From positions 1 through 59,282 of the IMG/VR virus record IMGVR_UViG_3300047560_000851: 59,282 bases of DNA. The stretch is one strand, 5' to 3'. Origin of the DNA: a virus. Positions 1 to 59,282 of the stretch are shown here, in pieces. Below the pieces are notes generated by a model. The model was not told the DNA's origin. It worked only from the letters and a program-made list of their open reading frames with translations, and did no database searches. The first letter of the stretch is position 1, and each line of letters starts with the position of its first letter. The translations under genes and the position numbers were made by a program.

Positions 1-20
1 CATATGAATATCCTTCCTTT
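1..20 (-). promoter_or_regulatory. Ribosome-binding site and ATG at the left edge
   Basis: Read leftward, an AAAGGAAGG Shine-Dalgarno sequence (positions 20-12) is followed after 8 nt by ATG at positions 3-1, where the window stops. The site lies just downstream of the amidoligase stop codon. It is a good initiation site for the next leftward gene. The only leftward gene missing its start is the glutamine amidotransferase at the right edge, so this ATG probably belongs to it. That link is inferred; nothing beyond the ATG is visible. Confidence 0.6.
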
Positions 21-46
21 GATAAGTTTAAGTTATACCGCGAACT

Positions 47-57
47 GATGACTGCTG
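47..57 (+). repeat. Dispersed 11-mer GATGACTGCTG, copy 1 of 5
   Basis: GATGACTGCTG occurs at 47-57, 1994-2004, 42906-42916, 53531-53541 and 58157-58167. All copies have the same orientation and all lie in the leftward-transcribed parts. Two copies near gene ends encode QQSS in leftward proteins, one is in another frame inside the primase, one is in a 31-aa membrane protein, and one is intergenic. The coding frame therefore does not explain the repetition. Function unknown. Confidence 0.5.
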
Positions 58-58
58 A

Positions 59-1903
59 TTATGCTGCTAGTGCTTCTTCGATAATATCCTCAGTCGGTTG
101 CGACTTGGTTGTAATGTGTGGCAAGTTTTCTAGCCATGTATTAGCTATTGCACCACGACCACGCTTGACTACATACTTAGGTCTACGCAAGTACGCAGTG
201 AGATAACCATAGTCAACCTCAACATTAGGTCGCGCTGCCAACCACTTGACAAAATCTGTATGCAACCACGATGAACCTGTCGCAGATTTAGTGCTAGTCC
301 ACTCGGCTAACGCCCACATGAACTCAAGGTTTTTCATAAAGCTCTGTGGATGTAATGTCGATTGGAAGATACGGCACTCGGCGATTGAGTGTTTAAGGTT
401 AAGTGGTGAATACTTGCCCATGCCGTTAATCTTTTTCTTGCCAGCTCGACTGTTGTAGTCAAGACCGCCACACTTACGAATAGTCTGGTCATGTTTAGCT
501 AAACTACCCATGTGCATGGATGCCTCACCGCCATAGATTGCATTACGCTGTGCGATTGCCTTAACGAAACCGATATTCTCCTCGGCAGTTAGGAACAATG
601 ACATACGCGCCTCTTGCAGTGGCGATAGATACTCGCGGTTCATACTGATATGGATACCATACGAATTGTCATCGGGGTGGTTATACCCTAACACTTTGCG
701 CTCAAGTAGGTGGTTAAGTAATCGCGGTGCAAACTCTGCCCATTCTGTCTTGCCATACGGCTGGGTAATAATCTCAAACCCGTGGTCATCATCAAGACTA
801 CCATCACGCTCAAGGTACAATTCAGGGAACTTATCACGCAGACTAGACACCACATCATATCGGTCGTGTGAATACACCTCAATCTCAACGCCTAGTGGGA
901 TAAAGCGTTTGTCTGTCCACTGCTCAACAAAGTCACGATACGCACCATGATAATCGTGCAGTCCATCATAGTCCTCATCGGGTTCATCTTCGCTATTCTC
1001 AAACAGCAAGTAATAAGTATCCTCATCAAAGTACGCACCATCCTCGTACATATAACGGCTGTAATCACAATCGTAGGATAACCAATCGTCTGCGCTCTCG
1101 CGGTTGTATGCGTTTCGTGATAAGTACAGTGGTCGCGCATCGTCTGATGGGATATAAGTTTCGTGGTGATTAGACCAATAATAGTTATCGATACAGGAAC
1201 TGCAAATAATGTCCTCGTTAAGTGTGCTATGGGCTTCGTCTGTGTGGTCGATGTATCCACAATCGGGGCAAACAAATCGGTCATAGTCCTGTAAGTTTAA
1301 CTTGTTGAATACACGCGAACGCTTCTCACTACCAATACGCACATTGTTCAGGGCATTCACTACATCGTCTACAATATCTGCGTCAATCTCTTTGCCCTTG
1401 CGGTAATACGCTATGGCTTTTGCTATGAGTTGCCCTTGTTCTAGTCGCGCATATCGGTCGTTGCGTTTTCGTAGTGCAGCATCATAGTGCAAGTTGCGGT
1501 GTTCGATTGCCACCAATTCTTCCGTTGCTCGGAACGCTCTGATTTTGTTACATAACGCAGCTAGATACACACGGTACACACGCTTGGCATGATGTTGATT
1601 TTGGAATAACCGAATTGATGTATCCCACGAACTGCACCAGTATGGTGCTTTCGTCACAGCGACCTCGAACTTCACATCGCCATTGCCTGATACTTCAGTG
1701 ATGCGACCCATGCCATAGTCGCGGTTATAGACCAATTTACCCAGCAGTTTGCGTAGGTATCTAGCCCTCGCGTTGTAGGTTTCGATTGGTTCTAGCATAT
1801 CGCGCAGTCGTTTGGTCGGTTGCCTGTCATTGACAACAATGTCGTCAGTGGTGTAGCCCTGCATTGCTCGTACCGCATCGCGGTAATGATTTGAAAATAA
1901 CAT
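59..1903 (-). CDS. Amidoligase-like enzyme (glutamine synthetase-like fold) with zinc ribbon
   Basis: A 614-aa protein. Residues about 335-545 carry the hallmarks of the phage amidoligase family (Amidoligase_2 type): GVEIEVYS at 338-345, ERDGSL at 365-370, GIHIS at 416-420 and ECRIFQSTL at 509-517. These enzymes are predicted to couple ATP hydrolysis to formation of an amide or peptide bond. A central zinc ribbon has two CxxC pairs (C212/C215 and C234/C237), followed by a Tyr/Asp-rich stretch at 265-315. The N-terminal 200 residues are basic and unrecognised. The start has a GGAGAGAG ribosome-binding site. Downstream is the probable start of a class II glutamine amidotransferase, which could supply ammonia. 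The substrate cannot be deduced. Confidence 0.75.
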   Translation of the reverse strand: MLFSNHYRDAVRAMQGYTTDDIVVNDRQPTKRLRDMLEPIETYNARARYLRKLLGKLVYNRDYGMGRITEVSGNGDVKFEVAVTKAPYWCSSWDTSIRLFQNQHHAKRVYRVYLAALCNKIRAFRATEELVAIEHRNLHYDAALRKRNDRYARLEQGQLIAKAIAYYRKGKEIDADIVDDVVNALNNVRIGSEKRSRVFNKLNLQDYDRFVCPDCGYIDHTDEAHSTLNEDIICSSCIDNYYWSNHHETYIPSDDARPLYLSRNAYNRESADDWLSYDCDYSRYMYEDGAYFDEDTYYLLFENSEDEPDEDYDGLHDYHGAYRDFVEQWTDKRFIPLGVEIEVYSHDRYDVVSSLRDKFPELYLERDGSLDDDHGFEIITQPYGKTEWAEFAPRLLNHLLERKVLGYNHPDDNSYGIHISMNREYLSPLQEARMSLFLTAEENIGFVKAIAQRNAIYGGEASMHMGSLAKHDQTIRKCGGLDYNSRAGKKKINGMGKYSPLNLKHSIAECRIFQSTLHPQSFMKNLEFMWALAEWTSTKSATGSSWLHTDFVKWLAARPNVEVDYGYLTAYLRRPKYVVKRGRGAIANTWLENLPHITTKSQPTEDIIEEALAA

Positions 1904-1945
1904 AACGCTCTCTCCTTCGTTAAGTTGGTTGGTATTACGGATTGG

Positions 1946-2041
1946 TTATTGCAGTGGATATTCAGTTATCACCCACATCAACACAGCCACGATGATGACT
2001 GCTGTTGCGAATACTACCTTGTCCCATTGGTCTGGTGTCAT
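1946..2041 (-). CDS. Small single-pass membrane protein, 31 aa
   Basis: A 31-aa frame with an AAGGAG ribosome-binding site 9 nt before ATG. After a short polar N-terminus (MTPDQWDK) comes a hydrophobic segment of about 19 residues rich in V, A, I, M, then TEYPLQ. It is the last tiny gene before the amidoligase. Its leader, AAGGAGATATTAAG, is nearly identical to that of the next small gene upstream, which suggests duplication of the expression signal. Function unknown. Confidence 0.55.
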   Translation of the reverse strand: MTPDQWDKVVFATAVIIVAVLMWVITEYPLQ

Positions 2042-2054
2042 GCTTAATATCTCC

Positions 2055-2144
2055 TTATGTTAGCTTATACAATGCTATGTAAATAACAGCCCATGCCGTC
2101 ATCAGTAGAAAAAATCCTGCTACTCCTACCAATACTGTTCGCAT
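2055..2144 (-). CDS. Small single-pass membrane protein, 29 aa
   Basis: A 29-aa frame beginning MRTVLVGVAG, hydrophobic throughout and ending YKLT: one membrane span. The same AAGGAGATATTAAG leader precedes its ATG. Its stop codon sits at the ribosome-binding site of the next 29-31-aa gene, so the two look like a translationally linked pair. Too short for family assignment. Confidence 0.5.
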   Translation of the reverse strand: MRTVLVGVAGFFLLMTAWAVIYIALYKLT

Positions 2145-2145
2145 C

Positions 2146-2304
2146 TTAATATCTCCTTATGTTTGGAATAATAGATACAGCTCGGTTGTTATATAGTGCA
2201 TCAACATACGCCTTGAGCCATTTGGTATTGAAAGGGTTTTTGTTGTTAGCCCTCGCCGATTGTGTAGTTCGGGTTTGCCCTGTAAATAGGTGCAGTTGTC
2301 GCAT
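2146..2304 (-). CDS. Hypothetical protein, 52 aa
   Basis: A 52-aa basic frame containing NPFNTKWLKAYVDALY, which looks like a folded helical segment. An AAGGA lies about 11 nt before the ATG. It overlaps the end of the 65-aa gene at 2246-2443 by 59 nt, so only moderate confidence is justified. It ends at the ribosome-binding site of the 29-aa membrane protein gene. No family recognised. Confidence 0.4.
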   Translation of the reverse strand: MRQLHLFTGQTRTTQSARANNKNPFNTKWLKAYVDALYNNRAVSIIPNIRRY

Positions 2305-2443
2305 GATGGGTATAGTCCTTGATTACGATATTGATAAAATCATTCAGTTGTTTTTCGGTAAATACAATCACGGAGTCATACCCCTCTGCCGTTTCATGCA
2401 CACCTGCGCCCACAGATACCGCCATTACAATCATGTTTTCCAT
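2246..2443 (-). CDS. Hypothetical protein, 65 aa
   Basis: A 65-aa frame whose ATG overlaps the stop of the upstream 49-aa gene (TAATG), the standard coupling seen across the leftward module. The sequence has a VIVFTEKQLNDFIN motif, which suggests a small alpha/beta protein. No family recognised. Confidence 0.5.
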   Translation of the reverse strand: MENMIVMAVSVGAGVHETAEGYDSVIVFTEKQLNDFINIVIKDYTHHATTAPIYRANPNYTIGEG

Positions 2444-2592
2444 TATGCAAAGTCCTCGCCTTCTTCTACTTCGTAATCATAGACTTCTACGCCCATCTCG
2501 TTTGCCAGTTTAAATAGGTGTGTTAAAGATACGGCTTGAATTCTATGGGTGTTGTGCTTGTAGTCTAATACGATATAGGTGGTTGGTTTCAT
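2443..2592 (-). CDS. Hypothetical acidic protein, 49 aa
   Basis: A 49-aa frame beginning MKPTTYIVLDYK, with a G-rich ribosome-binding site, ending in a very acidic tail (EVEEGEDFA). It is coupled by TAATG to the 65-aa gene. It fits the string of tiny early genes between the RHH regulator and the amidoligase. Function unknown. Confidence 0.5.
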   Translation of the reverse strand: MKPTTYIVLDYKHNTHRIQAVSLTHLFKLANEMGVEVYDYEVEEGEDFA

Positions 2593-2635
2593 AATGCCCC
2601 CGCAATATGGTTAAGTGTATGTAATGAGTGAAGTG

Positions 2636-2824
2636 TCAAGGTTCTAATGTTTGTGATTGCGATGCCTTTGGTCGACCTTGCGCGACTTTAATATCAGTTA
2701 AGCTAAAATGTTTTTTGAGTACGGCACGGATTAACTGCGCTCTTGTTCGACCCGATTGTGCTGCGTATATGTCGAGTTGATTTATCCATTCAATAGGAAG
2801 GTTCATCGTGATAAGTTTAGTCAT
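2636..2824 (-). CDS. Ribbon-helix-helix (CopG/Arc-type) DNA-binding protein
   Basis: A 62-aa protein with the RHH pattern. A short strand (TKLITMNLP) precedes helix A (IEWINQLDIYAAQ), a turn (SGRTR) and helix B (AQLIRAVLKKHF). RHH proteins are dimeric and insert the strand in the major groove of short, often repeated operators. The upstream gap holds repeated TATAGTTTC and GGATA motifs that could be operators, suggesting autoregulation (inference). The ribosome-binding site is weak. Confidence 0.7.
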   Translation of the reverse strand: MTKLITMNLPIEWINQLDIYAAQSGRTRAQLIRAVLKKHFSLTDIKVAQGRPKASQSQTLEP

Positions 2825-2860
2825 AAGTATATACCTATTTAGTTTAATTAAAGTATGTAC

Positions 2861-2967
2861 ACATATAGTTTCTGTGTTGTATAAGTATAATGCTATATAG
2901 TTTCGTGGGTCAAGTGTGAGATTTAGGCGGATAATTGTGCTTAATAAATGTATATGTTTAGTTTCGG
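2861..2967. repeat. TATAGTTTC-like direct repeats upstream of the RHH gene
   Basis: Three related copies occur: ACATATAGTTTC at 2861-2872, CTATATAGTTTCG near 2893-2904 and ATGTTTAGTTTCGG near 2954-2967. They lie within 150 bp of the RHH start. Short repeated motifs beside an RHH gene are a common operator arrangement. The binding itself is inferred. Confidence 0.45.
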
Positions 2968-3003
2968 GTAAGTTATTGATTTATATAGAATTAGGGGGAC
3001 TTT

Positions 3004-3340
3004 TATCCAGTTATCCAGTTATCCAGCGGATAAATGTCGCTTTTCCAAAAATGCATACTACAAAAATCAATTCTCCAAAGTGGTCTATCCTGTTTTTTGA
3101 GCGGATTATTGGATAGTTGTATCCAAAAACTTACTCTTACTTACTTACATATATATACTTAACATATTATTATTATTATTAGGCTAATTGTCTAAGTGCC
3201 TATTCATGCGGTTCTGCGCTGTATTGCGCGATTTAAAAGGCTCTATACAAATGTAAAGAACAACTGATTAAAAAATAGGCAAAAACTATCCAGTAGAAGC
3301 GGATAGTTGCTGGATAAAAGACACTTGTAAACGGATAGTT
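3004..3340. repeat. Iteron-like GGATA / TATCC array
   Basis: TATCCAG occurs three times with an exact 8-nt period (3004-3010, 3012-3018, 3020-3026), followed by CGGATAAA at 3027-3034. More copies in both orientations lie around 3084-3125 (CTATCC, CGGATT, GGATAGTT, TATCCA) and 3285-3340 (CTATCCAG, CGGATAGTT, CTGGATAA, CGGATAGTT). The density is far above the surrounding sequence. Candidate initiator or repressor sites. Confidence 0.55.
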
Positions 3341-3383
3341 AAAAGAGGGGGAATTTCACCCCCAAAAGTATGTATACATATAC

Positions 3384-3911
3384 TTATTCGTCAGTTTCAA
3401 TCATATTTTCAAGTTTTAGCAATTCCAATACCTGAGTTTTACGATATTCACGGATTGCATTTTCGATTACGAACGCTAAATCATCTTTATGCTCTTTTGT
3501 GAGTTTAGTGATTACATTCGCAAGATATGCGTCTGCGTCAAACATTGATGTTGCTTTTTCTGCGGGAACCATATCGTACCAAGCCACAGCTGCTCGCATC
3601 ATGCTCTCGAATTCCGCAAAATCATTTTCATCATTTACTGACATTTCGGCACGAGCAGACTTATTGATGATGAACTTCTCATCTTTGACACGAACGCAAC
3701 CCCATGTTTCAGCCCATAATGTCAAGCCTTTAATGCGTGTATTCGTACCAACAGCGTCTAATAATCGATTGAATGAACCTGCATCGCCATCTTTAATCGC
3801 ATAAAACGCACAAGAGATTAACGCTTCTTGTATGCTATCACGCAATTTTGTACTATTGCCCTTAATCGATTTGATTTTGGCTGTTAATTGTTTAGAGTTA
3901 AGAATAGCCAT
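3384..3911 (-). CDS. Hypothetical protein, 175 aa
   Basis: A soluble, mostly helical, mildly acidic 175-aa protein. ATG is preceded by AAAGGGG at suitable spacing. No catalytic motif stands out. The C-terminal third is rich in E, K and L and helical. It is transcribed leftward from the large divergent region and so should be among the first genes on the left arm. An early host-takeover or replication-accessory role is possible but unproven. No family recognised. Confidence 0.7.
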   Translation of the reverse strand: MAILNSKQLTAKIKSIKGNSTKLRDSIQEALISCAFYAIKDGDAGSFNRLLDAVGTNTRIKGLTLWAETWGCVRVKDEKFIINKSARAEMSVNDENDFAEFESMMRAAVAWYDMVPAEKATSMFDADAYLANVITKLTKEHKDDLAFVIENAIREYRKTQVLELLKLENMIETDE

Positions 3912-4417
3912 TTTAATACCCCTTTTTGTGATTTATGAAAATACACCCTATTTTTAAGATGTATTAAGATAAATGCTGCTGATTAGCCTTGCCGTGTCTG
4001 CAGCCGTCTAACGGAATATAGGTGTCAAGCCTATATCGGGTTTTTTCATGTAAAACGCGCCTTGCCCTTGACACGCATATTGGATTAGCTAGTGCTAACG
4101 GATTTGACAATCCTATACCGATTTTGACACCGATACCCCTGCCCTTTATTATCGCCCCTAGCGTTGGATTGCGCCTGTATTCTACGCACTCGCCTATCTC
4201 AAGCCTTGATACACTAAACCCCTAAGCGTTGCATAATGTACCCCGACTAACCTAGTCATCGGTATGAGCCTTACAGCTAATCTATTCGCTTGCTCTACAC
4301 CTATGGTGGCGTGTCAAGTAGGTAGGGGCGGTGGGACACATGATGTGGCATGGGTGTGCCTGCCTTATGTAACCCATATAATCCACAAGTCACTTTTAGA
4401 CCCTTTACAATTGTATA

Positions 4418-4446
4418 TTGACATAACACCCACGTCGCAGTATTAT
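4418..4446 (+). promoter_or_regulatory. Sigma70-type promoter for the late genes
   Basis: TTGACA at 4418-4423, a 17-nt spacer, and TATTAT at 4441-4446: a full -35 match and a 5/6 -10 match. The predicted start is near 4453, at a GGGCC-T-GGCCC palindrome. Nothing but the terminase genes lies downstream, so it probably starts the virion operon with a leader of about 190 nt. Confidence 0.75.
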
Positions 4447-4453
4447 TCACATC

Positions 4454-4565
4454 GGGCCTGGCCCACGAGTTAACCGTAGGTTAGCGAACATCCCCCACAC
4501 GCCTCTTAACCGTAGATGTCAGGGTGTTACCTGAGTAAAGCGCAACCTTGTGGGGGGTACCCCCC
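4454..4565. other. Palindromes and direct repeats in the late leader; candidate packaging site
   Basis: GGGCCTGGCCC at 4454-4464, TTAACCGTAG at 4470-4479 and again at 4506-4515, and a perfect 14-bp palindrome GGGGGGTACCCCCC at 4552-4565. They lie between the late promoter and the small terminase start. Such clusters can be the terminase recognition (pac) site, operators, or leader RNA structures. The sequence does not discriminate. Confidence 0.4.
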
Positions 4566-4642
4566 TCGTCAATCCAAAAATTTTTCCCGGTCAAAAATCC
4601 GACCCTCTTGACAAAAACGAAATTCGTGTGATACAAAGCCCC

Positions 4643-5221
4643 ATGGAGACAGCAAACCAATTTGTATCTACAAGCATAGCACCCGTCGAGTTTAGTACCG
4701 ATATGTTGCGAGATCTGCACTTGAGTGCGGACCCTGAGGCCGTTGCTGCCCAGTATGGACTTGTATACGAACACATCAAAGACCTACCCCACTTCAAGAA
4801 AAGAATGGAACAGGTTCAGAATGCCTTAATGGTAGATGGATCGTTTGCGCCAATTATTGCAGGTGCAGGTTTACATACTGCGGTGGAAAAATTAGCAAAG
4901 AGGGTTCAAGATGATAGGATACCGACGGGGGATTTGGTTAAGGCCATCGAAGTATTTAAAAAGGTCAAGGATGGATCGGCGACGGAAGGCGGTCCGAATA
5001 AAGGTAGTGGTGTATCCCTCATCATTAACATCCCTGCGATTGGTAATACAGGCCCTAGAACGGTTGAAATTGTGGCGGAGCCTAGCAAAGAACTTCAGGC
5101 GTACAATACAATTGAAGCGGAAGCGCTTGAGGTTGAGAGCGGTTCATATACGGAATCCGATACTGAGGATGAACCTAAAGAGGTTACATCTGCGCCAGAC
5201 TTTACGATAGGACTCCCATGA
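4643..5221 (+). CDS. Small terminase subunit
   Basis: A 192-aa protein immediately upstream of the large terminase and overlapping it by ATGA. The small subunit recognises the packaging site and stimulates the motor. The N-terminal part has a helical segment around MLRDLHLSADPEAVAAQYG that resembles the DNA-binding helix-turn-helix of small terminases. The middle is helical (multimerisation) and the C-terminal 40 residues are acidic (ESGSYTESDTEDEPKE). ATG 4643 was chosen over the in-frame GTG at 4550 because the latter lies in a GC palindrome without a ribosome-binding site; neither start has a strong one. The call rests mainly on position. Confidence 0.65.
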   Translation: METANQFVSTSIAPVEFSTDMLRDLHLSADPEAVAAQYGLVYEHIKDLPHFKKRMEQVQNALMVDGSFAPIIAGAGLHTAVEKLAKRVQDDRIPTGDLVKAIEVFKKVKDGSATEGGPNKGSGVSLIINIPAIGNTGPRTVEIVAEPSKELQAYNTIEAEALEVESGSYTESDTEDEPKEVTSAPDFTIGLP

Positions 5222-6636
5222 AGCAGTACACCCCGCCGCCGTCAATTGCGCCGTTTCTGGTATCAGATAAATTCGTAAACCTGATTGTAGGGCCAGTGGG
5301 TTCAACTAAAACCACGGCTGCGCTGATTAAAATCGTATACGAAGCGAAACGGATAGCGCCATGCCCAGACGGTATTAGGCGTTCAAGGTGCGTAGTTATC
5401 CGAAACACACGTCAAATGTTAGCCGATACGACAATTCCTGATTTTTTAAAATGGTTTGGGGAATTCGGAATATTTGAAAAATCCGCTATGAAATTCGTCC
5501 TGAAACTGGATGACATAGAGTGCGAAGTACTATTTCGGGGTTTGGATGATTCAAATGACGTTAGACGCTTGCTCTCATTACAGCTCTCGTTTGGCGTGAT
5601 GGATGAGTTCCGGGAAATTAATCCTGACGTTTTCGATGCACTAACAGGTCGTTTGGGTCGTTATCCAGATAAAACCATGAACGGCGTTGGCTGCTGCGAA
5701 GTGATAAAGAAAAAAGACGGCACCGAAGAAACAAAACAAATACATAAAGTATGGGGTGCGACTAACCCGCCTGACTATGACACCCACTGGGAGCAATTTT
5801 TAAATGAGCCACCTGACAACGCTGCAGTATTCATACAACCATCAGGACTTAGCCAAGAAGCCGATTGGGTTCAATATCTCCCCGATGATTACTATGAAAA
5901 CCTTGCCGAAGGTAAATCAGAGGCATGGATCGACGTTTACGTACATGGCAAATTTGGGGCCAGCCTCTCAGGTAAGCCAGTGTTTAGATCGTTTGATCGA
6001 GAATCCCATGTCGCCGAGAACGGACTTGTACCGAACAAAACCTCAACCCAGCCGGTTATTATCGGGTTTGATTGCACGGGACTTAATCCAGCGGCAGTTA
6101 TTGGACAGTTGGGTTTTGAAGGTAAACTCTACGTATTCGATAGTCTCCATGCGGTAGATATGGGCGCGATCAGATTTATTCGTGAAGTCATGAAACCGCT
6201 ACTAGCAAATAAATACGCGGGATGCCGAGTGATGGTAGTGATTGACCCCGCAGGTATGGCAAGGCAAGCGGATGAGCGTAATGTGGCGGACATGCTGAGA
6301 GCCGAAGGATTTGCAGTAAAACCAGCTAGGACGAACGGTATTGCCGCACGTATTGCGGCGGTTGAACAATTTTTAACACGGATGGTAGACGGTAATCCTG
6401 GATTCTTAATAGACCCAGACTGTACTGACTTAATTCAAGCACTAGCCGGTAAATATCGATTTAAGATAAATACTAAAGGTGAAGTGGCGGATACACCAGA
6501 CAAAGCCCACCCATGGGGCGATATTGCGGACGCACTCCAGTATTTATGCTTACACGCAGATGGCGGGACATTATTTGGGCATGAACAGCGAGGAAAGGTC
6601 GAAGTTAAAAGAGCACCGATGAATTGGGCGGTATAA
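5218..6636 (+). CDS. Large terminase subunit (packaging ATPase/nuclease)
   Basis: A 472-aa packaging motor protein. The N-terminal ATPase has a Walker A at 25-32 (GPVGSTKT) and a Walker B ending in D129-E130 (FGVMDEF). The C-terminal RNase H-like nuclease has acidic residues D285 (GFDCTG), D343 (VIDPAG) and D435/D438 (WGDIAD). It cuts concatemers and pumps DNA into the prohead through the portal. The start overlaps the small terminase stop by 4 nt. A promoter begins right after its stop codon. Confidence 0.92.
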   Translation: MKQYTPPPSIAPFLVSDKFVNLIVGPVGSTKTTAALIKIVYEAKRIAPCPDGIRRSRCVVIRNTRQMLADTTIPDFLKWFGEFGIFEKSAMKFVLKLDDIECEVLFRGLDDSNDVRRLLSLQLSFGVMDEFREINPDVFDALTGRLGRYPDKTMNGVGCCEVIKKKDGTEETKQIHKVWGATNPPDYDTHWEQFLNEPPDNAAVFIQPSGLSQEADWVQYLPDDYYENLAEGKSEAWIDVYVHGKFGASLSGKPVFRSFDRESHVAENGLVPNKTSTQPVIIGFDCTGLNPAAVIGQLGFEGKLYVFDSLHAVDMGAIRFIREVMKPLLANKYAGCRVMVVIDPAGMARQADERNVADMLRAEGFAVKPARTNGIAARIAAVEQFLTRMVDGNPGFLIDPDCTDLIQALAGKYRFKINTKGEVADTPDKAHPWGDIADALQYLCLHADGGTLFGHEQRGKVEVKRAPMNWAV

Positions 6637-6637
6637 C

Positions 6638-6667
6638 TTGACAAATACCGACATTTTGGTGAATAAT
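6638..6667 (+). promoter_or_regulatory. Sigma70-like promoter after the terminase gene
   Basis: TTGACA at 6638-6643, an 18-nt spacer and AATAAT (5/6) at 6662-6667. The predicted start is near 6674. A terminator lies only about 55-80 nt further on (6729-6756), so this promoter would make a very short RNA rather than express the portal gene, which has its own promoter at 6760. Confidence 0.55.
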
Positions 6668-6672
6668 TAACA

Positions 6673-6756
6673 CGCTCCTTACATCTCCTCTCCTAAAGTG
6701 AGCACCCCTCGCCGGAATCCCTCTCTCCATCTCCCTTCGGCGGGGGATCCTTTTTT
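6673..6756 (+). ncRNA. Candidate small RNA between a promoter and a terminator
   Basis: About 84 nt bounded by the promoter at 6638-6667 and the terminator at 6729-6756, without an obvious reading frame. It is pyrimidine-rich. The segment 6688-6699 (CTCTCCTAAAGT) is identical to plus-strand 45966-45977, which is the Shine-Dalgarno region of a leftward gene, so the RNA would be perfectly complementary to that mRNA over 12 nt. CTCTCTCC at 6721-6728 is complementary to the GGAGAGAG sites of many leftward genes. A regulatory role is hypothesis. Confidence 0.4.
6729..6756 (+). terminator. Rho-independent terminator between terminase and portal
   Basis: Stem ATCTCCC (6729-6735) with GGGGGAT (6742-6748), one G-U pair, loop TTCGGC, then CC and six T at 6751-6756. 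It would end transcription from the terminase genes or from the short transcript starting near 6674, before the portal promoter. Confidence 0.7.
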
Positions 6757-6759
6757 CTA

Positions 6760-6788
6760 TTGACAGCCGACCTATTATGTAGTATAAA
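6760..6788 (+). promoter_or_regulatory. Sigma70-type promoter for the portal operon
   Basis: TTGACA at 6760-6765, a 17-nt spacer and TATAAA at 6783-6788. The start should be near 6795, giving a short leader with AAGGTG before the portal ATG at 6814. It lies directly behind the terminator, so head genes are re-initiated independently of the terminase. Confidence 0.8.
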
Positions 6789-6813
6789 CGCCTAAGAACA
6801 TGAAAGGTGCTGC

Positions 6814-8982
6814 ATGGAACCAGATATTCAACCCCCAGTGATGACAGGACAAATGACTAATATCAACGGTATCTTACCCGTTGCTAATAACGCGTCCCTA
6901 ATGGCTGCAGAACGTTCACGCGTAGAAGCGGAACAAAAGAACAACCAACCTGTTATCCAAGGCCTGTCGGCATACGTTAGAAAATGCTGGCAAAGTGCAT
7001 ACCTGGCAAAGCTAGATGTAGAACAGAAGATGTTAAAAGGCGTACGCCAACGCCGTGGTGAATATGACCCAGAAGTAGCGGGCGAAATCGAAAAAACTGG
7101 CGGTTCAAGAATTTACATGATGCTCACGTCGAACAAATGCCGTGCAGCTTCTAGTTGGTTACGTGACACACTAATGGGCGCAAGGGATGAAAAACCTTGG
7201 ACAATCGACCCAACTACCCTCCCAGATATTAGTCCAGAAGACATGCAAGAAATTCTTGCGCATGCAACTCAAGAAGCGTTAGCGATCGAACAGGCACTAG
7301 GAAAACCTGTAACAACGCCAGAACAAATGGAAGAGATCGTTGAACGCTCTAAAGACAGAGCAAGGGTAGATATTCAGGATGAAGCTCGTGCGGATTGTAA
7401 CCGCATGGAACTCAAGATGGAAGATCAGTTGGAAGAAGGTAACTTCAAAGACGCGCTTTCTCAATTCCTAGACGATTTGACAACATTCCCAGCAGGCATC
7501 TTAAAAGGTCCTGTAGTACGTAGAAAACCAAGAATGACTTGGATTCAAACAGGTCAAGGTCAATATGCTCCTGAAGTAAAAGAAGATTTTGTACTTGAGT
7601 GGGAACGCGTCGACCCATTTATGTTCTACCCAGCACCTCACGCGACGAAAATTGATGATGGTTATATGATTGAACGTCATCGTATGACTCGCGCGCAGCT
7701 CACAGAGCTGATTGGCGTTGAAGGTTATTCAGATGGCGCTATTCGTGCGGTATTGGAAGACTACGGTCATGGCGGTCTGCATGAGTGGTTGCGTGTAGAT
7801 ACACAAAAAGCACAAGCTGAGGGTAAAAATACCCTTGCAATTCAACAAAACACAGATGCATTGATTGATTCATTGCAGTTCTGGGGCTCAGTTCAAGGTC
7901 GACATCTCGTAGAATGGGGTATGCCTAAGGACCAAGTGCCTGATTTAGATAAAGAATATAATTGCGAAGTGTGGTTAATTGGTCGTTGGGTCATTAAAGC
8001 AACGTTAAATGCTGATCCATTCGGTCGCAAGCCATACTACAAAACATCATACGAAGAGATTCCAGGCGTTTTCTGGGGTAATGGTGTAGCTGACCTCATC
8101 CGTGACGCACAAACGATGTGTAACGCGGCAGCAAGAGCGCTAGCTAACAACATGGGTATTGCATCAGGCCCACAAACCGTAGTAAACGTAGATCGTCTAC
8201 CGCCAGGTGAAGATGTAACAGAACTATATCCTTGGAAAATCCATACTGTGGTCAGCGATCCATATGGCAACACTGCTCCGCCAGTAGATTTCTTCCAGCC
8301 AAGCTCAAATGCCTCAGAATTAATGAGCATTTATGAGAAATTCTCTGTTTTAGCTGACGAATACTCAGGCGTTCCTCGTTATATGACGGGCGATGCCTCA
8401 GCAGGTGGTGCAGGTCGTACTGCAACTGGTATGTCAATGCTTATGAGTAACGCAGGTAAAGCGATTAAACAGGTTATTGCAAACATTGATCAATACGTAT
8501 TTGAGCCTATGCTTGAGCGTTTGTACTATTACAACATGAAGTACAGTGATGACCCAGAACTTAAAGGTGATGTACAAATCCGAGTTCGCGGTGCTAATGC
8601 GTTAGTAGTGAAAGAGCAAGCACAAGTTCGCATGAACGAATTCTTAAACATTGTAACTTCAAACCCAATCTTTGCCCAAATCGTTGGCGATAAGGGTATT
8701 ATCAACATGCTTCGTGAAGTATCTAAGGGACTAGATATGGATACCTCCAAAATTCTTCCATCAGAAGAAGAACTACGAGTTCAGCAAGCAATTCAACAAC
8801 GCCAAGAAATGTTAGCGTTAGCCGCAGGTGCAGCGCAAGCAGGCATGCCTTCGCATGACATTCAAGTAGAGCGTGATTCTACAGGAGCGTTAACCGGTGC
8901 TAAAGTAATGCCAAACGCACCACAGAACCTAGCAACTGGCGCACCAGTAGCAAATACATACCAACCCCAACGCGGAGCTTAA
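6814..8982 (+). CDS. Portal (head-tail connector) protein
   Basis: A 722-aa protein in the position and size range of podovirus portals (dodecameric ring through which DNA passes). Recognisable features are a long helical N-terminus with a Glu/Gln-rich region, the central core ([17 protein letters not shown], then a region rich in A, N and M helices) and a C-terminal helical barrel with A/Q-rich repeats. The gene follows the terminase and precedes scaffold and capsid with lysis genes in between. The identification rests on length, position and overall resemblance to P22/T7-type portals. Confidence 0.82.
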
Positions 8983-8984
8983 TC

Positions 8985-9122
8985 ATGCCGTTAAAAAAAG
9001 GTACTAGTCGCAAGACTATTAGTGAGAATATCAAGACTGAAATTGCTCACGGAAAACCCCCGAAACAAGCAGCCGCAATCGCATACAGCCTAGCTAGACG
9101 AGCTAAGAAAAAAACTAAGTAA
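8985..9122 (+). CDS. Small basic phage protein, 45 aa (DUF6496-like)
   Basis: A 45-aa, very basic protein starting [19 protein letters not shown] and containing [21 protein letters not shown]. It resembles a widespread small phage and metagenomic family with a GKPxKQAxAIA core (DUF6496-like, from memory). ATG lies 2 nt after the portal stop. Function unknown; the basic charge suggests nucleic-acid contact or packaging in the head. Confidence 0.65.
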
Positions 9123-9138
9123 CTCATCGGACTATATT

Positions 9139-9402
9139 ATGGATGAACAAACAAATTCACGGTTAGACAAAATTGACGAAAAGCTGGACAAGGTTAGTGA
9201 AGCTATTGTTTCGCTAGCTCGTATGGAAGAACGTATGATTACGTTGTTTAAGCGCATGGATGATTACGATTACAGACACGGCAAACTAGAAGAGCGCGTA
9301 GGAAATGTTGAAGTAAAACATGCATCTATGGCTTGGATTGAACGTGTTGTTTGGATTTTAATTGGCGCAATTGTGACCGGCTCTATAATTATCGGAAAAT
9401 GA
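9139..9402 (+). CDS. Coiled-coil protein with C-terminal membrane anchor
   Basis: An 87-aa protein. Residues 1-60 form a charged heptad-type coiled coil (RLDKIDEKLDKVSEAI, then MEERMITLFKRMDD). Residues about 68-85 (WIERVVWILIGAIVTGSII) form one membrane span. The layout resembles small XhlA-like membrane proteins found in lysis cassettes. It opens the lysis region and is coupled by ATGA to the next gene. Role inferred only. Confidence 0.6.
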   Translation: MDEQTNSRLDKIDEKLDKVSEAIVSLARMEERMITLFKRMDDYDYRHGKLEERVGNVEVKHASMAWIERVVWILIGAIVTGSIIIGK

Positions 9403-9551
9403 AACAGTCTATTTTAAATAGTATTGTGTTCTGCGATAGATGCAACAAAGCGTTTATTCCAGAACTTGAAGGTGATAATAAAACTTGTGATGAATGTTTG
9501 TCGGAAGATGAACTAGAAGAGGATGCGGAAGATGTTCTTAAATTATTGTAA
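9399..9551 (+). CDS. Small zinc-ribbon protein, 50 aa
   Basis: Begins at the ATG that overlaps the previous stop (ATGA). It carries CDRC and CDEC pairs about 17 residues apart (C12/C15 and C32/C35), a typical zinc ribbon, followed by an acidic tail (EDELEEDAEDVLKLL). A possible transcription or translation adaptor; no family assigned. Confidence 0.6.
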   Translation: MKQSILNSIVFCDRCNKAFIPELEGDNKTCDECLSEDELEEDAEDVLKLL

Positions 9552-10029
9552 AAGAGTTCTGTTATTCATTCTAGGCCTACTTATTGGCGGTCTAATTGCA
9601 GTAGGAGTTTCGTATGCAGATGACACCACGATCAACTACAAGGGGCAACCAGTCCCGAGTGCAATGGCTCCTTCAATGTCAGCTTTCTCCCAGGATGTTT
9701 GTGCTATTGGTATTTCTGGTGCTGTTAATGGAGGCGTATTTTCCGTTGCTGGGGGCACCATGGCAACTGATCAAAATTGTGTGCAGCTTCGCTGGGCGAA
9801 GTTTCTTAGTGATTCTGGGCTTAAAGTAGCCGCAGTATCTGTAGCCTGTAGTTCACATAAATTCATTTGGCAATCAATGGAAATGAGCGGTAGCCCTTGC
9901 CCTATCGGCGGTGCAGTAGGTGATGCAGCTCGACAAGCATGGTACCAAATTCATCCAGAATGGTTTGAGGAATTATATGGCCGGTCTTTTACGATGCCTT
10001 TGGCTTCTTCTACTGCTAACAGGGAGTAA
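9532..10029 (+). CDS. Exported or membrane-anchored Cys-containing protein
   Basis: About 165 aa. A basic N-terminus precedes a hydrophobic segment (VLLFILGLLIGGLIAVG) ending SYADD, which reads as a signal peptide or anchor. The exported part has four cysteines and the segments AMAPSMSAF and MKVAAVS-like SGLKVAAVSVAC. Similar proteins occur near lysis genes in other phages (memory). ATG 9532 is preferred over the in-frame ATG 9523 because GAGGA is correctly spaced from it. It overlaps the preceding gene by 20 nt and the next by 53 nt. Role unknown; probably periplasmic. Confidence 0.6.
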   Translation: MFLNYCKRVLLFILGLLIGGLIAVGVSYADDTTINYKGQPVPSAMAPSMSAFSQDVCAIGISGAVNGGVFSVAGGTMATDQNCVQLRWAKFLSDSGLKVAAVSVACSSHKFIWQSMEMSGSPCPIGGAVGDAARQAWYQIHPEWFEELYGRSFTMPLASSTANRE

Positions 10030-11347
10030 TGCTTATGCTTGGTACTGTACTTACACGCCTACGAGTCAAGGTTACATCAGCAATCTCCAATGCCATGATA
10101 TTGATCCTACGTACGCCGTCAATACTTATTGGTGTCCTTACCACCCTCAAGACCCGGTATGCGCACCTCAGGCTCCTGCTTGCGCTGACAGAACCGAGTA
10201 CCAATCGCTTGCATGCCAACCTCATTACAGTGGCGCAATTAATCAAGCAAGGACTTATTACTGTACGAGTCAAAGCTACAGTGCTTGGACAACAACTAGT
10301 GATAACTGTACGCCAGATGCTCCAACGTGTTCGCCAATGTCTACTACAGAGCAAAGACAGGCTTGTGGGGTTAATCAAGTCGGAACCGTTACTTTCAAAA
10401 GGGATTGGACTTGTCCAGACCCATATGGCGCCCCGATTGACTCTAATTGGTACGAAACTGCAAGGAATTGCCAACCAGCTCCTCCAACGTGTCAAGTCAC
10501 TAGTGAAAGTCAAACGCTAGCTTGTGGCGTTCACCAACACGGTAGCATAACGCAAACAAGAATATCGGCTTGCCCAGACCCTTACGGAACACCTGTATGG
10601 GGTGAGTGGACAACATTAACAAATACATGTGCGCCAGATCCGGCTACATGTACTGCAGCAATTAATACTAGGACGTTAACATGCCAAACAGGCTATACAG
10701 GACAAATATCAGAAACGCAGCAAGTAATGTGTTCCGACCCTTACAGTCAACCTATTATTGGTCCGTGGGTAGAAACTCAGAACACTTGCATGAAGAGCAT
10801 GACGAATCCAACCAACGTGTCGAGTCCAGTGTCGCCAGTGAGTCCAATAAATCCGATGAGCACTGCGGCACAACCTGTCACCGTAATAGAGACACCGCCT
10901 GCAGTGGAGCCGACCACTGTTACATCAACGCCTGCAAGCACCGAGCCGACACCGAGTGCACCAACTGCAAGTGCTTCAACTGCACCTGTGACAAAGACGG
11001 AGACCTCCCAAGCAAGCACGGCGACAGCTGCACCTGCCCAGTCTGCAGGGACTTCAACGACTACACCACAGCCATTGCAGACCCCGAAAGGGAAAGATCT
11101 AGTACCGGGATTTGGATTGGTAATGAGCTTAGAGCTGCTCAACGCCCCGATACAGATGCAACAAGCTCAATTGAATATATTACTGGACTACAATCAGGAG
11201 TTACCATATGAACTTAGAGGAAATCAAGACTTCTTACTCGAACTTATCAGCTACGGCAATAGCGATAATTTTTTCGGTATTAGCAACCGCAGGTGGGACG
11301 ATTTACGTAGGCATAACGACGTACAACCGTGTTATAGCTGCGACTGA
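9977..11347 (+). CDS. Secreted protein with four Cys-rich repeats and a Pro/Thr/Ser linker
   Basis: 456 aa from ATG 9977, which has GAGGA 6 nt upstream. Residues 1-21 are a signal peptide (CLWLLLLLTGSNAYA, cleavage expected before WYCTY). Four repeats of about 45-55 residues follow, each with an E-x-R/T-x-x-x-C, then a G-x-I and a C-x-DPY-x-x-P ending N-x-C. The spacing is reminiscent of thrombospondin type 1 or other disulfide-rich binding modules. A P/T/S/A-rich linker of about 90 residues leads to a C-terminal domain. The last 140 nt overlap the next gene in another frame. A cell-envelope or adhesion role is possible; no family assigned. Confidence 0.65.
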   Translation: MAGLLRCLWLLLLLTGSNAYAWYCTYTPTSQGYISNLQCHDIDPTYAVNTYWCPYHPQDPVCAPQAPACADRTEYQSLACQPHYSGAINQARTYYCTSQSYSAWTTTSDNCTPDAPTCSPMSTTEQRQACGVNQVGTVTFKRDWTCPDPYGAPIDSNWYETARNCQPAPPTCQVTSESQTLACGVHQHGSITQTRISACPDPYGTPVWGEWTTLTNTCAPDPATCTAAINTRTLTCQTGYTGQISETQQVMCSDPYSQPIIGPWVETQNTCMKSMTNPTNVSSPVSPVSPINPMSTAAQPVTVIETPPAVEPTTVTSTPASTEPTPSAPTASASTAPVTKTETSQASTATAAPAQSAGTSTTTPQPLQTPKGKDLVPGFGLVMSLELLNAPIQMQQAQLNILLDYNQELPYELRGNQDFLLELISYGNSDNFFGISNRRWDDLRRHNDVQPCYSCD

Positions 11348-11687
11348 AGCCATCGAAGGATTTAAGCCTTATGATGATAATGACTTAAAGCGTAATATGC
11401 TTGAAAAGAATGCGGCTCTTGAAGCCGAGAATGTACGCTTGCGCACGGAAGTTGATACTGCAAAGTCAGCGTTGCTACAGGCTTCAACGCAACTCGCACG
11501 AGTCCAAGAGAAGGCAAGCGAGGCAGCTATTGCTGCAACTGAAGCTAAGACAGTAGCACAAGGAACTTCACGCGAAACACAAGCGATGCTGGCATCAATC
11601 CGCGAAGAAGTACGTACTACAAAAGAAGGTCTAGAAGCTAAGATGAAAGCGCTTCAGAAGGCCACTACGAATCCGTTAGGGAGCTAA
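11208..11687 (+). CDS. Inner-membrane protein with long coiled coil (spanin-like)
   Basis: A 159-aa protein with AGGAG 7 nt before ATG. One N-terminal membrane span (about residues 15-35, ATAIAIIFSVLATAGGTIYV) is followed by about 110 residues of A/E/K/Q-rich coiled coil. This N-in, periplasmic coiled-coil topology is that of inner-membrane spanins (Rz), which help disrupt the outer membrane. It lies beside holin and lysozyme genes and starts inside the previous gene. No lipoprotein partner was found, so the spanin call is tentative. Confidence 0.55.
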   Translation: MNLEEIKTSYSNLSATAIAIIFSVLATAGGTIYVGITTYNRVIAATEAIEGFKPYDDNDLKRNMLEKNAALEAENVRLRTEVDTAKSALLQASTQLARVQEKASEAAIAATEAKTVAQGTSRETQAMLASIREEVRTTKEGLEAKMKALQKATTNPLGS

Positions 11688-11689
11688 AT

Positions 11690-12187
11690 ATGTTAAGTAT
11701 TCTTTCAGGTTTATTAGGTATTGGCTCATCAGCCCTTCCATCTATTTTGCAGTTCTTCCAACAAAAGGGAGACCAAAAGCATGAGCTAACAATGGCTAAA
11801 TTGCAGACTGAACGTGAGCTACAGATGGCTCAGGCTGGTTTTGCATCACAAGAAAAGATTGAAGAAATCCGTGCTGATGAGATCTCAATGCAGACTTACG
11901 CTCAGGAGCGCGAGGCTTTATATAACCATGACATGAAGTTGATGGATAAGGCATCACAATCAACTGTAGATTTGAATGCTCGTGTGCGTCCATACATTGC
12001 GTTCACCTTTGTTTATCTGCTAGTATTTGTAGATGTAGCAGGGCTATGCTGGGCAATTTGGACAGGCGTTGATTTCAATACGGCGATGACAGAAGTATTC
12101 TCAGACGATGAGATGGCAATTGTAAGCTCAATTATTGGCTTCTACTTTGGCTCACGTCAATGGGAAAAGCATCGTGAAGGTAAGTAA
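11690..12187 (+). CDS. Holin-like membrane protein (3TM/GTA-holin type)
   Basis: A 165-aa protein. A hydrophobic N-terminal segment (residues 1-20) precedes a charged helical middle (25-90). Two membrane spans follow in the C-terminal half (YIAFTFVYLLVFVDVAGLCW and MAIVSSIIGFYFGSRQW). The architecture and the RPYIAFTF and GFYFGSR motifs fit the three-TM holin group. Holins time lysis by permeabilising the inner membrane. It overlaps the lysozyme start. GGGAG precedes its ATG. Confidence 0.7.
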   Translation: MLSILSGLLGIGSSALPSILQFFQQKGDQKHELTMAKLQTERELQMAQAGFASQEKIEEIRADEISMQTYAQEREALYNHDMKLMDKASQSTVDLNARVRPYIAFTFVYLLVFVDVAGLCWAIWTGVDFNTAMTEVFSDDEMAIVSSIIGFYFGSRQWEKHREGK

Positions 12188-12740
12188 GAGACTAATTGAA
12201 ACGCTGAAGCATCATGAGGGCGTAAGATATAGACCATATCGGTGTAGCGCATTACTTTGGACAATTGGTGTTGGTCATGTACTTTACCCAGAACAAGCTA
12301 AGTATCCTTCTACACCAGAAGGAATGGCTGCAAGAAAAGCGTTTCAACTGAAACCAGAAGATAATAGAGTATGGAGTAAAGAAGAAGTTGACGAGTTATT
12401 GGCTAAGGATGTCATACGATTTGAGCGAGGGGTCGAACGCTTATTGTCAACTATTAAACTATCACAATCTGAATTTGATGCTCTGGTTAGTTGGAGCTTT
12501 AACGCTGGTTTGGGTGCATTACAGAAATCAACAGTCCGTCAAGCGCTTTTGCGCGGCGATAAGACATCGGCTATGCTCGTTTTTCTCGACTATTGCAAAG
12601 CTGGTGGGGAAGTAGTTGGCGGATTAGAAACAAGACGTAAAGACGAAACAGTTTTATTCTTTATGGATTCAGAAATGCCAGGCGCAGTTGCACAAAAGGT
12701 GGCAGCTCCTTCAAGAGCAAAACCAAAGAAGAAAAAGTAG
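12174..12740 (+). CDS. Endolysin: phage lysozyme (glycoside hydrolase 24)
   Basis: A 188-aa peptidoglycan hydrolase. Catalytic Glu is E15 (HHEG), followed by PYRC and WTIGVGH at 29-35. A Cys (C24) occupies the position often taken by the second catalytic Asp; this substitution is known in many phage lysozymes. SWSFNAG and LETRRKDE in the C-terminal half are typical. No signal peptide, so it needs the holin. A GTG start at 12174 inside the holin gene is preferred; an upstream TTG at 12135 would add 13 residues. The C-terminus is basic (PKKKK). Confidence 0.85.
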   Translation: MKVSKRLIETLKHHEGVRYRPYRCSALLWTIGVGHVLYPEQAKYPSTPEGMAARKAFQLKPEDNRVWSKEEVDELLAKDVIRFERGVERLLSTIKLSQSEFDALVSWSFNAGLGALQKSTVRQALLRGDKTSAMLVFLDYCKAGGEVVGGLETRRKDETVLFFMDSEMPGAVAQKVAAPSRAKPKKKK

Positions 12741-12763
12741 TACAATTTAACAAGGAGTAGTAT

Positions 12764-13126
12764 ATGAAAATCGGTGATTACATCTTAGCTTTATTTAATG
12801 CGCGTACAGCAGCGCATGTTATGCATTTGCAGGTATCAGGCCCAGGTAGTTATGCAGCACATAAAGCGCTTAACGAATTTTATGATGGTATCGTTGATTT
12901 GGCTGATGATTTGGCTGAAGCGTATCAAGGCTGTTACGGTCTGATTAAATTCCCTACAGGATATGTACGACCTGTAGGCGAGGCAATTCCTATGCTAGAA
13001 GACTTAAAAGAGAAGACAGTTGAGTGCCGTGCGGAGTTTAACGACGAACCACACTTGCAAAACATCATCGATGGTATTACAGCGCTTATTGACAGTACTA
13101 TTTACAAATTGAAGTTCTTGAAATAG
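12764..13126 (+). CDS. Helical protein, 120 aa (DUF5856-like, Dps/ferritin-like)
   Basis: A helical protein with AAGGAG 6 nt before ATG. The pattern HVMHLQV, then HKALNEFYDGIVDLADDLAEAYQG, resembles DUF5856 phage proteins, whose helices look like Dps/ferritin (H-x-x-H, then E-F-Y). A role in oxidative protection or DNA binding has not been shown for the family. The gene sits alone between lysozyme and the next promoter. Confidence 0.6.
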   Translation: MKIGDYILALFNARTAAHVMHLQVSGPGSYAAHKALNEFYDGIVDLADDLAEAYQGCYGLIKFPTGYVRPVGEAIPMLEDLKEKTVECRAEFNDEPHLQNIIDGITALIDSTIYKLKFLK

Positions 13127-13144
13127 AAAAACCAGTGTAGGTTG

Positions 13145-13173
13145 TTGACACAGCTTGGACTGTGTGGTATAAG
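13145..13173 (+). promoter_or_regulatory. Sigma70-type promoter for scaffold and capsid genes
   Basis: TTGACA at 13145-13150, a 17-nt spacer and TATAAG at 13168-13173. The expected start is near 13180, which is the first base of the ATG of the next gene, so the first message may be leaderless. It would boost expression of scaffold and major capsid protein. Confidence 0.75.
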
Positions 13174-13179
13174 ACAACA

Positions 13180-13419
13180 ATGAAAAAAGATGTCGCTCTT
13201 TACCAATCCATGAATGTTATACGGACTTCCGATCAGTTGGAACCGTTCCGTCAATGGCTCAAAGACCAGCGAGAACAATCTCGAGATAGGCTTGAAACAT
13301 TAACGGGTGACGCCCTCCTGATCGAACAAGGTAACGCTCGTGTATACAAAACGATATTAGAGCAAATCGAGAATGCTCCTAAATTTCTCGAAAAAATTGA
13401 AGCGAGTAGTAGACCGTAA
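13180..13419 (+). CDS. Hypothetical helical protein, 79 aa
   Basis: A charged helical protein with RTSDQLEPFRQWLKDQR. ATG 13180 coincides with the predicted transcription start and has no ribosome-binding site; an internal ATG at 13210 has none either. Small helical proteins of this size just before the scaffold gene occur in other podoviruses, with no known function. Confidence 0.6.
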   Translation: MKKDVALYQSMNVIRTSDQLEPFRQWLKDQREQSRDRLETLTGDALLIEQGNARVYKTILEQIENAPKFLEKIEASSRP

Positions 13420-13483
13420 AGTATCCGAATACTTGTTTATAAAACAAACTCGGAAACTGTAGTCGGCACGAAAGGAGAAAAAA

Positions 13484-14452
13484 GTGGAACAAGCATTACC
13501 AAAAGCAATTCAGGCTCAACTAGAAGAAGCAGAGGCAATTGAGAAGCAGATAGCGGCAGAACTTGCGGCTCCCAACGGGAATACCCAAGATGATGTTCCT
13601 AATCAGGCACAACCCGAAGCACCTGATGCTGATAAAGTAACAGAACCCACACCGACAGAGGTGAACGGTTTAGATACTGAGGACGACGGTTGGAAAAAAC
13701 GTTTCGACGTTTTAACAGGTAAGTACAACGCGGAAGTGCCGCGACTATACCAACAACTAAAAGACCAAGCACAAGCCCTAGAGGCGGTGCAAAAACAGTT
13801 GGATGATGCGAAAGCAAAACCAGCTGAACCAGAACCTAAACGTGAATCTTTGGTAACTTCTAATGACGAAGATACTTTTGGAAGTGATTTAATTGACTTG
13901 GCTCGCCGCGTAACCCGTGACGAAGTTGGCGCGTTAAACAACAAAATCGACAAGCTAGAAAGCATGCTATCTCAGATAACAGACCTTTCAAAACAAGTTG
14001 AAGTTGTTTCACAAAACCAAGCTGAATCAGTATCTGAACGATTCTGGAACGCCGTTGAAAAACGAATTCCTGGATGGAACGAGATTGATACAGACCAACG
14101 TTGGATTGAATTCCTGAATCAAGCACCGCAGTTCTCAGTGAAAACATATAGAGAATTGGCAGGTGAAGCCATCAATGCAGGTCAAATTGAACCTTTAGCA
14201 GCGATGGTAGATACATGGAAAGCTCAATCTGGCATTACAAGTCAACAAAATGCTAAACAAGAGTTGGCACGTCAAGTGGCTCCAACAAAACAAAACGGCT
14301 CGAATGTGCCGCAAGGTAAGAAGGTTTGGACTATGGCTGAGTATGAACGGGCTTATGACCCCCGACTTGGTGCAGAAATGTCTGAATCGGAAATCGAAGC
14401 GTTACAAGCCGAAGCGGACTTGGCCCTTACTGAAGGCCGTCTCCAAGCATAA
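13484..14452 (+). CDS. Scaffolding protein
   Basis: A 322-aa acidic, low-complexity, largely helical protein directly before the major capsid gene, the usual place and composition of scaffolds that guide prohead assembly and then leave. The N-terminal 70 residues are E/A/Q/P-rich, the middle has coiled coil (LKDQAQALEAVQKQLDDAK) and the C-terminal part (WTMAEYERAYDP) may contact coat protein. It starts at GTG 13484 behind AAAGGAG. The call rests on position and composition. Confidence 0.75.
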   Translation: MEQALPKAIQAQLEEAEAIEKQIAAELAAPNGNTQDDVPNQAQPEAPDADKVTEPTPTEVNGLDTEDDGWKKRFDVLTGKYNAEVPRLYQQLKDQAQALEAVQKQLDDAKAKPAEPEPKRESLVTSNDEDTFGSDLIDLARRVTRDEVGALNNKIDKLESMLSQITDLSKQVEVVSQNQAESVSERFWNAVEKRIPGWNEIDTDQRWIEFLNQAPQFSVKTYRELAGEAINAGQIEPLAAMVDTWKAQSGITSQQNAKQELARQVAPTKQNGSNVPQGKKVWTMAEYERAYDPRLGAEMSESEIEALQAEADLALTEGRLQA

Positions 14453-14511
14453 TGTTTGTTGGAAGCCATGTGTCTATTATAGTTTTTAAAATTTAAACAA
14501 GGAGAATTAAC

Positions 14512-15492
14512 ATGGCTGCAACATTTCCAGTAGTATCACCATTTAACACCAGTCCTTCATATTCTGGTTCATTTATCCCTACCTTATGGTCTAGCAAACT
14601 TAATGCTAAGTTCTATAAGGCTACAGTGTTTGGCGAAATCGCTAATACAAACTGGGAAGGCGAAATCAAGGGTATGGGTGACAAGATCACTATCAACAAC
14701 ATCCCAACATTGACAATCAATGCTTACAGCTCAGGTACTTCACTTTCATACGAAGTTCCAACACCAAGCACATTGACATTGAGCATCGATAAAGGTAAAT
14801 ACTTCGCGTTCCAACTAAACGATGTATTGGCTTATCAATCTCAAATCAAATTGATGGATATGTTCTCTAACGACGCTGCGATGCAAATGAAAATTGCAAT
14901 CGACTCAACAGTGTTGTACAACACATTCTCAGGCGCTGCTGCTGCTAATAAAGGCGCGACTGCAGGTGCACAAACAGGCGGTTACAACTTGGGTACAGAT
15001 TCTGCTCCAGTTACTTTGACTGCATCTAACGTGTTGTCAGTTATCACATCATTGTCAGCTGTTCTTGACGAACAAAACGTTCCAGAGACAGACCGTTGGT
15101 TGTTGATTGACCCAGCTACACGTCAATTGTTAATGCAATCTAACTTGGCACAAGCTCAATTCATGGGCGACAGCCAATCTATCTTGCGTAACGGTCGCAT
15201 CGGTCAAATCGATCGCTTTACTGTATATGTATCAAACAACTTGCCACGCGGCGCAGCTGCTAAAACATGGGCATCTGGTGACGGTACTGAAGGTAATGCA
15301 ACAGGTTCTACAGAAGTTAAACGTCGCGCAATTATCGCTGGTCACAAATCAGCAATTAGCTTTGCGTCACAAATGACTAAAGTTGAAACTGTACGTAACC
15401 CATCAGACTTCGGTGATTACATCCGTGGTTTGAATGTGTTCGGTTATGTTGTATCTAAAGATACATCATTGACATACGCAGTAGTAGCCTAA
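14512..15492 (+). CDS. Major capsid protein
   Basis: A 326-aa protein with a strong AAGGAG ribosome-binding site. The sequence has the look of P22-like/HK97-fold coat proteins: an early FIPTLWSSKLNAKFYKATVF segment, a G-rich turn (GEIKGMGDKITI), a central alternating strand region with RWLLIDPATRQLL and a C-terminal FGDYIRGLNVFGYVV. It forms the icosahedral shell. It follows the scaffold gene and precedes decoration-like and adaptor genes. A GC-rich hairpin lies right after its stop. Confidence 0.88.
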   Translation: MAATFPVVSPFNTSPSYSGSFIPTLWSSKLNAKFYKATVFGEIANTNWEGEIKGMGDKITINNIPTLTINAYSSGTSLSYEVPTPSTLTLSIDKGKYFAFQLNDVLAYQSQIKLMDMFSNDAAMQMKIAIDSTVLYNTFSGAAAANKGATAGAQTGGYNLGTDSAPVTLTASNVLSVITSLSAVLDEQNVPETDRWLLIDPATRQLLMQSNLAQAQFMGDSQSILRNGRIGQIDRFTVYVSNNLPRGAAAKTWASGDGTEGNATGSTEVKRRAIIAGHKSAISFASQMTKVETVRNPSDFGDYIRGLNVFGYVVSKDTSLTYAVVA

Positions 15493-15500
15493 TCAGACAG

Positions 15501-15520
15501 GGGGTGGGTAACACCACCCC
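15501..15520 (+). terminator. GC-rich hairpin after the capsid gene
   Basis: GGGGTGG (15501-15507) pairs with CCACCCC (15514-15520) around a 6-nt loop. There is no T tract, so it is more likely a partial terminator or an RNA-stabilising structure that keeps the capsid message abundant relative to downstream genes. Confidence 0.5.
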
Positions 15521-15546
15521 TATTCTAAACATTCAAGGAGATTTTT

Positions 15547-15906
15547 ATGTCTTTAGCTAAAGAAATGGTAGCCAATGGGCTATTCGTTAGTGCAGCGAAA
15601 GCCGTGAATGGGTCTGTAGTTACTGGCATTACTGCAGGTACGACTCAAACACAAGCTGGCGCAACAGCTCTTACAGGTGCAACAAATGTTATTGGTACAG
15701 TAGGTACTACTAGCGACGGCGTTATCCTTCCTGTAGGCGAAGTAGGCGATTCAGTATTCGTACGTAATGGCGGCGCAAACACAGCAAAAGTATATCCAGC
15801 TGTAGGCGGCGCGATCAATGGCGGTTCAGCAAATGCATCTGTTAACTTAGCAGCAGGCGCGAGCGCATTGTATTACTACACATCAACAGTTAACGTAGTA
15901 TCGTAA
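15547..15906 (+). CDS. Putative capsid decoration or head-fibre protein, 119 aa
   Basis: A glycine/alanine/threonine/valine-rich beta protein with an AAGGAG site. Repeated short strands (GVILPVGEVGDSVFVRNGG, then AKVYPAVGGAINGG) suggest a small beta sandwich. Its location directly after the coat gene and low charge fit a head decoration protein. The 97-aa protein at 40068 has a similar beta-rich composition. Function inferred. Confidence 0.5.
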   Translation: MSLAKEMVANGLFVSAAKAVNGSVVTGITAGTTQTQAGATALTGATNVIGTVGTTSDGVILPVGEVGDSVFVRNGGANTAKVYPAVGGAINGGSANASVNLAAGASALYYYTSTVNVVS

Positions 15907-15910
15907 ATTA

Positions 15911-15928
15911 AGGGGGGTTCGTCCCCCT
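15911..15928 (+). terminator. GC hairpin after the decoration gene
   Basis: AGGGGG (15911-15916) pairs with CCCCCT (15923-15928) around GTTCGT, and no T run follows. Together with the hairpin at 15501 it brackets the 119-aa gene. Both probably stabilise mRNA or partly attenuate it. Confidence 0.5.
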
Positions 15929-15948
15929 GCCCTTATTAGGAGATATAA

Positions 15949-16230
15949 ATGGCACATACTTTAGAAACCGTGATGAAACAATTAGGTGATGATGCCCAAT
16001 TGGTAGGCGGTCGTATTGTAGTATTCCGAGATGGTAAACATACAGACGTTGGCGGTATTGGCATGGCTGACGCAGTATTCTCATTGACAGAAGCAGGCAA
16101 AGCGTTGTTGGAAGATGCACCTGCTCCTAAAGCAGCGAAAGCTGATAAAAAAGCAACAGGTTTGAAGGCAGAAACGGCTCCAGCAGCCCCTGTAGTACCA
16201 GAAGACCTAGACTTTGGTGATTTAGCATAA
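15949..16230 (+). CDS. Hypothetical protein, 93 aa
   Basis: The N-terminal half is a compact alpha/beta segment (DDAQLVGGRIVVFRDGKHTD). The C-terminal 40 residues are an A/P/K-rich linker ending in the acidic DLDFGDLA. AGGAG precedes ATG. It lies between capsid and adaptor genes, so it may be a virion accessory. No family recognised. Confidence 0.6.
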   Translation: MAHTLETVMKQLGDDAQLVGGRIVVFRDGKHTDVGGIGMADAVFSLTEAGKALLEDAPAPKAAKADKKATGLKAETAPAAPVVPEDLDFGDLA

Positions 16231-16231
16231 T

Positions 16232-16555
16232 ATGACTACATTTGCAGATATTGTTAGCCAAGCCCGTGTTTTATTGCAAGATACAGGTTCTGTTCGGTTT
16301 TCCGATGCAGAGTTAATGGTATCTGCGAATGATGCTATGCGTTTAATCCGACGCGTAAGACCTGATACATTCTTCGGTAATTACAAGACATCGATTTCAG
16401 ACTATATCCTTGCGGATACATTTCCAGTTGGTGTTGAGTTTGTACAGTCCGTCCGCGATTACATTATTGCATATGCGAACATGAGAGAATCTGAAGATGC
16501 GGGTACGACCCAAGACTTCATGGGTAAATTTGCTAGCGGATTGAAGACTCTATGA
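16232..16555 (+). CDS. Head-tail adaptor protein (DUF6682-like)
   Basis: A 107-aa helical protein. The opening TFADIVSQARVLLQDT, then RFSDAELMVSANDAMRLI-RRVRPD, matches the DUF6682 phage adaptor pattern (SDAEL, N-D-A, R-P-D). Such proteins form the ring between portal and tail. It overlaps the next adaptor gene by 4 nt. Confidence 0.65.
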   Translation: MTTFADIVSQARVLLQDTGSVRFSDAELMVSANDAMRLIRRVRPDTFFGNYKTSISDYILADTFPVGVEFVQSVRDYIIAYANMRESEDAGTTQDFMGKFASGLKTL

Positions 16556-17190
16556 TCAAATTTGAAGACATGCTTAATGACGTGTTGCCTGATGTCCCTG
16601 GATGTCAGAACGACCTAGCAATTAATGCGCTGCGTAATGCAGCTATTGAACTTTATACGAAGTCATGGATTTACACGCAAGCATGTGACCCACAATCAAC
16701 AGTTATCGGACAGGCAGAATATGATCTAGATACCTTTAATCAGTACAAATTGATTGGTATTGTTTCCGCTTCGATCGACGACGCGAATATCCTACCTGTA
16801 GGCAATACGTCGCTAAACAGATCAAACTTACGTTGGCAGGACGATACAGGTCAACCAACGAACTATTTCTCGTATGATTACACAACACTCAGGCTTTATC
16901 CAATCCCTGACAGAGTGAGTACGCTGAATGTAACCGTGGCTTTAACTCCAGCAAAGACGGCTACTGGAATTGAAAACTTTATCTACGACCTTTACTCAGA
17001 GCAGTTAGCTGCAGGGGCAAAGGCTCGTTTGATGCTCATTCCAAATAAACCATTTACTGATGTTAACTCATCTCGCGAATATCGCGCGCAGTTTGCTGCA
17101 GCAATTACTGATGCTAAGTGGAGAGCCCACAAATCACTAACAAATGCGCAGCTTCAAGCGGCACCACTAATTGTAATAAGGAGATCTTAA
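16552..17190 (+). CDS. Tail adaptor / tail-tube-like protein
   Basis: A 212-aa protein coupled by ATGA to the previous gene. A helical N-terminus (CQNDLAINALRNAAIELYTKS) is followed by strands with YDLD, LRLYPIPD and a late AGAKARLMLIP helix, similar to podovirus gatekeeper or tail tubular A proteins. These close the portal and attach tail parts. The family call is from pattern and position. Confidence 0.6.
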   Translation: MIKFEDMLNDVLPDVPGCQNDLAINALRNAAIELYTKSWIYTQACDPQSTVIGQAEYDLDTFNQYKLIGIVSASIDDANILPVGNTSLNRSNLRWQDDTGQPTNYFSYDYTTLRLYPIPDRVSTLNVTVALTPAKTATGIENFIYDLYSEQLAAGAKARLMLIPNKPFTDVNSSREYRAQFAAAITDAKWRAHKSLTNAQLQAAPLIVIRRS

Positions 17191-17191
17191 T

Positions 17192-17608
17192 ATGGCTGGT
17201 TTTTCAGACTACACAGCTCAGGCGACGATTAAATACTGGATGAACGGTACGGCAATGCCTGCAGTTACACATAGATATTTGGCTGTATTCACAGCAGATC
17301 CAAAAGACGATAATTCTGGGTCATCTAGCGAAGTTTCTGGCGCATGGTACGCACGACAACTTGCGGATACATGGACTACTCCAGTATCTAATCCAGACGG
17401 AACAAGCGGTACCGTTGTGAAGAACGACGTTCAGATCACATTCCCTGCAGTTTCAGGAAGTTCCGTAACTGTGACCCATTGGGGCCTATATGACGCGCTA
17501 TCTGGTGGCAATTTGCTTTATTCAGGCGCGCTAACTACTCCAAAAACATTGAATGCGTACGATGTACTAACGCTAGCAACGCAACAATTGGTGATGACTT
17601 GGTTGTAA
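17192..17608 (+). CDS. Phage tail-fibre-associated beta protein, 138 aa
   Basis: A member of a common phage family recognisable by SDYTAQATIKYWMNGTAMP, YLAVFTADP, EVSG-x-WYARQ, THWGLYDALSGGNLLYSG and a short C-terminal strand. These beta-rich proteins sit among tail or fibre genes; biochemical role unknown. AAGGAG precedes ATG. Confidence 0.65.
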   Translation: MAGFSDYTAQATIKYWMNGTAMPAVTHRYLAVFTADPKDDNSGSSSEVSGAWYARQLADTWTTPVSNPDGTSGTVVKNDVQITFPAVSGSSVTVTHWGLYDALSGGNLLYSGALTTPKTLNAYDVLTLATQQLVMTWL

Positions 17609-17611
17609 TAG

Positions 17612-18181
17612 GTGAACAGATATTCCCTAAACGCTAAGAGTGTAGGCTCAGGAGTCTCAGTACTCCAGAAATACATCACGGCGGCGGTTTCTGTTGTAGT
17701 TAATACATCAGCAACCTTTATCAGAACTGTTCAGATGGTGTCTACTACCGTAGTAGAAGAATCATCGAGCGTTCTTGCATACATAAAAGTCGACATCAGA
17801 GCAGTAAAAGATATTGTTGTAAATACAGTATCTTCAGTAGAAGTTGGATTGCAACACCTAGCGTCTTCTAGTATAGTAACTGGAGTAAATTCTTCAGTTA
17901 ACTTCTTACGAGTTACGTTTACTTCAGTAGCTCAGGCGGTTGTAAATAGTGTCACTGCAGGTTTCGGTTACGTGATGAATTTAGTCATGTCCCAGCCAGT
18001 GATGGAAGTAGCTGTAGCACCTCCAAGCGTTTTCGGTACATATGCTGATGATTCTCGGACTATTGTAGTAGATTCAGTTGATTCTCTAATAGATTTGGAT
18101 GCTCAATCTCGTGTAATTTATATTGATGGATTAAATGCTGCGATAGAAGTCCCGCCGCAAGATAGAAGTGTAGGAGTTTAG
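17612..18181 (+). CDS. Hypothetical S/V-rich structural protein, 189 aa
   Basis: A GTG start with a GTAATAGGTG context; the ribosome-binding site is weak. The protein is rich in S, V and T with alternating hydrophobic residues (VVNTSATFIRTVQMVSTTVVEESSS) and no transmembrane helix pattern of the usual length. The C-terminal 45 residues are a more ordinary acidic domain (VDSVDSLIDLDAQSRVIYI). Probably a virion or tail protein by position. Confidence 0.55.
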   Translation: MNRYSLNAKSVGSGVSVLQKYITAAVSVVVNTSATFIRTVQMVSTTVVEESSSVLAYIKVDIRAVKDIVVNTVSSVEVGLQHLASSSIVTGVNSSVNFLRVTFTSVAQAVVNSVTAGFGYVMNLVMSQPVMEVAVAPPSVFGTYADDSRTIVVDSVDSLIDLDAQSRVIYIDGLNAAIEVPPQDRSVGV

Positions 18182-18182
18182 A

Positions 18183-18470
18183 ATGGCTATTTTAGGTACA
18201 TTTACGCAACAGCCGCATGAAGTGTTGGATTACGATTTTGATTATTCCGAGTGGATCTCTACAGGCGACACCATTGTAGGTGCCGTAGCTACAGCAGATG
18301 CAGGGATAACATTAGGTTCCACAATCATCGATTCTACGACCCACAAAATTGTTAAGCAATGGGTTTCTGGCGGTACAGACGGTAACGTGTACAAGATTCA
18401 GATTACCGCAACGACAGCAGGTGGTCGAGTAAAAGAGATCGAATTCAAGGTTAAAGTTCGGGAATTCTAA
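18183..18470 (+). CDS. Ig-like phage fibre-associated protein, 95 aa
   Basis: The pattern TFTQQPHEVLDYDFDYSEW, then VSGGTDGNVYKIQITATTA and GRVKEIEFKVKV is typical of a small Ig-like beta-sandwich family found beside phage fibre genes. It probably decorates the capsid or tail, or serves as a fibre adaptor. It overlaps the next gene by 1 nt. Confidence 0.6.
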   Translation: MAILGTFTQQPHEVLDYDFDYSEWISTGDTIVGAVATADAGITLGSTIIDSTTHKIVKQWVSGGTDGNVYKIQITATTAGGRVKEIEFKVKVREF

Positions 18471-19852
18471 TGGCTAAACAACTATACACCAATAATGCGG
18501 ATTCTACGGTTGTAGGAAGTTTAACGACTTCCAGTACAACTATAGTTCTGGCTACGAGTACAGGTAGTAGATTCCCTGTCATTTCTGGCTCGGACTACTT
18601 CTTAGTTACTCTGTATGAGATAGACTCCACTGGTGTAGAGATTAACTACGAGATCGTACAAGTAACAGCGCGATCAACCGATACATTGACTGTAGTTCGC
18701 GGGTTCGACGACACAACGCCATTAGCTTATCCTAGCAGCGTAGCTGTAAACCCATCACAGGTTGTGCACGTTTCATTACGTTGGACTGCATACCCTGCGA
18801 ACAATTCACTATCAAAAGATGACAATCTAGCAAGCGTACAAAGTGCTTCAACAGCGCGGACTAACCTTGGACTAGGAACAATATCAACTCAAAACGCATC
18901 AAGCGTGGCGATTTCTGGTGGCGCGATCAACGGAACACAGATAGGTAATACTACCAGAGCCGCTATATCTGCAACATTAGAACTTGTTGGTCCAGTAGAT
19001 TCTGCAAATTTCACGCGATTCCCGAACGCATTAAGCGTTACTTCTAACATTCCTCTTGGAATTCAGCAGAACGAGATCCATAATATTGGCGTATTAGGTG
19101 AAGGTGTTGCAAGTCTTGGCGCTGGCGATGCTTGGGGTGTTGGTGTTTATGGTAAAGCGTACACATCTAACAATACAATAGGCGGTGCCAAGTCTTATGG
19201 CGTGGTTGGCGAAGGTCATGTAAGCGCTACGACGGATGCTATGACTGCTGTTGGCGTAAAAGGTTACGCCTTGGATACCCATTCAGGTGGCGCTAACGTC
19301 GGTTTGTACGGTTATGCAGCTAATGGTGCAACAAATTATGCGTTGTACATGGAAGCAGGTGACATTTACGCACTAACAGCGCAGACATGGACATTGGGTG
19401 GGAATCTAACATTCAGTGGCGCGCACACTGTAACTATCCCAACACTAGCATTGACTAACGCTTTGAGTATCGCTAACGGCGGTACAGGAGCAACTACAGC
19501 TGCAGGCGCAAGAACAAACCTTGGAGTAGCTGCATCAGGCTCTGATACTACTTATGCATTTAGAAGCAATAACTTATCAGACTTGGCAAGTGTCTCTACA
19601 GCTAGAACAAACCTTGGGGTTACGGCAACAGGTGCGGACACAACTTATGCGTTCCGAAGCAATAACTTATCAGATCTAGCATCAGTTTCAACAGCAAGAA
19701 CAAACCTTGGGGTTACGGCAACAGGTGCGGATACTACTTACATGTACAGAAGTAACAATTTGTCCGATGTAGCATCAGTTTCTGCAGCACAAAATAATTT
19801 ACAAGTAGACCCGGCAGGCACTGCGGTCGCAATGAGTATCGCGTTAGGATAA
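18470..19852 (+). CDS. Tail fibre protein with tandem 31-aa repeats
   Basis: A 460-aa protein. The N-terminal 105 residues form an attachment-type domain (YTNNADSTVVGSLTT, then VVRGFDDTTPLAYP). The centre contains short pseudo-repeats with G/N-rich turns. Residues about 352-444 hold three tandem 31-residue repeats with the core DTTYAFRSNNLSDLASVSTA. Repeats of this S-D-L-A-S-V-x-T-A-R-T-N-L-G type are common in phage fibres and probably build a trimeric shaft. Confidence 0.75.
   Translation: MAKQLYTNNADSTVVGSLTTSSTTIVLATSTGSRFPVISGSDYFLVTLYEIDSTGVEINYEIVQVTARSTDTLTVVRGFDDTTPLAYPSSVAVNPSQVVHVSLRWTAYPANNSLSKDDNLASVQSASTARTNLGLGTISTQNASSVAISGGAINGTQIGNTTRAAISATLELVGPVDSANFTRFPNALSVTSNIPLGIQQNEIHNIGVLGEGVASLGAGDAWGVGVYGKAYTSNNTIGGAKSYGVVGEGHVSATTDAMTAVGVKGYALDTHSGGANVGLYGYAANGATNYALYMEAGDIYALTAQTWTLGGNLTFSGAHTVTIPTLALTNALSIANGGTGATTAAGARTNLGVAASGSDTTYAFRSNNLSDLASVSTARTNLGVTATGADTTYAFRSNNLSDLASVSTARTNLGVTATGADTTYMYRSNNLSDVASVSAAQNNLQVDPAGTAVAMSIALG
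19523..19801 (+). repeat. Three tandem 93-bp coding repeats
   Basis: Units at 19523-19615, 19616-19708 and 19709-19801 each encode 31 residues. Units two and three share long identical DNA stretches (for example around AACAAACCTTGGGGTTACGG), which points to recent duplication. Unit number could vary by slippage or recombination, changing fibre length. Confidence 0.8.
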
Positions 19853-19855
19853 AAT

Positions 19856-20185
19856 ATGGCAACTAATACATTCAAATCATATGCAAGCAAAAACGTAGGC
19901 ACCTCGGCGGCTACCGTATATACATGCCCGTCTTCGACACAGACTACGTTGATTGGCTTATCTATGGCTAATACATCGACGAGTCCTATTACAACAGATG
20001 CATATGTGACGCGTTCTGCCGTCAACTACTATTTAATCAAAGGCGCTACTATTCCAACAGGCGGTACTTTGGTAATCGTTGGCGGAGATCAAAAAGTAGT
20101 TTTACAACCCGCAGATGTGCTATATGTGGTAAACTCTGCTGCAACATCAGGTGATTGTTTTGCTTCATTGTTAGAGATTGCATAA
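19856..20185 (+). CDS. Small beta-rich fibre-region protein, 109 aa
   Basis: A beta-rich protein with VGTSAATVYTCPSSTQTTLIG and a C-terminal VLYVVNSAATSGD. Such proteins recur between fibre genes of many phages and resemble small Ig or decoration folds. It ends 1 nt before the next ATG. Function unknown. Confidence 0.55.
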   Translation: MATNTFKSYASKNVGTSAATVYTCPSSTQTTLIGLSMANTSTSPITTDAYVTRSAVNYYLIKGATIPTGGTLVIVGGDQKVVLQPADVLYVVNSAATSGDCFASLLEIA

Positions 20186-20186
20186 T

Positions 20187-21989
20187 ATGTCATACATTGG
20201 GAATACAGCACAAAATCAGAGCTTTACTCCAGCCGTTGATTATTTCAATGGTGATGGGTCTACGACCGCATTTACGCTAAGTCGTCCTGTTGCGTCAGTG
20301 ATGCAAATTGAGGCTGTGATTGAAAACGTAGTTCAGAACCCGAGTTCAGCGTACACAGTATCTGGCAATACAATTACATTTACCAGCGCACCTCCTAGTG
20401 GAACCAACAACATTTATGTCCGTTATACTAGCCCAATCACATCTGTAGCTGCGCTACCAAAAGACCCGGAAATCGTAGGCAACTTACGCATTAGTTCCAC
20501 AGCAGCGCGTATTACTGGTGACTTTAGTAATGCTACAGTTGCTAATCGTGTAATGTTTCAAAGCAGCACTACAAATGGAAACACAAGAGTGATTGCTATA
20601 CCAAATGGATCTTCAACTGGGGCTAGTTTTGCTGCATTTAATAGTTCAGGAGCTACTAATGCTTCTGTTATACAAATTGACATTAGCAGTACAGAAGCTT
20701 CATTACAGTCTAATATTATTGGTACAGGCACATACTTACCAATTACATTCTACACTGGTGGCTCTGAGCGCATTAGAATTGACACTAGTGGTAATGTAGG
20801 GATTGGTACAAGTAGTCCTATAGCAAATACAAATCAAACAAGAATCACAACAAACGGCACTTCTGCTAGTGGTTTAAGCATGATGGTTGGTGGCACAAAT
20901 ACAGCATTTTGTATTACATCTTCTGCATCAATGTTTGTAGGAAGTGTTACTAGCATTCCGATAATTTTATCAACAAATGATACAGAACGTATGCGTATCG
21001 ACTCCTCTGGGAACGTAGGGATTGGCACAAGTAGCCCTAGTTATAAATTAAGCGTTTGGACAGCAGGAACAGGAACAACACAGGCAAGTAACAACATTGC
21101 TCAATTTTATTCCAATGGTAATGGATATGATGCAAGTATTCGTTTTGGAGATAATAATAATTCAGCGTCTGTAATTGGATATTTATCTGGCGCACAGTAT
21201 TTTTCTACTGGCGGTTCAGAACGTATGCGTATTGATTCTAGTGGTAATGTGGGGATTGGTACAAGTAGCCTTTCAAGCAGACTGCATATAGATGGGGGTT
21301 CAAACTATTCTGCAACATCAATGAATTCTTCTAGTACTACGGGTACATTATGTCAATTTACTAATACCACAACAGGAACTCTTTGGAATATTGGCTTATC
21401 TGGGTCAGGTGCAGCAGTCGGTCCGGCAGGTGCTTTTATTATTCGAGATAGTAATGCAGGTACTACCCGTTTTATGATTGATGTTAGTGGTAATCTTGCA
21501 ATGGGTACTACAACCGTAACATCAGGGTTTAAACTTACATTAGACCACCCAAACCAAGGCGGTATAGTTTATAACTATAACGGAACATCGACTCAGCAAG
21601 CATGTAGGTTCGTAAATGGTAACGGTACTGTAGGTCATATCGATACAAATGGGTCTGCAACATCATATGTAACTTCATCTGACTATCGATTAAAAGAAGA
21701 AGTAGCGCCAATGACAGGAGCTTTAGATAAGGTTGCATTACTTAAACCCGTAACATACAAATGGAAAGTAGATGGTTCTGCCGGCGAAGGTTTTATTGCT
21801 CATGAGTTAGCTGAAGTATGCCCACAAGCGGTTGTTGGTGAAAAAGATGCGGTAGATGAAGAAGGTAATCCACAATATCAAGGCATTGACACATCATTCT
21901 TAGTAGCTACTCTCACAGCAGCAATACAGGAGCTTAAAGCTATCGTAGACGCACAAGCAGAACGCATCGCAGTATTGGAAGGTAAATAA
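20187..21989 (+). CDS. Tail fibre/tailspike with C-terminal S74 chaperone domain (1 of 3)
   Basis: 600 aa from ATG 20187. The N-terminal 90 residues form an attachment domain beginning MSYIGNTAQNQSFTPAVDYF. The middle is built of beta-helix-like segments around recurring ERMRIDSSGNVGIGTSSP motifs. The C-terminal about 110 residues are a peptidase S74 intramolecular chaperone: SDYRLKEEV, then ALDKVALLKPVTYKW and GFIAHELAEV, ending in a helical tail. The chaperone trimerises the fibre and then cleaves itself off, with the Ser of SDYRLK as nucleophile in the family. Coupled by TAATG to the next fibre. Confidence 0.85.
   Translation: MSYIGNTAQNQSFTPAVDYFNGDGSTTAFTLSRPVASVMQIEAVIENVVQNPSSAYTVSGNTITFTSAPPSGTNNIYVRYTSPITSVAALPKDPEIVGNLRISSTAARITGDFSNATVANRVMFQSSTTNGNTRVIAIPNGSSTGASFAAFNSSGATNASVIQIDISSTEASLQSNIIGTGTYLPITFYTGGSERIRIDTSGNVGIGTSSPIANTNQTRITTNGTSASGLSMMVGGTNTAFCITSSASMFVGSVTSIPIILSTNDTERMRIDSSGNVGIGTSSPSYKLSVWTAGTGTTQASNNIAQFYSNGNGYDASIRFGDNNNSASVIGYLSGAQYFSTGGSERMRIDSSGNVGIGTSSLSSRLHIDGGSNYSATSMNSSSTTGTLCQFTNTTTGTLWNIGLSGSGAAVGPAGAFIIRDSNAGTTRFMIDVSGNLAMGTTTVTSGFKLTLDHPNQGGIVYNYNGTSTQQACRFVNGNGTVGHIDTNGSATSYVTSSDYRLKEEVAPMTGALDKVALLKPVTYKWKVDGSAGEGFIAHELAEVCPQAVVGEKDAVDEEGNPQYQGIDTSFLVATLTAAIQELKAIVDAQAERIAVLEGK
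21852..21922 (+). repeat. 71-bp perfect repeat shared by S74 genes 1 and 2
   Basis: Positions 21852-21922 and 23075-23145 are identical over 71 nt, including third codon positions. The same coding segment in gene 3 (about 24645-24715) has several silent differences. This supports recent recombination between genes 1 and 2 at the S74 domain. Confidence 0.85.
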
Positions 21990-23197
21990 TGGCTATCTCT
22001 AAAATCGGCACAAACGGATTAGACCAAACTGGCGACCTTGAGCTTGGCGCAACAGGCAATGTGGGGATTGGTACTGCTTCGCCAGCACAAAAGCTAGATG
22101 TAAATGGCACTATCAGAAACAGAGATGGTAATTATGTAGGCGCTGTTGGAAGCACAAATAACAATGCATTCTATGGTGGAGAAGATTATTTGACTGGTGG
22201 TGGACTCATTATGTACGGGTCTAACCATTCAGGTTCTCCAAATGTAATTAAATTTGTAAATAGTGGTTATACAGAACGTATGCGTATTGATTCCTCTGGT
22301 AGATCCGCAATTTCAACTTCAACAAATGGCGTAACAATAGATGCTTATGCTGCTTTAAAGGTTGAAAATTCACTCGGAACAACTACAGGAAATCCTTGGG
22401 AAAACAGTGTATTAACAGTTAAAGGCGCTGCAGCTATGGCGCAAGGTGTTGGTGGGCTTATAAGTTTAGAAGGTAATTACATTACTGCAAATTCTGCTTC
22501 AGCCAACTTTGCATGGATTAAAGGTGCTAAAACAAATGCTACAAGCGGTAACGCAACAGGCGATTTAATTCTAGGCGCTCGTGGCGGCAACATTAGATTT
22601 TCTTTAGATTCCACAAACTCAGGATTGACTAGTGAGTCAATGCGTATTGATTCTAGTGGTAATGTGTTGGTTGGTAAAACAACTACAAGCACTACAACTG
22701 CTGGCGTTCAGCTTATTCCTAATGGCACCGCAGCTTTTACATTTGATACAACAGGTGATGGACCACTTACACAATTTATTGACCCTAATGCTTCAACGCC
22801 AAATGGGTTTCGCTTTTTATCATTTAGATGGGGTGCAAGTCCAACTGAAATTGGAACAATTACAAAAAGCAGTGCAAGTGCTGTTGCATACAACACTACT
22901 TCAGACTATCGCCTAAAAGAAAATGTAACACCAATGACGGGTGCTTTAGACAAAGTAGCACAACTAAAACCTGTTACTTATACATGGAAGGCTGACGGCT
23001 CTGATGGTCAAGGTTTCATTGCTCATGAACTTCAAGCGGTTGTACCTGATTGCGTAACAGGTGAGAAAGATGCTGTAGATGAAGAAGGTAATCCACAATA
23101 TCAAGGCATTGACACATCATTCTTAGTAGCTACTCTCACAGCAGCCATCCAAGAACTATCAGCCAAAGTAGCAGAACTCGAAGCAAAGGTTAAATAA
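21989..23197 (+). CDS. Tail fibre with S74 chaperone domain (2 of 3)
   Basis: A 402-aa paralogue of the preceding fibre with a much shorter N-terminus (MAISKIGTNGLDQTGD) and no recognisable attachment domain. It has ERMRIDSSG motifs and a C-terminal S74 domain (SDYRLKENV, GFIAHELQAVVP). Part of its S74 DNA is identical to gene 1 and part nearly identical to gene 3, indicating mosaic gene conversion. It starts at TAATG and ends at TAATG. Confidence 0.82.
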   Translation: MAISKIGTNGLDQTGDLELGATGNVGIGTASPAQKLDVNGTIRNRDGNYVGAVGSTNNNAFYGGEDYLTGGGLIMYGSNHSGSPNVIKFVNSGYTERMRIDSSGRSAISTSTNGVTIDAYAALKVENSLGTTTGNPWENSVLTVKGAAAMAQGVGGLISLEGNYITANSASANFAWIKGAKTNATSGNATGDLILGARGGNIRFSLDSTNSGLTSESMRIDSSGNVLVGKTTTSTTTAGVQLIPNGTAAFTFDTTGDGPLTQFIDPNASTPNGFRFLSFRWGASPTEIGTITKSSASAVAYNTTSDYRLKENVTPMTGALDKVAQLKPVTYTWKADGSDGQGFIAHELQAVVPDCVTGEKDAVDEEGNPQYQGIDTSFLVATLTAAIQELSAKVAELEAKVK

Positions 23198-24783
23198 TGT
23201 CATACATCGGCAATCAACCAACCACAACGGCGTTTGTCACTGATACCTTCAGCGGTAACGGCACGACTACAGCTTTTACAATGTCTGTGGCACCAGCTAC
23301 GACCACATCTATTCTGGTCTCGATTACTGGGGTGTTGCAAGATCCTTCGACTTACTCTATCAACGGTACAACACTTACCTTCTCAGCTGCGCCTCCAACT
23401 GGCACAGGCAACATCTCTGTTCGTTACTTAGGCATCCCAGCATCAGGCGTAACAACGACCGCATACAGAACACTGACTGAGTTCACAGCAACGGCAGGAC
23501 AGACAACATTCACACCGCCTTCATACACAGTGGGCTTTATCAATGTCTATCGTAATGGCGTCTTGCTAGGAACTGCAGATTACACAGCCACAAATGGCAC
23601 GACTGTCGTATTGGCGAAAGCAGCCAGCGTAGGCGACTTGGTAACAACAGAGTCATTCTATGTGAGTTCAGTGCTAAATGCGTTGCCAACAACAGGTGGT
23701 ACTCTGAGTGGGAATCTTGCGGTTCAAGGAAGCACCTATGTAACTGGCGATGTAATTGCTGGGTACGGCAACAATGCTGGCGGCGGTGGCGGCTTAATTT
23801 CTCAAGGTTCTGTTACAACAGGCACACTTGGGGCTAATGCAATATTTTTAGACAATGATGGTACAGGGCTTGGTCGTTGGCGTTCATACGGTTCAAATAC
23901 ATCTACCTATGGTGCATTTGTATTCCAAGCTGCTACATCAAATAATACCCAAGCAGAACGTATGCGTATCGACTCCTCTGGTAACGTAGGGATTGGCACA
24001 AGTAGCCCTGCAATGCCAGTTCACGTTGTTAAAAATTGGGTAAGCGGAAAAGCAACTATAGGTGTGCAAACAATAACATCTTTTGCAAGTGGCGGAACTG
24101 CTGGAGTTGGTTTTTTTGATAGCGATGGAACAAGAGGTGGATATCTAAATAGTACATCAGGGGCAATGACTATTGATTCTGGTGTTAGTAATATCATGGC
24201 ATTATATACCAATAATACAGAACGTATGCGTATTGATACTAGTGGTAATGTGTTGGTGGGTCAAAATACAGATCCATTTCCAGGAGCAGGAAATACGATT
24301 ACTGGCATGGGATTAAATGCTTCAGGAAGGGTCGCATTCTCGTGTTCTGGTAGTGTAACAGGTTATTTTAATAGAAATACCAGTGATGGCGTACTAATCT
24401 CAATGAGAAGGCAGGGTACTGAAGTCGGTCACATTGACGTGACAACAACAGCAACAGCATATGTAACATCATCAGACTATCGCCTAAAAGAAAATGTAAC
24501 ACCAATGACAGGCGCATTGGAAAAAGTAGCACAACTAAAACCTGTCACTTATACATGGAAGGCTGACGGCTCTGATGGTCAAGGATTTATTGCACATGAA
24601 CTTCAAGAAGTAGTGCCTGATTGTGTAAGCGGTGAAAAAGATGCGGTAGATGAAGAAGGTAATCCAGAGTATCAAGGCATTGATACTTCATTCCTAGTAG
24701 CTACATTAACAGCAGCAATCCAAGAACAACAAGAACTTATTACCAGCTTAACAGCCCGTATCGAAGCGTTGGAGATTAAATAA
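23197..24783 (+). CDS. Tail fibre with S74 chaperone domain (3 of 3)
   Basis: A 528-aa protein. The N-terminus (MSYIGNQPTTTAFVTDTFSG) resembles that of gene 1, followed by a second strand-rich module (YRTLTEFTATAGQTTFTPPS), ERMRIDSSGNVGIGTSSP repeats and the S74 domain with a longer helical tail. Genes 1 and 3 share attachment-type N-termini and gene 2 does not. Receptor specificity probably lies in the variable middle parts. Confidence 0.82.
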   Translation: MSYIGNQPTTTAFVTDTFSGNGTTTAFTMSVAPATTTSILVSITGVLQDPSTYSINGTTLTFSAAPPTGTGNISVRYLGIPASGVTTTAYRTLTEFTATAGQTTFTPPSYTVGFINVYRNGVLLGTADYTATNGTTVVLAKAASVGDLVTTESFYVSSVLNALPTTGGTLSGNLAVQGSTYVTGDVIAGYGNNAGGGGGLISQGSVTTGTLGANAIFLDNDGTGLGRWRSYGSNTSTYGAFVFQAATSNNTQAERMRIDSSGNVGIGTSSPAMPVHVVKNWVSGKATIGVQTITSFASGGTAGVGFFDSDGTRGGYLNSTSGAMTIDSGVSNIMALYTNNTERMRIDTSGNVLVGQNTDPFPGAGNTITGMGLNASGRVAFSCSGSVTGYFNRNTSDGVLISMRRQGTEVGHIDVTTTATAYVTSSDYRLKENVTPMTGALEKVAQLKPVTYTWKADGSDGQGFIAHELQEVVPDCVSGEKDAVDEEGNPEYQGIDTSFLVATLTAAIQEQQELITSLTARIEALEIK

Positions 24784-25802
24784 TGACAAACGCAGTATCA
24801 GTAGCTCAATCAGTCGCATCAGGCGTATCGCTTGGGTTTAAAAACAGAATCATCAATGGTGCGATGATGATTGACCAGCGTAATGCTGGGGCTAGTGTTA
24901 CATCAGCTTCAGGAAATACTTACATTACTGATAGATTCGCAATTAAATCATCTCAGGCATCTAAGTTCACTGGTCAACAAAATGCAGGTGCAGTTACTCC
25001 ACCATCAAACTTTAAAAATTATCTTGGAATAACATCAAGCTCTACTTATTCTGTTTTATCAAGCGATTACTTTATTTTGTATCAAGGTATAGAGGGTTTA
25101 AATAGTGCTGATTTAGGTTGGGGAACAGCAAATGCCTCCCCAGTAACATTATCTTTTTGGGTACGTAGTTCATTAACTGGAACATTTGGTGGCGCTCTTA
25201 GGAATGATGCAGGAAATCGTAGCTATCCCTATACTTACACAATTTCATCTGCAAATACTTGGGAATATAAAACAATCAGTATTCCTGGAGATACAACAGG
25301 GTCATGGTTGACCAATAATACTACAGGAATTGAAGTTGGATTTGGTCTAGGTGTTGGCTCTACCTATAGCGGTACTGCTGGTTCTTGGGCGGCTTCAAAC
25401 TATCTTTCAGCCACAGGCGCAACATCAGTAGTCGGCACTAATGGTGCTACCTTCTACATCACAGGCGTACAGCTTGAAGTCGGCACAACAGCAACTAACT
25501 TTGATTACAGACCTTATGGTACAGAGTTTGCACTTTGCCAGCGTTATTACTACAAACGAAATACAACAGCTCAAACACTTATGTTGCGTACAGATGGTAT
25601 TCGTTGGTTGACAGTTTATATGCCAGTTGAAATGAGAGCTACACCAACGCTAAGTTATACATATAACGCAGACGGTTCAGGCACTACAGGTACTGAAGCA
25701 AATGTATGCTCTACATCGTTTGACTTGCGTTCTGCAACGTCTGCTGGAACAGGCGCATCAAATCCATACTTTACAAATGTAACTGCTTCAGCGGAGTTAT
25801 AA
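24783..25802 (+). CDS. Putative receptor-binding fibre protein (cassette A)
   Basis: A 339-aa protein overlapping the preceding stop by TAATG. The N-terminal motif [21 protein letters not shown] and the late motif [17 protein letters not shown] with FDYRPYGTE-x-ALCQRYY are typical of a family of phage fibre tips with a carbohydrate-binding-like beta sandwich in between ([19 protein letters not shown]). It is paralogous to the gene at 25965. Each copy is followed by a small gene. Confidence 0.75.
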   Translation: MTNAVSVAQSVASGVSLGFKNRIINGAMMIDQRNAGASVTSASGNTYITDRFAIKSSQASKFTGQQNAGAVTPPSNFKNYLGITSSSTYSVLSSDYFILYQGIEGLNSADLGWGTANASPVTLSFWVRSSLTGTFGGALRNDAGNRSYPYTYTISSANTWEYKTISIPGDTTGSWLTNNTTGIEVGFGLGVGSTYSGTAGSWAASNYLSATGATSVVGTNGATFYITGVQLEVGTTATNFDYRPYGTEFALCQRYYYKRNTTAQTLMLRTDGIRWLTVYMPVEMRATPTLSYTYNADGSGTTGTEANVCSTSFDLRSATSAGTGASNPYFTNVTASAEL

Positions 25803-25803
25803 A

Positions 25804-25968
25804 ATGTATAAATTGATTAAAGATTTTTACACAAAAGAAGAAGTTGGAGTGTCAAAAAGTGGATACGCAAATTTTATCCCATTCGACCCAGCTAACACAG
25901 ACTACCAAGCCTACCTAGCGTGGCTAGAAGAGGGCAATGAATCGATCCCAGCAGAGGAAACAGCATGA
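25804..25968 (+). CDS. Small fibre-cassette protein A, 54 aa
   Basis: 54 aa starting MYKLIKDFYTKEEV. The C-terminal half contains [20 protein letters not shown], a signature shared with the small gene at 27059. Small proteins with this motif commonly follow phage fibre genes and may help fibre folding or attachment (inference). Its stop overlaps the next fibre start (ATGA). Confidence 0.75.
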   Translation: MYKLIKDFYTKEEVGVSKSGYANFIPFDPANTDYQAYLAWLEEGNESIPAEETA

Positions 25969-27062
25969 GCTTAACAACCGTAGACGCAGGGCTACTAAAT
26001 ACCCAAGCACAATACACAGGCTTCAAGAATCGTATTATTAACGGTACGATGCAAATTGACCAGCGTAATGCTGGTGCTAGTGTTACTCCTGCTAATGGTG
26101 CTTATACATTAGACAGATGGGGTGTTTATCAATTTTCTAGTGCATCTAAATTTTCAGTATATCAAAACGCAAATTCTACAGCTAGTTATGTTGCAACAGG
26201 ACAATATTATAGTTTAGGAGTGACATCATTATCTTCATATTCAGTTGGGGTTAGTGATATTTATGCTATTTTTCAACGTATTGAAGGATATAATGTAGCA
26301 GATTTAGCTTGGGGAACATCAGCAGCAAAAACAGTAACATTATCTTTTTGGGTATATAGTTCATTGACAGGAACTTTTGGCGGGGCATTTCAAAATGATG
26401 CTGGAGATAGAGCTTACCCATTTACTTATACAATTAGTGCTGCTAATACTTGGGAACAAAAATCAATTACAGTAGCTGGTGATACAACAGGAACATGGTT
26501 AAAAACTAATGGCTCTGGTTTACAAATTACTTTTGGTTTAGGTGTAGGTTCTAATAGAAGTGCAACTGCTGGTTCATGGCAAGCTGGTAATTATGGTTCA
26601 GCTACTGGTGCAACATCTGTAGTCGGCACAAACGGTGCTACCTTCTACATCACAGGCGTTCAACTAGAAAAAGGCTCTACAGCTACATCATTTGACTATA
26701 GACCTTATGGTACAGAATTAGCTTTGTGTCAAAGGTATTACCAACAATCATATTCTCAAGGAACTGTTGCTGGAGCTACTACACCAATAGGTTCTATACA
26801 ATATGGTTCTACATCAACTAATGCAAATGCAAACTATTTTCCAATACGTTTTGTATGCAGCATGAGGTCTTCTCCAACCATAACACTTTATAGCACTGTA
26901 ACTGGGGCATCAGGAAAAATAAGAAATTATAGTACAACTGCAGATTTAAATGCTGCAACTTTTGATGGTGGAGATTCTGGAACTTTTATTCAAGTTGCTA
27001 CAGCTCCTGCTGGTACAGGGCAACAACTTCAAGCGCAATATATAGCAGTGAGTGAGTTATGA
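25965..27062 (+). CDS. Putative receptor-binding fibre protein (cassette B)
   Basis: A 365-aa paralogue of the fibre at 24783: the same [20 protein letters not shown] opening, [19 protein letters not shown] core and [17 protein letters not shown], but a diverged 80-residue C-terminus. The split between conserved core and diverged tip suggests duplicated receptor-binding proteins with different specificities, or a stock for recombination. Confidence 0.75.
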
Positions 27063-27232
27063 TAGAAAATAATTATCAATACTTGATAGATTCATTAGGT
27101 AAAATATCTAATATAAGCATTCGTAGATTATCAGACAATGCTTGTATCCCATTCGACCCAGCCAATACAGACTACCAAGCATATCTAGCATGGCTTGATG
27201 AAGGCAATCAACCAGAACCTGCGGATAAATAA
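27059..27232 (+). CDS. Small fibre-cassette protein B, 57 aa
   Basis: 57 aa starting with ATGA coupling to the fibre gene. The C-terminal [20 protein letters not shown] is nearly identical to cassette A; the N-terminal 29 residues differ entirely. Common C-terminus and private N-terminus suggest the N-terminus pairs with its own fibre. Confidence 0.75.
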
Positions 27233-27239
27233 GGGTGAT

Positions 27240-27259
27240 TAGCCTGCCCACTCAGGCTA
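27240..27259 (+). terminator. Hairpin after the fibre cassettes
   Basis: TAGCCTG (27240-27246) pairs with CAGGCTA (27253-27259) around CCCACT; an A/T-rich but not T-only stretch follows. A partial terminator or mRNA end-stabiliser closing the fibre array. Confidence 0.45.
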
Positions 27260-27282
27260 TAAATTAAATAGGAGAAACTACG

Positions 27283-27489
27283 ATGGCTGAACAAAAAAAG
27301 ACCCCAATCGTAATCGACGACGTTGAGTATGTTTTTGAAGACATGACACCGGAACAACAACTGCTTGTTAATCATGTAGCGGATTTAGACCGTAAGATTG
27401 CATCAAGTCAGTTTAATCTAGATCAACTTCAAGTTGGTAAAGACGCTTTTGTTCAACGTTTAAAAGCCGCGTTGACCGCGACAGAGTAA
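27283..27489 (+). CDS. Coiled-coil protein, 68 aa (DUF6447-like)
   Basis: IVIDDVEYVFEDMTPEQQLLVNHVADLDRKI followed by a second amphipathic helix matches the DUF6447 pattern of small phage and bacterial proteins (short beta hairpin plus helical hairpin). AGGAG precedes ATG. Function unknown. Confidence 0.6.
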   Translation: MAEQKKTPIVIDDVEYVFEDMTPEQQLLVNHVADLDRKIASSQFNLDQLQVGKDAFVQRLKAALTATE

Positions 27490-27497
27490 TATATGTT

Positions 27498-27546
27498 TGG
27501 TATCAGCGCTATTTTACTGCGATAATGCGGGTAGTTGCTGATACCA
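27498..27546 (+). promoter_or_regulatory. Long inverted repeat before the tail-hub gene
   Basis: TGGTATCAGC (27498-27507) is perfectly repeated inverted as GCTGATACCA (27537-27546) with a 29-nt loop. It lies in the 92-nt gap between two genes, 36 nt before the next ATG. The long perfect stem could be an RNase III processing site, a translational control hairpin or an operator. Confidence 0.5.
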
Positions 27547-27581
27547 TCATTCAATTAATAAATAGTATTTCGAGGACGTAA

Positions 27582-29204
27582 ATGTTAATCCGAATTGCCA
27601 ATTTTTCAGGGATAGCCCCACAAGCAGATCCTCACCTGTTAGCGGACAATCAAGCGCAAGTAGCTGTGAACTGCAGATTCATGGGTGGTGTGGTTAATTC
27701 GTTTAAAGCACTTCGTGTGATTACAACAGATCCTGTACCTGGAAGAGCTAAGTCTATTTATCGTTTTGCTCAAGCTGAACCTGATGAGGCTAAATTCTGG
27801 TTTACGTTTTCAACAGATACAGACGTAGCTAAGTCTCAAATCGCTGCCGATACATCAGAACGCACATATTGCACTAACGGAACACTTCCGTTCAAAACAG
27901 ATTACACACTTGCTGTAGGCGGCTCTGGGTCGACATACCCTCATGCTTCATACCAAACAGCAATTCCTGCGCCTACAACAACACCAGTGACAACGATTCA
28001 CTCAGGTACGGGTACAGGCACAGCAGAAACTAGATATTACATTTATACTTATGTTTCGTCTTGGGGTGAGGAATCACTACCATCTTCTGCATCTTTACCA
28101 TTAGATGTATTATCGGGTCAGACTGTTCGAGTTTCAGCAATGGCGCCGCCTACGACGGGTAACTACAACATTACTAAGATTCGGATTTACAGAACAGCAA
28201 CGGGTGCAAATGCAGCTGATTACCAGTATGTGACCGAAGTTCCAGTGGCTACTACCATTTATGACGACTCTGTAATTCAGTCTAACCTAGGTGAAGTTTG
28301 CCCATCCATTGACTATGACGCACCACCAAATGCACTGCAGGGGTTAATTAACTTACCTAACGGTATTCAAGCCGCGTTCTTAGGAAACGATGTATATTTC
28401 AGTGCCCCATACCGACCATTTACATTCCCGTCTAAATACATATTGGCGTTGGATTACCCTATTGTGGGTCTTGGCGTTTTTGGTACTAATCTAATTGCGG
28501 TTACTAAAGGTAATCCTTATGTAATTACAGGTATCAGCCCTGATGCGATGTCGTCACAGAAGATGGATTTACAACAATCCTGCGTATCAAAACGATCTAT
28601 CGTAAGCATGGGTTACGGTGTTGTTTACGCATCACCTGATGGTCTTGTACTTGTATCTGATACTGCATCATTACTAACCATTAAGAATTATTCTAAGCGC
28701 GAATGGCAGGAATTTAACCCAGAAACAATTACTGCGTGTCAGTACGAAGGTAGATACTACGCGTTCAAATCAACAGGTGGCGGTATTATCGTGGAACCTA
28801 ACGATGTTGCTGCGCTTATCACACAACATAACTTGACAGTCTCCGCAGTATTTAATGACTTGCAACGCGATGGATTGTACCTTGCAGGTGACGGAAATAT
28901 CAGCCGTTGGGATGACGCTGTTGATGGAACATATCTATCGTATCAGTGGAAGAGTAAAGTATTTGAAACACCGCACCAAACTAATTTTGCGTGGGGTCAA
29001 GTACTCGTATCAGATGCGCTACCTGTGACATTTAAAGTGTACGCAGATCACGTACTGAAGTTTACTAAAACAGTAACAAACGATACACCGTTCAGACTAC
29101 CATCTGGCTTCAAGGCTAAGTACTGGGAAGTAGAAGTGACAGGCACAGGCGCTGTCCGTGGAATTTTACTAGCGAACACTATTGAGGAGTTGCGCAACGT
29201 ATGA
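27582..29204 (+). CDS. Tail hub/nozzle-like protein
   Basis: A 540-aa, predominantly beta protein. The opening IANFSGIAPQADPHLLADNQAQVAVNCRFMGG is a signature seen in podovirus tail tubular B / nozzle-type proteins (the P-x-x-D-P-x-L-L-x-x-x-x-A-Q-x-A-x-N pattern). The body has many aromatic and G-rich strands with a propeller look. It would form the distal tail. It overlaps the next gene by 4 nt. Assignment by pattern and position. Confidence 0.6.
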   Translation: MLIRIANFSGIAPQADPHLLADNQAQVAVNCRFMGGVVNSFKALRVITTDPVPGRAKSIYRFAQAEPDEAKFWFTFSTDTDVAKSQIAADTSERTYCTNGTLPFKTDYTLAVGGSGSTYPHASYQTAIPAPTTTPVTTIHSGTGTGTAETRYYIYTYVSSWGEESLPSSASLPLDVLSGQTVRVSAMAPPTTGNYNITKIRIYRTATGANAADYQYVTEVPVATTIYDDSVIQSNLGEVCPSIDYDAPPNALQGLINLPNGIQAAFLGNDVYFSAPYRPFTFPSKYILALDYPIVGLGVFGTNLIAVTKGNPYVITGISPDAMSSQKMDLQQSCVSKRSIVSMGYGVVYASPDGLVLVSDTASLLTIKNYSKREWQEFNPETITACQYEGRYYAFKSTGGGIIVEPNDVAALITQHNLTVSAVFNDLQRDGLYLAGDGNISRWDDAVDGTYLSYQWKSKVFETPHQTNFAWGQVLVSDALPVTFKVYADHVLKFTKTVTNDTPFRLPSGFKAKYWEVEVTGTGAVRGILLANTIEELRNV

Positions 29205-30340
29205 CCATTACCTCAGTACCTCAGATACCTGTTGTCCCTGGCAGCACAGACCCTGCGCTCACTAAATTTCTGCAAGCGATTCGTGAGACGTTATTAGTAC
29301 GAGAAGGACAGAAGGGTAATATCCTAGATTCTTCCGTGACCTTCCGTGACCTTGTGGACGCAGGTGTTGCTGTATCTAGTCTATATACGCCTAACCCAAA
29401 TACATTGCCTGTTGTGGATGCAGCTGCAGTATCTGATTTAACTCCGCCTCCAACGCCGACGAATGTAACAATTGCTGCAGGTATCTCCAATGTAATGATT
29501 TCGTGGGATATTCCTACTACTAGGTCTAACCTGTCTTACGTTAAGATCTGGAGATCAGGGAATAGTTTATTTAGTAATGCTACCTTAATCGGTACAGGCT
29601 CTGGTAATTTCTACGTTGACTACGCGGTTACGGAAGGGTCTCCATATCATTATTGGCTTCAATCTGTCAGTATTGCAAACGTAGACGGTACTCTTGTAGC
29701 GGTTGGTTCAGCGACACCTGCGACAGATCCATCTGGAGCATTAACACAGTTAAAAGCCTATGGAGTCAAAGGGCTTCCTTATTACTATTTACCAACAGAT
29801 GTGACCATCAATGGCGTAACGCTACATGCAGGTACTTACATGTGGGACGCAGTTATTGGTACGGCAGCTATTGGTACAGCCCAGATTAAAGACGCGTCGA
29901 TTACCAACGCAAAGATTGCATCGCTTACCGCGGATAAGATTACATTTAACCAAGCTGCTGGTCAGATTCTAACTGCTGCAGTAATCAATGGTGCTGTCAT
30001 TACAGGTACCACAAGTATCAGTGCCCCAACTATTACGGGTGCGGCAATATCGACGACTACATTATCTTCTAGTACGATTAACAGTACGATTATTAACGGC
30101 GGGGAAATTTATGTTCCTAGTGCCGCTAGCTGGAGATTTAAAGTAGATTCTGCCGGTAATCTGGAAGCAACGAACGTTAACCTAACAGGTAATATCAATG
30201 CAACCTCTGGTACATTTTCTGGCACACTGAACGTTAAATCAGCAGCGTCTGGCGCGCGCCTTGAGATATACAACAATGTAATTAAGGTATTTGATTCCGC
30301 TGGTACACTACGCGTTAAATTAGGAGACCTATCGGCATGA
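29201..30340 (+). CDS. Tail tip protein with fibronectin type III domain
   Basis: A 379-aa protein. Residues about 84-180 form an FN3-type domain (PPTPTNVTIAAGISNVMISWD, then YVKIWRS and YHYWLQSVS). It is followed by the central-fibre-like segment GTAQIKDASITNAKIASLTADKIT, typical of DUF1983/tail-fibre J-like proteins, and a T/S-rich strand region. It belongs to the tail tip or a central fibre. ATGA coupling on both sides. Confidence 0.7.
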   Translation: MTITSVPQIPVVPGSTDPALTKFLQAIRETLLVREGQKGNILDSSVTFRDLVDAGVAVSSLYTPNPNTLPVVDAAAVSDLTPPPTPTNVTIAAGISNVMISWDIPTTRSNLSYVKIWRSGNSLFSNATLIGTGSGNFYVDYAVTEGSPYHYWLQSVSIANVDGTLVAVGSATPATDPSGALTQLKAYGVKGLPYYYLPTDVTINGVTLHAGTYMWDAVIGTAAIGTAQIKDASITNAKIASLTADKITFNQAAGQILTAAVINGAVITGTTSISAPTITGAAISTTTLSSSTINSTIINGGEIYVPSAASWRFKVDSAGNLEATNVNLTGNINATSGTFSGTLNVKSAASGARLEIYNNVIKVFDSAGTLRVKLGDLSA

Positions 30341-31461
30341 CGATGGGTTTGCAGTGCTATAGTTCCACGGGGCAGATCCAGTTGGATACTGCCCAATTCT
30401 CTCCTTGTCTTGTCGATGTATTTTCTACGACAGCAGGGACTAACGGCGGCGGGGCAGGTTCTAAAAGTTATCCTGAATATGCTGGATGTACTGTTGAGAT
30501 TTACATCACAGGGAACGGGGCAGATCCGATGTGGGATGGACAGTATGCAGTGCAAAATAGCATCACTGTGGACTATGCATTAGGGTACCCAAGAATATCA
30601 TGGGGTAACTTATCTTCTAGTTGGTGGAATGCTAGTTTGCGTATGCCGCCGTCGTATGTATATGTCTTGATTTTAACTAGGCCTGCATCGACGCTACAGC
30701 AAGGTGTTCAAGCGACAAGTGATTATAACAACGAAATTATCACGTATTCAGAATACAACAATCTTCACTTTATAGGTAAAGCAACCTATACGGGCGGTGG
30801 TCAGTTCTACACCTATCAGTACCTAACTAGTTACTATAGAACGTACACAATTACATCACCGTCGCTACCTATTATATTTATCAGCGACGCGGGCGGAAGT
30901 GTAGCTAGTGTCTGGAGTATAACGCAGTCAGGAAGTACGTACACCATTAAAGTAGCAACGGATGGAGCTACTCCGGTGTTGTATTGTTTTGCGGCACTAA
31001 CAGCAACAAGTATTGCGGAGCCAGGGGCATACGGTATGGCTATTTATAAATCAGATGGTACGTTAGCCATGGATTCAACAGCAAAACCATTGTGTGCCAA
31101 AGGATACGCAACATTAGTAGATGCAGGGGCAGGATATTCAGTAAGTCCGCCAGGGTATAGTTCTTCCCCAACCCCAACATCTGCGACAGCGCTATCCTAT
31201 GTGGGAGTGGTACCAACAAATGGCGCCTATATGGCGACAGCCACAATGTTCAGAGGTTTTGAGTATTTCGATTCAGGCCGTGGATATTATTATATTTCAA
31301 GTAATTATCTCGCATGCTATAGGTCGGGATCAACGTACTATTCTAAGTATTTAAAAATATCAGGCAACGGTCCTTACGGGTACAACACGATATGGCCTAT
31401 ATCATCGAATACTGGAATGTCGTCCAGAATGTATGTAATTGACCGTGCGGCGTATGATTAA
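30337..31461 (+). CDS. Hypothetical tail protein, 374 aa
   Basis: A beta-rich, Y/S/G/T-rich protein coupled by ATGA to the FN3 protein. About 12% of residues are aromatic, mostly Tyr, and no known motif is seen. As the last gene of the tail cluster before a new promoter, it may be a tail-tip adhesin. No family recognised. Confidence 0.6.
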   Translation: MTMGLQCYSSTGQIQLDTAQFSPCLVDVFSTTAGTNGGGAGSKSYPEYAGCTVEIYITGNGADPMWDGQYAVQNSITVDYALGYPRISWGNLSSSWWNASLRMPPSYVYVLILTRPASTLQQGVQATSDYNNEIITYSEYNNLHFIGKATYTGGGQFYTYQYLTSYYRTYTITSPSLPIIFISDAGGSVASVWSITQSGSTYTIKVATDGATPVLYCFAALTATSIAEPGAYGMAIYKSDGTLAMDSTAKPLCAKGYATLVDAGAGYSVSPPGYSSSPTPTSATALSYVGVVPTNGAYMATATMFRGFEYFDSGRGYYYISSNYLACYRSGSTYYSKYLKISGNGPYGYNTIWPISSNTGMSSRMYVIDRAAYD

Positions 31462-31465
31462 CGTA

Positions 31466-31494
31466 TTTACAATGTGTCTGTTTTATGTTATAAG
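31466..31494 (+). promoter_or_regulatory. Sigma70-type promoter for internal virion proteins
   Basis: TTTACA at 31466-31471, a 17-nt spacer and TATAAG at 31489-31494, just after the previous stop. The start is near 31502; AGGAG precedes ATG 31520. Same -10 hexamer as the promoter at 13145. Confidence 0.72.
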
Positions 31495-31519
31495 ACATTA
31501 AATTTCAGGAGTACTAATT

Positions 31520-32338
31520 ATGGGTTTATTCAGCAGCTTGTTTGGGGATAATAGCGGTTCAAAAGCAGCCGCCGCAGCGATGCGGGAAAATCTTGCGTAT
31601 ATCAAAGAGCAAGCTGCTAAAGACCAAGCCGCACGAAATGAAATCCTTACAGGATTACAACCATACGTTAGTACCGCAAATACGCTAGATACTGAGTTAG
31701 CGTCCAATGCTTTATCTGACGCAGCGACGGCAAGAACCCGAGGCAATACGCTGTGGGATCAATACATGACTTCGGTCGTTCCCGTTCAGTCCCAGTTCTA
31801 TAAAGAAGCATTAGACTATGGTGGTCTAGCAGACCAAGAACGCGCTGCGGGTATGGCTACCTCTGATGTTCGACAACAATATGCTATTCAAAAGGGTATC
31901 GATGAACGCGCGCTTGAAGCTATGGGTGTAAATCCAAACTCAGGTCGTTTTGCTTCAGCGAACAGAGCCGCGGAATTAGCTGCAATGGCTGCAGCTGCTG
32001 GTGGCGCTACACGAGCTAGGTCTATGGCTAGAGATACAGGCGTACAACTCCGAAAAGAAGCAACTTCAATCGGTCAGAACTTAATTCCAGGTACTCAAAA
32101 CTTTGGCAATCAAGCACTAAACTTCGGAACTCAAGCATCTTCTTCTATCGCTAATCCTGTAGTTCGCGGTCTCCAGTTAGGTCAATTTAAGGTTGGCGGT
32201 ACTGCTAACGCGATGAACGCAGTTTCAGGTGCAGCTTCTAATTATGCAAATACTTTAGCCAATACAGATACAACCGGAATATTCCCAACACTTGCGGGTG
32301 TGGGTACGGCTTGGGCTTTGAATAAGTACATTAAGTAA
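31520..32338 (+). CDS. Internal virion / DNA-ejection protein, 272 aa
   Basis: An A/G/N/Q-rich helical protein beginning MGLFSSLFGDNSGSKAAAAAM. The early amphipathic segment, long helices (QQYAIQKGIDERALEAMGVNP) and many A-rich stretches resemble P22/T7 ejection proteins that leave the capsid to form a channel across the envelope. First of three consecutive likely internal proteins. Confidence 0.6.
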   Translation: MGLFSSLFGDNSGSKAAAAAMRENLAYIKEQAAKDQAARNEILTGLQPYVSTANTLDTELASNALSDAATARTRGNTLWDQYMTSVVPVQSQFYKEALDYGGLADQERAAGMATSDVRQQYAIQKGIDERALEAMGVNPNSGRFASANRAAELAAMAAAAGGATRARSMARDTGVQLRKEATSIGQNLIPGTQNFGNQALNFGTQASSSIANPVVRGLQLGQFKVGGTANAMNAVSGAASNYANTLANTDTTGIFPTLAGVGTAWALNKYIK

Positions 32339-32347
32339 GGATTAACT

Positions 32348-34027
32348 ATGGCTAACCAATTTGCGAATAAATTCCAACAAGGGCTTTCAATCGGTCAAGG
32401 GCTTATGGATGCCTACGAAAAAGCTCAGATGCGTAAAGAATTAAAAGCTGCTAATGCGCTTCAACAAGAACAACAAACGCTAGGCGTTAACGCTCCTGAA
32501 GCTGGTGCAGTTCCTGCAGGTTACGAAGGCTACCTTACTCGCGATACACAAACAGGCGCATTTCGTCCTGTAGCTAACGCAGAAACTAACCCAGAAGATT
32601 ACGCGCAACAAGGTGTAATGGCAGAACGCTTTAATGCCCCTGGCGCTTTTGCTGGTCAAAAGACTTCATACTCATTAGGCGATGTAACTCGCGAAACTCC
32701 ATTTAGCCCAGAAGACATCACTACTGCAAAGATGGAACGTAAGGCTGACATCTACTCAAACTATGGTCATGAAGACCTAGCAGAACAAATGCGTACTAAT
32801 GCACTTGCTCGTAAATCAGCCGCATTACAAATTAAAAAACTTCAATCAGAAGTTGACGACGCTGCGGAATTCAAAAAAGATATGGGTCTTGCAACTACTA
32901 TGATGCGTTCTGCTGCTGATGTTGCAGGTCAGGCTAAACAGTTGATGGACTCTGGTGACAGAGAAGGCGCTGCAAGACTTATTGCAGATTGGCGCTCAAA
33001 GAATGTGCCTGACGACAAGATGATCCGTGTGAACGAAAATGGTTTACTTGAGGGTTCTAAAGACGGCGGCAAGACATGGGTTCAGGCAGCAGGTGCTGTG
33101 GGTAATGTGTACAATCCTAAGGTGGTTGAAGGCATGTTATCTGAAGTGACTAATAGTGCCGATGAGCATTTAAACCGTATCATGTTCAAGCATGCTAAAT
33201 CTCCAGAAGCGTTGAGCCAAATGCTAACCGCAACTAAAGAATTGGCTATCCGCGAAAAAACACTTGACGAAAACAAACGTCAGTTTGGTATTACCACAGG
33301 TCTTACTGAACGTAAAATTGGTATTGAAGAACGCCAAGGCGACGAAAAAATCAGACTTATGGATAAAGAGCTTGCGCAAAAAGGCTTGCTTATTCCTTCT
33401 GAAATTCAAAAGAACCTTGGTATCGGCGCACACTACCGTACCGCTAACGCACTTCAAGATTATCAACTTGCTAACATTAAAGGGTTCGACGCTGAGAAAA
33501 CAGCGATTATCAAAGACCTCGATGCAGGTAAGATTGATAAGAAGACAGCGCAAGAGCGCCTCAATATGGCTGGTCTTAAATTCGGTGGCAAACTTACAGA
33601 ATCAAAAGAGATTACATCTACTGCACTAAAAGACATCGAAGAGATTGCAGGTAATCGCTATCCAGATTGGGCTAAAATGCCTGAAGCTAAAAAAGCGGAA
33701 GTTCGTGCAGGTATTAAAGCCGAGATGGGTTACGGTAGCGGTGCGGCTCCAGTTGATTACATGTCAGTTGTATCAGCAGATAAAGGTGCGGCTCCAAATG
33801 CACCAGCTCCATCTAAAGGTCTTACCCCAGTACAAGGCGGGACATTAGAAAAACGTCAGCAAGCTAAAGCGCTATTAGATTTTGCTAAGGGTGAAAGCGA
33901 TATTACTGGTTTAGTTCGTTCAAATGAAGGCGTTAAAGCTATTCAGGATGCAGCAACTCTGATGCAAGGAGATCCATACTTCGATATAATGTATAGAAAT
34001 ACTGGACTTCAACCATTAGGGCGCTAA
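32348..34027 (+). CDS. Internal virion protein, 559 aa
   Basis: A hydrophilic helical protein rich in A, K, E and Q with long coiled-coil stretches (residues about 130-200 and 310-370). No membrane span or catalytic motif. Lies between two other likely ejection proteins, which suggests a structural role in the internal core. Assignment by position and composition. Confidence 0.6.
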   Translation: MANQFANKFQQGLSIGQGLMDAYEKAQMRKELKAANALQQEQQTLGVNAPEAGAVPAGYEGYLTRDTQTGAFRPVANAETNPEDYAQQGVMAERFNAPGAFAGQKTSYSLGDVTRETPFSPEDITTAKMERKADIYSNYGHEDLAEQMRTNALARKSAALQIKKLQSEVDDAAEFKKDMGLATTMMRSAADVAGQAKQLMDSGDREGAARLIADWRSKNVPDDKMIRVNENGLLEGSKDGGKTWVQAAGAVGNVYNPKVVEGMLSEVTNSADEHLNRIMFKHAKSPEALSQMLTATKELAIREKTLDENKRQFGITTGLTERKIGIEERQGDEKIRLMDKELAQKGLLIPSEIQKNLGIGAHYRTANALQDYQLANIKGFDAEKTAIIKDLDAGKIDKKTAQERLNMAGLKFGGKLTESKEITSTALKDIEEIAGNRYPDWAKMPEAKKAEVRAGIKAEMGYGSGAAPVDYMSVVSADKGAAPNAPAPSKGLTPVQGGTLEKRQQAKALLDFAKGESDITGLVRSNEGVKAIQDAATLMQGDPYFDIMYRNTGLQPLGR

Positions 34028-34030
34028 TCC

Positions 34031-37000
34031 ATGCCATCAATAAATGATATTCGTAAGGCCAATCCTGGAGTATATGGCGGACTCACAGACTTTGAAATTG
34101 TAGACCGTTTATCCCAGCTCACTGGCAGACATCCTGACGCAATCGGATATGACTTAGGTGTTGCACCACGTAACGCTCCGGGTGCTATTACTGCGTTTAA
34201 AGGTAGTATGGGCGGAATTGCTGAAGGTGTTGGTCAGCTAGCTGGCGATATTACAGGTGGCGCATTACGAGATAACGCATTAGAGCGATATGGTCGAGAA
34301 GTTCAGCAACGCAATCCAATGGATATTACAGAGGGCGCTTCAGAAAGCGCCTTAGCTAATTTAGGTACTAACCTAATGGAGCGTCCAGGAAATGTTGTTG
34401 GTCAGGTTATCGGCGGTTCTATTGGATATATTACTCCAGGCGGTGTCGCTAAAGCAGGTCTAGGAGCATATCGTGGACTTCGTGGTATTCAAGCATTAGA
34501 AGCTGCATCTACAGCCACAAGAGCTGCTAAAGCTACAGGCACAGCCGCATACTTCGGTCTTCCTTCTTACGCACAAATCCGTACAGAACAAGAGAAACAA
34601 GGGCAGAATGAACTATCTGACATCTTAAAAGCAGGTATTGCTTCTACAGCAGTTGGCGGTATTGAAACTATTGCTGGTCCTGAAGCTATGTTAGCTCGGG
34701 GCGGCGTTAAAGGTTTAGGCGACGCTGGCAAAACATTCCTACGCACAGGTCTTAAACAAGGCGCGATGGAAGCTGGCGAAGAGCTTATGCAAAACCCAAT
34801 CGAGAATTGGGCGATGGGTCAAAATCCATTCAGCCGTGAGAATATCGATCAAACTCTTGCAGGTGCCGCAGCTGGTTTCGTAGGTGGTGGCGTTATGGGT
34901 TCTGCTATGCATCCATTGATGCGCAAGGCAGACGAGCAAGTAAGAACTAACTTAGAGTCTCGTAACTCGGTAGACATCCTTAACGAGCAACCTCGCACAA
35001 ACATTTCTCAAGCGCAAGATCGTATTAATTCAGGTCGCAATCTACCGCAGCTGGGTTTAGAGACTCAACCAGTACTAACTGTTACTCCGACAGGTGATGT
35101 ATTAACTACACCAGAACAAATTGATGCATGGGGTCAATTCGGCAAGAACCAAAAACAAGTTGGCGTTTCTGACGGTGAAGCAGTTCTAGTTAAACCATTG
35201 TCTATCGACGAAGCTAAGACTCGTAAGGATATTAGACTTGCTCTCGACCGCGAGTTTGCTCAAGGTAACATTTCAGAAGACCAGCATATTGAAGCTACAA
35301 ATGTAGTAGATACGCGCGGTAAATGGAACCTTTCAAAAGTTAAAGAAAATATCCGCGGCATTATCAAACCTGCGGACGAAGTAGCTGTAGCAGAAGACCA
35401 ACCAACACTAGCTAAATCAGTAAAAACTGGTGAAGGTCTAGACCTTGCTGCACAAAAAACACAGCCTGTAGGTATTGCCCGTGACGCTACTCCTGATGAA
35501 GTTGTGCGCTATAAAGACAAGATGGCAGGTATGCTACGTCAAGCGCTCACAGAAAAACAATTCCAAGCACTACAACTTACACGCGGTATCCGTAACTTTG
35601 AAGATTCTGGCTGGAAGATTGACCCAGAAACAGGCGAAGAGATGGTTCCAATGTCAGCAACTGTTGCTGGCAGAATGTCTAACTCGTCACGTCAAAATGC
35701 AAATGAGCATGCGAATAAAGGTTTAACTCGTTTACACAAACGCGCTTTTGAACTAGGTATTCCTGCAGACGCTGCAGAACGTATCCTTGGTATCCAAGGC
35801 GAACAAGCAATTGATGTAGGCACAATGTCTGAAGCTCAAGCTGCGCAAGCAGGGTTATCTTATCGTCGTGAGCAAGGCGCACCTATCAGCGCTATGTCAG
35901 AATCAGAAGATTTGGATACGACAGCGGAGAACTTCCAGCCAGAAACATACATTGCACCAGAAGTTGGATTTACTGCTCCTGAAGCTGTTATGGCAGAACA
36001 GGCACAGACCGAAGGGTTTGAAGCTCCTGCACAAGCGGCTGAAGTAGAGACACCAGTAGAAGAAACTGTCGGGTATGAACAAGACTTTGATTTATCTGCA
36101 AATGACTATGAAGACGCTAAAGACGTTTGGGAAATGCTCCAAGCTGAATTGGCTAAAAACGGTCAGGCAGTCCCAAATTGGGAAGATGTATCAGCTGCTG
36201 ATTTCCAGAAGTTCGCTGCAGCGACTAAGTATCACTTAAACAATCCGCAAGGCGCTGCTTCTATGGCAGCAATTACAAAGGCACAGGAGGCCGCGTATGG
36301 CACGACAACACAACCTAGCACTGCTGGACAAGTTGGCACCGCAGCAGAAACAAAAGCTGGTGAACCTAATGTTGGAAATCGCCAAGAAGCAAAACCAACC
36401 ACTCGTAGAGAAAAACCCACTGAGAGTACAGCAAGCGTAAAACGCTCTCAAGCCGAACGCCCAGAGAATCCAGCTAATGCTGTAAGCATGAAAGCTAAAC
36501 TCAAAAGGTTATTTTTCTCTCCAGCTAAGTTCGATGAACTTATTACCATTGTCCAAAATACAAACGAACTACCACTTAACGCAGTGAGAGCTGCTAAATT
36601 ATCCGCAGATGATACTACAGCACAAGCATTTGTTTGGCGCGGTCATGTTTATATGATTGCAGATAATATCGCTCAAGGCGATGAGCTTGCTGTATTGATG
36701 CACGAACTTGGTGTACATATTGGTGTGATGAACGCCTTAGACATTAAGACTATTCGCGATTTGGCGGGTCAGATTGTTGAGTGGAACCGTAACGATAATG
36801 GTTCAGTAGAATTCCAAGCCGCGCGTAATGCGATGGCAAGGCTTACGTCATACAAGAAGGGTCTTGAAGAACAAGGCGAAACTATCGAAGATGATTTATA
36901 CGCAGAGGAAGCTGTTGCGTACTTTGTTGAAGAGGCTGTTAAATTAGGTGTAAACCCTACAGCTATTGGCGAAGCTAAAGCAGGTACTATCCAATCATGG

Positions 37001-39931
37001 ATGAAGAGACTTGTTGATGCTTATCGTGCAGCTCTACGCGCCATTGGCTTTGGTCGTTTTGAAGATTTAAAAGCACAAGACATTATCGATTTCGCGTATG
37101 GTGTGGCTAATATGGAGTTGACGGAACCAACCGCTGCTGTAGAAGCTACTGCTACACCCAAGTTCTCCGTATCTCCAGTTGAGAAAACAGCTAAGAAGAT
37201 TTCAGGCTACACAGCCGAATTAGTGGGTGACTTGCCTAAGCCTGTGGGTGACGCAGTACGATACGCAGGTGATTCTGTACATGACATGGCTAAACGCGGT
37301 CTATGGTACTCAATGTTCACTAACGACCTGATTGACTTCGCAGCTAAATACATTCCTTCTGCTCGTGCATGGTATGACAAGATTGCTGCTAAATCAGTTG
37401 ACCAAATCAAACATGAAGCCGAAGTTGACCGTATTGCAGCGATGTCAGACAAACTATCACGCGAAGAATTTACTCGCACATGGCAGCTTATCCTCGACAT
37501 GACATCAAAACAAGTGTGGGGCTATAAACCTGCATGGAAAACTGATGTAACTGTCGACCCTGAAATGGAAGCCAGATACAACGAACTATCAGACGAAGAA
37601 CAAGAACTGATGGATGAAGTGTTCGAGCATGGCGAGAAGACAATTAAAGATGTACAGCGCGTACTAGACGAGATTGCAACTGCAGAATATCAAGCGCTAT
37701 TAGACAACGCTAAGACAGAAGAACAACGTCAAGAAATTCGTGCACAAGAAGCCAAATACAAGAAGATGTTCGGCAAAGTACTTGCTAAACTTGAAGGTCC
37801 TTACGCACCTATGCGCCGTGTTGGTAGCCATGTAGTTGTTGGTAAATCACAGCGATACTTAGATGCACAAGAAGCTAACGATACTGCAGCGATGGAAGAA
37901 ATGCGTACTAATCCAGATCACTACTGGGTTGAATTCGTGGATTCTATGGCGGAAGCTAAACGTATTGCTCGTGACTTATCAGGTAAGTATGCCTCAGTAA
38001 AACCATCAGCGAAGATTAACTTCAGCCAAGGGCAAGGCGTATTACCGTTCCAAGCGTTTGAACAAATTCGCAACATGATTAGCGAAAAAGAAGGTGACTT
38101 TGCATCACGCCTAAATGGTTTGGTGACAGAGCTATACCTAACATCACTCGCAGAAACAAGCTCACGCAAATCAGAATTACGCCGCGAAAATGTTAAGGGT
38201 CTTAACGCGGATACCATGTACAAAGCATTCGTATCTAAAGGCCGTGCTGATGCGCACTATATCGCAACGCTCAAAAACAGTTCTGATGTAGCTAAGTCAT
38301 TCGCTAATATGCGTAAAGAAGCGCTTGATAAAGGCGGTGACGCTGCTGATATTTTCATCGAGCTATCAAAACGCTACATGAATTCAATCGAGTTCAATCC
38401 AGCACCTGTAGTAAGTAAGATTATGGGTTTCAATACCATCTGGTCATTGCTCACTAAGCCAGCGTATTACTTGTATAACGCGACACAACCTGTGCTGATG
38501 ACTCAACCGTTCTTGTCACAGAAGCATGGCTATACCAAGTCAGGCAAGGCAATGACTCAAGCGTATAAAGAACTCGCAGGCATTAAGTCTTACATCAAGA
38601 ACCCAATGCTTAACGTGAACGATATGCCAGAAGATGTACGTCGTGCGCTTCATGACTTGATGGATGCAGGTAAGCTAGACATTACTATTACGCAAGATTT
38701 GGGCACTCGTATTGAAGCAGGGCAAGGCAAACTATCACGCGGTATGGCAAAGGTTGACCGTATGCTCCGCAACGCGGCCCAGAAAGTTGAGACTACTAAC
38801 CGTTTAGTGACAGCAATTGCTGCGTATCGCTTGGCTATGGATACAGAAGGTATGTCACATGAAAATGCAGTTAAGTATGCAGCTCGTGCGATTGACCAAA
38901 CTCAAGGCGATTACAGCAACTTAAATGCTCCACGCTTATTCAACGCTACGTCATTCCAACGCTTGGTATCTCAGTTCCGTAAGTTCCAGCTTATCCAGAT
39001 TTCATTCATTGTGCGTATGTTTAAAGACGCTATGGTTGGTGCCTCACTTGAAGAACGTGCTGCAGCTCGCCGTGCTCTTATGTATGTGCTAGGTCATCAT
39101 GCAGTTCTTGCTGGTGCATTAGGTCTTCCTGCTGCTAACATTATCGCTTGGGCATTTGCTGCATCTGGTGGTGATGACGAGCCTAAAGACTTAGAACTAG
39201 CGATGCGCAAGGCGATTGAAGATCAGTTCCTAGCAGACTTACTCACACGCGGTGTACCTGCTGCAGTATTCAATATCAACGTCTCACAAAACGTGGGCAT
39301 GGGTCAGGCATTTAGCTTGATGCCATTTACTGATATTACGTTTGATCGTGCAGGTTACGGTGAATTCTTACGCGGTATGTCAGGTCCATTTATTGGTGGT
39401 GTGGTTCCACAGATGTGGGAAGCTATGGGTAAGTTTGGCAGTGGTGATTATTACCAAGGTCTTGAAGGTGTTATGCCATCAGGTGCCCGTAATGCACTTC
39501 GTGCCATGAGAGAAGGTGTATCTGGTGTTACTAACACCCGTGGCGATGAGCTTGTATCTCCAGAAGAGATTTCGATGGGTGCAACATTCGCTAAACTCTT
39601 AGGCTTTAAGACAAATGATGATGCAAACCGTCAGATGATTCGTGGTAGACTAGCGGAATTCGAGCAGTTCTATCAAGACCGCACTTCACAACTGAAGAAG
39701 CAGTATGCTAAGGCGTACCGTGATGGCGATACAGAAGGTATGGTGGAAGCCCGTGACCATTGGCAAGAGATGAACGCGTCTAAATCAGAACTTGGGTTCA
39801 AGACACAGCCTATCAGTAACCTACTTAAAGCGCCTATGGAAGAAAGAAAACGTGAACGTGCCACAATCGGCGGTGTTCAGGTAACTAAAGCGAATAAACG
39901 ATTTGTTCAATCTCTAACAGAGGAGGAATAG
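34031..39931 (+). CDS. Giant internal virion / large polyvalent protein, 1966 aa
   Basis: By far the longest gene. Residues 50-280 contain glycine-rich hydrophobic helices that could insert into membranes. An acidic, P/A/T-rich linker spans roughly 640-820. A MHELGVHIG motif at about 890-898 resembles a variant zinc-peptidase site seen in large polyvalent phage proteins (HExxxH rather than the classic HExxH). The last 500 residues include LTKPAYYLYNATQPVLMTQP and a following helix array as in LPD38-type domains. It is probably ejected with the DNA and may act on the envelope or inside the host. The domain calls are pattern-based. Confidence 0.7.
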   Translation: MPSINDIRKANPGVYGGLTDFEIVDRLSQLTGRHPDAIGYDLGVAPRNAPGAITAFKGSMGGIAEGVGQLAGDITGGALRDNALERYGREVQQRNPMDITEGASESALANLGTNLMERPGNVVGQVIGGSIGYITPGGVAKAGLGAYRGLRGIQALEAASTATRAAKATGTAAYFGLPSYAQIRTEQEKQGQNELSDILKAGIASTAVGGIETIAGPEAMLARGGVKGLGDAGKTFLRTGLKQGAMEAGEELMQNPIENWAMGQNPFSRENIDQTLAGAAAGFVGGGVMGSAMHPLMRKADEQVRTNLESRNSVDILNEQPRTNISQAQDRINSGRNLPQLGLETQPVLTVTPTGDVLTTPEQIDAWGQFGKNQKQVGVSDGEAVLVKPLSIDEAKTRKDIRLALDREFAQGNISEDQHIEATNVVDTRGKWNLSKVKENIRGIIKPADEVAVAEDQPTLAKSVKTGEGLDLAAQKTQPVGIARDATPDEVVRYKDKMAGMLRQALTEKQFQALQLTRGIRNFEDSGWKIDPETGEEMVPMSATVAGRMSNSSRQNANEHANKGLTRLHKRAFELGIPADAAERILGIQGEQAIDVGTMSEAQAAQAGLSYRREQGAPISAMSESEDLDTTAENFQPETYIAPEVGFTAPEAVMAEQAQTEGFEAPAQAAEVETPVEETVGYEQDFDLSANDYEDAKDVWEMLQAELAKNGQAVPNWEDVSAADFQKFAAATKYHLNNPQGAASMAAITKAQEAAYGTTTQPSTAGQVGTAAETKAGEPNVGNRQEAKPTTRREKPTESTASVKRSQAERPENPANAVSMKAKLKRLFFSPAKFDELITIVQNTNELPLNAVRAAKLSADDTTAQAFVWRGHVYMIADNIAQGDELAVLMHELGVHIGVMNALDIKTIRDLAGQIVEWNRNDNGSVEFQAARNAMARLTSYKKGLEEQGETIEDDLYAEEAVAYFVEEAVKLGVNPTAIGEAKAGTIQSWMKRLVDAYRAALRAIGFGRFEDLKAQDIIDFAYGVANMELTEPTAAVEATATPKFSVSPVEKTAKKISGYTAELVGDLPKPVGDAVRYAGDSVHDMAKRGLWYSMFTNDLIDFAAKYIPSARAWYDKIAAKSVDQIKHEAEVDRIAAMSDKLSREEFTRTWQLILDMTSKQVWGYKPAWKTDVTVDPEMEARYNELSDEEQELMDEVFEHGEKTIKDVQRVLDEIATAEYQALLDNAKTEEQRQEIRAQEAKYKKMFGKVLAKLEGPYAPMRRVGSHVVVGKSQRYLDAQEANDTAAMEEMRTNPDHYWVEFVDSMAEAKRIARDLSGKYASVKPSAKINFSQGQGVLPFQAFEQIRNMISEKEGDFASRLNGLVTELYLTSLAETSSRKSELRRENVKGLNADTMYKAFVSKGRADAHYIATLKNSSDVAKSFANMRKEALDKGGDAADIFIELSKRYMNSIEFNPAPVVSKIMGFNTIWSLLTKPAYYLYNATQPVLMTQPFLSQKHGYTKSGKAMTQAYKELAGIKSYIKNPMLNVNDMPEDVRRALHDLMDAGKLDITITQDLGTRIEAGQGKLSRGMAKVDRMLRNAAQKVETTNRLVTAIAAYRLAMDTEGMSHENAVKYAARAIDQTQGDYSNLNAPRLFNATSFQRLVSQFRKFQLIQISFIVRMFKDAMVGASLEERAAARRALMYVLGHHAVLAGALGLPAANIIAWAFAASGGDDEPKDLELAMRKAIEDQFLADLLTRGVPAAVFNINVSQNVGMGQAFSLMPFTDITFDRAGYGEFLRGMSGPFIGGVVPQMWEAMGKFGSGDYYQGLEGVMPSGARNALRAMREGVSGVTNTRGDELVSPEEISMGATFAKLLGFKTNDDANRQMIRGRLAEFEQFYQDRTSQLKKQYAKAYRDGDTEGMVEARDHWQEMNASKSELGFKTQPISNLLKAPMEERKRERATIGGVQVTKANKRFVQSLTEEE

Positions 39932-39935
39932 TACA

Positions 39936-40047
39936 ATGGCTAAATCCCCAGCTTGGCAACGTAGTGAAGAAAAAGCTAACCAGCGATAAAACAGCAAAAG
40001 ATCCAGATAGTCGTATTAATAAATCATTAAGAGCATGGAAGTGCTAA
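39936..40047 (+). pseudogene. Decayed or frameshifted MAKSPAWQR-type small gene
   Basis: A good GAGGAG site precedes ATG 39936, which opens MAKSPAWQRSEEK and then hits a stop at 39987-39989. In the +1 frame the sequence continues LTSDKTAKDPDSRINKSLRAWKC to a stop at 40045-40047. Both ends match a widespread small phage protein family that begins MAKSPAWQR and ends SRI-x-K-x-L-x-x-W-x-C (memory). Here the conserved middle of the family is missing and the frame is broken, consistent with an internal deletion. Sequencing error or programmed frameshifting is less likely but possible. Confidence 0.65.
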
Positions 40048-40067
40048 ACAATTAAGGAGTAATAAGC

Positions 40068-40361
40068 ATGGCAGATCCAACCGGAGTTAAGGCAGTACAC
40101 GTATCAGCAACAGGCACAGCAGTGGCGGCGCCAGCAGGTTTATATGTTAAAGGGTATCAATCTCTATCAGGCGGTACGGCAGGTGATATTATTATTCGTG
40201 ATGGCGGTGCTTCAGGTACAACGCGTTTACAATTTAACATTCCAGCAAATACAAATAACCCGTTCTTCGGTTTAGTCCCCGGTGCAGGTATTATGTTTGA
40301 TACCGACATTCACGTGACATTACCAACCGGTGCATCGATTACGTTATTCTACGGTAAATAA
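40068..40361 (+). CDS. Small beta-rich virion-associated protein, 97 aa
   Basis: AAGGAG precedes ATG. A beta-sandwich-like sequence with VSATGTAVAAPAGLYVKGYQSL and GIMFDTDIHVTLPTGASITLFY. Similar small proteins are found in phage structural clusters, possibly head decoration. Function unproven. Confidence 0.6.
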   Translation: MADPTGVKAVHVSATGTAVAAPAGLYVKGYQSLSGGTAGDIIIRDGGASGTTRLQFNIPANTNNPFFGLVPGAGIMFDTDIHVTLPTGASITLFYGK

Positions 40362-40790
40362 TTGACCAAACCCGCTAGAGCAATCTGCGGGCATGCCGCG
40401 GAGCACTTTGTATGTTATGACCTCGCTAGGCGGGGTCTTTCCGCTGTTAGTAATCCATTTGAAGGCGCACCTTACGACATCATCGCCGACTATAAAGGCA
40501 GGCTACTCCGCATACAGGTCAAAGGAACGGATGAGGCATACATCGCGGATAGGGTGCAAGGCAAGAAGAAGTGGACTGTCAACGCTTACCAATATCATGT
40601 GAAGAAATCACAGCTTGAAGTAAGTGACATTGTGGCTTTTGTGGCTTTAGATATTGCGAAGGTAATCTACCGCACTCCAGCTGACTTAGTTAATAACGCC
40701 ACAGGTATTCAGTTTACCCCTGATGTTATGCAGGCTGGGTGCGATAAATCTCTCGTACAACTACTATCTGATTTGGACAACCTTAGCTGA
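40362..40790 (+). CDS. PD-(D/E)XK family endonuclease
   Basis: 142 aa starting from TTG immediately after the previous stop codon. The core has E14 (AAEHFVCYDLARRG), D39 (PYDIIADY) and Q52-V-K54 (LRIQVKG), the E-D-QxK arrangement of PDDEXK_5-like and Holliday-junction-resolvase-like nucleases. It may resolve branched DNA before packaging or degrade host DNA. It is the last rightward gene and its 3' end overlaps the convergent primase gene by 27 bp. No ribosome-binding site fits the TTG well, so it probably depends on coupling. Confidence 0.65.
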   Translation: MTKPARAICGHAAEHFVCYDLARRGLSAVSNPFEGAPYDIIADYKGRLLRIQVKGTDEAYIADRVQGKKKWTVNAYQYHVKKSQLEVSDIVAFVALDIAKVIYRTPADLVNNATGIQFTPDVMQAGCDKSLVQLLSDLDNLS

Positions 40791-43625
40791 TTCATTCGCC
40801 TTATCTGCAGCGTTAATCACGCGATCAAAGACAAACTCAACTACACGCTCTTGAGCAGATGGAAGATTAGTGCCGACTGCCAGTGTAAACTTCTCAGGTG
40901 CATCCGTTTTTAAGAACCCATTATCTTTGAGTTGCTTACGGAACACACGAGGAGCCACCGCATTTTTCACACACCATTCATCCATCGCCCTCGAGGACAC
41001 AATCACACGCTTGGCTGTATGGGCGATACGTGCCTTAACATCACCAAACAATCTGTATGACTCCATCGGTGTTTCCACAACTGAACGGCTTACATCTTTT
41101 GTTGCTAAGATATGTCCGCTCAAGAAGCCGAAGAACGCAGCTAACTGCTCTTCCACACCATATGTATTTTCTGAACGCATCATACGCATTTCCATAATGT
41201 GGTTCATCGCCCACTCGGTTACGCGCTTCAAGTCAAATCTGATGTAGTTCATGTTTTTCAGTAGGATACCACCGACGTATGCTGTCGCGATCAAGTCAAT
41301 AAAGAAACGCTCACGGGTATCATATGTTGCAGACTCATAGCCTAGCTTAGAACGCATCTTGAGGAATGCCTCACGTAGTCTAGCTTTTTCTGGTGCTGCA
41401 GCTTTAATGAACTGACGACCAATCTCACCATAATGTTCTTGTAGCAAGTTAAGCATCTCAGGTACGTTAATACCATCAAACAGCTTACCGTGGTCTGTGG
41501 TGACAGAAATTTCAAAGATACGTACCGCACTCGCATCTGCTCGTTGTTTCTCAAGCTGGTGCATAGACTCGGTGATGTTGGTGTTACCCGTAATCAAGCT
41601 AATTAACTTCCATGAATGTCTGATTGCAGACATATTACCCTTCTGGTCAGCACGGTCACGACCGCCACCATTGGACAGCGCATACAGCTTATCAGAAACT
41701 TGTGCTGGGTCTCGACCAGTTAATTCATCTAGTACGCAAGGCAAGTTGTGCATACAGCCAACGAATGGGTCAAATGCGTTCATTGTAGAGTTCTTGGTAT
41801 CGAATACGAAACTCTTACCGCGACCATAGATGGAGCATGCTGCCATGCCTACAGACGTCTTACCTTGACCACCTTCGCCCGTCATCGCGACAGGGATACC
41901 GTTCCAGTTATCTACATCAAATAGCGCCACAAGTGGTGATACCATCAATGCTAACGCAGTAAACTGATAAGCCTCAGCACCTGGACGATTGTAGATGTCG
42001 TTGAATATGTCAGCCCATTTTGCTGGTGAACCACTAGATACAAAGTTAGCAAAGTCTGTATCGAGACGACTACCTGCGGTGATGTTCGTTGCACGGATAA
42101 CTTGGTTTTCTACACCATCTGCGGTCATCAATCTGTCGCCAAATAAGAATGACGTATAGTTATCATGCCAGCCGTAGTGTTTGAATGTATTGATTTCTAC
42201 ACCGTTCTGCTTGAACTTCTCTAACCAAGCCTGTGTGTAAGACATAGCGCTGTTACCTAATCCTTTCTTGCTCTGCACGATAATCTCATAACTAGCTAAC
42301 GCTGCAGAAAAACCATCGGCTGATGCCAGTAACTTAGTAGGGATTTCAAACTGGCGCCACTTGTTCTTATTCACCTGCATCGTGTAACGCATCGCGAACG
42401 TACCGTCTTCTAATTGCACCCGTGTTGTTGGGTAGAACAATGTATCGCAAAATGGCTCCCATGCAGGAATACCATCGGCATCTTTTACTAGACGGGATAA
42501 CTTACCTGTTGCTTGGTTCCACTCGTAACCTTTAGGCCAATAGTGTGCGTAGTCAATCTTCTCAACTGAAACTTCTTCTGGCTGAACTAGTTCAGGAGCC
42601 TTAGCCTCTGCTGTGTATCCGAGCTGGATAGGAGATGTGACCTTACCTTTAAACTTACAGTTCGCACATAGGTGTGGGTTAGTCGCCTCAAACGTAGCGC
42701 ACGTCGTAGGTCCTGTCTGCCATCCGTCAATTTTGTTCTGTGTTTCTGCAGCATCATATCTTAGGTCTCCTTTACTCCACTCGTGGCAGAGGTCGTTACC
42801 TTCTACTGAATGTTTGATTACACCAATTGCATTACGCCATTCAGGCTCAGGGATTGAACCTTTCATGTCACGCATACGACCAATCTGCTGACACATACTT
42901 GCCATGATGACTGCTGATGATGGTGGATATTCCTGTTTCTCTGTTAAGCGTTCTACTTCAAAGATTGGGAACTGTTTGCGTTGCGGTGTGCTTAGGCTGT
43001 TCTCTCCAAGGTACTTATCAATCCCCGCCATAACGTCTGTGAACGGAGTTGGTATACCTTGTCTGATTAGACGTACAGTACGGTCGCCGTTCTTGCGCCA
43101 TGTAGAACCTACAGGTCTAAGGATTGAGGCTTGGTCTGTTGTACGTGCAGGGTCATGTTTAAACCCTAATGAGTCGAGTGCCGTTCTGAATCTAGCAACG
43201 CTTGCTTTCCATACAGAAATGTCGATCGCGTCTGTGAATACCCAGTAGCAATGTAGCCCACGACCTGATGAAACCATAGTAGGCATCTTGAGGCCGAGCT
43301 TACCGCATACTGAACCGAGTTCCATAGCGGCTTCTTTTTGAGTTTGGTATGAATCTGCCTTACCTACGTCAATATCCAGCCAGAAGCATTTAGCTGCTTT
43401 TACATTATTCTGTTTGCGGTTCTGGTCTGTTAAGTATGTAGCACATGCATGGTAGACTTCACTACCCTTGGCATCCATCTCTAGTGCAGCGTCTGCTGCT
43501 TCTTCAAAATCTGTGTAGAAGTGATGGACTATGTACTTAGAGCCATCTTGATTTGTTTTAAACTCTGCGAGGACGATGTATCCTTCGGCTGGAAGTATCT
43601 CTTCCAGAAATGATTTTGTGTCCAT
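40764..43625 (-). CDS. AEP-type DNA primase fused to a ring helicase (DUF927-like)
   Basis: 953 aa from ATG 43625, chosen for the GGGGG 5 nt upstream; an in-frame GTG at 43637 lacks a ribosome-binding site. The N-terminal domain has the archaeo-eukaryotic primase signature LDID (83-86) and SSGRGLHCYW with the catalytic His near 125. A Cys cluster (CATFEATNPHLCANC, about 309-323) may bind zinc. From about 480 a helicase region has YGWHD as in DUF927, Walker A GEGGQGKT (583-590) and Walker B LDE (632-634) and TGN sensor. It primes and unwinds the phage genome together with the family A polymerase. Confidence 0.82.
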   Translation of the reverse strand: MDTKSFLEEILPAEGYIVLAEFKTNQDGSKYIVHHFYTDFEEAADAALEMDAKGSEVYHACATYLTDQNRKQNNVKAAKCFWLDIDVGKADSYQTQKEAAMELGSVCGKLGLKMPTMVSSGRGLHCYWVFTDAIDISVWKASVARFRTALDSLGFKHDPARTTDQASILRPVGSTWRKNGDRTVRLIRQGIPTPFTDVMAGIDKYLGENSLSTPQRKQFPIFEVERLTEKQEYPPSSAVIMASMCQQIGRMRDMKGSIPEPEWRNAIGVIKHSVEGNDLCHEWSKGDLRYDAAETQNKIDGWQTGPTTCATFEATNPHLCANCKFKGKVTSPIQLGYTAEAKAPELVQPEEVSVEKIDYAHYWPKGYEWNQATGKLSRLVKDADGIPAWEPFCDTLFYPTTRVQLEDGTFAMRYTMQVNKNKWRQFEIPTKLLASADGFSAALASYEIIVQSKKGLGNSAMSYTQAWLEKFKQNGVEINTFKHYGWHDNYTSFLFGDRLMTADGVENQVIRATNITAGSRLDTDFANFVSSGSPAKWADIFNDIYNRPGAEAYQFTALALMVSPLVALFDVDNWNGIPVAMTGEGGQGKTSVGMAACSIYGRGKSFVFDTKNSTMNAFDPFVGCMHNLPCVLDELTGRDPAQVSDKLYALSNGGGRDRADQKGNMSAIRHSWKLISLITGNTNITESMHQLEKQRADASAVRIFEISVTTDHGKLFDGINVPEMLNLLQEHYGEIGRQFIKAAAPEKARLREAFLKMRSKLGYESATYDTRERFFIDLIATAYVGGILLKNMNYIRFDLKRVTEWAMNHIMEMRMMRSENTYGVEEQLAAFFGFLSGHILATKDVSRSVVETPMESYRLFGDVKARIAHTAKRVIVSSRAMDEWCVKNAVAPRVFRKQLKDNGFLKTDAPEKFTLAVGTNLPSAQERVVEFVFDRVINAADKANESAKVVQIR

Positions 43626-43680
43626 TAAAACCCCCACGTTTAGGACTTGTTATTCTACGCTTACCGCTACTGATAAACAA

Positions 43681-43977
43681 CTAAGTTTTTGCTAAATTCA
43701 ACTGCTTTCCTACGGCACCTAATATCAGGCGCTTTCGTTCAGCCCTTGGGGTTCCTAGCTTGAGGGGTAAATCTCCTGCATTAACAGCAGCTTGTACTAA
43801 AGACAATACCTTATCGACTCGCATATATAACTTCTCGTTAGGTTTTGCGCCGTTAATCCAAGCGTAAACAGCAGCGCGTGTCAGGGTTCGGACATTATCA
43901 TCTTTGTCCTTATACCTAATAAGCATTGCCAGTTCTGCGGCTGATATGTCCGCTTTTTGTATGATTGAAAAATCCAT
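43681..43977 (-). CDS. Helix-turn-helix DNA-binding protein, 98 aa
   Basis: A basic protein with a helix-turn-helix-like core: ADISAAELAMLIRYKD, then TRAAVYAWINGAKPNE, as in phage Cro/XRE-like regulators where the recognition helix carries A-V-x-x-W. A second helical half is rich in L and K. It lies between the primase and SSB-like genes. A replication or transcription regulator is plausible. No strong ribosome-binding site is seen, only CTGGAG. Confidence 0.55.
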   Translation of the reverse strand: MDFSIIQKADISAAELAMLIRYKDKDDNVRTLTRAAVYAWINGAKPNEKLYMRVDKVLSLVQAAVNAGDLPLKLGTPRAERKRLILGAVGKQLNLAKT

Positions 43978-44059
43978 CTCTCAACTCCAGAAAAAGTGCT
44001 GGTTACGTTTATCCAGCGTCAGAGGGCGTATGTTGCCATGACCGATTCTCGCGGGGGTT

Positions 44060-44356
44060 CTATGCCTCGAAGTCACCAGTGAAGAGACCTTGAGCTGCGT
44101 ATGCTGCTTTCACAGTATCGATTACATGATTACATGCAACCTTTATCAACTCTTGGTGCCCTAGTACATCTAGCTGCTGCGCTGCAATAATTCTACCTAA
44201 CGCTTCAGCAAAACCGATGATGGCTTCGGGAGCTTCCAAATTCTTAACCTTCTTGGACGCAGCTTCTGTTGTGACTTTCACCACCTTCATGACTCTGCGT
44301 TTATCCAAGGTTATCTCATCTGGATTTTCCTGCTCAATAATCTCGTTAGTCATCAA
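44060..44356 (-). CDS. Hypothetical protein, 98 aa
   Basis: Begins inside the end of the SSB-like gene (11-nt overlap). The protein is helical and mixed-charge (DKRRVMKVVKVTTEAASKKV at the start, then an E/A/L-rich helix, ending GDFEA). It may work with the upstream DNA-binding protein. No family recognised. The 82 nt after it contain no gene. Confidence 0.6.
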   Translation of the reverse strand: MMTNEIIEQENPDEITLDKRRVMKVVKVTTEAASKKVKNLEAPEAIIGFAEALGRIIAAQQLDVLGHQELIKVACNHVIDTVKAAYAAQGLFTGDFEA

Positions 44357-45296
44357 AGTCCAACCCTGCCATTACATCAGCAATCTCTGACTCTAATGCA
44401 CCTGTTGTTTCCTTTACTTGCGGTGCAGGTGCCGTTGCTACAGGAATAGGTTGAGGTGCAGGTGCAGGTGCAGGTGCAGGTGCAGGTGCAGGTGCAGGTG
44501 CCGTTGCTACAGGAATTGGCTGTGCTACTGGTTGAGCTACTGGCGCAGCAATCGCTGGCGTTGACTCTGGTGCAAATGACTCTTCGCGTGGTACCGCAGC
44601 TAGACCTACGATTTGTTGGATTACGTCAGTTTGAGCAATCTCGGCTACTTGTGCTGCTGTCGCCTCATCCACTAAACCAATCGCTTTGAATGTCAACGCT
44701 GGGTGGGCTACTGTGTAATCGAAACCAATCTTAGTTGCAACCAATTGATATGGCACGTTACGTTTAACCAATGAATCACCGTATGCATCTAGTGCTTTAA
44801 GTGACGCAGCTGGTACACGAATTAACATAGGGTCGTTAATCATACCGATAGGTGCTACTGCTAGACGTTGTGAGTCTGAACATGCTTTACCCTTAGCGCC
44901 GTTTTCTGTAACGCGTGAACCCCATTGGTTATGGGCACATGTCGCACACTTCTTAGCTTGTGGGCTCTCTGAGTCTGGCTCTGGAGTAAGGCCGTTGTTA
45001 GAGTAGCATGTTGGCTTTGCGTCTGAACCTTCTGTATATCCTGTTGCGTAGAATACTTTAGAGCGGTGTGGGTTACGACCAACGATTACTACTTCAATGC
45101 TTGACGCTGGTTCGCCATCTTCACCTGGCTTTGTGATTAACTCACGGCTGTCGCCTTGTGTCTTGGTGAATACTTTACCCTTGATACTGATAACAGGGAA
45201 ACCGCCAGTAGGCGCAGAGCCCAGACGTTCTACTTGGAATAAGTTACCGATGTTAGCTGGTAACGTTGCTGCTTCAAATGGAATAATTTGTGACAT
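44346..45296 (-). CDS. SSB-like protein with Cys cluster, Ala-Pro linker and acidic tail
   Basis: 316 aa. Residues 1-210 look like a beta-rich domain with a four-Cys cluster around 97-142 (C-Y-S-N-N, CATC, C-S-D), which could bind zinc. A Pro/Ala-rich linker with about eight AP dipeptides follows, encoded by a hexanucleotide repeat. The protein ends GLDFDD, the type of acidic C-terminal tip by which single-stranded DNA-binding proteins recruit partners. Its neighbours are replication genes. The SSB role is inferred from architecture. AGGAG precedes ATG. Confidence 0.5.
   Translation of the reverse strand: MSQIIPFEAATLPANIGNLFQVERLGSAPTGGFPVISIKGKVFTKTQGDSRELITKPGEDGEPASSIEVVIVGRNPHRSKVFYATGYTEGSDAKPTCYSNNGLTPEPDSESPQAKKCATCAHNQWGSRVTENGAKGKACSDSQRLAVAPIGMINDPMLIRVPAASLKALDAYGDSLVKRNVPYQLVATKIGFDYTVAHPALTFKAIGLVDEATAAQVAEIAQTDVIQQIVGLAAVPREESFAPESTPAIAAPVAQPVAQPIPVATAPAPAPAPAPAPAPAPQPIPVATAPAPQVKETTGALESEIADVMAGLDFDD
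44455..44502 (-). repeat. Hexanucleotide microsatellite GGTGCA x7
   Basis: On the plus strand GGTGCA repeats seven times (44455-44496) and is followed by GGTGCC. It encodes alternating Ala-Pro in the SSB-like protein. The sequence just left, GGTGCCGTTGCTACAGGAAT, recurs just right, so the block is also flanked by a direct repeat. Slippage would keep the reading frame and change only linker length. Confidence 0.9.
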
Positions 45297-45305
45297 AACT
45301 TTCTC

Positions 45306-45572
45306 CTAATGAGTTGTATCTACTGATAAATCGTACCCATACTCTTTCATCAAACTGATAAATTCGGCATGGATTTGGTTAGCTAACATAAGCGGATATG
45401 TCGTGTCGTCTTCCATCAAGAACATATCTTCTAATCTGTCTAGCATTACTGCAGCGCAAGCAACGAACGCCAAGTCTGGTTCCATTCTTGATGTTACTTC
45501 TGTTACTACGCTACAGGCTTCCTGAAATAACGCCTCTTCCTCTTCTGTGGTAAGAGTATCTCCAGTTCCCAT
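45306..45572 (-). CDS. Hypothetical acidic helical protein, 88 aa
   Basis: Strongly acidic N-terminus (TTEEEEALFQEACS) and helical body with DLAFVACAAVMLDRLEDMFL. Its ATG overlaps the stop of the upstream gene region by one base. Part of the recombination/replication cluster; function unknown. Confidence 0.65.
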   Translation of the reverse strand: MGTGDTLTTEEEEALFQEACSVVTEVTSRMEPDLAFVACAAVMLDRLEDMFLMEDDTTYPLMLANQIHAEFISLMKEYGYDLSVDTTH

Positions 45573-45961
45573 TAACTTCTCCTTACGTTTACTGACATCG
45601 TTTCTGACCAGTTAAGACCTGGTGGGATGTCATCATGCGCTGCTTTATACTGCTGAACAGCCGTTTTGTTTGGTTTAATATCCAAGAACTCCCATGCGCC
45701 GTTAGGCACAACCCAGTTATGGAAGAACGCTTCCTTGTCTGCTGTCGTTACGGATAGTTTGGATGTCTTGTACGCAGTACCAAATTCTGTCTTGATACTA
45801 TCAACGCCTGACTCATTGAACTCTTTGAGTAAGTACGCTTCAATCTTTTCTTGCTTTTCCTTATCAGCTGCATCCGCTGCCTCGTATTCATTCTTACGCT
45901 GGGCACGTCGGTCACGTAGCTTGATGTAGGTTGCAACAACTTCTGCTTTATTTAACGCCAT
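45572..45961 (-). CDS. Hypothetical helical protein of the phage recombination cluster, 129 aa
   Basis: Long charged N-terminal helix (YIKLRDRRAQRKNEYEAAD), then a compact domain with DSIKTEFGTAYKTSKLSVTT and WEFLDIKPNK. Proteins of this look regularly accompany SNF2-like helicases and RecB-like nucleases in podoviruses (memory), with unknown role. AGGAGAG precedes ATG. A leftward promoter lies just upstream at 45990-46018. Confidence 0.65.
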   Translation of the reverse strand: MALNKAEVVATYIKLRDRRAQRKNEYEAADAADKEKQEKIEAYLLKEFNESGVDSIKTEFGTAYKTSKLSVTTADKEAFFHNWVVPNGAWEFLDIKPNKTAVQQYKAAHDDIPPGLNWSETMSVNVRRS

Positions 45962-45989
45962 GAGTCTCTCCTAAAGTCTCTATGTTGTA

Positions 45990-46018
45990 ATACTATACAA
46001 TTGTAAATTATATGTCAA
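45990..46018 (-). promoter_or_regulatory. Leftward sigma70-like promoter
   Basis: Reading leftward: TTGACA at 46018-46013, then TAGTAT at 45995-45990 (17-nt spacer) or TATAGT at 45997-45992 (15-nt spacer). The -35 box overlaps the HNH gene stop. It would restore expression of downstream replication genes separated from the helicase by the HNH gene. Confidence 0.55.
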
Positions 46019-46470
46019 CTATTTTGCGAAGCTCTTCTTCCACAGTTCATTGGGGGTGTTGTTAGTGCTCTCTCTATGCTCCATCCGTGTCTATTTACCC
46101 TCTCAAATAGTGTATGCGGTTTGCATCCAACAACCTCAGCCCATTCCGTAACGCATCTAGATACTCCATCAAGAGTCCATACAGTGTTGGCGCTTCTGTT
46201 TCGCTGTTGTTGTTTTCTTGTAGCCCACCTACAATTATCTTTCGAGTACCCTTTAGTATTATCTATTCTGTCGATGGATGTGCCTTCTGGGCGTTCTCCC
46301 ATATCGGCTAAGAATTCAGTGAATGACTCCCATCTAGGATCTAATACAATACCCCTACCTCCATACTTACTAAAGCTCTGGTTGTTGGGGTTAAGACATC
46401 GTTGTTTCATCATGTGCCATGATTTATACGTTGGCGTCGATGTAGTATGGGTTGTATGGTTATGTCGCAT
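46015..46470 (-). CDS. HNH endonuclease (homing type)
   Basis: 151 aa. The motif order YKSWHMMKQRC, FSKYGGRGI, WESFTEFLADMGERP, SIDRIDN, GYSKDNCRWAT is that of free-standing phage HNH nucleases, followed by a helix-turn-helix-like tail (LDGVSRCVTEWAEVVGC) for DNA recognition. It lies between the helicase and the 129-aa gene, overlapping the helicase stop by 11 nt. It probably spreads itself by homing rather than serving the phage cycle. Confidence 0.85.
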   Translation of the reverse strand: MRHNHTTHTTSTPTYKSWHMMKQRCLNPNNQSFSKYGGRGIVLDPRWESFTEFLADMGERPEGTSIDRIDNTKGYSKDNCRWATRKQQQRNRSANTVWTLDGVSRCVTEWAEVVGCKPHTLFERVNRHGWSIERALTTPPMNCGRRASQNS

Positions 46471-48016
46471 CTCTTATAAGCTCCAGTAATATATTTTGCA
46501 TTTTTTCCTTGGTTTGTAACCTTGTATACATTTTGCGTTCTACTGGGCTACCTTCAATGTTTACGATAAGTTGCGCATGTTTTTGCCCAGGTCGTCGGAC
46601 CCGAGCGCAGGCTTGACCATAAACATCTTGTGAGGTGATTGGTGCATACCATATGATGGTATTTGCTGCAGTTAACGACAACCCATGAGACATCGTAGAT
46701 GGAATAGCTACCAGCACATGCGGGTCTTTAGTCTTCTGAAACGCGCTCAGAATATCATCTCGCTGTTGCTTCGTCACACCACCATGTATGCACTCAACGG
46801 TATATCCGTTCTCGCGCAAATAGTCTGTTACTAACCCAACTGATGACACGAATGGCACAAACACGATGGTCTTAGTACCAGCTTCTTCGATAATCTCCTT
46901 GACCAGTTCTAGTCTGGGCTTTGCATCGAGCGTTACTTCGTCACCTTGTGAGTTGTATGCTACACCGCAGGCAATCTGCACCAGCTTAGAAACCTTAACA
47001 GCTTCGTTAACTGCCAATACTTCGCCACCGTCTACCTCAAGTTTGAGTTTAGTGAGCATCTCTTTGTAGGCTTTTGCTTGATCTGCTGTAAGGTCTACTT
47101 GTCGTGTCATGAATACACACTCAGGCAAATCAGTACAATCCTCAAGCGCAAACCTAATCGCAGGTTGCATTACTTCTTTAACTGTCTCGGTCGCTGTCGC
47201 TTTCGGTATCCATGTAAATGGACCTTGCTGCTTCATGACCTGATCGCGGAAGCGATTAAAGTACGGCGGTACATTCGTTGGTACAATTAGTCGGCACTGC
47301 GCCCATGCATCTGTTGGTGCGTTAGGGGTTGGTGTTCCGGTCAGACCGAATACACTACGCGGACTTTGTTTATTACATATGACGTTATGTGCTTTCCAAA
47401 TATCTGTACTTGCATTACGCGCTGCCTGTGCTACCTCATCAATAACAATAAGGTCAATATCGGGTCTATCCTTCATCGCATCTGCAATAATCTTCATGCC
47501 GTGATGGTTGATAAGGTATACGTCAGCCTTTTGTTCCAACAGCTTTAGCCGCTTATCGCGGCTTCCGTGTAATACTGCATACTCTAAATGTGGGAAATGT
47601 CTGAATACTTCGTCAGCCCACGTACGCTCTAGGGTTGATAACGGCGCCGATATAAGTAATCGTGTTGCCTTACCTTGACTCCGTAAATAATCAAAAGCCC
47701 AAAGCGTTGCTAATGTTTTACCACTACCCATGCCGTTAAGGCAAAAGGCTCGTGGATTTAATGATAAGAACTCCACTGTTGCACGTTGTGCGTCAAATGG
47801 CGTGAACAATCCAGGCCACTGATAGTAATATCCGACAGGTGATGGGACAGAAAAACCCATGTTACGAAGCACACGGGTTTCATCTAATCTGTGGGGGACT
47901 GCCACCATCGTGTCCCCTCTAAACTGAAATGTCTTAGCTGTTGGTATTACTGTTGTTATTCTGTTAGGGTTTCTTACTTTTAGTACTACGCTCTTCTTGC
48001 TCCTAACAATGAGCAT
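46460..48016 (-). CDS. SNF2-like superfamily 2 helicase
   Basis: 518 aa. Motif I GMGSGKT at 95-101, motif II DEVA at 193-196, motif III LTGTPTPN and motif VI QACARVRRPGQKH in the C-terminal lobe. SNF2-like helicases of podoviruses take part in DNA remodelling, recombination or replication fork repair. The first 40 residues are a small beta-rich extension. GGAGAG precedes ATG. Neighbours are nucleases and the HNH gene. Confidence 0.88.
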   Translation of the reverse strand: MLIVRSKKSVVLKVRNPNRITTVIPTAKTFQFRGDTMVAVPHRLDETRVLRNMGFSVPSPVGYYYQWPGLFTPFDAQRATVEFLSLNPRAFCLNGMGSGKTLATLWAFDYLRSQGKATRLLISAPLSTLERTWADEVFRHFPHLEYAVLHGSRDKRLKLLEQKADVYLINHHGMKIIADAMKDRPDIDLIVIDEVAQAARNASTDIWKAHNVICNKQSPRSVFGLTGTPTPNAPTDAWAQCRLIVPTNVPPYFNRFRDQVMKQQGPFTWIPKATATETVKEVMQPAIRFALEDCTDLPECVFMTRQVDLTADQAKAYKEMLTKLKLEVDGGEVLAVNEAVKVSKLVQIACGVAYNSQGDEVTLDAKPRLELVKEIIEEAGTKTIVFVPFVSSVGLVTDYLRENGYTVECIHGGVTKQQRDDILSAFQKTKDPHVLVAIPSTMSHGLSLTAANTIIWYAPITSQDVYGQACARVRRPGQKHAQLIVNIEGSPVERKMYTRLQTKEKMQNILLELIRDAT

Positions 48017-48025
48017 CTTGCTCTC

Positions 48026-48292
48026 CTATGTGTAAGACTTTTTACCGAACTTACCTTTTCTCCATCCACGATTTTCTTCACGGCTGATTACTCGTGTATT
48101 ACTATCTGCACCGCTACCGCCTTGGCGCAATGGTTTCTTGTGGTCTACGTCTTTACCATCACCAACTTTAACTTTGCCATCAGCAATTGCATGACGACGC
48201 GCACGGTTACGGTCAACACGTTTCTCAACGTTTTCGGGTTTCTTTTGGTACTCAGCCATGTAGGCTAATTTCTTTGGGGTTGTCTTTGGCAT
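48026..48292 (-). CDS. Small HNH-like nuclease, 88 aa
   Basis: A basic protein with DVDHKKPL at 48-55 followed by GGSGADSNTRVISREENR, the D-H ... N ... N/R arrangement of HNH nuclease cores. The length is that of a minimal HNH domain. It lies between helicase and VRR-NUC nuclease, so it may act in replication or recombination rather than homing. AGGAG precedes ATG. Confidence 0.7.
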   Translation of the reverse strand: MPKTTPKKLAYMAEYQKKPENVEKRVDRNRARRHAIADGKVKVGDGKDVDHKKPLRQGGSGADSNTRVISREENRGWRKGKFGKKSYT

Positions 48293-48300
48293 ACTTACTC

Positions 48301-48591
48301 CTAATCAGTTACTTCCTGTAACCACAGTTCAAGGTTCTCCATCCCTGTCTCTTCGTTGACTACGAATGCGTGACCGCCTGCCTTTTGTATTTCGGAAATG
48401 GTAGTTTCCTGTCTCGGCGTTGGTTTCTTATTACCTGCTTTAGTTTCGATAGCAAAGTATTTACCTCGTATACAGCAGATGAAATCAAGCGAGGGTGAAC
48501 CCATTCCGTTCTGCACTGGGCAGTGCCAATATGCGTTGTACTTCTTTAAGAGTACTTTAACCTTTGCTTTGACTTTACCTTCTGGTGTCAT
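48301..48591 (-). CDS. VRR-NUC domain nuclease
   Basis: 96 aa. E4 in MTPEGKVK, D36 in GSPSLDF and E49-x-K51 in FAIETKAG give the PD-(D/E)XK active site of stand-alone VRR-NUC proteins. They cut branched or damaged DNA, often as partners of SNF2-like helicases. Its ATG overlaps the preceding gene by 4 nt. Confidence 0.85.
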   Translation of the reverse strand: MTPEGKVKAKVKVLLKKYNAYWHCPVQNGMGSPSLDFICCIRGKYFAIETKAGNKKPTPRQETTISEIQKAGGHAFVVNEETGMENLELWLQEVTD

Positions 48592-48833
48592 TCTGCTGCC
48601 GTCTTCGCAGCTTCTGCTTCTAGTTGTTTAGCGCGTTCGTCAATCTTTCGGAACTCGTTCTCTAGAAATAACCTAGCCATTATACCAAAAGTTTGGGCTG
48701 GCGTCATCTCACCAAACGGCAACTGGGTTGCATCAGGATCATCTGGAAGCGGAAACGGTGGGTCTGAATCAAAGTTAATCTTCAGTTCCTCGTTCTCGTA
48801 ATCGTCTTCCAATACTAATGTTACTTTAGCCAT
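48588..48833 (-). CDS. Hypothetical acidic protein, 81 aa
   Basis: Starts behind GGAGAGAG. The N-terminal half is acidic and Pro-rich (FDSDPPFPLPDDPDATQLPF); the C-terminal half is an E/A/K helix. The PFPLPDDPD motif could be a peptide that binds a partner. Function unknown. Confidence 0.6.
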   Translation of the reverse strand: MAKVTLVLEDDYENEELKINFDSDPPFPLPDDPDATQLPFGEMTPAQTFGIMARLFLENEFRKIDERAKQLEAEAAKTAAE

Positions 48834-48842
48834 GTCTCTCTC

Positions 48843-49052
48843 CTATGGGGCTAATGAAATAATGCGTTCATTCAGGATGTCGTAGTACGCTGTCATCGCC
48901 ATATACTGGTCGCCAAGTAAGTTCCTGTCGTGTACTGGCAGTGCATCATACTCTTCCGTCTTTTGGAATGCACCTAAACGCCTAATCTTTCCTTCTAGCT
49001 GGGTGCGCTCTTCATAAAGTCTATCAACCCATGTTGCTGTCTTTGCAACCAT
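48843..49052 (-). CDS. Hypothetical helical protein, 69 aa (crAss-like small family)
   Basis: Amphipathic helices (RLYEERTQLEGKIRRLGAF and LLGDQYMAMTAYYDILNERI) form a helical hairpin like small phage proteins that precede RecB-type nucleases (memory; the label is loose). GGAGAGAG precedes ATG. Function unknown. Confidence 0.6.
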   Translation of the reverse strand: MVAKTATWVDRLYEERTQLEGKIRRLGAFQKTEEYDALPVHDRNLLGDQYMAMTAYYDILNERIISLAP

Positions 49053-49061
49053 ATCTCTCTC

Positions 49062-49727
49062 CTATTTACCACAAAACTCACAACTTCTTACAGGGCAGTA
49101 ATTCTTGCATAGTCCGCTAGGTTTAGCAGGCCAGCTGTCCTTTTCATACGCCTGTTCCATTCGCAGTACTCGTGGCATAACTTCTTGCCATATCTGCGCC
49201 TCATGCTCCCCACGGATAAAGACTTCCTTATCTGTCTTATGCTCTTTGAGCCAAACAAACGCGGTTGTTACCTTCTCAACCCACGGGAATTTCTTCATAG
49301 CAAACGCTGCAAACAACTTCATCTGGTCATTGTCTGCCTTACGCTTACCTGTTTTCCAATCTAATAACACCGCATTCTTGTCGTTCACAATACCAATGTC
49401 GACGATACCTCGGCACCATACATCCTTACCAAACCACGTCGTCGGGGTTAAATCCCTAGTGAGCGCGATCTGTTCCTCTACTAACCGCTTACCATCCTTG
49501 GACACAATCTGCTGAATGACAGGCTCACAATAGTTCAAGTAATCAGGTAAGGGTTTGTTATTCTTTGCACGTTCTTCTAAGTGCTTATGGACTGTTTGCC
49601 CCCATAGTGCAGCTTCACCTGGAGGGTCTGGAGTATCCTTCGCTACTTTAATATGGTAATACTTTCTAGGGCAAGTCTCGAACGCTGTTAGCGATGAATG
49701 GCTCCACGCCATCTTTTTAGACGACAT
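49062..49727 (-). CDS. RecB/Cas4-like PD-(D/E)XK exonuclease with Fe-S cysteines
   Basis: 221 aa. C19 in FETCPRKYYH, H47, D110, D123 and K125 (LLDWKTGK) give the RecB-type active site. C207, C211, C216 and C219 at the C-terminus together with C19 can hold an iron-sulfur cluster, as in Cas4 and AddB. It probably resects phage or host DNA ends for recombination. GGAGAG precedes ATG. No CRISPR array is present, so it is not a Cas4 in function. Confidence 0.85.
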   Translation of the reverse strand: MSSKKMAWSHSSLTAFETCPRKYYHIKVAKDTPDPPGEAALWGQTVHKHLEERAKNNKPLPDYLNYCEPVIQQIVSKDGKRLVEEQIALTRDLTPTTWFGKDVWCRGIVDIGIVNDKNAVLLDWKTGKRKADNDQMKLFAAFAMKKFPWVEKVTTAFVWLKEHKTDKEVFIRGEHEAQIWQEVMPRVLRMEQAYEKDSWPAKPSGLCKNYCPVRSCEFCGK

Positions 49728-49764
49728 ATTCTCTCCAAAGGAATGAGGGTTGGGTACTCGCTGC

Positions 49765-49866
49765 GTCTACTGACAGGATTCGAACCTGCGGGACGGACTT
49801 GTTTCCAAGCGTACGACCTAAATTGTCAGCATTTAGCCTACAATAGCATCCGCTTTCCCCAATAGA
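49765..49866 (-). tRNA. Probable type II tRNA, anticodon UGA (Ser)
   Basis: Leftward, 102 nt. Acceptor strand TCTATTG (49866-49860) pairs with CAGTAGA (49772-49766), one G-U. The T arm is GCAGG-TTCGAAT-CCTGT. An anticodon arm CTAAAT/ATTTAG surrounds loop GCTGACA with TGA at 49828-49826. A long variable arm has CTTG-GAAA-CAAG with a lower ACG/CGT stem. Long variable arm plus TGA fits tRNA-Ser. Oddities: position 33 is C rather than U, the D arm is long and hard to pair, and no CCA is encoded. It may be a degenerate or unusual tRNA. Confidence 0.6.
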
Positions 49867-49871
49867 GACCA

Positions 49872-49900
49872 AATATACGCTTAGTCTATACAACTGTCAA
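49872..49900 (-). promoter_or_regulatory. Leftward sigma70-type promoter for the tRNA
   Basis: TTGACA at 49900-49895, a 17-nt spacer and TATATT at 49877-49872. The predicted start is about 49866, the 5' end of the tRNA. The -35 box abuts the polymerase gene stop at 49901. Confidence 0.7.
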
Positions 49901-51850
49901 CTACTTGGCTGCGCCATATGTCTGCGCAATATCCCCAGCACTCCATGTTACTAACTCAGGCCACCATGTAGGTGGTGTTCGCATATGCGACTGAACCGTA
50001 TCTAGCAAGGCTTGTGCCTCTGAGTCAGGTGCAATGTAAATCAATTCGTCGTGGACTGTATGCACTGGGGCATACCCAGTAGCTTTTTTAATAGCCAGCA
50101 TATTATCCGCGATGACCTCACGCGCTAGGTGTTGCACGATATTCTCATCAATCTTTCCTGCGTAGATGCGTGATTTGTTACGACCATGACCATATACCCA
50201 TTCTGATTTACCAGTTTCAGGATTACCTTCTTCTCGTAAGTCAGGGTATCTAATCATACCTTGAGGTGTCTTGATGCCTTCGGCTGTGGTATAGCATAAA
50301 CCCCAAGGGTCGATGTCTACTCGTGTGCCTTCTTGTATCGCGTTAAGCGCAGCGTGGCATGTTCTCCAGCCTGTTACAATCTCTGAATACGCATCGCGCC
50401 ACATACGCACGACTTCTTCTGACTCCATCTCGGATAGTTCTACCTTACCCATTAATTTCGCAACGGTCTGGAATGTCTTAGCACCCGCACCGAAACCTAA
50501 TCCTAAGTGGGCAACTTTACCAACCTGTCGCTGGTCTTTAGATACTTGATCTGTATCTACATTGTATAGCTTAGAGGCGAAGTCGATGTACAAGTCAGCT
50601 TTTTCAGGGTCAGCTTGGAATAACGCCATCGACGACGGCACCTTCCATAAGAAGTGATTGACCCGAAGCTCAATACCACTCAAGTCAGCGACGACTACCT
50701 TATGCCCTTTAGGTGCGCGAAGTGAGTTACGCAGTGCATCCGTTGGCTTTTGCTCTTTACCTACACGCGGTAAGTTCTGCTGATTAAGACTACCACCGCC
50801 ACCCCATCTGCCTGTTGTATCTGCACCATAGTATGTCAAGAATATCGGTAGCTTATCGTTAACTGTACAGGATAAAAAGCGTTCAATGCGAGACTCCAAT
50901 AAGGTACTCTTCACGCCTAATCGTGCTTGCGCAGCTGCTGCTACCATCGGGTCTGCATGATTTTGCAAATCAATAAACGCTTGGTCTGTCTTAGCTAACG
51001 CAGGTGTTTCTTTCTCAGGGTTTGTCGGACTAGGCTTCATCGGTACAGGTACATCAAACGCCCGTAGTATTTCCGAGAACTTACTGGCTGACGCCAACAT
51101 CTTACGCGCAGCTTCTGCTGCTTCCTCGTCGGTCATGCCAGGCTTATACGCCCCAATCATTGTCGCCACATCAAGCAGCATCAAGGTCTTACGTTCTTGC
51201 TCTTCAATCAGTGTGTACTTGAGTAAGTCTTTATCTAGCTCAAACTTAGGCTCAGTCAACATACGCACAGTCAAGTCAATGAGCTTTAATTCGCGCTGCG
51301 GTGTCTTCTGAATAAGGATTTTAAACAGCTGATAGCAAATCTCCACGTCGAGCTTGTTGTACTCGCGCATGAGTTCTATCTCTTCGCTGGTGAACTGGGC
51401 TAGGTGCTTGCCCTTGGTGTTTGTCTTTTCTAATGAGCCTTTGGCTGGCAGTCCATACTCTGCTGCAAGTTTGGCAAGTGATACACCATCACGGGTAATC
51501 GGTTTACCGTACTCATCAATCCATGATGCAGTTGTTTTGGTGTTTAGTGGGCGAGCCATTGCTGCGGTACATGCCCATAGCTTCGGGTTAATACCATAAT
51601 TGTAAGCTAAGATAAGCGCATCGAACCCTGCCATGTTATGCCCTACGGCAATCGACTGACTCCAATCAATCGCATGTAGGGCTGACGCAACATCCAGCCC
51701 AAAATAGACCTGCGTAGGTTCGTTGTTAATCTTAATCGCTACGCTGATAATCTCTGTGTCGGGATGCATTACATATTCGATGGGGCTCATGTTAGTGAGC
51801 GAATGACCCGTGTCATAGAATGACTCGAAATCAAGGGTTACTACTTGCAT
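49901..51850 (-). CDS. Family A DNA polymerase with 3'-5' exonuclease domain
   Basis: 649 aa. The N-terminal exonuclease begins TLDFES with D7 and E9. The polymerase has motif A VVADLSGIELR, motif B-like KVAHLGLGFGAG and motif C VHDEL (599-603, catalytic D601). Length and layout match phage family A enzymes of the T7-like type. It copies the genome with the AEP primase-helicase. AGGAGAG precedes ATG. Confidence 0.92.
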   Translation of the reverse strand: MQVVTLDFESFYDTGHSLTNMSPIEYVMHPDTEIISVAIKINNEPTQVYFGLDVASALHAIDWSQSIAVGHNMAGFDALILAYNYGINPKLWACTAAMARPLNTKTTASWIDEYGKPITRDGVSLAKLAAEYGLPAKGSLEKTNTKGKHLAQFTSEEIELMREYNKLDVEICYQLFKILIQKTPQRELKLIDLTVRMLTEPKFELDKDLLKYTLIEEQERKTLMLLDVATMIGAYKPGMTDEEAAEAARKMLASASKFSEILRAFDVPVPMKPSPTNPEKETPALAKTDQAFIDLQNHADPMVAAAAQARLGVKSTLLESRIERFLSCTVNDKLPIFLTYYGADTTGRWGGGGSLNQQNLPRVGKEQKPTDALRNSLRAPKGHKVVVADLSGIELRVNHFLWKVPSSMALFQADPEKADLYIDFASKLYNVDTDQVSKDQRQVGKVAHLGLGFGAGAKTFQTVAKLMGKVELSEMESEEVVRMWRDAYSEIVTGWRTCHAALNAIQEGTRVDIDPWGLCYTTAEGIKTPQGMIRYPDLREEGNPETGKSEWVYGHGRNKSRIYAGKIDENIVQHLAREVIADNMLAIKKATGYAPVHTVHDELIYIAPDSEAQALLDTVQSHMRTPPTWWPELVTWSAGDIAQTYGAAK

Positions 51851-51859
51851 CTTTCTCTC

Positions 51860-51988
51860 CTAAAACGTGTGGCAGTCGTACCATTTATTGAAGTCTTCTT
51901 GAACTAACTCTTCCCATGTATCTGGGATTGGGTTCAGCCACGACAGTACTTTATAGAAGATTACACCAAATATAGTACTTCCGACCAT
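51860..51988 (-). CDS. Hypothetical small protein, 42 aa
   Basis: Begins MVGSTIFGVIFYKVLSWLNP: a short hydrophobic helix that could associate with membranes, then an acidic tail (DTWEELVQEDF). AGGAG precedes ATG, which overlaps the upstream stop (TGATG). It fills the gap before the polymerase gene. Function unknown. Confidence 0.55.
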   Translation of the reverse strand: MVGSTIFGVIFYKVLSWLNPIPDTWEELVQEDFNKWYDCHTF

Positions 51989-52176
51989 CACTTTCTCCTA
52001 GTGTCTAAGTCCCTGCACTCCGCACTGCACCATCTACGGCTATCAGGTACGGGTTCTCCGCAGTACAGGCATGCGCCTGTATCATTCTCTGGTATGGCTT
52101 GCGAGCCAATCTCATCTAGTTTTGATTTTAATTGGAGTTCAATCAGATCGTTTGCTAAGTCTGCATCATCAGCCAT
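51988..52176 (-). CDS. Small C4 zinc-finger protein, 62 aa (DksA/TraR-like)
   Basis: C-terminal CLYCGEPVPDSRRWCSAEC gives the four-Cys finger of DksA/TraR or phage C4-type proteins, after a 35-residue charged helix. TraR-like proteins bind the secondary channel of host RNA polymerase and alter its promoter choice. For a phage that relies on host polymerase this is a plausible role, though unproven. Confidence 0.6.
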   Translation of the reverse strand: MADDADLANDLIELQLKSKLDEIGSQAIPENDTGACLYCGEPVPDSRRWCSAECRDLDTRRK

Positions 52177-52633
52177 CTTGTTCTTCTACTTTTCTTTTTG
52201 TTTTCTTAATTCGGTACACATGAACCTTACCACCAGTACGGCAATCGCGTAGCATAGCGGTCTTTACTGCGCCAGCTGCATCTTGCCCTAAATCTAATGC
52301 GGTAAACGCAAAATATGAACCTGAACCGATTGCATACACATGACCATCATATAGTCTACGTTTCCAAAAACCATCTGTTTCATTCACTGCAGCTAGCCAA
52401 GGCTCTCCATGTTCGTCGACTACAATCGCAGCGTTGCTGTTATCTTCGGTAGGTTCTTCCTTACCAAACCACACATCAATAAAGTTGTCGTCATCGCTTA
52501 ATGAACCTGCCATGAAGAAGTAAACGCCATTCCTAACAATCTTCTTGTCGTAATGGTCGTCAACAATTAAGTCTCCTGCACAGCATCTACTGTCGTAAGC
52601 TACAACGCCGTCTTTATACACGATGGTGGTCAT
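52169..52633 (-). CDS. Proteasome-like Ntn hydrolase (HslV/20S beta-type)
   Basis: 154 aa beginning MTTIVYKDGVVAYDSR. After removal of Met the exposed T-T-I-V is the nucleophile start typical of HslV and proteasome beta subunits. D14 (AYDSR) and the K30-K31-I pair match the Asp and Lys of the active site, and GSGSYFAFTALDLGQDAAGAVKTA matches the conserved GSGG-x-x-A-x-A-A helix region. It may form a self-compartmentalising peptidase or act as a decoy inside the host protease. No ATPase partner is seen in the window. Confidence 0.7.
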   Translation of the reverse strand: MTTIVYKDGVVAYDSRCCAGDLIVDDHYDKKIVRNGVYFFMAGSLSDDDNFIDVWFGKEEPTEDNSNAAIVVDEHGEPWLAAVNETDGFWKRRLYDGHVYAIGSGSYFAFTALDLGQDAAGAVKTAMLRDCRTGGKVHVYRIKKTKRKVEEQDG

Positions 52634-52642
52634 GTTATGTCC

Positions 52643-52798
52643 TTAGGGTAGGTGAAGCCAGATAAATTTTCCGACTGAGAACAACATCATACCTATACCA
52701 AAGTTAAAAATAAACTGTATCACCGCAAATGGGATATTGAATTGGGACTCGACTTTCAGTGCCGCCAGTACTATGAGCAATCCTAAGATAAAAATCAT
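52643..52798 (-). CDS. Small membrane protein, 51 aa
   Basis: Starts MIFILGLLIVLAALKV and has a second hydrophobic stretch (FAVIQFIFNFGIGMMLFSVG), so two membrane spans. ATG overlaps the region just downstream of the 57-aa gene; the ribosome-binding site is weak (GGATACTTAAT). A possible early membrane modulator or antiholin; unproven. Confidence 0.5.
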   Translation of the reverse strand: MIFILGLLIVLAALKVESQFNIPFAVIQFIFNFGIGMMLFSVGKFIWLHLP

Positions 52799-52799
52799 A

Positions 52800-52973
52800 T
52801 TAAGTATCCTCTGTGTTTTCTAGTTCATGCATATCAATCTCAGTTACCTGATCGTTCGGTAGCTTTGCCATGACCGTAGTTGGGAAGTGCCCTATGCCTA
52901 AGATTTCGACAACACATTCACCTTTAACCCACCACCGCCACTTATTCATAACTATCATGTTGTTTTCAGCCAT
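52800..52973 (-). CDS. Hypothetical protein, 57 aa
   Basis: ATG 52973 has GGAGAG just upstream and is preferred to an earlier in-frame ATG that would read through the structured gap. The protein contains MNKWRWWVKGECVVEILGIGHF, a beta-rich motif, and an acidic C-terminus (HELENTEDT). No family recognised. Confidence 0.6.
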   Translation of the reverse strand: MAENNMIVMNKWRWWVKGECVVEILGIGHFPTTVMAKLPNDQVTEIDMHELENTEDT

Positions 52974-52995
52974 ATCGCTCTCCAAAAATAAATTG

Positions 52996-53015
52996 CCGCC
53001 CATTGGCGTGGGCGG
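52996..53015 (-). terminator. Leftward rho-independent terminator
   Basis: Stem CCGCCCA (leftward strand) around a 6-nt loop, followed leftward by CAATTTATTTTT. Perfect 7-bp GC stem plus T-rich run. It would end transcription of the genes upstream (53135 and beyond) before the 57-aa gene. Confidence 0.65.
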
Positions 53016-53104
53016 TCTAGCTGCTCTCGTTGCTTCTTCCGACAAGTTCCGCACTGGAGGTAATACATAAAAGGATCGGCGCGCCTTGTTGCCGCCGTTA
53101 TTCG

Positions 53105-53122
53105 CCCCACCTGCGGCTGGGG
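53105..53122. other. Second GC-rich hairpin in the same gap
   Basis: CCCCA (53105-53109) pairs with TGGGG (53118-53122), loop CCTGCGGC. The gap 52974-53134 is clearly GC-richer than its surroundings and also contains GGCGCGCC at 53078-53085. It holds no gene and may be a structured RNA or imported element. Confidence 0.45.
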
Positions 53123-53134
53123 TATCAGAGTTCC

Positions 53135-53422
53135 TTAAAACGGTGCTTCGTTCTGTTCGCTTTCCAAACGTTGTTCTACTAATCTAACATATCCTGCGAT
53201 GTCATGCCAACTATCAATGTAGTTAGGGTCTCCGTTGATAATTCTACCAATCTTATGGCACACCATGTCAAGGGCTTCTTGCTGGTCACAGGCTAATACT
53301 TTGTTTCGGGTATTCAGTGCGTGTGCGATAACGCTCTTTAATCCTTGCGTGATATTTGCATGTCCTTCAAAATCGCCGTATCGATTACCACGTTCTACCA
53401 ATGTTGCGTCTACATTACTCAT
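53135..53422 (-). CDS. DUF6378-like phage protein, 95 aa
   Basis: Contains ERGNRYGDFEGHANITQGL, ALDMVCHKIGRIINGDPNYI and DSWHDIAGYVRLVEQRL, the signature of DUF6378 (helical, MazG/pyrophosphatase-like look). The conserved D, H and E residues suggest metal or nucleotide binding; no activity is established. ATGA coupling with the upstream membrane gene. Confidence 0.75.
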   Translation of the reverse strand: MSNVDATLVERGNRYGDFEGHANITQGLKSVIAHALNTRNKVLACDQQEALDMVCHKIGRIINGDPNYIDSWHDIAGYVRLVEQRLESEQNEAPF

Positions 53423-53580
53423 AACTTCTCCTTAATTTGAAATGCTAACCAAATCCAAAACCACACGATTGTCCCGACCGTCAAGGCTAAGATACTCAAC
53501 GACAAAAACATTTGAAAGCGTTTACGCGATGATGACTGCTGTTTAGCCACCCTGCGTCTGTACGCTTTAACTCTCTTCAT
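53419..53580 (-). CDS. Small membrane protein, 53 aa
   Basis: Basic N-terminus (MKRVKAYRRRVAKQQSSSRKR) and one membrane span (FLSLSILALTVGTIVWFWIW). It starts inside the end of the 135-aa gene and its stop overlaps the next ATG (ATGA). It contains one copy of the dispersed 11-mer, encoding QQSS. Function unknown. Confidence 0.6.
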   Translation of the reverse strand: MKRVKAYRRRVAKQQSSSRKRFQMFLSLSILALTVGTIVWFWIWLAFQIKEKL

Positions 53581-53974
53581 CTTCGCTTGATTCATCCTGC
53601 TCTCCTAATGCAAATAGCTTCGCCTTATTCTTGTTTGATAACCTAGGGTTTGCTGATACTAACAGACCTCTCCAGTTGTGGAAGATGCGTAGTCGGATAC
53701 GCTCAGGGTCTAAGTTAAATAACTCACATACCCAAATGAATGACGCGGGTGCTGTACTCTCGCTAGTAATCCATCGGTAGGCAATTCGTGCGTTGCTGCA
53801 TAATTCTCCAGCGTTCGCGTTACCTACGCGCTTACCGCCCATAAGTTTAACGCCTTGTGCATACTCTTTCGCATGCAGTAATAGCTTCGCACCCCATAAT
53901 CTACGCAGTGCTGACATATTTGTTTCGATGTCGATGCGCGGTGTTCGCGCTTGTAGTTGTCCGTATACATCCAT
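53567..53974 (-). CDS. Hypothetical protein, 135 aa
   Basis: A basic helical body (NMSALRRLWGAKLLLHAKEYA, then NARIAYRWITSE) and an acidic tail (EQDESSEDEES). Basic core plus acidic tail may indicate nucleic-acid binding. Its ATG overlaps the 47-aa gene stop (TAATG). No family recognised. Confidence 0.65.
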   Translation of the reverse strand: MDVYGQLQARTPRIDIETNMSALRRLWGAKLLLHAKEYAQGVKLMGGKRVGNANAGELCSNARIAYRWITSESTAPASFIWVCELFNLDPERIRLRIFHNWRGLLVSANPRLSNKNKAKLFALGEQDESSEDEES

Positions 53975-54117
53975 TATTCAGGTCTCCCAACCGTTACTGT
54001 TGTTACTTGCCCTCTAGTGACTTCAATGGTACATCCTCTATTCTGCTCGATTTGAACGCAGACAAACATACCCACGATAAAGCTAAACGCACAACATGCC
54101 CAGAAAAATCTGTCCAT
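53974..54117 (-). CDS. Small membrane or exported protein, 47 aa
   Basis: MDRFFWACCAFSFIVGMFVC is a hydrophobic N-terminal segment with three cysteines, followed by a basic polar tail (EVTRGQVTTVTVGRPE). GGAGA lies 7 nt before ATG. TAATG couples it to the 135-aa gene. A membrane anchor or a short lipoprotein-like peptide. Confidence 0.6.
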   Translation of the reverse strand: MDRFFWACCAFSFIVGMFVCVQIEQNRGCTIEVTRGQVTTVTVGRPE

Positions 54118-54151
54118 CTTTTGTCTCCTATGGTTTACATTTATGTAGATT

Positions 54152-54170
54152 AGTAAACTATGAGTTTACT
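54152..54170. promoter_or_regulatory. Inverted repeat, possible operator
   Basis: AGTAAAC (54152-54158) and GTTTACT (54164-54170) form a perfect 7-bp inverted repeat with a 5-nt centre in the 66-nt gap between two genes. Size and spacing suit a helix-turn-helix dimer. Two HTH genes lie just upstream (54660, 54881). Confidence 0.45.
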
Positions 54171-54183
54171 TTTACGTTCTTTT

Positions 54184-54663
54184 TTAAACCGTGTTCTTTT
54201 CCTTTAGCTTGGCTTCAATAGCACGATAGCCGTTGTAGTGTCCGCTATACATACTTTCAATAGGCTCTCCAATGATTTCTTCTATCTCATCATCCGTTAA
54301 TCCTTGCCATTGATGAGGGTTGGTGTAAAGTGGAATATCAAACTTTCCTATTTTTTCTTCATATACAGCATACTTAATCTCACCATCTTGATTTTCCCAT
54401 TCAGTCATCCAAGCCACAGGCTCTTGCGCTGGTTGTTTATTTTTGTATTCTAGTATTTGCCTAGCAGCATTACAGTCCTCAATCATCACAGGTTCTTGAG
54501 ATGGTTGTTCTAGTGCTTCTAGCTTTCTTAATCTGCGCAGAATATGTTGCATTGCGGGTGTGGCTGAATAATCACCGCTTTCTATCATTTCATCAGCGTT
54601 GTCATTCCAAATAAATTCACCAGCTGCTGTGACACGCAATACCTCTGTTGTTTTATTCATCAT
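54184..54663 (-). CDS. Hypothetical phage protein, 159 aa
   Basis: C-terminal part has EPVAWMTEWEN, IPLYTNPHQWQGLTDDEIEEIIG and AIEAKLKEKN, motifs seen in many phage early proteins of unknown function. N-terminal part is a charged helix. Two adjacent ATG codons (54663, 54660) are possible starts, the first overlapping the upstream stop. Confidence 0.7.
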   Translation of the reverse strand: MMNKTTEVLRVTAAGEFIWNDNADEMIESGDYSATPAMQHILRRLRKLEALEQPSQEPVMIEDCNAARQILEYKNKQPAQEPVAWMTEWENQDGEIKYAVYEEKIGKFDIPLYTNPHQWQGLTDDEIEEIIGEPIESMYSGHYNGYRAIEAKLKEKNTV

Positions 54664-54884
54664 GTAATCCTATTGTAAATTCGCCATATGGTATTGTGAG
54701 ATACCTTGTAACTGATAGCTACTGATTTGATAGGCTCGCCACCATCTATGCGCTTAACCATGTCAGCCTTTTCATCGACAGTGAATGTTCTACGCTTGGC
54801 TTTAATATAGTAAGGTTCGATTTCAGGCAGCTCTCCCGCCTCTTGTTTGGCAATGAACTCACCGATTGTCATGAACTCACTCAT
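54660..54884 (-). CDS. Helix-turn-helix protein, 74 aa
   Basis: C-terminal KADMVKRIDGGEPIKSVAISYKVSHNTIWRIYN matches a resolvase/transposase-type helix-turn-helix: G-x-x-I-x-x-V-A-x-x-x-x-V-S-x-x-T-I. The N-terminal half is acidic. Probable transcriptional regulator of early genes. Confidence 0.65.
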   Translation of the reverse strand: MSEFMTIGEFIAKQEAGELPEIEPYYIKAKRRTFTVDEKADMVKRIDGGEPIKSVAISYKVSHNTIWRIYNRIT

Positions 54885-55117
54885 GGACTTCCTTTCAGTC
54901 GGAACTTCTTACCCCATTTATCACCACCTACTTTACGCCCATAAGTTGCAGCTTGGCTTGCGGTCATTGCTGGTGGGTACCTAGGGATTAGCCCTGAACT
55001 TGCAATACGGTCGAGTGTACCCCTTGCGATACCTAATCGTTTAGCTAACCCTATGCGTGTGTAGTTACCCTTATCTAATAATTCATTAGACTTAGCGATG
55101 TAGTACTCATCACTCAT
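54881..55117 (-). CDS. Helix-turn-helix protein, 78 aa
   Basis: GNYTRIGLAKRLGIARGTLDRIASSG is a clear HTH (turn LGIARG). ATG 55117 overlaps the upstream gene's end and is preferred to ATG codons further upstream, which would extend into the previous gene. Basic C-terminus (GGDKWGKKFRLKGSP). Probably a small regulator like its neighbour. Confidence 0.65.
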   Translation of the reverse strand: MSDEYYIAKSNELLDKGNYTRIGLAKRLGIARGTLDRIASSGLIPRYPPAMTASQAATYGRKVGGDKWGKKFRLKGSP

Positions 55118-55436
55118 ACCCGACATTGCCGTTCTGCCCAATAATATCCACGCGTTCTTCGTTCCACTCACCCTCGACTGTATCGTGTAACGTTACAGGA
55201 TACGTTAATTCGTACGATACGATTTTAAATTCAAACGGATTAGTGTCCGCCATCATACCTTTAAGTCCAGCTTCTGCGCCAATTACATAATAAAAGATGC
55301 GGTCATCAGGCACACCGAAGCTATCGGTCTCTCGTTCCTCATCATACTCACCAAAAGAAAAGTACGCTGTCTCGCGTACCGCTGGGTCTGTTCCTACCCA
55401 TTCAAAGGTGACTAATGCACCAATCGGATTATCCAT
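55110..55436 (-). CDS. Hypothetical protein, 108 aa
   Basis: Starts at ATG 55436 with GGGAG upstream and TAATG coupling to the previous gene. Beta-rich, acidic (FSFGEYDEERETDSFGVPDD, then a C-terminal VEGEWNEERVDII). No family recognised. Confidence 0.65.
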   Translation of the reverse strand: MDNPIGALVTFEWVGTDPAVRETAYFSFGEYDEERETDSFGVPDDRIFYYVIGAEAGLKGMMADTNPFEFKIVSYELTYPVTLHDTVEGEWNEERVDIIGQNGNVGYE

Positions 55437-55612
55437 TACCATCTCCCAATTAAACCAAGGAATAAGAATGCAGCTAGACCCCAGCCGAGCCACATCATTA
55501 CCTTATGAAATCTACTCTCTTTTTCTACCGCATCCTCATACCCAAATGCTTCTCGTGATGTGCGTGGAAAGTAATAGTCGTATCTGTTATATCCGTAGTA
55601 ACGCTCTCTCAT
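55436..55612 (-). CDS. Small membrane-anchored protein, 58 aa
   Basis: A Tyr/Arg-rich N-terminus (MRERYYGYNRYDYYFPRTS) and one C-terminal membrane span (MMWLGWGLAAFLFLGLIG). Start chosen at the ATGA overlap with the 63-aa gene, behind GGGAG. Tail-anchored topology with the polar part inside. Confidence 0.6.
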   Translation of the reverse strand: MRERYYGYNRYDYYFPRTSREAFGYEDAVEKESRFHKVMMWLGWGLAAFLFLGLIGRW

Positions 55613-55797
55613 TTCATCTCCCATACATCGTAGACTTCTGTTGTACCATCAATAGGCTCGCAGTCGTTAAGTATATCCATCACAATATCAACTGCCTTAT
55701 CTGCATCTTCCGCCATGACCGTCTCTTTATATAACGCTGTGCGTTTAACGACTACCGTATATAAGCTGTGTCCTTCAGGGGTGTGCGTCTCACTCAT
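55609..55797 (-). CDS. Hypothetical protein, 62 aa
   Basis: Starts MSETHTPEGHSLYTVVVKRT behind GGAGAGAG. A beta strand pair then an acidic helix (AEDADKAVDIVMDILNDCE) ending VYDVWEMK, the shape of a small ferredoxin-like or DUF1654-type protein. No firm family. Confidence 0.6.
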   Translation of the reverse strand: MSETHTPEGHSLYTVVVKRTALYKETVMAEDADKAVDIVMDILNDCEPIDGTTEVYDVWEMK

Positions 55798-55900
55798 GCT
55801 CTCTCCAATGTCTAACATATTTGACACTCATCACGCTTAATGCACCCAATGTAAAGGGTATCCAGTAGCACTGAATGTACTCAATAATTGTTTTAATCAT
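55790..55900 (-). CDS. Small hydrophobic protein, 36 aa
   Basis: 36 aa starting MIKTIIEYIQCYWIPFTLGA. One membrane span is likely; it ends with basic residues (RHWREHE). Overlaps both neighbours by 8 nt, as is usual in this gene train. Function unknown. Confidence 0.5.
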   Translation of the reverse strand: MIKTIIEYIQCYWIPFTLGALSVMSVKYVRHWREHE

Positions 55901-56159
55901 TTGACTTGTTGCCTTCGCCCTTGCTTCGACCAACAGCCTTAACCAAACGATAAACAACCTTATCTTCTTTCAATCCAAGCCACTTGCAAAGAATTTTAGG
56001 CATCCATTTAGGGCTTTCCATGATGATTGAATAGTGAGTTACTATTTCATCGCGCTGGTCTTCAGTAATGTATCCTTCCGCGCACAATGCATGAATTGTA
56101 TTAACAAATGAATTATTTAAATGCTGCTGAAACTCAACAGGCTCAAATACGTATGACAT
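55893..56159 (-). CDS. Hypothetical protein, 88 aa
   Basis: ATG 56159 with TAATG coupling and AAGGAG upstream. Helical protein with FVNTIHALCAEGYITEDQRDEI and WMPKILCKWLGLKEDK. No family recognised. Confidence 0.6.
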   Translation of the reverse strand: MSYVFEPVEFQQHLNNSFVNTIHALCAEGYITEDQRDEIVTHYSIIMESPKWMPKILCKWLGLKEDKVVYRLVKAVGRSKGEGNKSND

Positions 56160-56353
56160 TATTTCTTCTCCTTTACCCATAGACAATCAAAGAATACCCG
56201 CATCATCCATCTAGCAAACCAATTAGGCTCGCGCCCCTTGTCAGGAGTCCAGATGATACCTGTTAGTCCAGGTCGATTGCCGAATAGATAGCAACTCCAC
56301 TCGGATTTCTCAGGCACATATAGAAACGAATACTGTGGTTTTTGTTCTTCCAT
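56159..56353 (-). CDS. Hypothetical protein, 64 aa
   Basis: Aromatic-rich protein (SFLYVPEKSEWSCYLFGNRPGL, then WFARWMMRVFFDCLWVKEKK). A beta domain followed by a possible amphipathic helix. GAGAGAG precedes ATG. Function unknown. Confidence 0.55.
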   Translation of the reverse strand: MEEQKPQYSFLYVPEKSEWSCYLFGNRPGLTGIIWTPDKGREPNWFARWMMRVFFDCLWVKEKK

Positions 56354-56362
56354 TCTCTCTCC

Positions 56363-56593
56363 CTAGCCGATAGCCCTAACTCTAGGCTGCATAATCTTGC
56401 GACACCGTTCTTTAACAACAATAGGATAGTCAGGACTAATCTCAGCCAAGCGACAATCGTATACCATTTCTATCTTTGGTATTGGTGCTTTGTTTAAGTC
56501 TACATAAACTTCGTGCGCAAGTGCTGTCAAAACTGCTGCGCTTCCTAGAACTGCAATAATTCCTATTAAAAAATCCGCTTGTGGTTTGGTCAT
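56363..56593 (-). CDS. Membrane-anchored or exported protein, 76 aa
   Basis: N-terminal hydrophobic segment FLIGIIAVLGSAAVLTALA, then an exported-looking domain with two cysteines (YDCRLAEISPDYPIVVKERC). AGGAGAGAG precedes ATG. Probably periplasmic with one disulfide. No family recognised. Confidence 0.6.
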   Translation of the reverse strand: MTKPQADFLIGIIAVLGSAAVLTALAHEVYVDLNKAPIPKIEMVYDCRLAEISPDYPIVVKERCRKIMQPRVRAIG

Positions 56594-56601
56594 TCTCTCT
56601 C

Positions 56602-56814
56602 CTAGAATAGTGGGTTATCCCAATCAGGGTGGTCAAGTGGAAGCTGAGGGGGATCGGGCGGGTATTTTACTGCCCCTGTTGCATGGAAGTCAAACAATCT
56701 AACAACATTCCCCTCATCATCCAGTAGTGCATACCGCTTAATCGAAGACAGTCGTAATCTTGCGCTCGATTTCTCCGAAGTATCTGAGCTTTGTTCCTGA
56801 TAGTTTTGTTTCAT
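56602..56814 (-). CDS. Hypothetical protein, 70 aa
   Basis: C-terminal RYALLDDEGNVVRLFDFHATG and PPDPPQLPLDHPDWDNP are typical of small phage proteins of unknown role. The start is uncertain: ATG 56814 behind GGGG overlaps the previous gene by 77 nt; a shorter non-ATG start is possible. Confidence 0.5.
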   Translation of the reverse strand: MKQNYQEQSSDTSEKSSARLRLSSIKRYALLDDEGNVVRLFDFHATGAVKYPPDPPQLPLDHPDWDNPLF

Positions 56815-57151
56815 TGTCCCCATCATCCTCACCTACTCGGTAAAATTCTACTGACAATCCTGCATTAACAGCGTCTATCATTAAGCGTTCCCATTCCTGC
56901 ACCTCGTCGTGTATGTCATACCACTTATACCACTGCAATCGTAATACGATGCACTTTAAGTCAACTGTATCGTTATGCGTTACATCGTACCCCATGTCAT
57001 TATGGAAGTACACGCGCCCCGCAAAGCTGATATTGTTTCGCGCCTTGAACGCCATGTAGGCTACATTCTTATCTGCCACCTCGTCAGTGAAACGATTGAC
57101 TTCGTTACGCTCACCATAAATCAGGCAGACTACATCACTGCGATAGCCCAT
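56738..57151 (-). CDS. Hypothetical protein, 137 aa
   Basis: Begins MGYRSDVVCLIYGERNEV and contains WYKWYDIHDEVQEWERLM, features seen in a widespread phage family with alpha/beta layout and unknown function. Located in the train of early genes. Overlaps the next gene. Confidence 0.65.
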   Translation of the reverse strand: MGYRSDVVCLIYGERNEVNRFTDEVADKNVAYMAFKARNNISFAGRVYFHNDMGYDVTHNDTVDLKCIVLRLQWYKWYDIHDEVQEWERLMIDAVNAGLSVEFYRVGEDDGDNETKLSGTKLRYFGEIERKITTVFD

Positions 57152-57153
57152 AG

Positions 57154-57729
57154 TTAATCCCGCGAGTCTACGTAGTCAATCATATCCCTGATGTCTTTCT
57201 GCAAGTCTTTGATGGCTGTCGTGAGTTTCTTAGGTTTGTTCTCAATCTTGTTAAGGTTGGCAATCTGCTGTTCTAAGTTTGAAATACGGTCAAAGATTTG
57301 GCTATCCGTTAAGTTTGCAGCGTCAACGCCCTTGATAAATACTTTGGTTTCGATATTTTTATCTGCCACTTTTGTTTCTCCTTGTGTGTTAATTGTTGCA
57401 TTGGTTACATAAGTACCGCCGTTTGAAATGGGTACTGAGTTTGTTGATACTGCCATCGTACCGATAGCTGTTGATGTTGATACTAATGACATCGGATGTT
57501 CCTTTACTCTATATCTAGATTGAATTCCATCGTATTCGATTTGCCCTAGACCCTGTAGTTTTAGTGCTATAGCATTTCGTTTACGTCTGTGAATAACTGC
57601 AAGGTCTCCGATTCTTACGCCACTATAAAACCTAGTGATTAAATCGCGTATCTCTTGGGGAGTCCACGCAAACCCGTGGTTTGCAGCTTGTTCGTCTGGA
57701 TTAGATGGCTCGAAGTATTGCCATTCCAT
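57154..57729 (-). CDS. Helix-turn-helix protein with C-terminal coiled coil, 191 aa
   Basis: N-terminal WTPQEIRDLITRFYSGVRIGDLAVIHRRKRNAIALKL is a homeodomain/Trp-type HTH (W..E...L...Y..G.....A...R...AI). A T/S/N-rich middle and a coiled coil at 145-175 (DRISNLEQQIANLNKI) suggest an oligomeric DNA-binding regulator. It may organise early transcription. Confidence 0.65.
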   Translation of the reverse strand: MEWQYFEPSNPDEQAANHGFAWTPQEIRDLITRFYSGVRIGDLAVIHRRKRNAIALKLQGLGQIEYDGIQSRYRVKEHPMSLVSTSTAIGTMAVSTNSVPISNGGTYVTNATINTQGETKVADKNIETKVFIKGVDAANLTDSQIFDRISNLEQQIANLNKIENKPKKLTTAIKDLQKDIRDMIDYVDSRD

Positions 57730-57730
57730 A

Positions 57731-57937
57731 CTACTCAGCCTTGTCTTTGATGTTATGTGCCTTTTCTACTGCTCGCGCAATGTCAAGTAGTGTCATGGTT
57801 GGTTTGATAATAGCCTTTAGCTTGGCTTCGGTCAGTGGTGTACCACTTGCTGCTTTCTTACCTGCATAGTAACCTCGTGCGTAGATTACGCCTTTAGCTT
57901 GTTCAAATGGCATCTTAGTTACTGATTTCTTTTTCAT
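57731..57937 (-). CDS. Hypothetical protein, 68 aa
   Basis: Basic N-terminus (MKKKSVTKMPFEQAKGVIYARG) and helical body (TMLDIARAVEKAHNI with an I-K-P-T break). AGGAG is near ATG. ATGA coupling with the upstream gene. No family recognised. Confidence 0.6.
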   Translation of the reverse strand: MKKKSVTKMPFEQAKGVIYARGYYAGKKAASGTPLTEAKLKAIIKPTMTLLDIARAVEKAHNIKDKAE

Positions 57938-58143
57938 ACTATTCTCCTAAAGATTTTAACTGCATCTACTGCTCTAATCGCGTAGCCTGTCCATAACTTC
58001 ACATCGGCATAGCTATCGCACTTATCCCCATCAACCTTAAAGTCTGTATACGCTTGCCTGTAAGGATGTGGTTCTGCCCTAAATCTAAAACAACTAACAC
58101 GCGATGGGCACTCGTCGTTCATACACATTGAAATGTCTGGCAT
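57934..58143 (-). CDS. Cys-containing phage protein, 69 aa
   Basis: MPDISMCMNDECPSRVSCFRFRAEP and DGDKCDSYAD: four to five cysteines typical of a small phage family with a zinc-binding N-terminus. GGAGGT from the previous gene end serves as its ribosome-binding site. Function unknown. Confidence 0.65.
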   Translation of the reverse strand: MPDISMCMNDECPSRVSCFRFRAEPHPYRQAYTDFKVDGDKCDSYADVKLWTGYAIRAVDAVKIFRRIV

Positions 58144-58146
58144 AGC

Positions 58147-58338
58147 TTAACCTCCTGATGACTGCTGTTTGTTTACCTGCTCACGCATATCCCTCTGCTG
58201 CTCGCCCTGCACATACAGGTACAATCGCTCGGTCATATGCCCTAACTCGGTATACTCGTCTGAATTAACATTGATAATGCCCGTGTCTTGCATCATCTTC
58301 CCGAACATCTTGGCATGCTTATTGTCTAGCTTTTCCAT
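58147..58338 (-). CDS. Hypothetical helical protein, 63 aa
   Basis: Helical, Met-rich (HAKMFGKMMQDTG, then ERLYLYVQGEQQRDMREQV) and ending QQSSGG. The last codons double as ribosome-binding site for the next gene and include one dispersed 11-mer. AAAGGAT precedes ATG. Confidence 0.6.
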   Translation of the reverse strand: MEKLDNKHAKMFGKMMQDTGIINVNSDEYTELGHMTERLYLYVQGEQQRDMREQVNKQQSSGG

Positions 58339-58516
58339 GGTCTATCCTTTTCCAAAAGTCCTCAACTACTTGGTCTGCCCATTCCGCAGGTAGCCTACTT
58401 CTTGTACAGTTATCCGACCCTGCTACGGCAACCGCAACATCTACCCATAACTGCATGGCAAGCTGCTTGTAGTCCATCTCGATAGGTTTATCCTTGCGTT
58501 TGATTTGCTTACGCAT
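58319..58516 (-). CDS. Hypothetical protein, 65 aa
   Basis: Basic N-terminus (MRKQIKRKDKPIEMDYKQL), then AMQLWVDVAVAVAGSDNCTRS and AEWADQVVEDFWKRI, motifs of a common small phage family. Its ATG overlaps the stop of the amidotransferase. It overlaps the next gene by 20 nt. Confidence 0.65.
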   Translation of the reverse strand: MRKQIKRKDKPIEMDYKQLAMQLWVDVAVAVAGSDNCTRSRLPAEWADQVVEDFWKRIDHGKARQ

Positions 58517-59282
58517 TATGCTGCAACCTTATCGTTCACGGCTTCTGCGTTCATGTAGTTACCATATGCAATACCATCGAATAACTCTAGTATCTGCACA
58601 TCTGTAATCGAACCATCTTCAAGGGCAATCAATAAGTCCTCTGCCTCGTATGGGTCTTCGCGGTAATAGTCAGCTAACTCGTCATGTGTCAAGGTCGAAT
58701 AAGACTCGTAGTATCTACGCTTGGTTAATGTATCCATGAATAACTCAGCATACTGCATCTCGATTGAGTCGTCGTCATACGCTACACTATAAGTCAATGA
58801 TGATTTAGTCTTCTTACCTACTGGCTCATAGTAATCATCTTCATATCCATTCCAACCATAGCCTGCGTTCCAGCCCTTATAGTTACCACCATAGTAACTG
58901 TTGTATGGTTTGACTACGCCAGCCTTAGCTGCACTCCACGCATAGGTGTTAGACATCCACACATCACCCCACATCACACCGCTATCCTTATTGAATGTCA
59001 TTGTGTTGCCGTGTGCATCCATCATCACGAACTTATTACTTGAACCGATATGGTCTTCGATAAGGTCTTGAAACCACTTAGACATGAACTGCTCTGGTCG
59101 ACCTGCTAGTGCTGGGCGAATGATGTCGTTAATATAGTGCCATGTGTCAGACTTCTTGGTATCTTTTGCATTACCTGTGGATAACACGCCATTGTGCATG
59201 AGCCATAACGGATAACCATCAGCCTCGCTAAACACTTGGTATGGGTGGCAGTTATCTAAGTCGATGTCGCCATGAGTACGCA
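58516..59282 (-). CDS. Class II glutamine amidotransferase, N-terminus off the window
   Basis: The frame is open to the right edge. The visible part begins RTHGDIDLDNCHPYQVF and LWLMHNGVL: the R-T-H-G, N-C-H-P and H-N-G-x-L motifs of class II glutamine amidotransferases, which release ammonia from Gln using an N-terminal Cys. That Cys and about 60 residues should lie beyond the edge. The C-terminal 150 residues are Tyr/Asp-rich (YYGGNYKGWNAGYGWNGYEDD) and acidic. It very likely pairs with the amidoligase at 59-1903. An internal GTG at 59235 is not a credible start. Confidence 0.75.
   Translation of the reverse strand, partial: RTHGDIDLDNCHPYQVFSEADGYPLWLMHNGVLSTGNAKDTKKSDTWHYINDIIRPALAGRPEQFMSKWFQDLIEDHIGSSNKFVMMDAHGNTMTFNKDSGVMWGDVWMSNTYAWSAAKAGVVKPYNSYYGGNYKGWNAGYGWNGYEDDYYEPVGKKTKSSLTYSVAYDDDSIEMQYAELFMDTLTKRRYYESYSTLTHDELADYYREDPYEAEDLLIALEDGSITDVQILELFDGIAYGNYMNAEAVNDKVAA

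Follow-up and report, generated by a model that had tools for sequence, protein, structure and literature searches.

Pairs of an amidoligase and a glutamine amidotransferase (GATase) have been predicted in phages since 2009, and the literature examined reports no substrate for them. A report on OM43 phages describes one such pair, with reference to mycobacteriophage Marvin and to Iyer et al. 2009 (PMC10580990). Larger gene sets, termed peptidoglycan-modification cassettes, are found in phiEco32, RIO-1, LUZ24, tf and UFV-P2-like phages, and those of UFV-P2, tf and Pseudoalteromonas podoviruses contain extra ligases (PMC5498523, PMC3890496, PMC3517423). Stenotrophomonas phage StenR_269 likewise carries a larger cassette with extra ligases, judging by its annotation. 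The hypothesis that these genes act on peptidoglycan comes from the same literature (PMC10580990, PMC5498523). Outside phages, MurT-GatD of Staphylococcus aureus is an amidating enzyme whose two subunits, one of them a glutamine amidotransferase, come from two genes that are co-transcribed (PMC3267633). The likeness of MurT-GatD to the phage pair discussed here is an analogy of work rather than homology. MurT is a relative of the Mur ligases, and GatD belongs to a different class of glutamine amidotransferases.

Here, we analyse a 59,282-base IMG/VR record (the window), an unclosed viral contig classed as linear, whose amidoligase/GATase pair is a divergent member of the pair already predicted in other phages. 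The window pair shares gene order, adjacency and both protein families with Methylophilales (OM43) phages MEP401 and MEP402 and with Marvin gp105-gp106, the ligases being ~25% and the GATases 23-37% identical. Its ligase differs from theirs in a long N-terminal extension and in an HxS motif in place of HxH. In the phiEco32/LUZ24-type cassettes, too, a glutamine amidotransferase gene lies near that of an amidoligase; further members are a COOH-NH2 ligase, a gamma-glutamyl cyclotransferase and an ATP-grasp enzyme, and none of these three is among the Pfam families listed (25 of 29) for the 64 other window proteins. The closest ligase found, at 42% identity over 415 aa, is on an Azoarcus sp. MAG contig (L099); it has H-x-N at the HxH motif and is followed on the same strand by a GATase gene, with ~390 bp between the two. 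A search of the L099 genome for the terminase of the window phage did not find it.

The window phage is judged to be a podovirus from its portal, internal virion, fibre and replication genes, which include a portal/head-tail adaptor, a T7-like internal virion protein, GP4-type fibre proteins, a family A DNA polymerase, an SNF2 helicase and a DUF927 primase. The nearest matches to its portal, at 36% identity, are those of Rhizobium phages of the RHph_TM27A type, which are circular records of ~60.9 kb, and a DNA-level search for phages nearly identical to the window returned none. Among the fetched loci, the nearest phage is probably a 45 kb viral contig (L067), in which the pair lies upstream of a DNA polymerase on the same strand and whose polymerase is the best match found to that of the window (phmmer 8.5e-181). 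Three successive ORFs at 20178-24783 (603, 402 and 528 aa) match the same tail-fibre PHROG families (18345, 19195 and 9942) and appear to be related fibre genes arranged in tandem; two further successive ORFs at 24783-27062 (339 and 365 aa) each match the tail-fibre family phrog_4492, a possible second duplication. The late block also contains a 1966-aa ORF (34031-39931), perhaps the window protein that the scan assigns, without naming it, to the DarB-like antirestriction family phrog_10089.

The amidoligase gene (59..1903, minus strand) encodes 614 aa free of internal stops, and its assignment as an Amidoligase_2-type enzyme with a glutamine-synthetase fold is based on its translation, its fold and the Pfam membership of its relatives. 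The four motifs from which an earlier, sequence-only reading had recognised an amidoligase are all present in the intact frame: GVEIEVYS (338), ERDGSL (365), GIHIS (416) and ECRIFQS (509). The protein consists of a helical N-terminal extension (residues 1-205), a zinc ribbon (~205-290) and a glutamine-synthetase-like catalytic domain (331-580); the AlphaFold2 model is poor at the N-terminus (1-104) and good for ~150-280 and most of 331-580. The ribbon, which the same reading had described as the protein's own, is formed by C212, C215, C234 and C237 (1193..1270, minus strand). C215, C234 and C237 are present in 42 of 42 ligase relatives and C212 in 32 of 42, so the ribbon is common to most of the family and is not peculiar to the window protein.

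Neither window protein on its own reaches any Pfam model, and the ligase matches a single PHROG of unknown function (E 1.6e-9). Family membership is indicated by the relatives: 42 of the 43 aligned ligases match Amidoligase_2 (PF12224), the window ligase being the sole exception, and the ligases of MW202733 and AR1086-1 likewise match, above the cut-off. Viral ligase relatives were found only through alignments; single-sequence scans with P0001 or L099 recovered none, and a search of solved structures with the ligase profile gave one weak, irrelevant match. Foldseek alone returned weak matches, with plant glutamate-cysteine ligase at the top and Dop fourth. The structural match to glutamine-synthetase-like enzymes, on which the earlier reading had made its assignment depend, is provided by VIA-align 2, in which residues 331-580 align with glutamine synthetase, YbdK, Dop, PafA, GmaS and plant glutamate-cysteine ligase at Z 9-11. 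All 50 rows listed belong to this superfamily, and glutamine synthetase itself reaches Z 11.1 over residues 331-573.

The second gene (58516..59280, minus strand) encodes the C-terminal 254 aa of a class II glutamine amidotransferase, a GATase_4-like Ntn hydrolase recognised from its translation, tblastn matches and the fold of a relative. It runs off the right edge of the contig: the fragment starts at RTHG, and ~71 N-terminal residues, including the catalytic Met-Cys start, lie beyond the edge. RTHG, NCHP and HNGVL, the basis of the original amidotransferase call, are indeed present, and the fragment carries all of the glutamine-pocket motifs THG, N..HP, HNG and SDT, with the family residue at every covered position that is invariant in all 36 relatives. 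Its tblastn matches are the GATases of MW202733, MEP401 and MEP402, and it is 55-62% identical to viral relatives over the first ~120 residues. The fragment itself matches a different PHROG from the ligase, and weakly (E 0.044); GATase_4 is matched by 33 of the 37 GATases. A full-length relative that is 35% identical to the fragment (L061) has a fold matching the GlmS glutaminase domain, its best fold match (Foldseek E 8e-6), and EgtC, its second fold family; the GlmS residues R73, T76, H77, H86, N98 and G99 align in sequence with the GATase. Taken together, the ligase residues common to 42 diverse relatives, the glutamine-synthetase fold and the GATase family residues exclude chance as the source of these assignments.

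At the opposite edge of the contig, the spacer downstream of the ligase (1..58, minus strand) contains AAGGAAGG followed by an ATG at 3..1, 55 nt past the ligase stop. These are a probable ribosome site and start codon of a GATase gene running off the left edge. The sequence-only reading had noticed this ATG and assigned it to the gene just downstream of the amidoligase; the ATG exists, and is better read as the start of the same GATase whose remainder enters at the right edge than as that of a separate gene. This reading follows from the relatives, in which the GATase lies within 96 nt of the ligase (often 2-50 nt, at times overlapping) and an MC start, found in 36 of 36, precedes THG by 71-73 residues. 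Moreover, the right edge opens with TG, the last two letters of the codon before RTHG, a position occupied by Met (ATG) in all 36 relatives. Very probably, then, the two genes are neighbours and ~205-211 bp are absent between the contig ends. Joining the ends directly into a circle would put GYSYV upstream of RTHG, where relatives have the conserved H-x-R-M-x-THG, and MC would be absent; we therefore favour a true gap. The exact DNA of both edges was also searched for in viral contigs that might bridge them, with no match.

Linkage of the two genes is near-obligate within this family. The GATase-led search covered 80 viral loci, 12 new ones and nine from bacterial genome assemblies (an Azoarcus MAG, two Pelistega contigs, three Polynucleobacter, a Methylobacter MAG, Candidimonas and a Burkholderiaceae MAG), and the GATase is directly downstream of the ligase on the same strand in 101 of 101 non-window loci that hold both genes, annotated phages included. 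From the ligase side, the GATase adjoins in 79 of 79 evaluable loci, the remaining one of 80 being ended by the contig end. Adjacency in related phages, the other point on which the earlier reading hinged, is therefore borne out from both directions. The set of loci is redundant. It contains 56 pairs, that of the window among them, whose ligases are more than 15% different, and across these non-redundant pairs ligase and GATase distances correlate (r 0.88; 0 of 2000 permutations), shared descent explaining part of the correlation. Flanking genes vary between lineages while the pair persists, and clustering of the pair's neighbours in search of a third cassette gene found none constant across lineages. 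Not every Amidoligase_2 protein is paired, since ligases without a GATase exist, as in Clostridioides phage AR1086-1. The pair is carried by many phages of proteobacteria. In Pelistega indica HM07, two contigs (L100 and L101) hold near-identical pairs, pointing either to two related prophages or to a split in the assembly.

The enzyme classes and their pairing are thus strongly supported by family, fold and linkage. For their joint function, we lean modestly towards a single glutamine-dependent amide synthetase of two subunits that is produced early in infection, on the basis of both folds and families, the active-site residues, the near-obligate pairing and the correlated divergence. In the proposed mechanism, the GATase subunit would lose Met1, and Cys2 would then hydrolyse glutamine. 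The ammonia released would pass to the ligase, which, presumably with ATP and magnesium, would convert a carboxylate to an acyl phosphate and then to an amide; the helical extension and zinc ribbon of the ligase may serve to bind its partner or substrate. The pair heads the leftward block of the window, followed by DNA polymerase, exonuclease, SNF2 helicase and primase, and in MEP401, MEP402 and ctgrD200 genes for primase, helicase or RNA polymerase lie downstream of it; early expression is suggested by this placement. Promoter and terminator scans gave no signal above shuffled sequence.

Glutamine-synthetase-like and GATase-like pairs can also act in opposition, as EgtA/EgtC and PuuA/PuuD do, so ammonia delivery is best taken as a proposal. 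An antagonistic arrangement, in which the ligase joins glutamate through a gamma-glutamyl bond to an amine or amino acid and the Ntn hydrolase later removes it in the manner of EgtA/EgtC, is an unlikely alternative. It draws on EgtC, the second-best fold family of the GATase, which acts on gamma-glutamyl adducts; on the gamma-glutamyl ligases YbdK, plant GCL and GmaS among the fold relatives of the ligase; and on the StenR_269 cassette, which combines a related GATase and an amidoligase with a gamma-glutamyl cyclotransferase, a glutamine-synthetase-like gene and an ATP-grasp-type gene. However, the best fold match of the GATase is GlmS, an ammonia-channelling enzyme, and a linear gamma-glutamyl pathway normally needs intermediate enzymes, whereas here there is a minimal pair with no constant third gene.

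If the pair is an amide synthetase, it probably amidates a host molecule of some kind. The likeliest substrate would be a host carboxylate carried on a peptide, for example on a peptidoglycan stem peptide, a plausible candidate by analogy with MurT-GatD and AsnB/LtsA and in view of published predictions. The sequence-only reading had suggested that the two proteins could build or amidate a small peptide or wall component; neither a substrate nor a peptide gene was found in the window. Modification of a host protein or nucleotide-like metabolite, in take-over or counter-defence, instead of the wall is improbable to much the same degree as antagonism. Such an intracellular target would suit the position of the pair ahead of replication genes in the window and ahead of replication or RNA polymerase genes in MEP401, MEP402 and ctgrD200, and a zinc ribbon could recognise a macromolecule, but no DNA-modification gene, such as a thymidylate synthase homologue, occurs among the 25 of 29 Pfam families listed for the 64 other window proteins.

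For the amide synthetase reading, the state of the ligase active site matters, and here the window protein combines conservation with change. The residues G338, E340, E342, D367, S369, G375, E377, G416, H418, R453, N502, E509 and R511, invariant across all ligases tabulated, as distant as Marvin, MEP401 and AR1086-1, with one E-to-D exchange at 340, are all present in the window. They include the GxExE, DGS, GxE, GxH and ExR residues, near-invariant among distant members. Judged from motif order within the matched fold, the counterparts of these residues in glutamine synthetase are presumably its metal-binding ExE, GxHxH strand and ExR motif. In GIHISM (ligase residues 416-421; 641..658, minus strand), the alignment shows the first His kept and the second replaced by Ser. 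Of the tabulated sequences, the window has Ser at the second HxH position, L099 and L105 have Asn, and the other 52 have His; we know of no requirement for this second His in Amidoligase_2 members. Besides H420S, the window ligase departs from 42 relatives at C415, R452, R497, E499, A500, T507 and G515. It forms a firm clade with L099 (100/100) on a long stem, which L105 joins weakly, between long branches, and it has diverged beyond what its GATase predicts, with the second largest excess among 54 pairs.

The HxS/N change, the long stem and the excess divergence make it possible that the window/L099 subclade has changed its substrate or lost its activity, and the window ligase may accordingly differ from its family in either respect. 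One form this could take is a derived amide synthetase, with an altered active site, a long helical and zinc-ribbon front and a substrate different from that of the classical pairs, which we regard as a slightly more doubtful proposition than either alternative above. Equally doubtful is a degenerate or repurposed ligase that has lost the family reaction, because, for all its substitutions and excess divergence, its 614-aa frame is intact, the residues invariant even in the most distant members are retained, and its closest relative, L099, shares the HxH change yet has an intact pair.

Beyond the earlier predictions, this analysis shows how widespread and strict the linkage is, that no third gene is constant, that the pair occurs in genome assemblies of beta- and gammaproteobacteria, and that there is an HxS/N subclade. 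Linkage that is near-perfect whichever gene the search starts from, together with the lack of a constant third gene, suggests that the two genes alone form a working unit, so that expressing just these two would be a simple and practical test. Should the wall be the target, the pair would produce amidated peptidoglycan in Gram-negative hosts, possibly as a shield against other phages.
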